34,502 nt of DNA from a virus: positions 1 to 34,502 of the IMG/VR virus record IMGVR_UViG_3300005511_000866; one strand, written 5' to 3'. The notes beneath the pieces were generated by a model. It made no database searches. It saw nothing but the letters and a program-made list of their open reading frames with translations, and was not told the origin of the DNA. A program made the translations under genes and the position numbers. Of this stretch, positions 1-34,502 are shown piece after piece (position 1 is the first letter of the stretch; each line of letters starts with the position of its first letter).

Positions 1-1101
1 TCAGGCGATTTTCGTGGCGTTCGGCTGGGCGGTTTGGCGCCACCTGGCCTTGATGTATTTCTCCGTGGTCCCTTTGTCGGCATGGCCGCACAGGAGCTGA
101 ATCTCCTCGATCGGGACGCCGGCCAGCCACATGTCGGTGGCGCCCTTGCCCTTGAGGTCGCGCAGGCCGAAAGACTCCATGGCCGCCAGTGGGCCCCCGT
201 TCTTGTCGTGGGACTTGCGGACCTTGTTCTGGGCCTGCTTCAGCATCGCCGACAGCCCGTCGTACGTGTAGGGGTCGCCGTCGAGACGGTGCAGGATGGG
301 CTGGTGCAGCTGCGGCACCGTGCCGATCGCCTCGGCCACGAGGGCGCCCAGCTCGCCCACCAGCGCGATGTCGATCTGCCTCTTCGTCTTGGACTGTCGG
401 AACCGGAGCACCTTGCCCCCGTCCTTCGTCTTCACGTTGGATGGGGTCCAGGCCAGCACGTCGACCTCCGGCCGCTGCAAGGTGCGGTAGACCAGCTCCA
501 TGGCCAGCTTGACCGCCCGGTTGCCTGCTGCGTAGACGGCCCGGTACTCCTCGTGCGTCACGTAGCGCTCGCGCTGGGTCTCGCGGTTGCGCTTGACCCC
601 GCTCGCCCGCATGCAGGGGTTCACGACCATCCCGGGCACCTTCGTGCCTCGGATCATCCATGACAGGCAGGAGGACAGGAAGGCTCGCTCGCGGTTCGCT
701 GGCACGGGCCGGGGCGGGTCGAGCTTCGCGTTGGCATCGAGGTACGCCTGCACCATGCCTGGCGTGATCTGCTCGGGGAAGGTCTTGCCGAATGCGGCCA
801 CGAGGGGGCCGTCGTCGGCGGCGTACCCGGTGTAGTCGTCCAGCGTGCGCTGGCTCTTGGCGCCGGCGGCCACCAACAGCTTGAAGTCGGCCAGGAACAG
901 CCGGAACCAGTAGGCCATTGTGCCCATCCCGTCGCCCGGGTTGTTGTACCGGGCCGCGGCCTTCTTGGCCGCCTCGACGTCGGTGCCGACGTCTTCCCAC
1001 CGGTTGCCCTCGCGGTGGATGTAAAAAAACCGGCCCCGGCTGAATGCCAGCCGAGTGCCGGCCAGACCGAGGGGGTCACCGTCCTTGCGTCTTCTGCCCA
1101 C
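1..1101 (-). CDS. int: Tyrosine recombinase / phage integrase
   Basis: This 366-residue protein would catalyse site-specific insertion and excision of the prophage. The catalytic core lies in the C-terminal half: Arg210 in TLQRPEVD, a Lys near 238-240, Arg314 in FGLRDLKGKGATD, His340 in LLCGHADKG and the probable nucleophile Tyr349 in TTEKYIK. The His that usually precedes the second Arg (HxLR) is Phe here, which I recall as common in this phage integrase subgroup. I chose the GTG at 1101 because AGGA lies about 7 bases upstream and the protein then begins GRRRKDGDPLGLAG; the frame stays open further upstream but there it lies inside the preceding gene. The start overlaps the DUF4224 gene by 26 bases. 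The stop codon is the first base of the window, so the adjacent attachment site would lie just outside. Confidence 0.93.
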   Translation of the reverse strand: MGRRRKDGDPLGLAGTRLAFSRGRFFYIHREGNRWEDVGTDVEAAKKAAARYNNPGDGMGTMAYWFRLFLADFKLLVAAGAKSQRTLDDYTGYAADDGPLVAAFGKTFPEQITPGMVQAYLDANAKLDPPRPVPANRERAFLSSCLSWMIRGTKVPGMVVNPCMRASGVKRNRETQRERYVTHEEYRAVYAAGNRAVKLAMELVYRTLQRPEVDVLAWTPSNVKTKDGGKVLRFRQSKTKRQIDIALVGELGALVAEAIGTVPQLHQPILHRLDGDPYTYDGLSAMLKQAQNKVRKSHDKNGGPLAAMESFGLRDLKGKGATDMWLAGVPIEEIQLLCGHADKGTTEKYIKARWRQTAQPNATKIA

Positions 1102-1348
1102 GCTGTTTCCTATCTCGGGCCCACGCTTGCAGGCCCACCACGATGTCCGATGACGCCGGGGGCGTCTCGGGGCGATTGTCCACGGGCGCCGCCGCGGTCT
1201 CGACGGGGCGCCAGGCAAGGGGTTGGCCGTTCGGCTTGCGGTTCACGCGAAGGCCCAGCCCTGTGAGAAAGCGGATCTTCGCGGCCGGCTGCTTCAGGCC
1301 AGCGCACATCTCGTCGACCTCCGCGTCGGTGAAATATGGGAGGCTCAT
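1076..1348 (-). CDS. DUF4224 domain small phage protein
   Basis: This 90-residue protein has the DUF4224 pattern near its N terminus: YFTDAEVDEMCAGLKQPAAK, then IRFLTGLGLRVNRKPNGQPL. Proteins of this type usually sit directly before phage integrases and are thought to be small DNA-binding or excisionase-like factors, but no function is proven. The ATG overlaps the stop of the HNH gene as ATGA, and its own 3' end overlaps the integrase start, so the two are probably translated together. An excisionase role would fit the position but is only inferred. Confidence 0.8.
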   Translation of the reverse strand: MSLPYFTDAEVDEMCAGLKQPAAKIRFLTGLGLRVNRKPNGQPLAWRPVETAAAPVDNRPETPPASSDIVVGLQAWARDRKQRGQKTQGR

Positions 1349-1671
1349 CAGAAAAGCTCCTCGGTGGCGGCGCGGGCCCTGCGGGTCATGTAGCGGGTCT
1401 CCGCGTGGTGTTTGGCCTCGTACGCCAGGTGGCAGCGCTGGCACCAGTGCCGAAGGTTGGAAAGGTCGCAGTGCTCGGGGACGTGGTCGAGATGGCCCGT
1501 CGTGAGCACGACGAGCGAACCCGTCACCGGGTGGGGCACCCCTTTCGCCGCCCGGCAATCGGGGAACGCGGGCGAGCCCTCGCAGGCATCGCCTGAACGC
1601 TCGCGCACCTGCGCGACGATGGCGGGCCATTCCTTGGGGTAGCGTGCGCGGTTTTCCGGTCGGATCGGCAT
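1348..1671 (-). CDS. Small HNH-type zinc-binding nuclease-like protein
   Basis: This 107-residue protein has a compact HNH-like signature: TTGHLDHVPEHCDLSNL (Asp62-His63, Asn72) followed by HWCQRCHLAYEAKHH (Cys77, Cys80, His81). With Cys30 and Cys39 this makes four cysteines that could hold a structural zinc. HNH proteins nick or cut DNA. This one is in the early-left operon, away from the terminase, so it is unlikely to be the packaging HNH protein. The ATG follows the upstream stop by two bases and the 3' end overlaps the DUF4224 gene by four bases. It may be nuclease or structural; activity is not shown. Confidence 0.78.
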   Translation of the reverse strand: MPIRPENRARYPKEWPAIVAQVRERSGDACEGSPAFPDCRAAKGVPHPVTGSLVVLTTGHLDHVPEHCDLSNLRHWCQRCHLAYEAKHHAETRYMTRRARAATEELF

Positions 1672-1673
1672 GG

Positions 1674-2093
1674 TCACGCCTCCTGGCCCGCGGCCATCTC
1701 GTTGATGCGGCGCTCGCTCCACTCGGCCGCTGCGATCGCATGGCGCCGGGGGACGATTTCGGCGATCTGGTCCATGTACCCGACGCCGTCCTTCGCCGCC
1801 TGGTACTCGGTGCCGCTGAACCCGACACGGCCCGTGCGACGGAACCGCTCGATCACGCCGTGGGCCACCTCGAGCTGGGCGGCCATCTCGGGGGCGCCCG
1901 CGCCGCTCAGCTGCGCGGCCCGGCTCCAGGTCAGGATGCCGGCGACCCACTGCCACAACGTGCCGGGGCCGGCCTGGCCCTTGGCGATCTGGTCCAGGTT
2001 CTCGAGGTGACACAGCGCGAGGTCGCGCACCTGGTCGGGGGTGAGCCCTGCCGCGCGCAGCGCTGTCCGGCGGGCGTGTCGGGCGCGGTTCAC
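1674..2093 (-). CDS. Hypothetical phage protein, 139 aa
   Basis: I do not recognise a function. The protein starts with GTG at 2093, which overlaps the upstream stop as GTGA, a coupling pattern used repeatedly in this operon. It is mostly helical in appearance, begins with a basic stretch (NRARHARRTALRAAGLTPDQ) and has a tryptophan-containing hydrophobic centre (TLWQWVAGILTWSRAAQL). The same frame is open well upstream of 2093, but that part is antisense to or inside the next gene and has no better start. The codon use and tight overlaps support a real gene. Confidence 0.72.
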   Translation of the reverse strand: MNRARHARRTALRAAGLTPDQVRDLALCHLENLDQIAKGQAGPGTLWQWVAGILTWSRAAQLSGAGAPEMAAQLEVAHGVIERFRRTGRVGFSGTEYQAAKDGVGYMDQIAEIVPRRHAIAAAEWSERRINEMAAGQEA

Positions 2094-2365
2094 AGGAGCG
2101 ATCCCTGTTCCGGAGGCGCGGGCTGCTGGGCGATCCAGACCTGGACCGCGCGGGCGGCCTCGACGTATTCGCGGCCCGGCGTTCCGTTCACCTCCTGGCC
2201 GGGCCGGTAGGTGCCCCAGATGCGGTCGCGCAGCTCCTGCGGCAGGGCGTACCAGTGCGGCCGGCATCCCCACATCGCCGGCGGCACCTGGCGCTCGCAG
2301 CCGGGCCAGTGGCAGTGGTGCTTGCGGGTCTGGCCCTGGGCCTTCACGTAGGCGGCCTTGCTCAT
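2090..2365 (-). CDS. Conserved phage hypothetical with Cys/His motif, 91 aa
   Basis: This 91-residue protein begins MSKAAYVKAQGQTRKHHCHW and continues PGCERQVPPAMWGCRPHW, placing three cysteines and several histidines in the first 40 residues in a way that suggests a small zinc site. I recognise this pattern from unassigned genes in betaproteobacterial phages; no function is established. The rest is a short amphipathic region (GREYVEAARAVQVWIAQQ). The gene overlaps both neighbours by four bases. Confidence 0.8.
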   Translation of the reverse strand: MSKAAYVKAQGQTRKHHCHWPGCERQVPPAMWGCRPHWYALPQELRDRIWGTYRPGQEVNGTPGREYVEAARAVQVWIAQQPAPPEQGSLL

Positions 2366-3300
2366 GCCTCACCTTCCTCGCTGCGGGCGGGGAGGATGCC
2401 GTGGGCGCGCTCGGCGGCCCGGAAGCCCTCGACGAAGACGCCGCACGAGAACTCGACAACGAAATGCAGGCTGGCCTCCCAACAGGCCGGGTCGCTCTTG
2501 CCTTCAGCCGCCCATTCGGACGCGATCTCGTACACGCGTTCATCCGTCAGCGGCACCCGCACCTCCGCATCCGCCGTCGCGGGCTGGGCCTGGGTTGCGG
2601 CCGGGTGGGTGAGGTCGAGCAGCTTGGCGCGCAGCGCGGGTACCGTCTCGTCACGCAGTTTCACGAACAGGTCGCCCTCGTCGTCGGGCCACCCCTTCCC
2701 CTGGTACTTCTCCCACAGACCGCCCATGCGCCACGACAGGCGTTCAAGCTCGCGCAGGTCGGCCTCCACCGCCTCCCGCTCGGGCTGCTCTGCCGGGGCG
2801 GGGCGTTGCACCTCGACTGCTGCCGGTTGGGCGGCGAGGGGATTGGGTCGCACGCCGTCGTCGATGTCGCACGAGTCCTCGGGGCAGCAAACGTGCCGGG
2901 GGTCGCGGTTGCCGGCGAGGCACACGTCACCGCCGTTCTGGCAATGCGAACGCGCAGGCATCACCCTCGCATCAGTTGCCAGGGGCGCGGCGGGGCGGGG
3001 CGTGAGGGCGGCGAGGAGGCGTGCGGCTTTCTCTACGGCCTCGGCGTCCAGGTGGTCCCAGCGGTGGCCGTCCGAGTAATTGCGCACCATCGCTTTCAGC
3101 GTGGGCACGAGGTTTCGCGCTTCCTCCACCTCATCCGCCTGCGCGGGCTGGGTGGGAGGGGCGGCGTTGAGCATCGCCGCCCAGGCTTCGGAGATGGGAC
3201 CCTCGAAGTCGTGGCACTTTGACTGGTGGTGGGCCAGCGCGCCGGCCTCGAGCATCTCGTCGGTCGGGTCGACGGGCACCAGCTTCCAGGTGTCGGTCAT
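2362..3300 (-). CDS. Modular hypothetical phage protein, 312 aa
   Basis: No enzymatic function is recognised. The N terminus (WKLVPVDPTDEMLEAG) is a module I recognise from many phage early proteins, where it is attached to unrelated tails. The middle holds a cysteine-rich patch (HCQNGGDVCLAGN, then HVCCPEDSC, residues about 119-146). This is followed by a charged helical region and a C-terminal module starting LTDERVYEIASEWAAEGKSD that also recurs in phage early proteins. The protein therefore looks like a mosaic of at least two shuffled modules joined by Ala/Pro-rich linkers. Both ends overlap neighbours by four bases. Confidence 0.72.
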   Translation of the reverse strand: MTDTWKLVPVDPTDEMLEAGALAHHQSKCHDFEGPISEAWAAMLNAAPPTQPAQADEVEEARNLVPTLKAMVRNYSDGHRWDHLDAEAVEKAARLLAALTPRPAAPLATDARVMPARSHCQNGGDVCLAGNRDPRHVCCPEDSCDIDDGVRPNPLAAQPAAVEVQRPAPAEQPEREAVEADLRELERLSWRMGGLWEKYQGKGWPDDEGDLFVKLRDETVPALRAKLLDLTHPAATQAQPATADAEVRVPLTDERVYEIASEWAAEGKSDPACWEASLHFVVEFSCGVFVEGFRAAERAHGILPARSEEGEA

Positions 3301-3503
3301 CGCGTCTCTCCAGCGGGGCCCGCGGCGGCGGGTTGCCCTGCGCCCATGGGTCCGCCGACCGGGCTGGGGTGTTGGGGGAGCGTGGCGAGAGCAGGCGCAA
3401 CGTTATTGCCTCGGCCGGCAGCGCTCTCGCACGCCTCCGGCGCCATGACTTCACGCCCGCGCTCAGAGCGCGGTTGATCCACCGAGGTGTGTTTGTCGGT
3501 CAC
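3297..3503 (-). CDS. Small hypothetical protein, 68 aa
   Basis: The reading frame exactly bridges the methyltransferase gene and the 312-residue gene, with GTGA at its start (3500-3503) and ATGA at its end (3297-3300). This is the main reason for calling it. The product is hydrophilic, rich in Gly, Pro and Ala, and has no recognised domain. An internal ATG (codon 20) could also start a shorter product. I cannot assign a role. Confidence 0.5.
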   Translation of the reverse strand: MTDKHTSVDQPRSERGREVMAPEACESAAGRGNNVAPALATLPQHPSPVGGPMGAGQPAAAGPAGETR

Positions 3504-5032
3504 GCGGCCTCCCGCATGACCTGTTGTTCGGCGTAGTTCGCCGCAACGATGGCCCGCGCCAGCGGCGGGCACACGCTGTTGCCGCACATGCGGACTTGCG
3601 CGGCCTTCGACAGCGGCTTGCCGTTCGCGCCGCGGTCGATCACGTAGCTGTCGGGGAACCCCTGGGCGCGGTACAGCTCGCGAGGCTGCAGCATGCGCAT
3701 GCCGATGTCGGCGATGAAGTAGTCCTCGCCGTGCACGGTCACCAGGCCGAAGCGATCCTTCGTGGTGACCGTGTGCAGCGGCTCGCCGAGCTGCGGGTCC
3801 TGGTCGGTTCCGTAGTACTTCAGCAGCAGCGCGCGGACCTCGGCGTGGTGGCCGCCGGTGGTCACCGTGTGCAGCGGCGCATCGGTCGGGCCGCCAGCAT
3901 GCCTGGTCGTGTTCGTCAGCAGGTGCGACGTGACCAGATGGTGATGGTCCTGCGTGGTGATCGTGCTGATCGCCTTGTCGAGCGGCCAGCCGGGTGTCTC
4001 GTTGCCGCCGTAGTGCTTGGCGAGGAACGCGGCGACGAGGGCGTGCTTCTGCCCGTCCACACACGTGCCGAGTGGCTTGTCTAGGCCGGGCACGCGCGGC
4101 GCCTGGCCGGGCCGCTCGCCGTAGCCGGTCTGTACCAGCGTCGGCAAGGCCAGCAGGTGCTCGGCCTTGCTGGTGATCGTGGACAGGGGTTCATCGATCG
4201 ATCGCGCCTTGCCGCCGTCGCCGTGGCCGGTGTGTCCGATTCGCACGATGAAGGGCTTCGCGCTCTCCAGCACGTAGCGCTTGATGCCGTGGGCGATGCG
4301 GCGCAGCGTGGCCGCCGCCAGTTCGCGATCCCGCTCGAAGATGGACGGGCACGGGATCGACCAGTCGATGCAGTCTGCCGCCACCCGGTACGGCCTCAGG
4401 CCGGGGCCGTGCGTCGGCGCTGGCCACACGATCGGCAGCCCGTCACAGCGCGCGATGATGAACAGACGCTTGCGGATGGTGGGCGCGCCGTAGTCGCATG
4501 CGCGCAGCTCGCGCCACTCGATGCTGTAGCCCAGCGCGCGCAACTGCTGCACCCAGTGCTGGAAGGTGCGCCCCTTGCGGCGCGGGCACGGCCGGTCGTT
4601 CTTCAGGAGCGGCCCCCAGGTCTGGAATTCCTCGACGTTCTCCAGGTGGATCACGCGAGGGTGCTGCTCGAAGGGCTTCAGGCGCTTGACCCACTCGATC
4701 ACGACGCCGGCCAGGCCGCGGATCTTCTTCGACACCGGCTTGCCGCCCTTCGCCTTGCTGAAGTGCTTGCAGTCTGGGGAGGCCCACAGCAGGCCGACGC
4801 GCTGGTCTCCGACCACCGACAGCGGATCCACCTTGAAGACGTCCTCGCAGAAGTGCCGGGTCTGCGGGTGGTTCGCCTCGTGCAGGCTCACTGCCTCCCG
4901 GTCGTGGTTCACCGCGATGTCGACGGGCCGGCCGATGGCCTGCTCGATGCCGGTGCTGGCCCCGCCACCGCCCGCGAACAGGTCAACGACGAGCTCGTGC
5001 GCGAGCGGCAGAACGTATTGCGGGGTCAGCAT
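3500..5032 (-). CDS. C5-cytosine DNA methyltransferase (Dcm-like), orphan
   Basis: This 510-residue protein would transfer a methyl group from S-adenosylmethionine to carbon 5 of cytosine. Motif I is DLFAGGGG (17-24). The catalytic loop is ASPDCKHFSK with Cys88; here PDC replaces the usual PC. Motif VI is ENVEEF (131-136), the motif VIII-like segment is RKRLFIIAR (187-195) and the C-terminal motif is CGNSVCPP (483-490). Between about 278 and 433, in the position of the target-recognition region, a unit of the form PL-TITT-x-HxLV occurs five times. No restriction enzyme gene is nearby, so it is probably an orphan enzyme that protects phage DNA from host restriction or alters expression. GAGGA precedes the ATG by a suitable distance. 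Confidence 0.93.
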   Translation of the reverse strand: MLTPQYVLPLAHELVVDLFAGGGGASTGIEQAIGRPVDIAVNHDREAVSLHEANHPQTRHFCEDVFKVDPLSVVGDQRVGLLWASPDCKHFSKAKGGKPVSKKIRGLAGVVIEWVKRLKPFEQHPRVIHLENVEEFQTWGPLLKNDRPCPRRKGRTFQHWVQQLRALGYSIEWRELRACDYGAPTIRKRLFIIARCDGLPIVWPAPTHGPGLRPYRVAADCIDWSIPCPSIFERDRELAAATLRRIAHGIKRYVLESAKPFIVRIGHTGHGDGGKARSIDEPLSTITSKAEHLLALPTLVQTGYGERPGQAPRVPGLDKPLGTCVDGQKHALVAAFLAKHYGGNETPGWPLDKAISTITTQDHHHLVTSHLLTNTTRHAGGPTDAPLHTVTTGGHHAEVRALLLKYYGTDQDPQLGEPLHTVTTKDRFGLVTVHGEDYFIADIGMRMLQPRELYRAQGFPDSYVIDRGANGKPLSKAAQVRMCGNSVCPPLARAIVAANYAEQQVMREAA

Positions 5033-5043
5033 CGAATCCGTCC

Positions 5044-5955
5044 TCAGCCCTGGAACTCGCCCATGAACAGCGGCACATCCACCAGGCGCGTGCGCATGTC
5101 CTCGAGCACCTCCACCGCGGCCTTCTGGTGGACGTGGTCCGGCCGGATCAGCTCGTAGTGGAACGTGACCTTGGCGTTCGCGAAGCGGTACTTCAGGCGC
5201 GCGTCGATGCGGTAGGCCTTGACGGAGGCCGGCGTCTCGCCGCTTTCGGGCGCGGTCCAGAACACGGGGATGGCGATGGCGAAGCGCTCGAACACCCGCA
5301 TGGCTTCAGTGGTGCCGCTGTCCGCGTCGTTGATGTAGTTGAGCTGCACGCCGCCGCTCTGCAGGCGCACCACGGACTTGATCGCCACGTCCTGGCGGGC
5401 GACGAACTCGGTGGCGAGCGCGTGCATCTGCAGGCTCGTCGGCAGCCCGTCGGCCGCGTGCACGTCGTTCTCGTTGGCCTCGATGAACTCGGCGAACGTG
5501 ACCTGAGACATGGCCTCGCGATTGTTCTTCGCCCAGGTGGTCCACTCCGCCGCCATCGTCGGCCTGAAAACCGCGCGGTGGCCGCGCCAGCCGGGGAAGC
5601 GCGGCTCGTGGTCGTCGATGACGGCGGTGAAGGCGAGAGCGAAGGTCTGCGGGTTGAAGTTGCACCACACCACGGTGGCCTCGGTCTTGTGGTCGAGCAC
5701 GTAGCGCACGAAGCTGTCGATGTCGGCGAACACGGCCACGCCCTTGGCCCGGCGCGGATGCGGGAGCAGCAGCTCGTTGTCGATGGCCTGCAGCTGCATG
5801 CCCTTCGGAAGCGCGATGTGCGTGACGGCGTTGTCCTCGTTCTCGGTGGTCTGCGCGAAGATCACCTGCGGCTTCGGCAGCTCGCGGGCGAGCGTGGCGG
5901 CGATGTTCTCGGGCTGGGGCAGGGCGGCCGGCTGGCCGGGGATCGGGTTGCTCAC
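5044..5955 (-). CDS. DUF2303 family phage protein (YfdQ-like)
   Basis: This 303-residue protein matches the pattern of DUF2303/YfdQ phage proteins: LPHPRRAKGVAVFADIDSF, then ATVVWCNFNPQTFALAFTAV and DDHEPRFPGWRGHRAVF. A later segment (FAEFIEANENDV) and a C-terminal beta-rich part (IDARLKYRFANAKVTFHYEL) are also typical. Members sit in early recombination or replication clusters but have no known biochemical role. The start is the GTG at 5955 with AAAGGAG just upstream. An 11-base gap separates it from the methyltransferase start. Confidence 0.88.
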   Translation of the reverse strand: MSNPIPGQPAALPQPENIAATLARELPKPQVIFAQTTENEDNAVTHIALPKGMQLQAIDNELLLPHPRRAKGVAVFADIDSFVRYVLDHKTEATVVWCNFNPQTFALAFTAVIDDHEPRFPGWRGHRAVFRPTMAAEWTTWAKNNREAMSQVTFAEFIEANENDVHAADGLPTSLQMHALATEFVARQDVAIKSVVRLQSGGVQLNYINDADSGTTEAMRVFERFAIAIPVFWTAPESGETPASVKAYRIDARLKYRFANAKVTFHYELIRPDHVHQKAAVEVLEDMRTRLVDVPLFMGEFQG

Positions 5956-5985
5956 GTGGGCTCCTTTCGTAGTGGTGGACGTGGA

Positions 5986-6318
5986 TCAGCCGGCCAGGAC
6001 CTTCGCGGGCGCCGTGGCGTCCTGCAGGTCCAGGCTGCGCTGGTTGGGGTTCTGGTGGGTGAGGAAGCCCTCGGGGGTCGACCACAGCAGGTCGCCGTCG
6101 GGCTTCACCTCCGGGCTCTTCGCGGTCACCGCGGCGTCGATCTGCAGCGCGGCGCCGGCCTTCTTGATGGCGACGGTGATGGTCAGCTTGCCGGCTTTGC
6201 CGGTCTCGTCGACCGACTTCACCAGCCCCTTCAGCTCGTCGATGCATTCCTGCGCGAACGCGCCGCCGTGCAGGTTGTTGAAGACCTCCGCGAGGGTGCG
6301 GAACTTGGGCATGCTCAT
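5986..6318 (-). CDS. Hypothetical protein preceding DUF2303, 110 aa
   Basis: This 110-residue protein (MSMPKFRTLAEVFNNLHGGA at the start) lies directly before the DUF2303 gene, an arrangement I recall from related phages. The middle (KLTITVAIKKAGAALQID) suggests a small beta structure, and the C-terminal part contains WSTPEGFLTHQNPNQRSLDL. No function is known to me. GAGG is about ten bases before the first ATG; a second in-frame ATG lies two codons later. Confidence 0.75.
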   Translation of the reverse strand: MSMPKFRTLAEVFNNLHGGAFAQECIDELKGLVKSVDETGKAGKLTITVAIKKAGAALQIDAAVTAKSPEVKPDGDLLWSTPEGFLTHQNPNQRSLDLQDATAPAKVLAG

Positions 6319-6434
6319 GTCGTGTTGCCTCGGTTGTGGTTGAAGAAGAGGGCGCCCCTTTCGAGGGTCGGCCGGGCTCGTACGGTCAGGGAGGAAAACC
6401 TGAGGACCGGCTGGCTGGTGTCGCCCGAAAAGGG
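6319..6434 (-). other. 116-base intergenic gap in left operon
   Basis: This is the longest gap within the left operon. Apart from the ribosome-binding region of the 110-residue gene I see no clear promoter, terminator hairpin with a T-run, or small coding frame here. Confidence 0.5.
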
Positions 6435-7052
6435 TCAGGCGGGGTGTGCCCGCGGTATCGCCGCGGCGTGCGCTTCGCGCGCCGCGTTGAGTTCGACGAA
6501 ACGCTGCAGGAAGCGGTCGCGCCAGTAGGTCCAGGAGTGGGCGCCGTCGGCGGCGAAGTCCTTGAACGTGAAGGGCGGGAACTCCAGCGTGCAGGGCCAC
6601 ACCACGTCGTGCTCGGGCATCAGCGCCAGGCGCTCGCTGCTGAGCGCGGACATGTCGCCCCAGTGGATCTGCTTGCTGGCCGTGTGGAAGGGCGTCTTCA
6701 GCTTGAACGCGTCCATCACCGCCATCTGCATCCGGCGCTCCTCGAGCTTCAGACCGCCGGCCGTGGCTTGGTTCAGCATCTGCTTCAGCGGCGCACTCAT
6801 GTCGCCGAAGTAGGCCTCGTGAGCGTCGTGCATCAGCCCGGCCTGCAGCACGTGCGGGTCGGTCACGCACGCATGCCGCAGCAGCTGCTCGACGAACAGG
6901 CTGTGCTCGGCCACGGAGTACGGGCGCGAGGCCATGCCGGTGAAGCGGTTCAGCTGGGCGAGCGCGTGCGCGATGTCGAGCACGCTGATGTCTGCCTGCC
7001 GGATGTACCGCAGGTCGATGTTGGCGCCGGTGCGCGTGAGCATCCAGGTCAT
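6435..7052 (-). CDS. HD-domain phosphohydrolase (YfdR/YfbR-like)
   Basis: This 205-residue protein carries the metal-binding HD signature: His50 in RPYSVAEHS, His75-Asp76 in GLMHDAHEAYFGD and a following acidic residue (Asp84). This resembles YfdR/YfbR-type nucleotide phosphohydrolases. A likely role is removal of phosphate from deoxynucleotides or another nucleotide substrate during phage DNA metabolism; substrate is not visible in the sequence. The ATG overlaps the upstream stop as ATGA. Confidence 0.85.
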   Translation of the reverse strand: MTWMLTRTGANIDLRYIRQADISVLDIAHALAQLNRFTGMASRPYSVAEHSLFVEQLLRHACVTDPHVLQAGLMHDAHEAYFGDMSAPLKQMLNQATAGGLKLEERRMQMAVMDAFKLKTPFHTASKQIHWGDMSALSSERLALMPEHDVVWPCTLEFPPFTFKDFAADGAHSWTYWRDRFLQRFVELNAAREAHAAAIPRAHPA

Positions 7053-7390
7053 ACCAGTGCCCTCCCGCTGCGCAGGCGCTTGCTGTTCGACAGCAGCCGC
7101 TGCAGCACCGTCTGCGCGTTCGGGGCGGAGTGCCGCAGCGTGTACCGTACCAAGCCCGGGATGTCGCGTTCCTGGGCTGTGCAGATGTCCTCGCCGAGCT
7201 GGCGCGCGGCGTGACGCAGGTCCACCACCATCGGCGCCTTGCCGGGGATGTGGATCGCGCGGTGGTAGGGCAGCGGCGTGCCGTTGTCGAACAGCGGGTG
7301 CAGCACGAGCTGCGAGCCGTCACGGAACTCGATCTGTTGCCGTTGGGCCAGCGGCGAGAACTGCAGGGCCTCGGGTGGGTTCAGCGTCAC
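7049..7390 (-). CDS. Hypothetical protein, 113 aa
   Basis: No domain is recognised. The GTG start overlaps the upstream stop (GTGA), and its stop overlaps the HD gene start. The N-terminal half includes FRDGSQLVLHPLFDNGTPLP and the C-terminal half is helical and basic (QTVLQRLLSNSKRLRSGRAL). It is probably translated as a unit with the HD hydrolase, but a shared pathway is only suggested by position. Confidence 0.68.
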   Translation of the reverse strand: MTLNPPEALQFSPLAQRQQIEFRDGSQLVLHPLFDNGTPLPYHRAIHIPGKAPMVVDLRHAARQLGEDICTAQERDIPGLVRYTLRHSAPNAQTVLQRLLSNSKRLRSGRALV

Positions 7391-7782
7391 GATGGCTGCT
7401 CCGGGTGGGTGGGGATGAAGTTCGCGCGCGCCAGGTCGTCGCAGATGACCGCACGCAGCACGTAGTCGCCGTCGTGCTGCGCCACCTCGAGGCCGCGGAA
7501 GCGGACGACGACGGGCGTGCCGGCGGGGAGGCGCGCGACCAGGTCGCGCATGAATGCCGCCTCGGCTTCCGGCGCGTGGCGCATGGCCACGAAGGGCAGG
7601 CGGTCGTTCTTCTGGCGGAGGCGCACGATCACGTGCACGCTCTTGTCGACCGCGACGCGCAGCTCGGCCGGGCGCATCAGCTCGCCCCACACGGCGAACT
7701 CGAGCAGAGGCAGCTGCGGCTCGGGCACCAGCGGCAGCTGAGCGCGTGCGTGGTGGGCCACGGGGCGGGCGGCGGTGTGCAT
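7387..7782 (-). CDS. Hypothetical protein, 131 aa, possible OB-like fold
   Basis: The protein has an alternating beta-like pattern (LRVAVDKSVHVIVRLRQ, PVVVRFRGLEVAQHDGDYVL) that could form a small beta-barrel such as an OB fold. This is a visual impression, not a recognised signature. A single-stranded DNA-binding or accessory role would fit its place in the early operon. The start is one base after the upstream stop. Confidence 0.68.
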   Translation of the reverse strand: MHTAARPVAHHARAQLPLVPEPQLPLLEFAVWGELMRPAELRVAVDKSVHVIVRLRQKNDRLPFVAMRHAPEAEAAFMRDLVARLPAGTPVVVRFRGLEVAQHDGDYVLRAVICDDLARANFIPTHPEQPS

Positions 7783-7783
7783 G

Positions 7784-8146
7784 TCAGCCCACCAGCGGCC
7801 AGGCGAGGGCGAGGGTGGCGCCGGCGAGGACGCCGGTGGCCGCGCCCCACAACCAGGTGCGCAAGCGATCGCCCACGCGGCCCTCCGTGAAGCCCTCGCG
7901 GAAGCCTGACTGCCACGCGTGCTCGACCTGCGTTTCGAGACGGGTCTGAGCGGCGCCGGCGGCGATCTGTCGCGGCTTGAGGCTCGCGCGGATGCCTTCC
8001 TTGTTCGCCGTGACGTGCTGCTTCACGTGCTCGACCTGGTCGGGCGTCAAGTCGATCGGCGGCCCGATCGTGATGGTGAGCGCCGGCGGCCGCGCCGCCT
8101 TCGTGGGCTCGACCATGATGGTGTCGGCGAACTGGTTCATGGGCAC
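7784..8146 (-). CDS. Small protein with C-terminal membrane anchor, 120 aa
   Basis: The first 90 residues are soluble in character (TITIGPPIDLTPDQVEHVKQ). The end contains a single hydrophobic segment, LWGAATGVLAGATLALAWPL (about 99-118), predicted to be a C-tail membrane anchor. No function is recognised. It overlaps the upstream 71-residue gene by ten bases. It is one of three membrane-associated small proteins at the promoter-proximal end of the left operon. Confidence 0.72.
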   Translation of the reverse strand: MPMNQFADTIMVEPTKAARPPALTITIGPPIDLTPDQVEHVKQHVTANKEGIRASLKPRQIAAGAAQTRLETQVEHAWQSGFREGFTEGRVGDRLRTWLWGAATGVLAGATLALAWPLVG

Positions 8147-8352
8147 CTCCGGGGGCGTGCGGGCGTCTGCGCCCGCGGGGTTGAATCGGGGCAGGCCGGG
8201 CGGGCGCTCGCCATCTGGAGCGCGTCACCGAAGAGGTCGAGCGCGACGACGATCGCGTCGCACGAGCTGGCGGCGAGGACGTCCAGCGTCCCGCGCGCGC
8301 CGTTGCGCAGCTTGTAGGCCGCGAGGAAGTGGCGGGCCACGGGCGCGCTCAC
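8137..8352 (-). CDS. Conserved small phage protein, 71 aa
   Basis: The core (ARHFLAAYKLRNGARGTLDV and SCDAIVVALDLFGDAL) resembles a small unassigned protein seen in betaproteobacterial phages. The GTG start overlaps the upstream stop as GTGA. The last 20 residues are Pro/Arg-rich and may be disordered. Function is unknown. Confidence 0.72.
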   Translation of the reverse strand: MSAPVARHFLAAYKLRNGARGTLDVLAASSCDAIVVALDLFGDALQMASARPACPDSTPRAQTPARPRRCP

Positions 8353-8573
8353 AGGCACGTCCTCCGCTCGGGGCACGTGGGCGCCTTGATCGGCGGCGGG
8401 CCGTCCTGGTCCGGCGCTGCCTCGTCGTTGCCGCCACATGCGCCCAGCAGCAGCGCGCAGCCGAGCGCCGCGGCGCCGTACTTCTGGCGGCGCCACACAT
8501 GATGGATGTTGTTCAGCGCGCGCTGCGTGTCCGCGTCGGGCTGCGGCAGGAAAGGCCAATGGGCGTGCTTCAT
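8349..8573 (-). CDS. Small putative lipoprotein or membrane protein, 74 aa
   Basis: A hydrophobic stretch GAAALGCALLLGACGG at about residues 33-48 ends in a lipobox-like LGAC. The preceding n-region is unusually long for a lipoprotein signal (about 30 residues, including NNIHHVWRRQKY), so a simple membrane anchor is an alternative. The tail is Asp/Pro-rich with two cysteines. The ATG overlaps the upstream stop (ATGA). No function is recognised. Confidence 0.65.
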   Translation of the reverse strand: MKHAHWPFLPQPDADTQRALNNIHHVWRRQKYGAAALGCALLLGACGGNDEAAPDQDGPPPIKAPTCPERRTCL

Positions 8574-8701
8574 GCTGCACCTACGAAGGCGAGCACGACC
8601 GCAGCGCACGCGGTCACGAGCGACAGCGAGGCGACGATGCGGCGGCCCACGGTGGCCGTCACCGAGTCGTGGAGGAACCAGCAGATGGGCTCGAAGCTCA
8701 T
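8570..8701 (-). CDS. 43-residue single-span membrane protein
   Basis: This very short protein begins MSFEPICWFLHDSVTATVGR and continues with a hydrophobic helix (IVASLSLVTACAAVVLAFVG). It overlaps both neighbours by four bases in ATGA form, which supports it despite its size. The role is unknown; small membrane proteins in early phage operons are sometimes exclusion or toxin-like factors, but nothing specific is visible. Confidence 0.6.
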   Translation of the reverse strand: MSFEPICWFLHDSVTATVGRRIVASLSLVTACAAVVLAFVGAA

Positions 8702-9036
8702 CGCGGGACCGCCACGAGGTTGCCGAAGTCGTCGATGACGGCGTGGAAGTGGCTCATGCGGCCGCACGTGTCGCTCACCACCGTCCAGGTGTCGGAGGGC
8801 AGGTACAAGTCTTGTCCATGCGACCGGAACCAATTGAACGGGCCGAGTTCCCCGAAGCAACTGCTGCGGCCCGTCCCATAGATCGGGCAGAACTCGGAGT
8901 CGAAGCGATTGCCTGCGATGCGCGTGCCGACGATGGGCGGCTCTGTGCTGATGCGCTCGAACGACCGGGGCGGCCCGGCTACACGGCGTTTCGTGCGGGA
9001 GGCGGGGCTGCTGCTGGTGGCGGTGGACGTGTGCAT
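8698..9036 (-). CDS. First gene of left operon, hypothetical, 112 aa
   Basis: This is the promoter-proximal gene of the leftward transcript, the place of N in lambda, but I see no arginine-rich N-like motif. The Ser/Thr/Ala-rich N terminus is followed by an ordered part containing IAGNRFDSEFCPIYGTGRSS and WTVVSDTCGRMSHFHAVIDD with three cysteines. CGGAG is placed correctly before the ATG. Function is unknown. Confidence 0.68.
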   Translation of the reverse strand: MHTSTATSSSPASRTKRRVAGPPRSFERISTEPPIVGTRIAGNRFDSEFCPIYGTGRSSCFGELGPFNWFRSHGQDLYLPSDTWTVVSDTCGRMSHFHAVIDDFGNLVAVPR

Positions 9037-9069
9037 GTGCGCTCCGGGACCGATGGGTCAACGGTGCGC

Positions 9070-9098
9070 AGTATCAGTAAAACGATATTTGTTGTCAA
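9070..9098 (-). promoter_or_regulatory. Leftward early promoter (pL-like)
   Basis: Read on the minus strand, a perfect -35 box TTGACA (9098-9093) is followed by a 17-base spacer and GATACT (9075-9070, four of six consensus bases). The expected start is near 9062, about 25 bases before the first gene of the left operon. Two copies of CGATATTTGT (9083-9092 and 9107-9116) lie across and just upstream of it. Confidence 0.75.
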
Positions 9099-9116
9099 CG
9101 GTCCATCGATATTTGT
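9079..9116. promoter_or_regulatory. Operator-like repeats at the left promoter
   Basis: CGATATTTGT occurs twice, exactly 24 bases apart (9083-9092 and 9107-9116). The second is part of TCCATCGATATTTG, whose TCCATCGAT half recurs near the right promoter. The overlap with the spacer and -35 region suggests binding sites for the repressor or the Cro-like protein. Confidence 0.5.
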
Positions 9117-9173
9117 GGGCGAGCCGTTACGTGCGGCGAGCGCTCCGCAACAAATTTCACAGTCAGGAGCCAT

Positions 9174-9524
9174 TCAGGGCGGCGGCGACTTCACGCAACG
9201 CTCGAAGGCGGCCTTGTGGGCGTCCAGAGGGATCAGGAAGAGGTTCGGGCTCTCGTACAGGACCACGCGGCCGGAGTCGAAGATGTCGGCCGAGAGCGTG
9301 ATCTGCACCGCGTTGTCGGCCAAGTCGATGCGCGTGCGGTCCGAGCGACGCGAGTACTTGAACGTTTTGAAGTCGTCTGCGATGCAGTCAGCGACGAGGC
9401 CAACCTTCACAGCTTCCACGCGGCCTTCAGAGACTACTTTGAAGTCCCCCTGCGGGTGCCTGATCTGAGCAGCTTGGCAGCCCGCCAAGCCCACCAGTGT
9501 CGCCACTGCGACGGATCTGAGCAT
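9174..9524 (-). CDS. Lysogenically placed lipoprotein, 116 aa
   Basis: The N terminus MLRSVAVATLVGLAGCQAAQ is a textbook lipoprotein signal with lipobox LAGC and acceptor Cys16. The mature part is beta-rich (DNAVQITLSADIFDSGRVVL) with a conserved-looking SRRSDRTRIDLAD segment. The gene starts two bases after the repressor stop, with GGGAGG before the ATG, so it should be co-transcribed with the repressor in a lysogen. This is the place of rexA/rexB in lambda. A surface or periplasmic role in the lysogen, such as superinfection exclusion or lysogenic conversion, is inferred from position and export signal only. Confidence 0.8.
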   Translation of the reverse strand: MLRSVAVATLVGLAGCQAAQIRHPQGDFKVVSEGRVEAVKVGLVADCIADDFKTFKYSRRSDRTRIDLADNAVQITLSADIFDSGRVVLYESPNLFLIPLDAHKAAFERCVKSPPP

Positions 9525-9525
9525 G

Positions 9526-9978
9526 TCATTCCTCCCTGTGTGAGTCTCCGTTCCGCAGCTTCGATTGCAGGCCCGCACGTTGCAACACCAGCTCGGCGTG
9601 CCGGCGCATTTTCTCGGCTCGATCTGTGACTTCCTTGGCGAACGCCGCGCGGTCTTCAGGCAGCAAGTCGCGGTAGGCCAGCACCAGGTCGACCTCCGCT
9701 GGATCCGTGAGCACGAGTGGGCGTCCAGCAGGAGCCGGCTCGGCCGCCACGGTGCGGCTGCCCGGTGCCTCTCCGTCGCCCGTGGCCAACCAGGTCGGAT
9801 CGACGTTGTAGAGGGCAGCGTACTCGGCAGTGCGCTGGCTTCCAGCCGCAGCCTTCTCGAGGTGGGCAACTGTGCTCTGCGCAACCTTCAATGCCTCGGC
9901 CACCTGGGGCTGCGAAAGCTTGGCAGCTTTGCGCGCCTGGAGCATGCGTTGACCGAAAGGAGTGCGACTTCTATCCAT
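9526..9978 (-). CDS. XRE-family phage repressor (CI-like), 150 aa
   Basis: The first 60 residues form a helix-turn-helix domain (MLQARKAAKLSQPQVAEALK, then VAQSTVAHLEK). The rest is a short helical region (DLVLAYRDLLPEDRAAFAKE). There is no LexA/CI-type Ser-Lys peptidase domain, so induction probably does not use RecA-stimulated self-cleavage; an antirepressor or another signal may act instead. I place the start at the ATG at 9978; the frame is open upstream but that region contains promoters and operators. No strong ribosome-binding site precedes this ATG. It is divergent from the Cro-like gene. Confidence 0.88.
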   Translation of the reverse strand: MDRSRTPFGQRMLQARKAAKLSQPQVAEALKVAQSTVAHLEKAAAGSQRTAEYAALYNVDPTWLATGDGEAPGSRTVAAEPAPAGRPLVLTDPAEVDLVLAYRDLLPEDRAAFAKEVTDRAEKMRRHAELVLQRAGLQSKLRNGDSHREE

Positions 9979-9987
9979 CCCAATCAG

Positions 9988-10036
9988 TGTGCCGATATTG
10001 TCAATCGATGGACTGATGGCTAAGATATCGATGGAT
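9988..10036. promoter_or_regulatory. Operator-like motifs in the divergent control region
   Basis: The stretch contains ATCGATGGA twice (10004-10012 and 10027-10035), matching the TCCATCGAT copy at 9102-9110 on the other strand, and CGATATTG (9993-10000) similar to the CGATATTT copies at the left promoter. The common core AATATCG/GATATCGATGG lies over both ends of the rightward promoter. These are the likely shared sites of repressor and Cro-like protein. Confidence 0.5.
9998..10026 (+). promoter_or_regulatory. Rightward early promoter (pR-like)
   Basis: TTGTCA (9998-10003, five of six -35 bases), a 17-base spacer and TAAGAT (10021-10026, four of six -10 bases) precede the Cro-like gene. The predicted transcript would begin near 10033. 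Confidence 0.68.
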
Positions 10037-10056
10037 CGATGTCTGGAGGACCGACC

Positions 10057-10254
10057 TTGGACTGGAAGAAGCTGCTCGCGGAACTGCGAGAGAAGGGCTG
10101 GACGCAGAAGCGTGTCGCCGATCACCTGGGCGTGTCCCAGGCGTTCGTGAGCGACCTCTCGCGCGGCAAGACGACGAATATCTCGTACGCCCTTGGGCTT
10201 GGAATCCTGCACCTGCATGAGCGCGAGGTCCTCGAAGCGGCCAAAGCTGCTTGA
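10057..10254 (+). CDS. Cro-like helix-turn-helix regulator, TTG start
   Basis: This 65-residue protein has a compact helix-turn-helix (QKRVADHLGVSQAFVSDLSR). It is the first gene of the rightward transcript and faces the repressor, the position of cro. An in-frame ATG at 10039 lies only about six bases after the predicted transcript start. I prefer the TTG at 10057, preceded by GGAGGA at 10045-10050 with a six-base gap; the protein then begins DWKKLLAELREKGWTQKR. It would repress early transcription and favour lytic growth. Confidence 0.8.
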   Translation: MDWKKLLAELREKGWTQKRVADHLGVSQAFVSDLSRGKTTNISYALGLGILHLHEREVLEAAKAA

Positions 10255-10350
10255 GGACGCCCACCTGGTCTGAACTTCATTCAACTGCATGGCCGCGATC
10301 ATCGGGATCGGCCCTGCGAACTTCCATCACAACGCGAGCAAGGGGCTGTC

Positions 10351-10818
10351 ATGAGCATGAGCGTGCGTGACGCGCTGTACCACACGGTGCACGACTTCGA
10401 CGGCGGGGCCGAGGCGCTGGCCCAGCGACTGGGGAAGCGAGGCACGTCGCTGTGCCACGAGGTGCGGCCGCCGGCCGGCAGCGCGGCGAAGGCTGGCGTC
10501 GAGGACGCGATTCGCATCATGGAGATCACCGGAGACTTCCGCGCGCTCCACGCGATGAACGCACGGCTGGGCCACATCGCGATGCCGCTGCCGAACCTCG
10601 ACGGCGCGCCCGAGTCGACCATCAGCCACCTCGCCGCGATGTCGAAGGAGTTCAACGACGTGGTGCAGGCCGCAGCGCTGAGCGCCGCCGACGGCGTCAT
10701 CAGCGACAACGAGCTCAAGCAGGTGCAGCGCCAGATCGGCGAGCTGGTCGCGGCCTCGCAGGCGCTGCTGTCCGACTTCGTGAACCAGAACGCGAAGGGG
10801 AAGCGGGATGCGGCGTAA
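10351..10818 (+). CDS. CII-like (CP76 family) phage regulator
   Basis: This 155-residue protein resembles phage regulatory CII proteins of the CP76 type: an N-terminal helical domain (VRDALYHTVHDFDGGAEALA, QRLGKRGTSLCHEVRPP) containing a probable DNA-binding region, and a C-terminal helical tail (SDNELKQVQRQIGELVAASQ) likely to oligomerise. It is second in the right operon, as CII is in lambda, and could activate integration or repressor genes. AGGGG lies five bases before the ATG. The 96 bases between it and the Cro-like gene show no obvious extra feature. Confidence 0.82.
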   Translation: MSMSVRDALYHTVHDFDGGAEALAQRLGKRGTSLCHEVRPPAGSAAKAGVEDAIRIMEITGDFRALHAMNARLGHIAMPLPNLDGAPESTISHLAAMSKEFNDVVQAAALSAADGVISDNELKQVQRQIGELVAASQALLSDFVNQNAKGKRDAA

Positions 10819-10915
10819 GGCACGCGCGAGCGCGTGTTCATTCGCCGGGCGACTTCGCCTCGGGCGTCGTCGTGCTGACCGCGTCGACGCCACAACGGAC
10901 GCGGGCCGACGCATC

Positions 10916-11176
10916 ATGGTTGCCCAATCGTTCTTGACACCCGCAGAGGTGCGCGCAGCGATCGCCGATGGAAAGCTTGGGCTGGATCCGCTGTTCGCGG
11001 ACCTCTACGCGTGGCAGGTCAAAGGTTCAACGCCTTCGTCAGCGCGGCAATCTCAACATCGATTCCCTGCAGGAACGCTTCTGGCTGCTTACTTGCGACG
11101 AGCAGCTCGCGCTGCTGCGCGGCATTCTCGAGCCCTTGTGCAGCGGCTTGCGGGTTCTGGCGGGCAAGCGCGATGA
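10916..11176 (+). CDS. Doubtful ORF, possibly the remnant of a small gene
   Basis: The first 35 residues (LTPAEVRAAIADGKLGLDPL, then FADLYAWQVKG) look like real protein. After about 11018 the frame runs antisense to the convincing minus-strand gene and becomes Arg/Ala-rich and unnatural. A start at 10808, overlapping the CII-like stop and preceded by AGGGG, is also possible but gives a very arginine-rich leader. This may be a gene truncated by insertion of the minus-strand cassette, or only partly functional. Confidence 0.33.
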   Translation: MVAQSFLTPAEVRAAIADGKLGLDPLFADLYAWQVKGSTPSSARQSQHRFPAGTLLAAYLRRAARAAARHSRALVQRLAGSGGQAR

Positions 11177-11234
11177 CAACTTCTCTCAACGCCCACAGGG
11201 CGCCGCGGTGGTTGTGGAATAGTGTCTCGTTCAT
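11019..11234 (-). CDS. Counter-oriented small helical protein (moron-like), 71 aa
   Basis: This is the only minus-strand gene I accept inside the rightward early operon. A strong GGAGG is about seven bases before the ATG (on the minus strand GGGAGGGACACCCATG). The product is helical and amphipathic (LREVVIALARQNPQAAAQGL, RELLVASKQPEAFLQGIDVE). No family is recognised. Its opposite orientation, with no operon partner, suggests an independently expressed accessory gene. A GGTTGGG/CCCAACC palindrome lies about 51 bases upstream of the start. Confidence 0.65.
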   Translation of the reverse strand: MNETLFHNHRGALWALREVVIALARQNPQAAAQGLENAAQQRELLVASKQPEAFLQGIDVEIAALTKALNL

Positions 11235-11284
11235 GGGTGTCCCTCCCGTCGTGGGTGGAGTTGTGGTGACGAAAGTCTGCCACG

Positions 11285-11301
11285 GGTTGGGACACCCAAC
11301 C
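11285..11301. repeat. Perfect 7-bp inverted repeat upstream of the minus-strand gene
   Basis: GGTTGGG-ACA-CCCAACC is a perfect dyad with a three-base centre, between the minus-strand gene and the winged-helix gene. No T-run follows on either strand, so it is more likely a protein-binding site than a terminator. Confidence 0.55.
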
Positions 11302-11321
11302 TTCACACGGAGGCCCGGCTG

Positions 11322-11603
11322 ATGCGACCCCGCGGCGAGATCCGCGAGGCGCTCAGCGCCGCGTCCGAGCGCATGGCCACGCCGTTCACCTGGCGCGACC
11401 TCGCGTCGAGAGCCTGCGTAGGCTTCGGCGAGGCGCGGCAGGCCGTGCGCGACATGCAGCGCGCTGGCGAGCTGGTGCGGCACAACGAGTACGCCCGCGT
11501 GGAGGGCATCAACAGGCCGATGGCCCTGTACCTCCGCCCAACTAGCGCTGACACGTCAGCGCCAGGCGCAGCACTCGCGGCCTGCTGGGCCAACTTCGTG
11601 TAG
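11322..11603 (+). CDS. Small winged-helix-like phage protein, 93 aa
   Basis: The protein has the spacing of a winged helix: FTWRDLASRACVGFGEARQA, then VRDMQRAGELVRHNEYARVE, with a beta wing (MALYLRP) at about 66-72. GGAGG precedes the ATG by about eight bases. It lies just before the primase gene; similar small DNA-binding proteins often occupy this position in phage replication modules, where they may assist initiation or regulate. This role is inferred. Confidence 0.72.
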   Translation: MRPRGEIREALSAASERMATPFTWRDLASRACVGFGEARQAVRDMQRAGELVRHNEYARVEGINRPMALYLRPTSADTSAPGAALAACWANFV

Positions 11604-11679
11604 CTGCCCCCTCCGCAGCATGTCCCCCTCCCGACCCAGCCGCGCCACGCAGAGCGCGGTACACAACAGCCTCTGACCG

Positions 11680-14265
11680 ATGGCCAACTCTCTCGACGAC
11701 GTGGTGCGGCAGATGGCCGCGGTGGGCATCGGGCTGCCGGCGCGCGCCGACCTGACGCAGGCGTTCAAGGGCTTCTATCGCTGGCGACCGCCCGACGAGA
11801 AGAAGGTGAAGAAGAGCGCCTGGGCACGGCTCTTCGAGTTCACCGGAAAGACCGGGCGCGTCTTTATCACCGGCTCGTTCGGATGGCGCGGCGACACCTA
11901 CACCGTCGAGGCGTCCGCGAGCGACTGGTCGCCGGCGGAGCGCGCCGAATGGCAGGCCCAGCGCAAGGCGGCTGAAAAAGCAGCTGAAGAGGCGCGCCAG
12001 TCCGACGCCGTTGCGGCGGCCGAGAAAGCGCAGCGGCTGTGGGCCAAGGGCCGGGAGGAGGGCGCGCATCCGTACCTCGATCGCAAGCGCGTGCGCGCGT
12101 TCGGCGTGCGCTTCCTCCGCGACATGCTGCTCGTGCCCGTGCGCGACATGGCCGGCACGCTGCAGGGCCTGCAGTACATCAGCGGCGACGGCGAGAAGAA
12201 GTTCGGCAGCGGCATGCTCAAGGCCGGCCGCTTCCACCTCATCGGCGAGGTGTCGCCCGACAAGCCGCTCGCCTTCGCCGAAGGCTACGCGAGTGGGGCC
12301 AGCGCCCACATGGCCACGGGCTGGCCCGTCGTCGTCTGCTTCGACGCGGGGAACCTCGACGGCGTGATGGCGCAGTGGCGCGAGCTGTACCCGGAGCTGC
12401 AGTTCGCGATCCTCGCGGACGACGATCGCCACCTGGTGGAGCGGCTGAGCGGGCGCCTGGCGAAGGCCGGTGTGCACGTCGATCGCGCCGTGTTCGCGCG
12501 CGAGGCGGGCGGCCTGCGGGCTATGGAGTGGGAACTGCCGGACGGCACCGTGGTGTCGCTGAAGGCCGGCATGGCGAACGACGCCGCGGGCGTGAGCCGC
12601 ATCGAGGGTTCGATCACCGTGGGCGACCAGGTGCAGCTGCTGAAGCTGGAGAACGCTGGCCGGGCGAAGGCCGTGGCCGCGGCGAAGCGCCACCGCGCGC
12701 TCGTGCTCCTGCCTCCGTTCGAGGGCACGGACACACCCGACACCGACTGGAACGACTTCCACGTCGGTCGCGGCCTGGAGGCCTGTGCAGAGGCCTTGCT
12801 GCGCCTGTTCGAGGACGGCGGCCTAAAGAAATCGCGCGCGAACGGAGGCCCGCAGGGCGGCAGGGGCCGGCGCGGGGCCGCGTCGGACGATGGCGAGCCA
12901 CCGCCGCAGAGCGACGACTTCCTGGCGCGCTTCACGCTGATATACGGCACCACCACGGTGTGGGACGCGGTCGAGCGGCAGGTCTACCGCATCGAGAGCC
13001 TGAAGCTGGCGTTCGGCCGTCTCGTGGACTGGTGGCTGGACCACCCGAACCGCCGCATGGTGCCCCAGCACCGCCTGGTGTTCGATCCGACGGGCCGGTC
13101 GCAGGCACCCGACTATGTGAACCTCTTCGCCGGCCTGGCCGTGAAGCCGGACCCGTCGGCCAGCTGCGCACGCATCGTCGAGCACCTCTTCAATATCTGC
13201 CAGGAGAACGACGAGCTTTTCCACTGGGTGGCCTGCTGGCTGGCCCTGCCACTGCAGAAGCTCGGCACGAAGATGCACACGGCCCTCGTGCTGCACGGCC
13301 GGGAGGAGGGGACCGGCAAGTCACTGCTGGCCGGGATCATGCGGCGGATCTACGGCGTGCACTCACGGAGCATCGGGCAGCGGCAGCTCGAGACCGAGTT
13401 CAACGGCTGGCTCAGCGGCCAGATGTACGTGGTGGCCGAGGAGGTGGTCAGCCGCCAGGACCGGGCCCACCTGCAGGGCATCCTGCAGGACATGATCGTC
13501 AACGAGACGGTGCAGATCAACGAGAAGAACATGCCTCTGCGCACCGAGGCGAACTTCGCGAACTTCCAGTTCCACTCGAACCAGCAGGTGCCCGTGCTGC
13601 TGAACAAGTCGGACCGGCGGCACACCGTGATCCGGGTCGAGGCCCGGCGGCCGCCCGAGTACTTCGACGCGATCCTCGAGGAGATGGACAACGGCGGCGT
13701 GGCCGCGTTCCTCGACTGGCTGCTGCGGTACGACATCGGCGACTTCAACAACCGCACGCGGCCCTTCCAGAACAAGGACCGCATGCACCTGATCACGCTC
13801 GGGATGAGCCCCGATCAGCGCTTCTTCCAGTTCTGGGAGTCCGGCGTGGCCGGGGTGCCCTTCGTGACGTGTCCTGCCAGCGACCTCTACACCGCCTTCA
13901 AGGCGTGGTGCCGCATCAACGGCGAGCGCTTTGTGGCGAACTCGACCGCCTTCGGCCGGACCATGAGCGAGGAGCTGGAGCGCCTGGGGGCACCGGAGAA
14001 GCGCAAGACCCGGTACTGGGCCTACAGCGACAAGACCGTCGCCGACGGTGACTGGAGCAACAGCGAGCCGACGCAGCTGCAGGGGATCGTCTACTTCGTG
14101 CCGGCCGACCGGGAGCGTCGGTCCGTCACGGCGGGCGATGACACCGCGCCTGCCCCGCAGGGAGAAAGCGTCGACGTGACGCAACCCGAGGTGCGGGACG
14201 CGCGGATCAAGCTGTTCCAGGCCGCCCTGCACACGCTGCTCGGCAACGCACGGAGGGCCATGTGA
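11680..14265 (+). CDS. Primase-helicase fusion (TOPRIM plus DUF5906-like P-loop ATPase)
   Basis: The 861-residue protein combines primase and helicase functions for phage replication. The TOPRIM core spans about 195-275: the Glu201 motif (LAFAEGYASGASAH), VVVCFDAGNLDG, and the acidic ILADDD at 244-249. A Gly/Arg-rich linker (388-402) follows. The C-terminal half is a P-loop ATPase with Walker A GREEGTGKS (540-548), Walker B-like MYVVAEE (582-588) and an asparagine/arginine sensor region (FHSNQQVPVLLNKSDRR), resembling superfamily 3-like DUF5906 helicases. No zinc-binding domain is clear at the N terminus. The start has no strong ribosome-binding site. A G-rich repeat block lies directly behind the gene. 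Confidence 0.9.
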   Translation: MANSLDDVVRQMAAVGIGLPARADLTQAFKGFYRWRPPDEKKVKKSAWARLFEFTGKTGRVFITGSFGWRGDTYTVEASASDWSPAERAEWQAQRKAAEKAAEEARQSDAVAAAEKAQRLWAKGREEGAHPYLDRKRVRAFGVRFLRDMLLVPVRDMAGTLQGLQYISGDGEKKFGSGMLKAGRFHLIGEVSPDKPLAFAEGYASGASAHMATGWPVVVCFDAGNLDGVMAQWRELYPELQFAILADDDRHLVERLSGRLAKAGVHVDRAVFAREAGGLRAMEWELPDGTVVSLKAGMANDAAGVSRIEGSITVGDQVQLLKLENAGRAKAVAAAKRHRALVLLPPFEGTDTPDTDWNDFHVGRGLEACAEALLRLFEDGGLKKSRANGGPQGGRGRRGAASDDGEPPPQSDDFLARFTLIYGTTTVWDAVERQVYRIESLKLAFGRLVDWWLDHPNRRMVPQHRLVFDPTGRSQAPDYVNLFAGLAVKPDPSASCARIVEHLFNICQENDELFHWVACWLALPLQKLGTKMHTALVLHGREEGTGKSLLAGIMRRIYGVHSRSIGQRQLETEFNGWLSGQMYVVAEEVVSRQDRAHLQGILQDMIVNETVQINEKNMPLRTEANFANFQFHSNQQVPVLLNKSDRRHTVIRVEARRPPEYFDAILEEMDNGGVAAFLDWLLRYDIGDFNNRTRPFQNKDRMHLITLGMSPDQRFFQFWESGVAGVPFVTCPASDLYTAFKAWCRINGERFVANSTAFGRTMSEELERLGAPEKRKTRYWAYSDKTVADGDWSNSEPTQLQGIVYFVPADRERRSVTAGDDTAPAPQGESVDVTQPEVRDARIKLFQAALHTLLGNARRAM

Positions 14266-14462
14266 TGGAACCCGGCCTGTTCCGGGAAGGGTTGGGAAGG
14301 GCTGGGATCGACACCCTTCCCATGCGAAGCCGCGCCAGTGCTTGCTTTGCGGCGAGTGGGAAGGGTGGGAAGGGTTTTCAGGCGGCCCATGTGTGCGCAG
14401 GCGTGTGCGTGTGCGCATGCATGCGCGTGCGCACGCGCTCGCATGCCGAACTTTTTAAATGA
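14265..14462 (+). CDS. Weak ORF inside the repeat block, 65 aa
   Basis: GGAGGG (14252-14257) is seven bases before an ATG overlapping the primase stop (TGATG), so translation could start here. The product is odd: it reads through G-rich repeats in several phases and then through the alternating GTGC tract (VCAGVCVCACMRVRTRS). The repeats do not keep one codon phase, so the DNA pattern is not explained by coding. I list it only because the ribosome-binding site is good. Confidence 0.22.
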   Translation: MEPGLFREGLGRAGIDTLPMRSRASACFAASGKGGKGFQAAHVCAGVCVCACMRVRTRSHAELFK

Positions 14463-14555
14463 CTCTTCCCACTGTTCCCAAAGAGCGGAGAGCGAGTGTT
14501 GGTGCGGGTTCTGGCGGGAAGGGTGGTTCGGGAAAGTGCGTCCCACCCTTCCCAC
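14271..14555. repeat. GGGAAGGG repeat block with G-quadruplex motifs; candidate replication origin
   Basis: Seven perfect GGGAAGGG octamers occur: plus strand at 14284, 14294, 14358, 14367 and 14516, minus strand at 14314-14321 and 14546-14553. Two groups fit the canonical four-run G-quadruplex rule: 14284-14301 (loops AA, TT, AA) and 14358-14374 (loops AA, T, AA). GTGGGAAGGGTGGGA (14356-14370) returns as a perfect 15-base inverted copy at 14541-14555. Between them are a 38-base alternating purine-pyrimidine tract (14401-14438) and an AT patch (ACTTTTTAAATGA, 14450-14462). A CCCGG/CCGGG dyad lies at 14271-14286. Position right after the primase suggests an origin or a regulatory RNA/DNA structure. 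Confidence 0.6.
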
Positions 14556-14588
14556 TGTCGTGGTGAACGATTCGACGACGAGGTGACG

Positions 14589-14876
14589 ATGGCGGAAGAG
14601 AAGCGGGACTGGACGTGGCTGCCGGCACACATGCCTGGCGTGGCGCGGCTGATGGCGGAGAAGCGAGAGGCCTGGGGAAATGCCCACGTGAACCTGTGCT
14701 GGAAGCGCGGCGTGGTGGGCGCCGAGGCTGGCTGGTTCTTCGCGCGGGAGGGCACGCTTGCCGTGGGCACGCCCTGGGATGATCCGGTGCTGGCCAACTT
14801 CGCGGCGCGGCAGGTCACCTCCACGCAGGCGCTGCTGATGATGCGCGACCCGGGAGGTGCCCATGGCGCGCATTGA
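14589..14876 (+). CDS. Hypothetical protein before the late regulator, 95 aa
   Basis: GAGG is six bases before the ATG at 14589; the longer open frame upstream runs through the repeat block and is not used here. The protein begins MAEEKRDWTWLPAHMPGVAR and includes WKRGVVGAEAGWFFAREGTL; it looks like a small folded protein. Its 3' end overlaps the Q-like gene by 14 bases, so the two are probably translated together. Function is unknown. Confidence 0.72.
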   Translation: MAEEKRDWTWLPAHMPGVARLMAEKREAWGNAHVNLCWKRGVVGAEAGWFFAREGTLAVGTPWDDPVLANFAARQVTSTQALLMMRDPGGAHGAH

Positions 14877-15267
14877 GTGGATCGAGCATCGCCTGCTGAA
14901 CTGGGCGCGCTGGGTGGCGATGCCGGGAGGCGGACTGCTCGGGTATGCGGCCGTGAGCCTGGGCGCGGCCAATGCCGGACGCGCGGGCTATGCGGAGGCC
15001 GTGATCCCGGTGTCGAGTGTCGAGGCCCGCGAGACGGACGACGCGGTGCGCCTGCTGCCCGGCGAGCTGCGCTACACGGTGCTGGAGGTCTACACCGGCA
15101 GGGGCACCGAGCGCGAGCGGCTGGCGAAGCTGGCCTGCTCGAAGGCCACGATGCACGCGCGGGTCGACCGGGCGCACCGGCTTCTGGCCGATCACTTCCA
15201 CGCAGCACAGGCTCGGCGGCAGGAAGAGCGCGAGCGCGTGGAGCGCCTCAGGACCGGCGCGTCGTAG
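14863..15267 (+). CDS. Q-like late regulator / sigma region 4-like HTH protein, 134 aa
   Basis: The C-terminal half has a sigma-70 region 4-like helix-turn-helix: LLPGELRYTVLEVYTGRGTE, then RERLAKLACSKATMHARVDR (about 64-103) and a basic helical tail. This pattern and the place at the end of the early right operon, before the late genes, resemble Q-type antiterminators or late activators. The ATG at 14863 has GGGAGG at 14852-14857; an in-frame GTG two codons earlier overlaps that site and is less likely. Two terminator-like hairpins follow within 170 bases, which supports an antitermination role. Confidence 0.72.
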   Translation: MARIEWIEHRLLNWARWVAMPGGGLLGYAAVSLGAANAGRAGYAEAVIPVSSVEARETDDAVRLLPGELRYTVLEVYTGRGTERERLAKLACSKATMHARVDRAHRLLADHFHAAQARRQEERERVERLRTGAS

Positions 15268-15346
15268 GCGAGGAGTTTTCCCCATTAGACCAAACTGGTA
15301 GATTTCAGGCAGGCTGGGGTTCGGTGCAAGCACGGTTCCTCGGTCA

Positions 15347-15377
15347 GACGCCCGACGCCTCATCAGCGCCGGGCGTC
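15347..15377 (+). terminator. First hairpin of a tandem pair after the Q-like gene
   Basis: GACGCCCG (15347-15354) pairs perfectly with CGGGCGTC (15370-15377), followed by GTTGTTT. The T-run is broken, so termination may be partial. Confidence 0.55.
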
Positions 15378-15404
15378 GTTGTTTCTGCGGTTGTCCATCC
15401 TCCT

Positions 15405-15435
15405 GGCCCGACGGTTCACGCTGTCGGGCCCTTTT
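15405..15435 (+). terminator. Second hairpin, intrinsic terminator before the late genes
   Basis: GGCCCGAC (15405-15412) pairs perfectly with GTCGGGCC (15423-15430) across a ten-base loop, followed by CTTTT. This has the form of a rho-independent terminator and ends six bases before the HNH start codon. The remaining sequence between 15268 and 15346 has no clear gene; a TAGATT at 15299-15304 could be a weak -10 box but no -35 partner is convincing. Confidence 0.72.
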
Positions 15436-15441
15436 CATCCC

Positions 15442-15864
15442 ATGCCAATTGCTGCTGCCCGTCCATGCACGCATCCCGGGTGCGGTGCGCTCGTGCGTGA
15501 CGGCTCGGGCCGATGCGTCCGCCATCCGCGCGAGCAGTGGGTCAAGCGGCCCGATGCCACGAAGCGCATCACCGGCCGCAAGCTGCAGCGCCTGCGCAAG
15601 GAACTGTTCGAGCGTGAGCCGCTGTGTGTGCTGTGTCGCGAGCGGGGCCTCGTGACGCTGGCCACGGAGCGCGATCACCGTGTGCCGCTCGCCGAGGGCG
15701 GCGCGGACGACGACTCGAACGTGCAGGCCCTGTGCAGCCCCTGCCACGAGGCGAAGAGCCTGGCCGAGGCGGTGAGGGGTCGCGGCCGATGCACCGGATT
15801 GGTGCATGAGGGCCGGGGGGTGGGGCCAAAGTCGAGGGAGACCCCAGCGGAAACCGGCCGCTGA
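15442..15864 (+). CDS. HNH endonuclease of the packaging module
   Basis: This 140-residue HNH protein has zinc-binding cysteines 62, 65 (LCVLC), 98 and 101 (LCSPC) and catalytic elements Asp78-His79 (RDHRVPLAEGG), Asn93 and His102. The N terminus has another Cys/His pair set (CTHPGC, CVRHP). An HNH nuclease beside P27-type TerS and TerL is typical of cos-packaging HK97-like phages, where it assists cutting of concatemers. The start lies six bases after a terminator T-run and has no good ribosome-binding site; CCCGGG-type structure may limit translation. A G-rich stretch at 15810-15827 lies near the 3' end. Confidence 0.86.
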   Translation: MPIAAARPCTHPGCGALVRDGSGRCVRHPREQWVKRPDATKRITGRKLQRLRKELFEREPLCVLCRERGLVTLATERDHRVPLAEGGADDDSNVQALCSPCHEAKSLAEAVRGRGRCTGLVHEGRGVGPKSRETPAETGR

Positions 15865-15912
15865 GACAGATTTTTACGCGCGCGAGTTTCCAGCTTTTTT
15901 CTGAGGGAATCG

Positions 15913-16461
15913 ATGGGTGCACGAGGGCCACGACCGATGCCGGACAACGTCCGCGCATTCACCGGTGCGTCGCGGCGTCCTCTTCGCGCGGCCGATCTGT
16001 CGGACGGCGTGCACCCGGAAGTCGGCCTGCCGCCGATGCCGAAGCACCTCAGCAAGGAAGCCCGGGCCGAGTGGCGTCGCATCACGCCGCTGCTGCTCGA
16101 GCTGAACCTGCTGACCCGGATTGACCGCAGCGCGCTGGAGCGCTACTGCCGGATCTACGGCCGCTGGCAGCAGGTAGAGAGGTCCATCAGCGCGGCGCAG
16201 AGCCTGCTGATCGACGGCAAGGACGACCCGTCGAAGGCGCTGGTGTACGAGACCGACACGGGCTACCAGCGCGAGACGATGCTCAGCCGCCTGGCCCGCG
16301 ACCTCGCGCACCAGGTCGAGCAGGCCGAGGCCTGCTTCGGCATGAACCCGAGCGCACGCTCGCGCGTCGTGGCCTCGCGCAACGACGCGCAGTACCGCCT
16401 GCCGGGCATGGAAGACGACAAGGGGGCCGGGCATCCGGCCACGGGGTTCAACGCACTGTGA
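15913..16461 (+). CDS. terS: Terminase small subunit, P27 family
   Basis: The 182-residue protein recognises phage DNA for packaging. It starts MGARGPRPMPDNVRAFTGAS, a typical P27 opening, followed by PPMPKHLSKEARAEWRRITP and LTRIDRSALERYCRIYGRW, and ends in the usual SRLARDLAHQVEQAEACFGM and NPSARSR segment. GAGGG lies about six bases before the ATG. Its stop overlaps the large subunit start as GTGA. Confidence 0.93.
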   Translation: MGARGPRPMPDNVRAFTGASRRPLRAADLSDGVHPEVGLPPMPKHLSKEARAEWRRITPLLLELNLLTRIDRSALERYCRIYGRWQQVERSISAAQSLLIDGKDDPSKALVYETDTGYQRETMLSRLARDLAHQVEQAEACFGMNPSARSRVVASRNDAQYRLPGMEDDKGAGHPATGFNAL

Positions 16462-18194
16462 GCACGATGAAGGACTACGCCGCGATCGCCACGAAGTACG
16501 CGCGCGACGTGGTGGGCGGAGCCATCGTCGCGTGCCGCTGGGTGCGCCTGGCCTGCGAGCGGCACCTGCGCGACCTCGAGCGCGCCGCGGCGGCGGACCC
16601 TGCGTTCCCGTACGCCTTCAACCCCGAGATGACCCAGCAGGGAACGGGCAAGAACTACCGGCCCGCCGATCGCATCTGCGCCTTCGCCGAGCTGATGCCG
16701 CACGTGAAGGGGCACTGGGCCGCCGCTGGTGAGACCATCCGGCTGGAGCCGTGGCAGGTGTTCGCGCTGGCGTCCATCTTCGGCTGGATCAATGTCGAGA
16801 CGCTGAAGCGGCGCTTCCGGAAAGCCGACCTGTTCGTGCCGCGCAAGAACGCCAAGTCCGCGCTGGCCGGCGTCATCGCCTTGTACCTCTTCGCCGCGGA
16901 CGAGGAGTATGGCGCCGAGGTCTACAGCGGCGCCACAACGGAGCGCCAGGCGGGCGAGGTGTTCCTGCCGGCCCGCGAGATGGCGCTGAAGACGCCGGAG
17001 TTCCGGGCCCGCTTCGGCGTGCTGGTGAACGCGAAGGCGCTGGTGGTGCTGGACACGAACAGCAAGTTCGAGCGCCTGATCGGGAAGCCGGGCGACGGCG
17101 CGTCCCCGCACGGCGCCATCCACGACGAGTACCACGAGCACCCCACCGCTGAGCAGTACGACGCGATGTCGACGGGCATGGGCGCGCGCATGCAGGCGTT
17201 GCAGCTGGTCATCACGACGGCGGGCGTGAACATCGGCGGCCCGTGCCACCACCACCAGGGCGAGCTGGAGAAGATCCTGCAGGGCCTGGCCGTGGACGAG
17301 CGCCGGTGGGGCATCGTCTACACGATCGACAAGGAGGACGACTGGACCGACCCCGCCGTGCTCGCGAAGGCGAACCCGAACATGGGCGTCTCCGTCAACG
17401 CCGAGACCCTCCTCGAAGACCACCAGGCCGCCATCCGTGACCCGCGCAAGGCCAGCATCTTCCGCACGAAGCACCTGAACCAGTGGGTGGGTGCGGCGAA
17501 CTCGTGGCTCAACCTGGCGAACTTGCTGAAGAGCGTCGACAGGACGCTGCACGAGGACCAGTTCGCGAGCGAGGAATGCGTGGCGGGGCTCGACCTCGCG
17601 AGCAAGACCGACGTGGCGAGCAAGGCGAAGGTGTTCGAACGCGAAATCGACGGCGTGAAGCACTACTTCGCCTTCTGGCGCCACTGGCTGCCCGAGGCCG
17701 CGATCCTGAAGCCCGAGAACGAGCTCTACCGAGGCTGGCTGCAGGGCGGACACGTGGTCCAGACGCCGGGCAACATGATCGACCTGAAGCGCATCGAGGA
17801 GGACGTCGAGGCCGAGGCCGACCATCACGTCGTGCGCGAGGTGGCCATGGACGCCTGGGGCAGCCGCGAGATCGCGCCGTCGCTCACCCAGTCCGGCTTC
17901 ACGGTGGTGGACGTGCCCATGCAGACCCGCCACCTCAGCGGCCCGATGAAGACCATCGCCGCGCTGATCGACGGTGGCCGCTTCCACATGGCCGACGACC
18001 CGCCGGCGCTGTGGATGCTCAGCAACGTCGAGTGCGTGGAGGATCGCAACGAGAACGTCTTCCCGCGCAAGCCGAAGCCCGAACTGAAGATCGACGCGGC
18101 GATCGCGCTGATCGTGGCGTTCAGTCGCATCCTGGTGCCCGATGACGAGGCCCAGGACCTGAGCGCGTTCTTCTCCTCACCGGTGATCGGATGA
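16458..18194 (+). CDS. terL: Terminase large subunit
   Basis: This 578-residue motor cuts and translocates phage DNA into the prohead. The ATPase part has a Walker A variant VPRKNAKSALAG (127-138, Lys133-Ser134) and Walker B AIHDEYHEH with Asp223-Glu224. The nuclease part has a RuvC/RNase H-like first acidic motif, AGLDLASKTD (Asp379). It belongs to the HK97-like Terminase_1 group by overall pattern and length. The GTG start overlaps the small subunit stop, and its own stop overlaps the portal start. Confidence 0.95.
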   Translation: MSTMKDYAAIATKYARDVVGGAIVACRWVRLACERHLRDLERAAAADPAFPYAFNPEMTQQGTGKNYRPADRICAFAELMPHVKGHWAAAGETIRLEPWQVFALASIFGWINVETLKRRFRKADLFVPRKNAKSALAGVIALYLFAADEEYGAEVYSGATTERQAGEVFLPAREMALKTPEFRARFGVLVNAKALVVLDTNSKFERLIGKPGDGASPHGAIHDEYHEHPTAEQYDAMSTGMGARMQALQLVITTAGVNIGGPCHHHQGELEKILQGLAVDERRWGIVYTIDKEDDWTDPAVLAKANPNMGVSVNAETLLEDHQAAIRDPRKASIFRTKHLNQWVGAANSWLNLANLLKSVDRTLHEDQFASEECVAGLDLASKTDVASKAKVFEREIDGVKHYFAFWRHWLPEAAILKPENELYRGWLQGGHVVQTPGNMIDLKRIEEDVEAEADHHVVREVAMDAWGSREIAPSLTQSGFTVVDVPMQTRHLSGPMKTIAALIDGGRFHMADDPPALWMLSNVECVEDRNENVFPRKPKPELKIDAAIALIVAFSRILVPDDEAQDLSAFFSSPVIG

Positions 18195-19477
18195 CCCGCA
18201 AGACGTCGCTCCTCGGCCGCGTGCGCGCCGCCATCACGAGCTGGTTCCCCGGCCCGTTCTACTACGCCGACGGCAGCGCCGCATCGTCGTCCGCCGGCGT
18301 GACGGTGACGACCGACAAGATGCTCACCATCGCGACGGTGTGGGCGTGCGCACGCCTGATCTCCGAGGCGATCTCGACGCTGCCGCTGTCGATCTACGAA
18401 CGCACGTCGGCCGGCAAGCGCGTCGCGCAGCAACACCCGCTGCAGTTCGTCGTGCACGACCAGCCGAACCCGGACAGCACCGCGGTACTGTTCTGGGAGT
18501 CGGTGGTCGCTGCGATGCTCCTGCGCGGCATGGCCCACGCGGAACGCCTGATGGTGGGCACGCGCCTGGTCGGCCTGCTGTTCCTCGACCCGAAGCGACT
18601 GAGCATCACCCGCCTGGCGGACGGCACGAAGCAGTACCGCTATATCGGCGACGACGGCACGCAGCGGACGATTCCGACGTCGCGCGTCTGGGCCCTGCCG
18701 GGGTTCTCGGTCGACGGGAAGACCGGGGTGTCGGTGGTCGCGTACGGGGCCAACGTCTTCGGCGCGGCGCTGGCGGCGGACAACGTCGCGAGCAGCACGT
18801 TCCGGCGCGGGCTGATGCCGACCACTTGGTTCAAGTACCCGAAGGTGCTCAGCGACAAGCAGCGAGACCAGGCGCGCGAGTTCATCGAGAACCGCCTGTC
18901 CGGCGCCGTGAACGCGGGCCGGCCAGCCATCCTCGAGGCGGAGATGGAGGTCGGCACGATCGGCATCAACCCGAAGGACGCGCAGCTGCTCGAGTCGCGC
19001 TCGTTCTCGGTCGAGGAGATCTGCCGCTGGTTCCGCGTGCCGCCCTCGATGGTAGGCCACTCGGAGAAGTCGACGAGCTGGGGCTCGGGCATCGAGCAGC
19101 AGATGATCGGCTTCCTGACGTTCACGCTGGCGCCGTGGCTCAAGCGCATCGAGCAGGCCATCGACAAGGACCTGCTGACGCCGGCCGACCGCACGCGCTA
19201 CTACGCGAAGTTCTCGGTCGAGGGCCTGCTGCGCGCGGACAGCGCCGGCCGCGCGTCGTTCTACTCGACGATGGTCAACAACGGAGTGTTCACGCGCGAC
19301 GAGGTGCGCGAGCTGGAGGACCGAGAGCCGATGGGCGGCAACGCCGCAGTGCTCACCGTGCAGACCTCCATGGCGCCACTGGACGACATCGGGCAGGCCG
19401 ACGACGCCGGCGCCGCGCGAGCGGCGCTCAGGCAGTGGCTCGGCGGCCCGAGCCAACCCAACGACAAGGCCGCGTAG
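18191..19477 (+). CDS. Portal protein, HK97 family
   Basis: The 428-residue protein would form the dodecameric ring through which DNA enters and leaves the head. Typical HK97 portal segments are present: TVWACARLISEAISTLPLSI near 50-68, the WESVVAAMLLRGMAHAERLM region, and ESRSFSVEEICRWFRVPPSM, SSTFRRG and SWGSGIEQQMIGFL later. The ATG overlaps the TerL stop. The C terminus is Asp/Ala-rich and probably disordered. Confidence 0.94.
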   Translation: MTRKTSLLGRVRAAITSWFPGPFYYADGSAASSSAGVTVTTDKMLTIATVWACARLISEAISTLPLSIYERTSAGKRVAQQHPLQFVVHDQPNPDSTAVLFWESVVAAMLLRGMAHAERLMVGTRLVGLLFLDPKRLSITRLADGTKQYRYIGDDGTQRTIPTSRVWALPGFSVDGKTGVSVVAYGANVFGAALAADNVASSTFRRGLMPTTWFKYPKVLSDKQRDQAREFIENRLSGAVNAGRPAILEAEMEVGTIGINPKDAQLLESRSFSVEEICRWFRVPPSMVGHSEKSTSWGSGIEQQMIGFLTFTLAPWLKRIEQAIDKDLLTPADRTRYYAKFSVEGLLRADSAGRASFYSTMVNNGVFTRDEVRELEDREPMGGNAAVLTVQTSMAPLDDIGQADDAGAARAALRQWLGGPSQPNDKAA

Positions 19478-19491
19478 GCCGGGAGACCCAC

Positions 19492-20370
19492 ATGTCCATC
19501 AGGAAACTTCCAGCCGCCCGCGAAGGCCGGCTGAGCGGCGGCGTGCGCAGCGAGATCCTGCCACGGGCGTTCGACCGCTGGCACGCCGGCGTGCGCGCCG
19601 CGGGTGACGACACCGAGCGCACCATCAGCGTGTACGACGTGATCGGCTACGACTACTGGAGCGGCGAGGGCGTGACCGCCAAGCGCGTCGCTGGCGCGCT
19701 GCGCGCCATGGGGAAGGGCCCTGTCACCGTCAACGTGAACTCGCCGGGCGGGGACATGTTCGAAGGTCTGGCCATCTACAACCTCCTGCGCGAGCACGAG
19801 GGCGAGGTGACGGTGAAGGTGCTCGGCCTGGCCGCCTCCGCTGCTTCCGTGATCGCGATGGCCGGCGACACCGTGCAGATCGCGCGGGCCGGGTTCTTCA
19901 TGATCCACAACGCCTGGGTCGTGGCCGCGGGGAACCGCAACGATCTGCGCGAGTTCGCCGAGTGGCTGGAACCGTTCGACGCTGCCATGGCGGACATCTA
20001 CTCCGCGCGCACCGGCGAAGACTCGAAAACGATCGCGAAGCTCATGGACTCGGAGAGCTGGATCGGCGGCTCTCAGGCCGTCGAGGACGGCTTCGCCGAC
20101 GAACTGCTGCCGTCAGACCAGGTCGAGCAGAAGGGCGCGAAGGCGTCCGCCTCCGCTGTCCGCCGCATCGAGGCTGCGCTGCGCGCATCCGGCATGCCGA
20201 AGTCCGAGGCCCTGCGCCTCATCAGCGAGTTCAAGTCCGGCAAGGGTGACCCTGCCGGCGGCGGTGAGGGTGATCCCACCGAACCCGGCCAGCCGGCCGG
20301 CCCCGCGGGCGACCAGTCGGTCCTCGCTGCCCTCAAGGGTTTCTCTCTCAACCTCCATCCGAAGGAATGA
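19492..20370 (+). CDS. ClpP-like head maturation protease
   Basis: This 292-residue protease would process the capsid scaffold domain. It has the ClpP-like oxyanion segment NSPGGDMFEG (83-92), the nucleophile region GLAASAASVIAMAGD with likely Ser116, and the His139 motif FFMIHNAW. After the protease domain (to about 205) a linker and a Gly/Pro-rich tail follow, as in phage head proteases with an added scaffold-like C terminus. The start has GGGAG six bases upstream. The stop overlaps an ATG of the capsid frame. Confidence 0.92.
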   Translation: MSIRKLPAAREGRLSGGVRSEILPRAFDRWHAGVRAAGDDTERTISVYDVIGYDYWSGEGVTAKRVAGALRAMGKGPVTVNVNSPGGDMFEGLAIYNLLREHEGEVTVKVLGLAASAASVIAMAGDTVQIARAGFFMIHNAWVVAAGNRNDLREFAEWLEPFDAAMADIYSARTGEDSKTIAKLMDSESWIGGSQAVEDGFADELLPSDQVEQKGAKASASAVRRIEAALRASGMPKSEALRLISEFKSGKGDPAGGGEGDPTEPGQPAGPAGDQSVLAALKGFSLNLHPKE

Positions 20371-20372
20371 CC

Positions 20373-21569
20373 ATGACCACGCAAACCGCTGACCCCGAAA
20401 AGATCCAGGCCGAGCTCAAGCGCATCGGCGATGAAGTGAAGTCGCTCGCCGAAAAGGCGCTGTCCGACATCAAGAACAACGGCAAGATGTCCGACGAGCT
20501 CCGCGCGAGCGTCGACAAGGTGCTGCTGCAGCAAGGCGAAATGCAGGGCCGCCTGCAGGCGGCCGAGCAGCAGGTCGCCGTGCTCGCCCAGGGCGGCGGC
20601 GGGGAGAAGGTCAAGCCGAAGACCCTCGGCCAACTCGTGGTCGCGTCCGAGGACTTCCAGGCGTGGCTGAAGGCCGGCGGCATCAGCTCGCGCAACGCCA
20701 GCTTTGCGATGAAGATCAACGCGGCGCTGAGCAGCATCGGCAGTGCCGGTGACCTGGTCGACCCCATGCGTCTTCCGGGCATCGTGCCGCCGGGCCTGCG
20801 CCGCATGACCATCCGCGACCTGATGGCCCCGGGCCGCACGGACAGCAACGCGATCCAGTACGTGAAGGAAACCGGCTGGACGAACGCGGCGGCGACCGTG
20901 TCCGAAACGGTGAAGAAGCCCGAGTCGAACATCGAGTTCGACCTGGTCAACCAGCCGGTGGTCACCATCGCGCACTTCATCAAGGCCTCGAAGCAGATCC
21001 TCGATGACGCGCCGCAGCTGCAGTCGTACATCGATTCGCGCCTGCGCTACGGCCTCGCGCTCGTCGAGGAGACGCAACTGCTCAAGGGCTCGGGTGTGGG
21101 CAACAACCTGAACGGCATCTACACCCAGGCCACGAACTACGCCGCGCCGATCGACCCGCCCGGTACCGAGACGCGCATCGACGTGATCCGCCTGATGCTG
21201 CTGCAGGCGGAACTGGCCGAGTTCCCGTCCGACGGCATCGTGCTGCATCCGTCGGACTGGACGGCGATCGAACTGACGAAGGACACGACCGGCTCGTACA
21301 TCTTCGCCAACCCGCAATCGCTGGCCGCGCCGGTGCTGTGGGGCCGCCCGGTGGTGGCCACGCAGGCGATGTCCATCGACACCGCGCTGGTGGGCGCGTT
21401 CCGCGCGGGTTCCCAGATCTTCGACCGCGAGGAAGCCAACGTGGTGATCGCGACGCAGAACGAAGACGACTTCGTGAAGAACATGATCACGATCCGTGGC
21501 GAAGAGCGCCTGGCGTCGGCGGTGTACCGCCCCGAGGCCTTCATCCGCAACACGAACCTGCCGAACTGA
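20373..21569 (+). CDS. Major capsid protein, HK97 fold, with N-terminal delta domain
   Basis: The 398-residue protein forms the icosahedral head. Residues about 1-75 are a charged coiled-coil delta (scaffold) domain (KIQAELKRIGDEVKSLAEKA) likely removed by the upstream protease. The HK97 core follows, with LRRMTIRDLMAPGRTDSNAI, the E-loop-side TGWTNAAATVSETVKKPESN, and DGIVLHPSDWTAIELTKD. I prefer the ATG at 20373: AAGGA (20362-20366) is six bases before it and directly abuts the alternative ATG at 20367, which overlaps the protease stop. Confidence 0.95.
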   Translation: MTTQTADPEKIQAELKRIGDEVKSLAEKALSDIKNNGKMSDELRASVDKVLLQQGEMQGRLQAAEQQVAVLAQGGGGEKVKPKTLGQLVVASEDFQAWLKAGGISSRNASFAMKINAALSSIGSAGDLVDPMRLPGIVPPGLRRMTIRDLMAPGRTDSNAIQYVKETGWTNAAATVSETVKKPESNIEFDLVNQPVVTIAHFIKASKQILDDAPQLQSYIDSRLRYGLALVEETQLLKGSGVGNNLNGIYTQATNYAAPIDPPGTETRIDVIRLMLLQAELAEFPSDGIVLHPSDWTAIELTKDTTGSYIFANPQSLAAPVLWGRPVVATQAMSIDTALVGAFRAGSQIFDREEANVVIATQNEDDFVKNMITIRGEERLASAVYRPEAFIRNTNLPN

Positions 21570-21583
21570 TCGGGAGCGACGTG

Positions 21584-22323
21584 ATGCGCGTCCCTTGTGA
21601 CATCCTGGGCGACTTCGTCCACGGGGCCATGAACCTCGTGGCGGGCCAGTCCGGCGTCCACCTGCCGGAATCGCTGGCGCGCGACCTCGCGCTGCGTGGT
21701 CTCGTGCGGGTGGGCGCCTCGGCCGCGCCGCCGCCTGGAGGTGCCCGCGAGGGAAAAGCGCTGGCCGCTGGCAGGGCGCAGACGTCGTCTGCCTCGCCAG
21801 CGGCCCCAGTCTCAACGACGCGGACCTCGCGCGCGTCCGCCGGTGGCGCGACGGCGGCGAGCAGCGGTTCGTCGTCGTCACGAACACGACGTTCCGGGCC
21901 GCCCCCTGGGCCGACGTCCTCATCTTCGTTGACCGGGCCTGGCACGTGATGCACCGCGACGAAGTGGTCCGCGATTTCCGCGGCGCGGCCGTGACGCCGG
22001 CGGCGGGGGTGGCCGGCGTGGAAAAGGTGCGGTTCACGCCGCCGGTGCAGAACTCGGGCGCCGCCGCGATCGCGCTGGCTCACCAGTTCGGCGCGCGCCG
22101 CGTCGTGATGCTGGGCTACGACTGCCAGAAGGTCGGCCGCCTGGTGCACTGGCACGGCGACCACCCGGCGGGCCTCGGCAATGCCGGCTCGATGCCGAAG
22201 TGGCCCGCTCAGTTTGCCGCCGTGTCGCGACAGGTGGAGGGCATGCAGGTGGTCAACGCCTCGCGGGCGACGGTCCTGGACTGCTTCCCGCGCGTGGCCC
22301 TGGAGGATGCGCTGTGCGCCTGA
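21584..22323 (+). CDS. Post-capsid small protein fused by apparent -1 frameshift to a DUF115-like transferase domain
   Basis: Two reading frames meet here. The first starts at ATG 21584 with GGGAG upstream and encodes a small basic protein (LPESLARDLALRGLVRVGAS); unshifted it would end at 21949 as a 121-residue product with a low-complexity tail. The second, in the -1 frame, encodes a domain with ASGPSLNDADL, VVVTNTTFRAAPWADVL, MLGYDCQKVG and HWHGDHPAGLGNAG, like phage DUF115-type, possibly sugar- or pterin-related proteins. That frame has no ATG, GTG or TTG between 21601 and 21942. A slip at GGGAAAA (21751-21757) would give 58 plus 188 residues, 246 in all. A one-base indel is the main alternative. 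The next gene starts inside its 3' end. Confidence 0.62.
21737..21805 (+). promoter_or_regulatory. Candidate programmed -1 frameshift signal
   Basis: In the upstream frame the heptamer reads G GGA AAA (21751-21757), a canonical slippery form. GGAGG (21737-21741) lies nine bases before it, like the stimulatory Shine-Dalgarno element of bacterial frameshift sites. Five bases after it a perfect 10-bp stem forms between GGCCGCTGGC (21763-21772) and GCCAGCGGCC (21796-21805), capped by a second stem GCAGAC/GTCTGC (21778-21783 with 21787-21792). Confidence 0.5.
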
Positions 22324-23168
22324 TGACCGGCATGCAGGGCCTGGGGGACAACTTCTACCAGCGCGCCGTGGTGCGCCAGCTGGGCGAGCTGCACCTAGTC
22401 ACGGCGTGGCCGCAGCTGTACGCCGACCTCCCGGTGCAGTGCGTACGCCCGGACACGCGCCTGCGCACGCAGGCGAAGAACGCCGCCCGGGACGATCTGC
22501 CGTGGGTGGCGGCGCCGCGGCGGCATCCGGTAGCGGCCCGGTTGGGCTACGACACGAAGGGCACGATCCTGCAGAGCATGCTGCGATCGGCGGGGATCGA
22601 CCGCACCGCGGTGAACTTCGACGGGCCGCCCGTGGAGCGCAGGGAGGGGCGCTACATCGTCGTGCGCCCGGCCACGGTGCGCAGCGAGTGGCCCGCGGCC
22701 GCGCGCAACCCGGACCCGGCCTACCTGTGCCGGGCGGTGGATGCGCTGCGCGACCGCTACACGGTGATCAGCGTGGCCGACATCGACGGCCGCAACGAGT
22801 GGGGCATCGCGCCACTGCCGCGGGCAGACGTCCACTTTCACGGCGGCGAGCTGCTGCTCGAGGACCTGCTCGAACTGGTCGCCGGTGCGGCCGGCGTGGT
22901 CGGCGGGGTGGGCTGGCTGCTGCCGGCAGCCATCGCCTACCGCGTGCCGATGCTGCTGGTCTACGGCGGCTGGGGCGCGGTGAACGGACCGCAGCGGTTG
23001 CTGGATCCCAGGATGGACAGCAGCCGCATCGTGCAGGCCATGCCCGACCGGTTCTGTATGTGCAACGACCGGGCGCACACCTGCGCCAAGACGATCACGA
23101 ACTTCGACGACGCCGTCGAGCGCTTCGCCGCGCTGATGGCCGACCAGGTGGAGGCGATTCCGACATGA
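22314..23168 (+). CDS. GT-B/GT9-like glycosyltransferase-like protein
   Basis: The 284-residue protein begins RLMTGMQGLGDNFYQRAVVR, a Gly-rich loop (GLGD, 9-12) like that of heptosyltransferase-type GT9 enzymes, followed by LHLVTAWPQLYADLPVQCVR. The C-terminal half has AGAAGVVGGVGWLLPAAIAY and VPMLLVYGGWG, like a GT-B nucleotide-sugar site, and ends with a cysteine cluster (CMCNDRAHTC). The GTG at 22314 has GGAGG seven bases upstream and overlaps the preceding gene by ten bases; an ATG at 22323 is an alternative. It may transfer a sugar to a virion or host component; substrate is unknown. Confidence 0.72.
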   Translation: MRLMTGMQGLGDNFYQRAVVRQLGELHLVTAWPQLYADLPVQCVRPDTRLRTQAKNAARDDLPWVAAPRRHPVAARLGYDTKGTILQSMLRSAGIDRTAVNFDGPPVERREGRYIVVRPATVRSEWPAAARNPDPAYLCRAVDALRDRYTVISVADIDGRNEWGIAPLPRADVHFHGGELLLEDLLELVAGAAGVVGGVGWLLPAAIAYRVPMLLVYGGWGAVNGPQRLLDPRMDSSRIVQAMPDRFCMCNDRAHTCAKTITNFDDAVERFAALMADQVEAIPT

Positions 23169-23788
23169 ACCTGCAGGGGCTCGAAGCGTTCGCCGATGGG
23201 CAGCTCGTGTGGCTGCCGGAGCTGGGCATGGGGTACTACCCCGTGCAGGAGCAGCCCTACGATGACGCGTACTGGGAGCGCTACCGCGTGATGGACCGGA
23301 CGCCGTGCGGCGAGATGCTGACGACGATGCGCCAGGCCTGGGTGCGGCACTTCTACGCCGGCCGGGTGTGCGACATCGGCATCGGCGGCGGCCGATTCGT
23401 CGAGGACGGTGGGCACTTCGGATTCGACGTGAACCCGCGGGCGGTGGACTGGCTGCAGCAGTTCGGCTGGTTCTGGAACCCCTACACGGGGCCGCTCGAG
23501 GCCGTGACCTTCTGGGACTCGCTCGAGCACATCCACGACCCGGCCATGCTGCTGGGAAACGTCACGCGCTGGGCGTTCGTGTCGCTGCCGATCTTCGCCG
23601 ACGCGGCGCACATTCGCCGCTCCAAGCACTTCCGCAAGGACGAGCACTGCCTGTACTTCACGCGCGATGGCTTCGTGGCGTTCATGGAGCGGCACGGGTT
23701 CGACCTGGCCGGCGAGACGGACATGGAGCAGTCGGCGGGCCGCGAGGACATCCAAACCTTCGCCTTCCGTCGGAGGACTGCGCCGTGA
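23165..23788 (+). CDS. SAM-dependent class I methyltransferase-like protein
   Basis: This 207-residue protein has motif I VCDIGIGGGRFVE (68-80), an acidic SAM-ribose residue in HFGFDVNP (Asp88), and a motif IV-like FWDSLEHIHDPAML (116-129). This fits methyltransferases of the type that act on small molecules or sugars. The ATG overlaps the glycosyltransferase-like gene (ATGA), so the two are coupled. Together with the DUF115-like domain they form a three-gene cassette between capsid and connector genes. Methylation of a sugar or of a virion protein is plausible but not shown. Confidence 0.82.
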   Translation: MNLQGLEAFADGQLVWLPELGMGYYPVQEQPYDDAYWERYRVMDRTPCGEMLTTMRQAWVRHFYAGRVCDIGIGGGRFVEDGGHFGFDVNPRAVDWLQQFGWFWNPYTGPLEAVTFWDSLEHIHDPAMLLGNVTRWAFVSLPIFADAAHIRRSKHFRKDEHCLYFTRDGFVAFMERHGFDLAGETDMEQSAGREDIQTFAFRRRTAP

Positions 23789-24144
23789 ACCAGGCCACCA
23801 CCATCTCGCTCGACGTGGTCAAGCGCGCGCTGCGCGTGACGCACGACCACGACGACGAGGACCTCGAGCGGCGTCTGCGCTCGGCCGAGCAGGAGTGCCT
23901 GCGCTACACCGGCCGTTCGCAGCTGCCCACGTTGCCCGTCGACTACCCGGGCACCTCGGACTGCCCGAGCGAGATGGTCAGCGAGGACGTGCCCAGCAGC
24001 GAGGATCCCGTCGCGCCGGACGTCGTCGAGGGGATCATCCTGATGGTCCAGGCTGGCTGGGAAGGCGACCCGCAGGACCGGGCGTCGTACCGCAAGGGCG
24101 CCGAGGCGCTGTGGGCGCCGTACCGGATGGGGTGGGGGGCCTGA
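23785..24144 (+). CDS. Head-tail connector, gp6-like
   Basis: The 119-residue protein begins NQATTISLDVVKRALRVTHD followed by HDDEDLERRLRSAEQECLRY, the typical opening of HK97 gp6-like connector proteins, and ends with VEGIILMVQAGWEGDPQDRA and the usual LWAPYR. It forms a ring under the portal. The GTG start has GGAGG eight bases upstream and overlaps the methyltransferase stop (GTGA). Confidence 0.87.
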   Translation: MNQATTISLDVVKRALRVTHDHDDEDLERRLRSAEQECLRYTGRSQLPTLPVDYPGTSDCPSEMVSEDVPSSEDPVAPDVVEGIILMVQAGWEGDPQDRASYRKGAEALWAPYRMGWGA

Positions 24145-24494
24145 TGGCCTGGAAGAACAACCTGGCGCCGCGGCTGCGCCATCGCGTCGACATCGAGCGG
24201 CCCGAAGAGGTGCTGGTCAGCAGCGAGACCGGTGCCGTCCGCATCGACTGGCTCCCGTTCCGCAATGCCGTGCCCGCCGAGGTGGCGCCACACAGCGGCC
24301 GCGAGTTCGTCGCGGCGCAGGCCTTGCAGGCCGGCGTCACGACGCGCATCACCATCCGCCACGATGACGACGTGCTGCCGACGATGCGCGTGCTCCACGG
24401 GGGGGCGATCTACAACATCAAGGCGGTACTGCCCGACCCGACGTTCCGCCATCACTTCACGCTGATGTGCGAGGAGGGTGTGAACCATGGCTGA
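24144..24494 (+). CDS. Head closure / head-tail joining protein (SPP1 gp16-like)
   Basis: The 116-residue protein has the pattern of the PF05521 family: LRHRVDIERPEEVLVSSETG near the start, then VPAEVAPHSGREFVAAQALQ, VTTRITIRHDDDVLPTMRVL and YNIKAVLPDPTFRHHFTLMC. It would stop up the head and dock the tail. The ATG overlaps the preceding stop as TGATG. Confidence 0.9.
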   Translation: MAWKNNLAPRLRHRVDIERPEEVLVSSETGAVRIDWLPFRNAVPAEVAPHSGREFVAAQALQAGVTTRITIRHDDDVLPTMRVLHGGAIYNIKAVLPDPTFRHHFTLMCEEGVNHG

Positions 24495-24693
24495 CGATCT
24501 CATGGCCGTGTTGCGCCGCCTGGGTGAGGTGCATGACGCCGTGCTGCGCGTGGAGCGCCTGCAGGTCGCGCAGGGTCTGGCCATCGAGGCGATCGCCGAG
24601 GCGCTCATCGCCGAGGAGCAGGTCGACGTGCCTTCAGTCGATCTCGATGGCGCGCCCGCCGGCGCCATGCGAGAGCCCGGGAGCCCACTGTGA
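24487..24693 (+). CDS. Small coiled-coil hypothetical protein, 68 aa
   Basis: This protein is almost entirely one amphipathic helix (LRRLGEVHDAVLRVERLQVA, then IEAIAEALIAEEQVDV). It overlaps the head closure gene by eight bases and has GGAGGG upstream of the ATG. No family is recognised. Its position among connector genes suggests a small accessory of head-tail assembly. Confidence 0.68.
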   Translation: MADDLMAVLRRLGEVHDAVLRVERLQVAQGLAIEAIAEALIAEEQVDVPSVDLDGAPAGAMREPGSPL

Positions 24694-25217
24694 AGTTCGA
24701 GATGCGCATGCAAGGCCTCGACGGCGTGCTCGACATGCTTCGCCGGCTGCCGCCCGAGATGGTCAGCAAGCGCGGCGGCCCCGTGAAGGCCGCGCTGCGC
24801 AAGGGTGCGCAGGTGCTTCTGCGTCAGGCGAAGACGAACCTTCAGGCCTCGGTGGCGAATGCCACCGACGACGGTGAGCGGCACAGCACGGGCCTGCTGC
24901 TGAACAACCTGGTGGTCACCCGTGGCAAGGCTCCTACCGATGGGAAGGGCGAGCGCTATCTGGTGCGCGTGCGCCGCAAGACCTACAACCGTGCGGCGGA
25001 GCGTAGCGCCGAAGGCAGGAAGGCCAAGCGAGCCGCCGCGGTGACGACCCTCAAGACCGCGCAGCTGCTGGAGTACGGCAGCAGCCAGCAGCCGGCCGAG
25101 CCCTGGCTCCGGCCGGCGTTCCAGTCGAAGGCCGGCGAAGCGATCCAGGCCACGCAGGCCGAGTTGCTGCGGCAGCTCGACCGCACGGTCAGGCGTCTGA
25201 TGAAAGGGCGCCGGTGA
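24690..25217 (+). CDS. HK97 gp10-like tail component
   Basis: The 175-residue protein starts KFEMRMQGLDGVLDMLRRLP and continues with AALRKGAQVLLRQAKTNLQA, STGLLLNNLVV and YLVRVRRKTYNRAAERSAEG; the segment LEYGSSQQPAEPWLRPAFQS is the hallmark end of the HK97 gp10 family. It likely acts at the tail terminator or neck. The GTG start overlaps the upstream stop by four bases. Confidence 0.9.
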   Translation: MKFEMRMQGLDGVLDMLRRLPPEMVSKRGGPVKAALRKGAQVLLRQAKTNLQASVANATDDGERHSTGLLLNNLVVTRGKAPTDGKGERYLVRVRRKTYNRAAERSAEGRKAKRAAAVTTLKTAQLLEYGSSQQPAEPWLRPAFQSKAGEAIQATQAELLRQLDRTVRRLMKGRR

Positions 25218-25579
25218 TGCTTCCGCCCGTCTACCAGACTCTCATGGCCTCGCCCGTGGGCGCGATGGCCACCGGCGGCATCCGCCGGCACAACGTGGCG
25301 GGCCAGTCTGCGAAGGCGCCCTACATCACGTGGTTCCTGCTGTCGAGCGTGCCCGAGAACCAGCTCAGCGGTCTGCCTCCGGTCGATCGCGCGACGGTGC
25401 AGATCGACTGCTGGCATCGCGACGACGCGGGCGTGGAGGCGCTCGCCACCGCCGTGCGCGATGCGGTCGAACCGCACGCGCACCTTACCTCGATCCCGAT
25501 CGACGACTGGGAGCCGGAGACGCGGCTCTTCCGCATCGGCCTCCAGTTCGATTGGCTGCTGCCCCGCTCCGGGCCATAG
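25217..25579 (+). CDS. Tail completion protein, DUF3168-like
   Basis: The 120-residue protein (MLPPVYQTLMASPVGAMATG) contains APYITWFLLSSVPENQLSGL, then ATVQIDCWHRDDAGVEALAT, as in DUF3168 tail completion proteins that cap the tail tube. The ATG at 25217 overlaps the stop of the previous gene; a GTG at 25214 in the same frame is an alternative start. A terminator hairpin follows 22 bases after the stop. Confidence 0.85.
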   Translation: MLPPVYQTLMASPVGAMATGGIRRHNVAGQSAKAPYITWFLLSSVPENQLSGLPPVDRATVQIDCWHRDDAGVEALATAVRDAVEPHAHLTSIPIDDWEPETRLFRIGLQFDWLLPRSGP

Positions 25580-25600
25580 CCGCACCGAAATCAGCAACGT

Positions 25601-25624
25601 GGCCCGCCTCGAGCGGGCCTTTTT
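25601..25624 (+). terminator. Intrinsic terminator inside the late operon
   Basis: GGCCCGC (25601-25607) pairs perfectly with GCGGGCC (25613-25619) around a five-base loop, followed directly by five T residues. It lies between the tail completion and tail tube genes, which share orientation and function. Confidence 0.82.
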
Positions 25625-25639
25625 CATGGAAGGAAGATC

Positions 25640-26137
25640 ATGACGATCGGAACTCTCAAGACGCAAGGCACCGAGCTGTTCTTCGTGAACCCGCTCGTGA
25701 CCGATGCGTCGGTCATCAAGATGGCCTGCCCGACGGGCATCAGCGGCCTCGGCGGCGCCGCCGACCAACTGGACGACACGTGCCTCGACTCGAAGGAGCG
25801 CACCTTCAAGCGCGGCCTGGGCAACCCGGGGCAAGTGTCGGTGCCGTTCAACTTCATCCCGAGCAACTTCAGCCACCAGGACCTGTTCGAGCTGAAGGAA
25901 GACGGCCGGAACCTGCAGTGGCTCATCGGCTTGAGCGATGGCGTTGCGGTGCCGACCCTCGACAGCGACGACGCCTTCGTGCCGCCTGCGAGCCCGCTGC
26001 GCACCACCGCCGAGTTCGAGGCGTACATCGCCGACGTGAACATTGACATCGCGACGAACGAGATCGTGCGCGGCACGTTGACGCTGCAGCGCAGCGGCAC
26101 CGTGAAGTGGAACTGGAACGGCCCGACGCCGACCTGA
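25640..26137 (+). CDS. Major tail tube protein
   Basis: The 165-residue protein begins MTIGTLKTQGTELFFVNPLV and has VSVPFNFIPSNFSHQDLFEL and FEAYIADVNIDIATNEIVRG, then TLTLQRSGTVKW, the pattern of lambda V-like siphophage tail tube subunits. Stacked hexamers would form the tail tube. GGAAGGA lies well placed before the ATG. It is the first gene after the mid-operon terminator. Confidence 0.9.
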   Translation: MTIGTLKTQGTELFFVNPLVTDASVIKMACPTGISGLGGAADQLDDTCLDSKERTFKRGLGNPGQVSVPFNFIPSNFSHQDLFELKEDGRNLQWLIGLSDGVAVPTLDSDDAFVPPASPLRTTAEFEAYIADVNIDIATNEIVRGTLTLQRSGTVKWNWNGPTPT

Positions 26138-26487
26138 TGATGGACGACTCACTCTTCATCAGCGACGCCGTCCACGAGCGTGAGGTGGAACTGCCGGATG
26201 GGCAGAAGCACACGCTGTTCTTCCGCGAGCTGCCGGCCTCGAAGTTCCGTTCGTTCCAGGAGGCAGAGCGCTCCAAGGACGAATCGGTCCGTGAGGGGAG
26301 CATCGCGCGCCTCATCGCCGCCAGCGTGTGCGAACCGGACGGCAAGCCGTCGATGACGTTCGAGCGCGCCATGAAGCTGAAGCCGGCCGCGGCGGGCGCC
26401 ATCCTCGAGCGGGTCCTCGAGATCAACGGGTTCGGCGAAAAAAAAGCTTCGACACCCGCGACGGACGCTGGTTCTGGCACGTCCTGA
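26137..26487 (+). CDS. Tail assembly chaperone, G-like short form
   Basis: This 116-residue protein is in the position of lambda G, between tail tube and tape measure. It begins DDSLFISDAVHEREVELPDG and has FFRELPASKFRSFQEAERSK. It would guide tail tube assembly around the tape measure. Start ATG 26137 overlaps the tail tube stop (TGATG), and ATG 26140 follows directly. Near its end the frame contains GAA AAA AAA, where a -1 slip produces the longer GT-like form. Confidence 0.88.
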   Translation: MMDDSLFISDAVHEREVELPDGQKHTLFFRELPASKFRSFQEAERSKDESVREGSIARLIAASVCEPDGKPSMTFERAMKLKPAAAGAILERVLEINGFGEKKASTPATDAGSGTS

Positions 26488-26780
26488 CGCTGGCCATCGG
26501 GGGATGCACGGTGCGCGAACTGCAGACCCGAATGGGAATGGACGAGTACCACGCGTGGGCCCGCTTCTACGCGCGGTACCCATTCGACGATTTCCACCGG
26601 TACCAGCGCCCCGCGGCGCTAGTCGCGCAAACGATTGGGGGAGGTGAGATGGACGTGAAGCTCGACTGGCTCGCCCAGCGCGACGATCACCCGACGCCTT
26701 GGATGTCGGCTCAATTCAGCGAGGCGGACATGAAAACGTTCAAGGCCTTCGGCGTCAAGCCGCCGGGCATGGGAGTCTGA
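26137..26780 (+). CDS. Tail assembly chaperone, GT-like frameshift product
   Basis: A -1 slip on eight A residues (26438-26445; A AAA AAA G in the G frame) joins 103 residues of the G-like protein to 111 residues of the next frame. The latter begins SFDTRDGRWFWHVLTLAIGG and includes MDEYHAWARFYARYPFDDFH. No separate start with a good ribosome-binding site is seen for this second frame. The arrangement matches the conserved G/GT frameshift of siphophages, where the extension binds the tape measure and tail tube protein. Confidence 0.87.
26439..26446 (+). promoter_or_regulatory. G/GT programmed -1 frameshift slippery site
   Basis: The heptamer A AAA AAA followed by G sits at the expected place before the end of the G-like frame. 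Reading resumes as AGC TTC GAC in the -1 frame. Confidence 0.87.
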
Positions 26781-26781
26781 G

Positions 26782-28851
26782 ATGTCAGCTGGCTCGATCA
26801 TCATCGACCTGCTAATGCGCACGGGTTCGTTCGACACCGACACCGACCGCTCGACGAAGGCGGCAGAGAAGCGCTTCAAGGAGTTGCAGAAGGAGGCCGA
26901 GAACCTCGGCAAGGTGATCGGCGCGTCCTTCGCAGCGGCGGGGGCCGCGGCTCTGTACTTCGGCAAGCAGGTCATCGATGGCCTCGACGCGCTCAACGAC
27001 GTGGCTGACGCCACCGGCTCGAGCATCGAGAACATCAGCGCCCTCGAGGACGTGGCCCTGCGCACCGGAACGACGTTGGACAACGTGTCGGGCATCCTCG
27101 TCAAGTTCAACAACGTCCTGAAGGAGGCCGACGGCAAGAACGCGGTGTCCCAAGCGCTGAAGGCCATCGGCCTGGACGTGGCCGCGCTCAAGCAACTGGA
27201 CCCGGCGGAGGCCCTGCGCCAAGCGGCGGTGGCGCTGACGCAGTTCGCCGACGACGGCAACAAGGCTCGCATCGTGCAGGAGCTGTTCGGAAAGTCCATC
27301 AAGGACGCGGCGCCGTTCCTGAAAGACCTGGCCGAGCAGGGCGAGCTGAACGCGAAGGCCACCGGCGACCAGACTCAGGCGGCGGAGGACTTCAACAAGC
27401 AGCTCTCCGCGATGCAGAAGAACGTGCTCGACGTCGCGCGTTCTGTGACCACGGCGTATCTGCCTGCCCTGAACGACGTACTCAAGACCTTCAACGAGAA
27501 GGGGCTGAAGTCGGCGCTCGACACGTTCGGAAACCTCGCCTTCGACTGGGAGGGCAATTCGCAGCGCAAGCAGCTGAAGCTGCTCCAGTCCGACATCGAG
27601 TCGCTGTCGAAGGATCTGGCCGCGTCGGGCAAGTCGTTCAGAGAGCGCCTCTTCGGCGCAAGTTCTCTCGGCAACATCGCCACCGACGCAACGGCCATCG
27701 CGGAGCAGCTCGACGCCAAGGTGGCCGAGTACAAGAAGCTGCAGGCGGCCTATTACAAGCTGACCACGGGCGTCGAAGGCGGCCGGGGCAAGATCAATCC
27801 TGCGCTGGTCGATCCTCGCGAGTCGGTGGGTGAGCTGCCCAAGACCGACAACGGCGAAGCGGCCAAGCGACAGGCGGCCTTCGACCGCTACCTCGACGGC
27901 TTGAACAAGCAGCTCGAGCGCACCAAGGAACTCAGCACCGTCGAGCAGGTCCTGGCCGACATCCAGCAGAAGCGCGTCGAGGTGATCAGCGCGGCCCAGA
28001 AAGAGCAGCTGATCGCCGTGGCCAAGCAGGTCGACGCCGGCAAGGCGCTGGAGCAGCAGAAGAAGTCGGAAGAGGAAAGCGCCAAACGCCTGGCTGCTGC
28101 TCAGAAGCAGATCGCCGACGAGGTGAAGGGCCTCTACGAGGCGACGCGCACGCCGGTAGAGCAGTACTCTGCACGCCTGGTTCGTCTCAATGAGCTGCTC
28201 GAGGCTGGCCGCATCGATGCAGACCTGTATCGGCGGGCCATGAACCAGGCGAACGAGGACCTCGTGAACGCGACGAAGTCAGCGAACGAGGCCGTCGACG
28301 CGATGTCGGAGTTCTCGAAGCGTGCCCAGCAGAACATCCAGGACGCCCTCGGCAACACGCTCGAAGAGGCGATCAGCGGCAACTTCAGGAACATCGGCCA
28401 GATGTGGTTGCAGCTCATCCAGAAGATGACCGCGCAAGCCCTGGCGGCCCGACTGAACGAAGCGCTGTTCGGATCGAGCGGGAACGGGTTCGGCGATTTG
28501 CTGAAGGGCATCTTCGGTGGAGCCACGGGGACCGGGTCCGGCGTGGGCAACGCTGGGTACGGGGACTACAAGGGCTTCTTCGACGCGCTTCCGAAGATGG
28601 CGACGGGTACGAACTACGTGCCCTACGACGGTTTCGTCGCTGCGCTTCACGAGGGCGAGGCCATCGTGCCGAAGAAGTACAACCCGGCCGCTGGCGGGGC
28701 GGGCATGGGCACGAGCTTCGACTTCAGCGGGCAGACCATCGTGGTGGGCGACGGCGTGAGCATGGGCCAGGTGAAGGCGGCCGTGCAGGCCGGGAACGCG
28801 CAGACCGAGGCCCGCATCCGGCGCAGCCTGGGTCAGAGGGGGTACGCATGA
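26782..28851 (+). CDS. Tape measure protein
   Basis: The 689-residue protein determines tail length and helps DNA entry. It is mostly helical. A hydrophobic segment lies at about 44-65 (VIGASFAAAGAAALYFGKQV), then the characteristic DVADATGSSIENISALEDVA region. The middle has long Lys/Glu/Gln-rich coiled coils (KQLERTKELSTVEQVLADIQ, KEQLIAVAKQVDAGKALEQQ). The C-terminal part has FRNIGQMWLQLIQKMTAQAL and MATGTNYVPYDGFVAALHEG with EAIVPKKYNP, common in phage tape measures. At about 1.5 angstrom per residue the tail would be near 100 nm. The shadow frame opposite and beside it is not coding. Confidence 0.94.
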   Translation: MSAGSIIIDLLMRTGSFDTDTDRSTKAAEKRFKELQKEAENLGKVIGASFAAAGAAALYFGKQVIDGLDALNDVADATGSSIENISALEDVALRTGTTLDNVSGILVKFNNVLKEADGKNAVSQALKAIGLDVAALKQLDPAEALRQAAVALTQFADDGNKARIVQELFGKSIKDAAPFLKDLAEQGELNAKATGDQTQAAEDFNKQLSAMQKNVLDVARSVTTAYLPALNDVLKTFNEKGLKSALDTFGNLAFDWEGNSQRKQLKLLQSDIESLSKDLAASGKSFRERLFGASSLGNIATDATAIAEQLDAKVAEYKKLQAAYYKLTTGVEGGRGKINPALVDPRESVGELPKTDNGEAAKRQAAFDRYLDGLNKQLERTKELSTVEQVLADIQQKRVEVISAAQKEQLIAVAKQVDAGKALEQQKKSEEESAKRLAAAQKQIADEVKGLYEATRTPVEQYSARLVRLNELLEAGRIDADLYRRAMNQANEDLVNATKSANEAVDAMSEFSKRAQQNIQDALGNTLEEAISGNFRNIGQMWLQLIQKMTAQALAARLNEALFGSSGNGFGDLLKGIFGGATGTGSGVGNAGYGDYKGFFDALPKMATGTNYVPYDGFVAALHEGEAIVPKKYNPAAGGAGMGTSFDFSGQTIVVGDGVSMGQVKAAVQAGNAQTEARIRRSLGQRGYA

Positions 28852-29525
28852 AGTTCGCGTGGCCCTCGGGCTGGTGTGTGAACCGCTTCGAGATGCGCGT
28901 GCAGCCCAACGTGCGGGCGTTCCGCGGTCCCTACACCCCGACTGTGCAGACGATCGACCTGCTCGGCGAGGTGTGGGTCATGTCGTTCGACCTGCCGCCG
29001 AGCAACGACCCAATCTTGGCCGGCGAGCGCGAGGCCTATTTCGACCGCCTGTTGGGGCCGGTCAACCTGATCACGTTGTGGAACCTGCAGCGCCCGAAGC
29101 CGCTCGGGACGATCACCGCGGGCGGCGTCGTCAGCGTCGTCAACACGGCGCTGCAGCCGGTTCTGGTGGTCAACGCCGCGCTGCAGCCGGTCACGGTGAT
29201 CTCGCGCTCACCGCAGGTGACGGCACCGGCGCCGCAGGGCGCGAACACCGTGCAGATGCGCAATGAGCCGGGCAAGACCATCGAGGCTGGCGACATGCTC
29301 GGCCTCGGGCAGCTCGTCCGCGCGATGACTCGCGCGGTGTTCGACGCGAACGGCCTGGCGACGGTCGAGTTCCTCCCGCGCCTGCGCAAGGCCCTGCCGG
29401 CGCTGACCCCGGTGGTGATCGACAAGCCCACCGCGGACTTTGAGCTTCGCGGAGAGGGTGTGCCGGTGGTGCACCGGCCTGGCATGCACGAGGGCGCGGC
29501 CCTCGAGTTGATCGAACGAATCTAA
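28848..29525 (+). CDS. Distal-tail-position tail protein, 225 aa
   Basis: The protein directly after the tape measure begins MKFAWPSGWCVNRFEMRVQP and contains FRGPYTPTVQTIDLLGEVWV and REAYFDRLLGPVNLITLWNL. I recognise this pattern from tail proteins in this position in related phages; its location suggests a Dit-like or minor tail protein. A ten-residue unit VN(T/A)ALQPV(L/T)V occurs twice in tandem (29139-29168 and 29169-29198). The ATG overlaps the tape measure stop. Confidence 0.75.
   Translation: MKFAWPSGWCVNRFEMRVQPNVRAFRGPYTPTVQTIDLLGEVWVMSFDLPPSNDPILAGEREAYFDRLLGPVNLITLWNLQRPKPLGTITAGGVVSVVNTALQPVLVVNAALQPVTVISRSPQVTAPAPQGANTVQMRNEPGKTIEAGDMLGLGQLVRAMTRAVFDANGLATVEFLPRLRKALPALTPVVIDKPTADFELRGEGVPVVHRPGMHEGAALELIERI
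29139..29198 (+). repeat. 30-bp in-frame tandem duplication
   Basis: Two adjacent 30-base units encode VNTALQPVLV and VNAALQPVTV inside the distal tail protein. They differ at only a few bases. Confidence 0.8.
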
Positions 29526-29534
29526 GGAATCCGC

Positions 29535-30656
29535 ATGGCACAGATCCTCCTCGGCGGCAAGTCGGCGCTGAACACCGGCACCGACCTCGATCCAATGTTC
29601 ACTGAGCTTTACGGGCTCTTGAACCTGTTCACCATCGCCGGGTCGAACCTCGGGCTCGGTGGCGCTCCCAGCGGCGACAAGTTCGCTGTGGCGGGCGCCG
29701 GTTCGGCCAACATCATCTCGACACGCAGCACGGATGCAAGCGGCGTCCGAATTGCCATGCAGGCCGCAGGGTCCACCGCCGGCTATGCCGGCACGTTCAG
29801 CAATCACCCCTTCATCCTGGTGTCAAACGGCGTGGAGCGGATGCGCGTGGACACCTCGGGAAACATGGGCATTGGCGGGAGCCCCACCTATGCCGTCGAC
29901 GTCGTGAAGGCCGACGCGGCAATCCGCATCGCCCCGTCGACCACGACCAACTCGGCGCTTGTGCGCTTCACGAACAACGGGAACGGATTCGTGGGGCACG
30001 ACAGCAGCACGGGTAGTCTGACCGGGGTGGCCTACGCCATGACGGTCTACCGGTCAGGTGCCTTCCCGCTCGTACTTGCCACGAACGACGCGAACCGCCT
30101 GGTGATCGAATCGACCGGGCACGTCTCCGCTGGCGCGGACAACACGCAGACCTTTGGGACGGCATCGAAGCGCTGGTCGACCTTTTATGCGGGGTCAGGG
30201 ACGATCAACACGTCCGACGCGCGCGAGAAGACAGCCGTGCGTCCGCTGGACGACAGCGAGCTGCGAGCCGCGAAGGACCTGGCGAAGGAAATCGGCGCGT
30301 ACCGTTTCCTCGAGGCCGTTGCAACCAAGGGCGACGCGGCGCGCGAGCACATCGGGATGACCGTGCAGCGGGCGATTGAGGTCATGCAGCGGTACGGCCT
30401 CGATCCGATGGGGTATGGCTTCATCTGCTACGACGAGTGGGACGAAGTGCAGACGCCTGCACGAGTGGAGACGCGGACCGAGGACACCGGGCTGCTCGAC
30501 GAGCTCGGCGCGCCCCTCGTGCGGACGTTCGAGGTCGAGGTCGAGCCGGCGAAGGTCATCCCCGCCGGAAACCGCTACTCCTTCCGCCCGGATGAACTGC
30601 TGATGTTCATCGCACGCGGCTTCGAAGCCCGACTTGCAGCACTCGAGGCGGCCTGA
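29535..30656 (+). CDS. Tail fibre/appendage with C-terminal S74 intramolecular chaperone
   Basis: The 373-residue protein has a short N-terminal part, a beta-rich repetitive middle (NHPFILVSNGVERMRVDTSG, NMGIGGSPTYAVDV, NDANRLVIESTGHVSAGADN) and a Peptidase_S74-type chaperone domain from about 225. The self-cleavage signature is TSDAREK with Ser227 and Lys232, after the usual GTASKRWSTFYAGSGTIN. Such domains drive trimer folding and cut themselves off. The middle motif is the form seen in many S74 fibres. AAGGA precedes the ATG. It lies between distal tail and hub-like genes rather than at the end of the module. Confidence 0.88.
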   Translation: MAQILLGGKSALNTGTDLDPMFTELYGLLNLFTIAGSNLGLGGAPSGDKFAVAGAGSANIISTRSTDASGVRIAMQAAGSTAGYAGTFSNHPFILVSNGVERMRVDTSGNMGIGGSPTYAVDVVKADAAIRIAPSTTTNSALVRFTNNGNGFVGHDSSTGSLTGVAYAMTVYRSGAFPLVLATNDANRLVIESTGHVSAGADNTQTFGTASKRWSTFYAGSGTINTSDAREKTAVRPLDDSELRAAKDLAKEIGAYRFLEAVATKGDAAREHIGMTVQRAIEVMQRYGLDPMGYGFICYDEWDEVQTPARVETRTEDTGLLDELGAPLVRTFEVEVEPAKVIPAGNRYSFRPDELLMFIARGFEARLAALEAA

Positions 30657-31222
30657 TGCGCACCATCAACCCCGCCGCTCAGGCGGCGATGGAGAGCGGC
30701 AACGTGCGCGAGGCCGCTCTCGTCGAGATGTACCTGACCCAGACCGTACGGTTCTGCTCGGCTCCGTTCGCGCTGGTGTTCGAGGGCAACGAGTACACCG
30801 GCCTGGGCAACCTGGGCGCGGTGGGCGAGGTCGACGACAGCCCGGGCGAGTACAAGAACCTGCAGTTCACGCTGAGCGGTGTGTCCGTCGACCTGGTCAG
30901 CATCGCGATGCAGGAGCCCATCCGCGGGAAGCGGGTGGTGCTTCGAAACGCGATCGTCTCAAGCGTCGACTTCACGGTCCTCGACGCGCCCATCGTGTGG
31001 ACCGGCACGCTGGACCAGATGCCTCTGCTGTTCGGGGATGCCACCGGCGAGATCAACACGACCGCGGAGCACCGTGGCGTCACCTTCGGACGCCCGAAGC
31101 AGCTGCTCTACACGGACGACGATCAGCAGCGCCTCTACCCGGGGGACACCTTCCTGCAGTACATCCAGTACCAGTCGACCCACGAGGACACGTGGCCGGC
31201 TGCCAGCTACTTCCGCAAATGA
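30656..31222 (+). CDS. Tail tip/hub-associated protein, DUF2163-like
   Basis: The 188-residue protein contains VEMYLTQTVRFCSAPFALVF, GNEYTGLGNLGAVGEVDDSP and YKNLQFTLSGVSVDLVSIAM, and later PIVWTGTLDQMPLLFGD. This resembles DUF2163/phage BR0599-type proteins that come before the NlpC-like and J-like genes in tail tip modules. The family name is from memory of the pattern. The ATG overlaps the S74 gene stop (TGATG). Confidence 0.72.
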   Translation: MRTINPAAQAAMESGNVREAALVEMYLTQTVRFCSAPFALVFEGNEYTGLGNLGAVGEVDDSPGEYKNLQFTLSGVSVDLVSIAMQEPIRGKRVVLRNAIVSSVDFTVLDAPIVWTGTLDQMPLLFGDATGEINTTAEHRGVTFGRPKQLLYTDDDQQRLYPGDTFLQYIQYQSTHEDTWPAASYFRK

Positions 31223-31635
31223 TCGCGCGCCTTCCTGACTGGCAGCTCCGTCTGGAGGCCTGCGTGGCGGAGCGCTTGACGCAACCTTTCGGGTGGGGGC
31301 GTCTCGACTGCGCGTTGTGGGTGGGTGACTGCGTGCGGGCCTGCACCGGGCACGACCCTGCCGCCCACGTGCGTGGCAAGTACGCGACCGCTCGTGAGGC
31401 GGCGCGCCTGCTTCGAGGCTTCGGCGATCTCGCCGACGCGGCCGCAGCGGTGCTCGGCCCTGAGATCGTTCCCGCTCTAGCGCAGCCGGGCGATGTGGGC
31501 CTGATCGACAACGAAGGTGATCCGTGTCTCGGCGTCTGCATGGGCGCCGCATGGCTGGCGCCTGGTCCTCGCGGTCTGGCCTCTGTGGGTCTCGAGCGCG
31601 TCGTTCGTGCTTGGCGCATGGTGAAGGAGGACTGA
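31219..31635 (+). CDS. NlpC/P60-related tail protein (DUF6950-like)
   Basis: This 138-residue protein has the DUF6950-like opening LPDWQLRLEACVAERLTQPF, then GWGRLDCALWVGDCV, where Cys35 in DCALW would be the nucleophile of an NlpC/P60-type fold. It continues with ALAQPGDVGLIDNEGDP. It occupies the place of lambda K, which cuts peptidoglycan during DNA entry. I see no clear catalytic His-Asp pair, so activity is uncertain. Starts overlap (ATGA) with the preceding gene. Confidence 0.76.
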   Translation: MIARLPDWQLRLEACVAERLTQPFGWGRLDCALWVGDCVRACTGHDPAAHVRGKYATAREAARLLRGFGDLADAAAAVLGPEIVPALAQPGDVGLIDNEGDPCLGVCMGAAWLAPGPRGLASVGLERVVRAWRMVKED

Positions 31636-34104
31636 ATGCCGTTTCTGGCCGCGCCAGCGATCTGGGGTTTGACGTGGGGGCAGGTGATCGCGATCGCGGT
31701 TTCGATCGCCAGCGCCGCGGAGAACTCTCGCAAGCAACGCTCGATGCGACGCGCCGCGCTGCGGCAGTTCAACGAATCACTCGAGGACCGTCTTGTCATG
31801 ACGTCGACCGCGGACGGCCCGCGAGCGCGCGTCTATGGTCGCACGCGAAACTGCGATGGCGTGCTGTTCAAGGGCACGCACGGTGTCCACAGCGAGTACT
31901 ACACGCTGTTCGTCTCGCTGGCGGGGCACGAGGTCGACGAGATCGAGACGGTGTACTTCGGCGACCAGCCGTTGACGCTCGAGCCCGACGGCGTCACCGT
32001 TGCCGGCGGCGCGGGTGTTGGCTACTGGGTCAAGAACGAGCCCTTCGGGCGCAACGATCTGAGGAACGAGACGGCGTCGCTGGTCGTGACGGGCGGTTCG
32101 GGCTCGGTGGTGCTGCCCTACACGCCGGCGGCGAACTCAGTTTTCGCGCAGCTTTCCTTCGACGAATCTACGCTCACTGCGGTGCCTGTTGTGGCTGGCA
32201 ACAACGTGTCGCTGTCCGGCGTGCAGGACGGCACCTGGACCATCTCATACCAGCATGTGGTCTTCTCGTCGAAGGCGCGCGTGTGGAAGTACAAGGGCGC
32301 GCCGGGTCAGGACGTCTCGAAGCTGCTGAAGTCCCGCTTCCCCTCGTTGATCAAGGACTCGGACAAGGGCCAGGGCATCGCCGGGCTGGCCGTCGAGTTG
32401 CTCTATGACCAGGACGCTTTCCCCACCGGGGTTCCGCAGGTCAGCGCTGTGCTCCGAGGGGCCAAGGTGCTCGACACCCGCACCAGCGTGGTCGCCTGGA
32501 CCGAGAACCCGTCGCTGATCTCCCGCGACTGGGCGCTGTACCAGTACGGCGGTGGCGCGGTCTCGGGTGACTTGATCGAGCCGATGTTCACGGCTGCAGC
32601 GAACGCGTGTGACGTCCTGACCTACTTCCAAACGACCGCCGGCATCCAGGCCCGGCCGCTCTACCAGTGCGGGATCGTCTGCAAGATGGGGGGCGACAGG
32701 CCCGACGACTACTTCCAGGACATGGTCGAAAGTATGGCCGGGAAGTGGGGTTGGTCGACCGGCCAGGTCGCCGTGGTGGCGGGCGTCTGGAGGCCTCCGG
32801 TGTTCGCGCTCGACGAGACCTGGTTGTCGGGGCGCAAGCCGTTGCTGGTGGTCAAGGACGCGCCGCGGACGGAAGTGTTCAACACCGTTCGCGCGTCGTT
32901 CGCGGATGCTGCCGGCTACACGGGCAACCCGGCCTCGGCGACGGCCATCTCCTACACGCCGACGCCTGCTCCGGAGGTCAGCAGCAGCACGTACATCACC
33001 GCGGACGGGGAGAAGCTCACGCGCGAGATGCAGCTGGCCGGCGTGACTCGCGTGGTGCACGCGCAGCACATCGCCGGCGTGCAGCTGCGCGATTCCCGGG
33101 ACGGGATGATCGTGCAGCTGGCGCTCAACATGAAGGGGTTCGCGCTTCAGCTGTTCGACGTGGGCACCGTGACCCTCCCGTTCCCCGCGATGGCGGGCAA
33201 GGCGTTCGAGGTGGTCGAGTGGAAGTACTCGATCGAGGACGGCCCCGAGGTCGTGCTGAAGGAAACCGGCGCGTCGATCTACAACGTCTACAGCGGTCTC
33301 AACGTGCTGGACGCGCTGCCCAATACCACGTTGCCGCTGCCCTGGGTGGTCGAGCAGATGTCGGGTGTGTCGGTGGCAAGCGGCACGACGGTCCTCGAGG
33401 ATGGTTGGCCGGTGACCCGCGTGCAGGTCAGCTGGAACCCGGTGGTGGGCGAGGCGGTTCGCCAGTCGGGGCAGATCGAGGTGCAGTACGTGCTGTCAGT
33501 TCCTTCAGGGGTGACCGACAGCGACTGGTCGAGCGTCTTCGAGCAGGGCAACGCCACGAGCACGACGATCGTGGGGCTGAAGGCCGGGGAGCACTACCTC
33601 TTCCGAGTGCGCGCCATCAACACGCTCGGGGTCAGGGGCGCCTGGGCAGTCCAGATGGGACACGTCGTTTCATCGCCGCCGCTGATCGACGCGCCGAACA
33701 TGGCGCCTGGCTCGGTCAGCTCGGCGGCCGAGTTCGTCTCGACCGCGGGCGCGCGCTCTTTTGGCTCGCCCGTCGACGTCGACACGCTCACGTTCACGCC
33801 GGCGTACGACTGCCGGGCGACTCTGACCATGACGTTCGACAGCGTCGGCCTGAACGCAGGATCGACCGCCGACAACGGCTACATGTCCATCTGCCTGTTG
33901 CGCTGGTCCACCGGCAGTGAGGCCGGCTCCCGCACCACGCAGAACACGACCCTGACCAGCAAGTCAGTGTTCGGCGAATTCGATGTAGTCGGTGGCGTGA
34001 CGTACGAAGCCGTGCTTCGTCACGGCGGCCAGTCGCCCAACCCGGCGGGCGCCGGCATCGAGTACCGCGCGGTGCGCATCACCGTGGAGGTGTTCAACCG
34101 ATGA
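31636..34104 (+). CDS. J-like tail tip / host-specificity protein with FN3 domain
   Basis: The 822-residue protein follows directly after the K-like gene. It begins with a hydrophobic segment (GLTWGQVIAIAVSIASAAEN) and the common GPRARVYGRTRNCDGVLFKG. A long hub-like domain follows, including WSTGQVAVVAGVWRPPVFAL and TYITADGEKLTREMQLAGVT. A fibronectin type III-like domain is at about 565-680 (VTRVQVSWNPVVGEAVRQSG, YLFRVRAINTLGVRGAW). A C-terminal beta domain (about 690-822) would be the tip or receptor-binding part. The protein probably forms the central tail tip and contacts the host surface. Its stop overlaps the next gene. Confidence 0.86.
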   Translation: MPFLAAPAIWGLTWGQVIAIAVSIASAAENSRKQRSMRRAALRQFNESLEDRLVMTSTADGPRARVYGRTRNCDGVLFKGTHGVHSEYYTLFVSLAGHEVDEIETVYFGDQPLTLEPDGVTVAGGAGVGYWVKNEPFGRNDLRNETASLVVTGGSGSVVLPYTPAANSVFAQLSFDESTLTAVPVVAGNNVSLSGVQDGTWTISYQHVVFSSKARVWKYKGAPGQDVSKLLKSRFPSLIKDSDKGQGIAGLAVELLYDQDAFPTGVPQVSAVLRGAKVLDTRTSVVAWTENPSLISRDWALYQYGGGAVSGDLIEPMFTAAANACDVLTYFQTTAGIQARPLYQCGIVCKMGGDRPDDYFQDMVESMAGKWGWSTGQVAVVAGVWRPPVFALDETWLSGRKPLLVVKDAPRTEVFNTVRASFADAAGYTGNPASATAISYTPTPAPEVSSSTYITADGEKLTREMQLAGVTRVVHAQHIAGVQLRDSRDGMIVQLALNMKGFALQLFDVGTVTLPFPAMAGKAFEVVEWKYSIEDGPEVVLKETGASIYNVYSGLNVLDALPNTTLPLPWVVEQMSGVSVASGTTVLEDGWPVTRVQVSWNPVVGEAVRQSGQIEVQYVLSVPSGVTDSDWSSVFEQGNATSTTIVGLKAGEHYLFRVRAINTLGVRGAWAVQMGHVVSSPPLIDAPNMAPGSVSSAAEFVSTAGARSFGSPVDVDTLTFTPAYDCRATLTMTFDSVGLNAGSTADNGYMSICLLRWSTGSEAGSRTTQNTTLTSKSVFGEFDVVGGVTYEAVLRHGGQSPNPAGAGIEYRAVRITVEVFNR

Positions 34105-34502
34105 AGACGTGGAGCTTCTACCGCGAGGACACGGGCGAGTTCGTCTCCGGGCGGTTCTCCGGGCCCGCGAGCTGGCTGCCGATGAACACCCCGGCGGGCT
34201 GCGCTGCGATGGAGGGCCTGTTCGATGCGGCGACGTGCCGCGTCGACCTGGACGTACTCGAGGTGGTGCCGTGGGAGGCCCCGCCAGACGTGGACGACCT
34301 GGCGCGTCGCGCGCGGGCCGACCGTGACCAGCGTCTCGTGGCATGCGACTGGACGCAGCTGCTGGATGCCGACCTCACCGAAGAAGAGCTGACCGCCTGG
34401 CGCGCCTACCGCCAGGCGCTGCGCGACGTCACGGCGCAGGCCGGCTTCCCGACGGAGATCTCGTGGCCGACGCCACCCAACGAAGAAGAGAGGAGAGGGG
34501 AA
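34101..34502 (+). CDS. Tail fibre assembly chaperone, truncated by the window end
   Basis: The first 134 residues are visible and no stop occurs before 34502. The sequence begins MKTWSFYREDTGEFVSGRFS and ends with the typical CDWTQLLDADLTEEELTAWR, then AYRQALRDVTAQAGFPTEIS. This D-x-x-x-L...W..YRQALRD pattern is common to phage tail assembly proteins that help fold or attach fibres. The ATG overlaps the J-like stop (ATGA). Lysis genes would be expected further right. Confidence 0.82.
   Translation, partial: MKTWSFYREDTGEFVSGRFSGPASWLPMNTPAGCAAMEGLFDAATCRVDLDVLEVVPWEAPPDVDDLARRARADRDQRLVACDWTQLLDADLTEEELTAWRAYRQALRDVTAQAGFPTEISWPTPPNEEERRGE

Follow-up and report, generated by a model that had tools for sequence, protein, structure and literature searches.

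A very probable programmed −1 frameshift fusing a small post-capsid protein to an MptE/DUF115-fold domain in a family of phages

Introduction

How is a protein domain translated when its reading frame offers no start codon at which a ribosome could begin? The question is raised by a viral record from IMG/VR, 34,502 bases long and analysed here in its entirety (the window), in which the major capsid gene is followed by a small open reading frame (ORF) and, in the −1 frame of that ORF, by a coding stretch with the features of an enzyme domain. An earlier sequence-only reading of the window had proposed that the two parts are joined by a programmed −1 frameshift, naming one extra G in the GGG at 21774-21776 as the rival explanation. 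A precedent for such a shift exists in the tail-chaperone genes G/GT of phage lambda, where slippage by −1 at GGGAAAG in a late morphogenesis gene yields a short protein and an extended one (PMC5009743). Comparison of the locus with its relatives leads us to conclude that the small domain and the enzyme domain are very probably fused by a programmed −1 frameshift conserved in a phage family.

Results

The junction downstream of the capsid gene

The locus comprises the following features.

20367..21569, + strand: major capsid gene (PF05065, E 5.4e-56; phrog_10), adjoining the small ORF upstream
21572..21576, + strand: GGGAG, the Shine-Dalgarno-like (SD) sequence for the small post-capsid ORF, seven bases ahead of the ATG at 21584
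21584..21949, + strand: small post-capsid ORF, 0 frame, 121 aa unshifted; its N-terminal part belongs to the DUF7210 family by alignment with relatives
21737..21741, + strand: GGAGG, candidate internal SD-like stimulator, nine bases upstream of the heptamer
21751..21757, + strand: predicted slip site G_GGA_AAA (GGGAAAA), phased to the upstream (small-ORF) frame
21763..21772, + strand: 5' arm of the stimulator stem, GGCCGCTGGC, with 10/10 pairs to the 3' arm
21778..21783, + strand: 5' arm of the inner stem, GCAGAC, from the sequence and fold of the window
21787..21792, + strand: 3' arm of the inner stem, GTCTGC, likewise from sequence and fold of the window
21796..21805, + strand: 3' arm of the stimulator stem, GCCAGCGGCC, which doubles as coding sequence for ASGP
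21757..22323, + strand: −1 frame part of the predicted fusion, MptE/DUF115-fold and sialyltransferase-like; 188 codons and a stop; phrog_4603
22323..23168, + strand: downstream gene (phrog_6804), its ATG overlapping the stop of the enzyme domain; its relative in D14Q carries the annotation family 9 glycosyltransferase
23165..23788, + strand: methyltransferase gene of the same cluster (PF13489, E 3.8e-10; phrog_6564)

All positions that the sequence-only reading had given for G_GGA_AAA, the GGAGG nine bases before it, the perfect 10-bp stem five bases after it (spacer GCGCT) and the inner stem proved to be correct. From 21751 onward the −1 frame codes for 190 codons, to 22320, with its stop at 22321-22323. 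As had also been claimed, this frame is start-less: from its stop at 21598-21600 up to the GTG at 21946 it holds no ATG, GTG or TTG. The shifted product is predicted to have 58+188 = 246 aa, in agreement with the roughly 246 residues anticipated.

The combination of elements is singular within the window. On both strands together there are 34 heptamers of the form XXX(A/T)3N, and only GGGAAAA at 21751-21757 has a perfect 9-bp stem 4-10 nt downstream; the SD sequence ahead of it makes it the only triple of heptamer, stem and SD. Random windows generated from an order-1 Markov model contained on average 0.01 heptamers with a stem and 0.000 triples. The segment 21758-21813 has a folding energy of −36.6 kcal/mol (z −3.89), and none of 200 shuffles was equally stable. 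A search of the slip site against Rfam matched no family.

Beyond the enzyme domain, the glycosyltransferase-like phrog_6804 gene and the methyltransferase gene form a sugar-modification-like cluster at 22323-23788, which lies within the head module and overlaps the end of the enzyme gene.

Relatives share the −1 arrangement

The enzyme domain is present in phages D3, PMG1, Psp6, PAJU2, P1 and others as well as in viral contigs and bacterial genomes. In D3, where the gene order is capsid, orf6.5 and orf7, the homology of orf7 reaches upstream past the annotated start codon into the −1 frame of orf6.5, and the same arrangement was found in nearly every relative sited after a capsid gene. A first harvest of 105 loci was reduced to 75 once near copies had been removed, and a second harvest with other query sequences supplied 51 further non-redundant loci of the same type. 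With L256 and L300 dropped as doubtful, the MptE/DUF115-like phrog_4603 domain has its reading frame at −1 relative to that of the small post-capsid ORF in 124 non-redundant loci; these share ancestry, and the family counts given here are not independent trials, none of them being a literal probability. The upstream gene was the capsid gene in 70 of the 72 relatives in which it could be checked.

We scanned the domain frame for starts from the last −1-frame stop (or from −140) to the conserved VVCIASGPSL motif. ATG, GTG and TTG were absent from 69 of the 75 loci of the first set and from 44 of the 51 of the second, as against only 7 of 75 control stretches of equal length, and 40 of the 75 first-set loci were devoid of near-cognate starts as well. 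Where the last −1-frame stop lies at most 60 nt from the motif (25 of 75 loci), the slip codon is located between stop and domain in every case (25/25). The stop codon of the −1 frame even adjoins CCC directly in L021, L026, L032 and L050; in L021 and L026 eight codons lead from the stop to the motif, and none is a start.

One homologue, L205:1348-2088, lies immediately downstream of a capsid gene and encodes both domains in a single continuous frame of 247 aa, for which it has an ATG and an SD; the slip site is absent. Such a homologue had been regarded in the sequence-only reading as speaking against a frameshift. Beside 124 shifted relatives, we take the single case as support for the fusion, since it argues that the fusion is one of the forms that occur in nature. 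Relatives in which the enzyme domain follows a head-tail adaptor gene instead possess their own ATG (PAJU2, L082, L114, L119), and on the protein tree the frameshift and own-start states switch about seven times.

Slip motifs keep their phase and follow the slippage ranking of E. coli

A slip site in the phase of the small ORF occurs in 115 of the 124 loci, whereas the remaining two phases have one in 15 and 13; among homologues with their own start or frame, it occurs in 1 of 20. The commonest motifs in the 124-locus set are C_CCT (51), C_CCC (27), CCCTTTN (17), GGGAAAA (7) and CCCAAAG (6), and the rarer ones comprise GGGAAAC (3), GGGGGAA (3), AAAAAAG (2), AAAGGGC (1) and a few others. The motif is swapped at constant phase on different branches, with GGGAAAA, AAAAAAG, AAAGGGC and CCCAAAG as examples.

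The choice of the proline codon is narrow. A Pro codon stands at −30..−21 in 68 loci of the first set, and it is CCC in 68/68; counting every Pro codon there gives 71 CCC, 4 CCG and 4 CCA. Farther along the domain, CCC makes up 25% of the Pro codons. The base after CCC is T in 50 of these 68 loci, C in 15, A in 2 and G in 1, and the small-ORF frame reads C_CCY, whereas other Pro codons are followed by G (298), A (207), C (206) and T (189). Physics likely accounts for C_CCU: by moving back one base, tRNA-Pro would trade a wobble pair for a full pair.

The family counts can be set beside measurements. A survey in E. coli ranked the Z_ZZN tetramers in the order A_AAG, U_UUC, U_UUU, C_CCU = C_CCC and A_AAA, with C_CCA and C_CCG weak, and its best heptamers were CCCAAAG, GGGAAAG and AAAAAAG (PMC4066793). 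As judged by sequence, the candidate slip motifs of the family are largely this measured set, and the order of bases after CCC agrees with it (PMC4066793).

Some members deviate. L325 and L330 have the frameshift-type arrangement with no recognised in-phase slippery motif near the junction, and in L007 and L285 the slip site lies farther upstream than usual. In L007 (Psp6), an in-phase T_TTT_TTG 114 nt before the motif is the only recognised site. GGGGGAA stands in phase in L288, L290 and L308; it is the motif of many frameshifts in the SEA-PHAGES collection (PMC10885494).

The downstream stem and the upstream SD

RNAalifold did not recover the stem on the family alignment, and we therefore counted its pairing directly. 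The 10-bp stem was paired in 91.4% of the cells, as opposed to 24-57% for slid versions, and 13 cells were compensatory, compared with 2.2 in shuffles. Synonymous resampling gave a mean z of −1.07 for the family, negative in 62 of 75 loci, and 0 of 100 resamples of the window were equally stable; the value for own-start homologues was −0.27, and there was hardly any excess there or in control windows. On this comparative evidence, we consider the stem to be under selection beyond codon usage. Pairing to the anti-SD peaks for the 8-mer ending 7-11 nt before the slip codon, with roughly one locus in three showing strong pairing.

The sequence-only reading had looked to homologues for conservation of all three elements of the junction. 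This expectation was borne out for the stem, which is paired and shows compensatory changes, but not for the exact GGGAAAA and GGAGG, since the usual slip motif in the family is a C_CCY tetramer and its SD is variable.

The two domains

The two pieces of the window alone gave no significant family in Pfam, so profiles of relatives were needed. The enzyme domain of the window matches phrog_4603 with E 1.4e-45, as do 49 of 49 relatives. Pfam MptE-like (PF01973) scores 15.6 bits on the window, below the cut-off of 34.6, and reaches E<=0.01 in 33 of the 49 relatives; the earlier description as "DUF115-like" is thus a fair one. A sequence search of the PDB with the domain profile found nothing significant. 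The AlphaFold model of the domain (pLDDT 92.8) has its closest PDB fold in 8sd5 (MptE/DUF115 fold, E 9.5e-5), followed by a weaker match to the sialyltransferase ST6GALNAC2 (E 0.01). A sialyltransferase or other glycosyl-transfer activity is accordingly putative, drawn from annotation and a weak fold match.

Of 45 relatives aligned with the small domain, 23 match DUF7210 (PF23843); the protein of the window itself has no Pfam match. The model of the small domain (pLDDT 78) was matched by Foldseek to 2lsm, the C-terminal domain of lambda gpFI, with a probability of 0.98 but an E of 0.14. Comparison of DUF7210 with the same gpFI domain gave 59% in hhalign and a sub-threshold E of 0.96 in hmmsearch.

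Discussion

Proposed mechanism

Ribosomes translating the small post-capsid gene would reach G_GGA_AAA and be delayed there by the GGAGG behind and the 10-bp stem ahead. A fraction of them may slip one base back, re-pair on GGG_AAA and continue into a 246-aa fusion of the DUF7210-family and MptE/DUF115-fold parts, while the rest would produce the short protein alone. The enzyme domain presumably cannot start on its own. In most relatives, slippage would take place on a single Pro codon, C_CCU or C_CCC, which re-pairs as CCC. This model is built on sequence and comparison, namely the frame relation, the missing starts, the phase of the slip motifs, the stem, the SD peak and the one-frame fusion L205, and the frameshift and fusion proposed by the sequence-only reading gain strong support from the 124 relatives, from that in-frame fusion and from the exchange of motifs in the same phase.

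Alternative explanations

The same arrangement in 124 distinct related sequences makes a sequencing error very unlikely. More generally, a single-base insertion, by error or mutation, in the GGG at 21774-21776 would mean that the domain originally shared a gene with the third frame (REKRWPLAG), and that third frame is indeed open in the window from a GTG at 21696. We regard this as exceedingly improbable, because the −1 relation is conserved in the 124 loci, stop codons interrupt the third frame close to the junction in 72 of 126 loci and also in L014, the nearest relative, and a second record (L002) is identical to the window. It is also very improbable that the domain is a separate protein made from an unusual start codon with no frameshift. 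The homologues with an ATG of their own at other gene positions would fit such a start, as would the D3 group, which has GTG or TTG at −48. This codon is used by some annotators and is not kept in L112, L204 and L207. A separate start is opposed by the 69 of 75 loci free of ATG, GTG and TTG, by the 40 that lack near-cognate starts too and by the eight start-less codons of L021 and L026, and it leaves both the phase-locked slip motifs and the one-frame L205 fusion unexplained. Transcriptional slippage was rejected because neither C_CCY nor GGGAAAA is a long run of a single base, and stop-and-restart because the small ORF ends away from the junction and a start codon is absent.

If the programmed frameshift is real, the stem could still be a by-product of the conserved RW and ASGP codons, the slip codon and the SD being sufficient. 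The tryptophan and ASGP are conserved in own-start homologues too, RNAalifold predicted no such stem, and several members have weak ones (L071 −10.4, L047 −9.7). We nevertheless consider a by-product unlikely: the excess upon synonymous resampling is seen in the family and not in own-start homologues or control windows, compensatory cells exceed the shuffled expectation, and L031 and L049 keep the arm CCGCTGGT though the frame there no longer codes for the RW motif.

What the fusion might do

The weak likeness of DUF7210 to the prohead-binding domain of gpFI led us to propose an enzyme carried on a prohead-binding protein. Tentatively, the small domain would bind proheads as lambda gpFI does, and the shift would tether the enzyme to them. 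The full scheme is more doubtful still: in hundreds of phages a C_CCY shift would place a glycosyl-transfer enzyme on a gpFI-like prohead binder, and a set fraction of head-bound chaperones would modify the capsid during assembly. A somewhat stronger possibility, yet one short of probable, is that the fusion is produced without any role in the head, and that the small protein acts purely as a leader for expression, by which the amount of enzyme is set. The sub-threshold resemblance to gpFI would agree with a leader, and so would the enzyme working from its own start at other positions and the finding that PmgO of P1 is nonessential in the laboratory (PMC10695390), from which a conditional role would be expected. 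A mere leader is harder to reconcile with an N-terminal domain that is a conserved folded family and follows the capsid gene in almost every member, with the retention of the fusion in L205 without a frameshift, and with homologues annotated as structural proteins. The latter are PAJU2 ORF010 (L008) and a protein of Klebsiella phage Eowyn (L341), whose annotations hint at the presence of the enzyme-domain homologue in the virion.

Relation to known systems

The proposed site resembles lambda G/GT in that a −1 shift on a G_GGA_AAR heptamer would yield a short and a longer protein, but the genes are different ones right after the capsid gene, the extension has an enzyme fold, and the family mostly uses a C_CCY tetramer. 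In T3, A2, A118 and PSA, a frameshift likewise appends a C-terminal domain to a protein of the structural module (PMC5009743); there the coat or tail protein itself gains an Ig-like domain, whereas here a separate small post-capsid protein would gain an MptE/DUF115-fold domain. The IS1/IS3 family and dnaX share the use of a Z_ZZN or X_XXZ_ZZN motif with an SD and/or downstream structure (PMC4066793), although the common tetramers of IS elements are A_AAG, U_UUU, U_UUC and A_AAA (PMC4066793) and C_CCY dominates the phage family. Lambda gpFI is also encoded directly after the capsid gene, and its C-terminal domain weakly resembles DUF7210 in fold and profile; unlike the proteins described here, gpFI has no enzyme domain, and the resemblance is below significance.

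The open-access literature yielded no description of frameshifting with a sialyltransferase, DUF115 or glycosyltransferase in phages, an absence that is no proof, and as far as we found there, this large frameshift family is apparently undescribed. C_CCY is shift-prone in E. coli assays (PMC4066793) and does not figure among the common natural sites in the literature cited. The few conserved frameshifts on record in phages would thus be joined by a new and widespread gene pair, one in which natural selection appears to reproduce the experimental rule for single-codon C_CCY slippage. If the gpFI-like reading were true, recoding would deliver enzymes to the prohead and offer a route to capsid modification. 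Bare C_CCY is absent from the backward motifs of the PRFect predictor (PMC10885494), and such sites are therefore probably missed.

Public annotations of D3 (L006), D14Q (L010), PMG1 (L011) and phi1 (L012) truncate the enzyme gene inside the domain, start it at the unlikely GTG at −48 or omit it; here and in relatives the gene is misannotated because the frameshift went unrecognised. In L023, L024, L025, L026, L028, L029 and L032, and likewise in L045, L057, L085, L095, L100 and L107, the enzyme ORF continues for about 1450-1900 nt without a stop (about 1100 nt in L073), in apparent fusion with the next gene, a glycosyltransferase.
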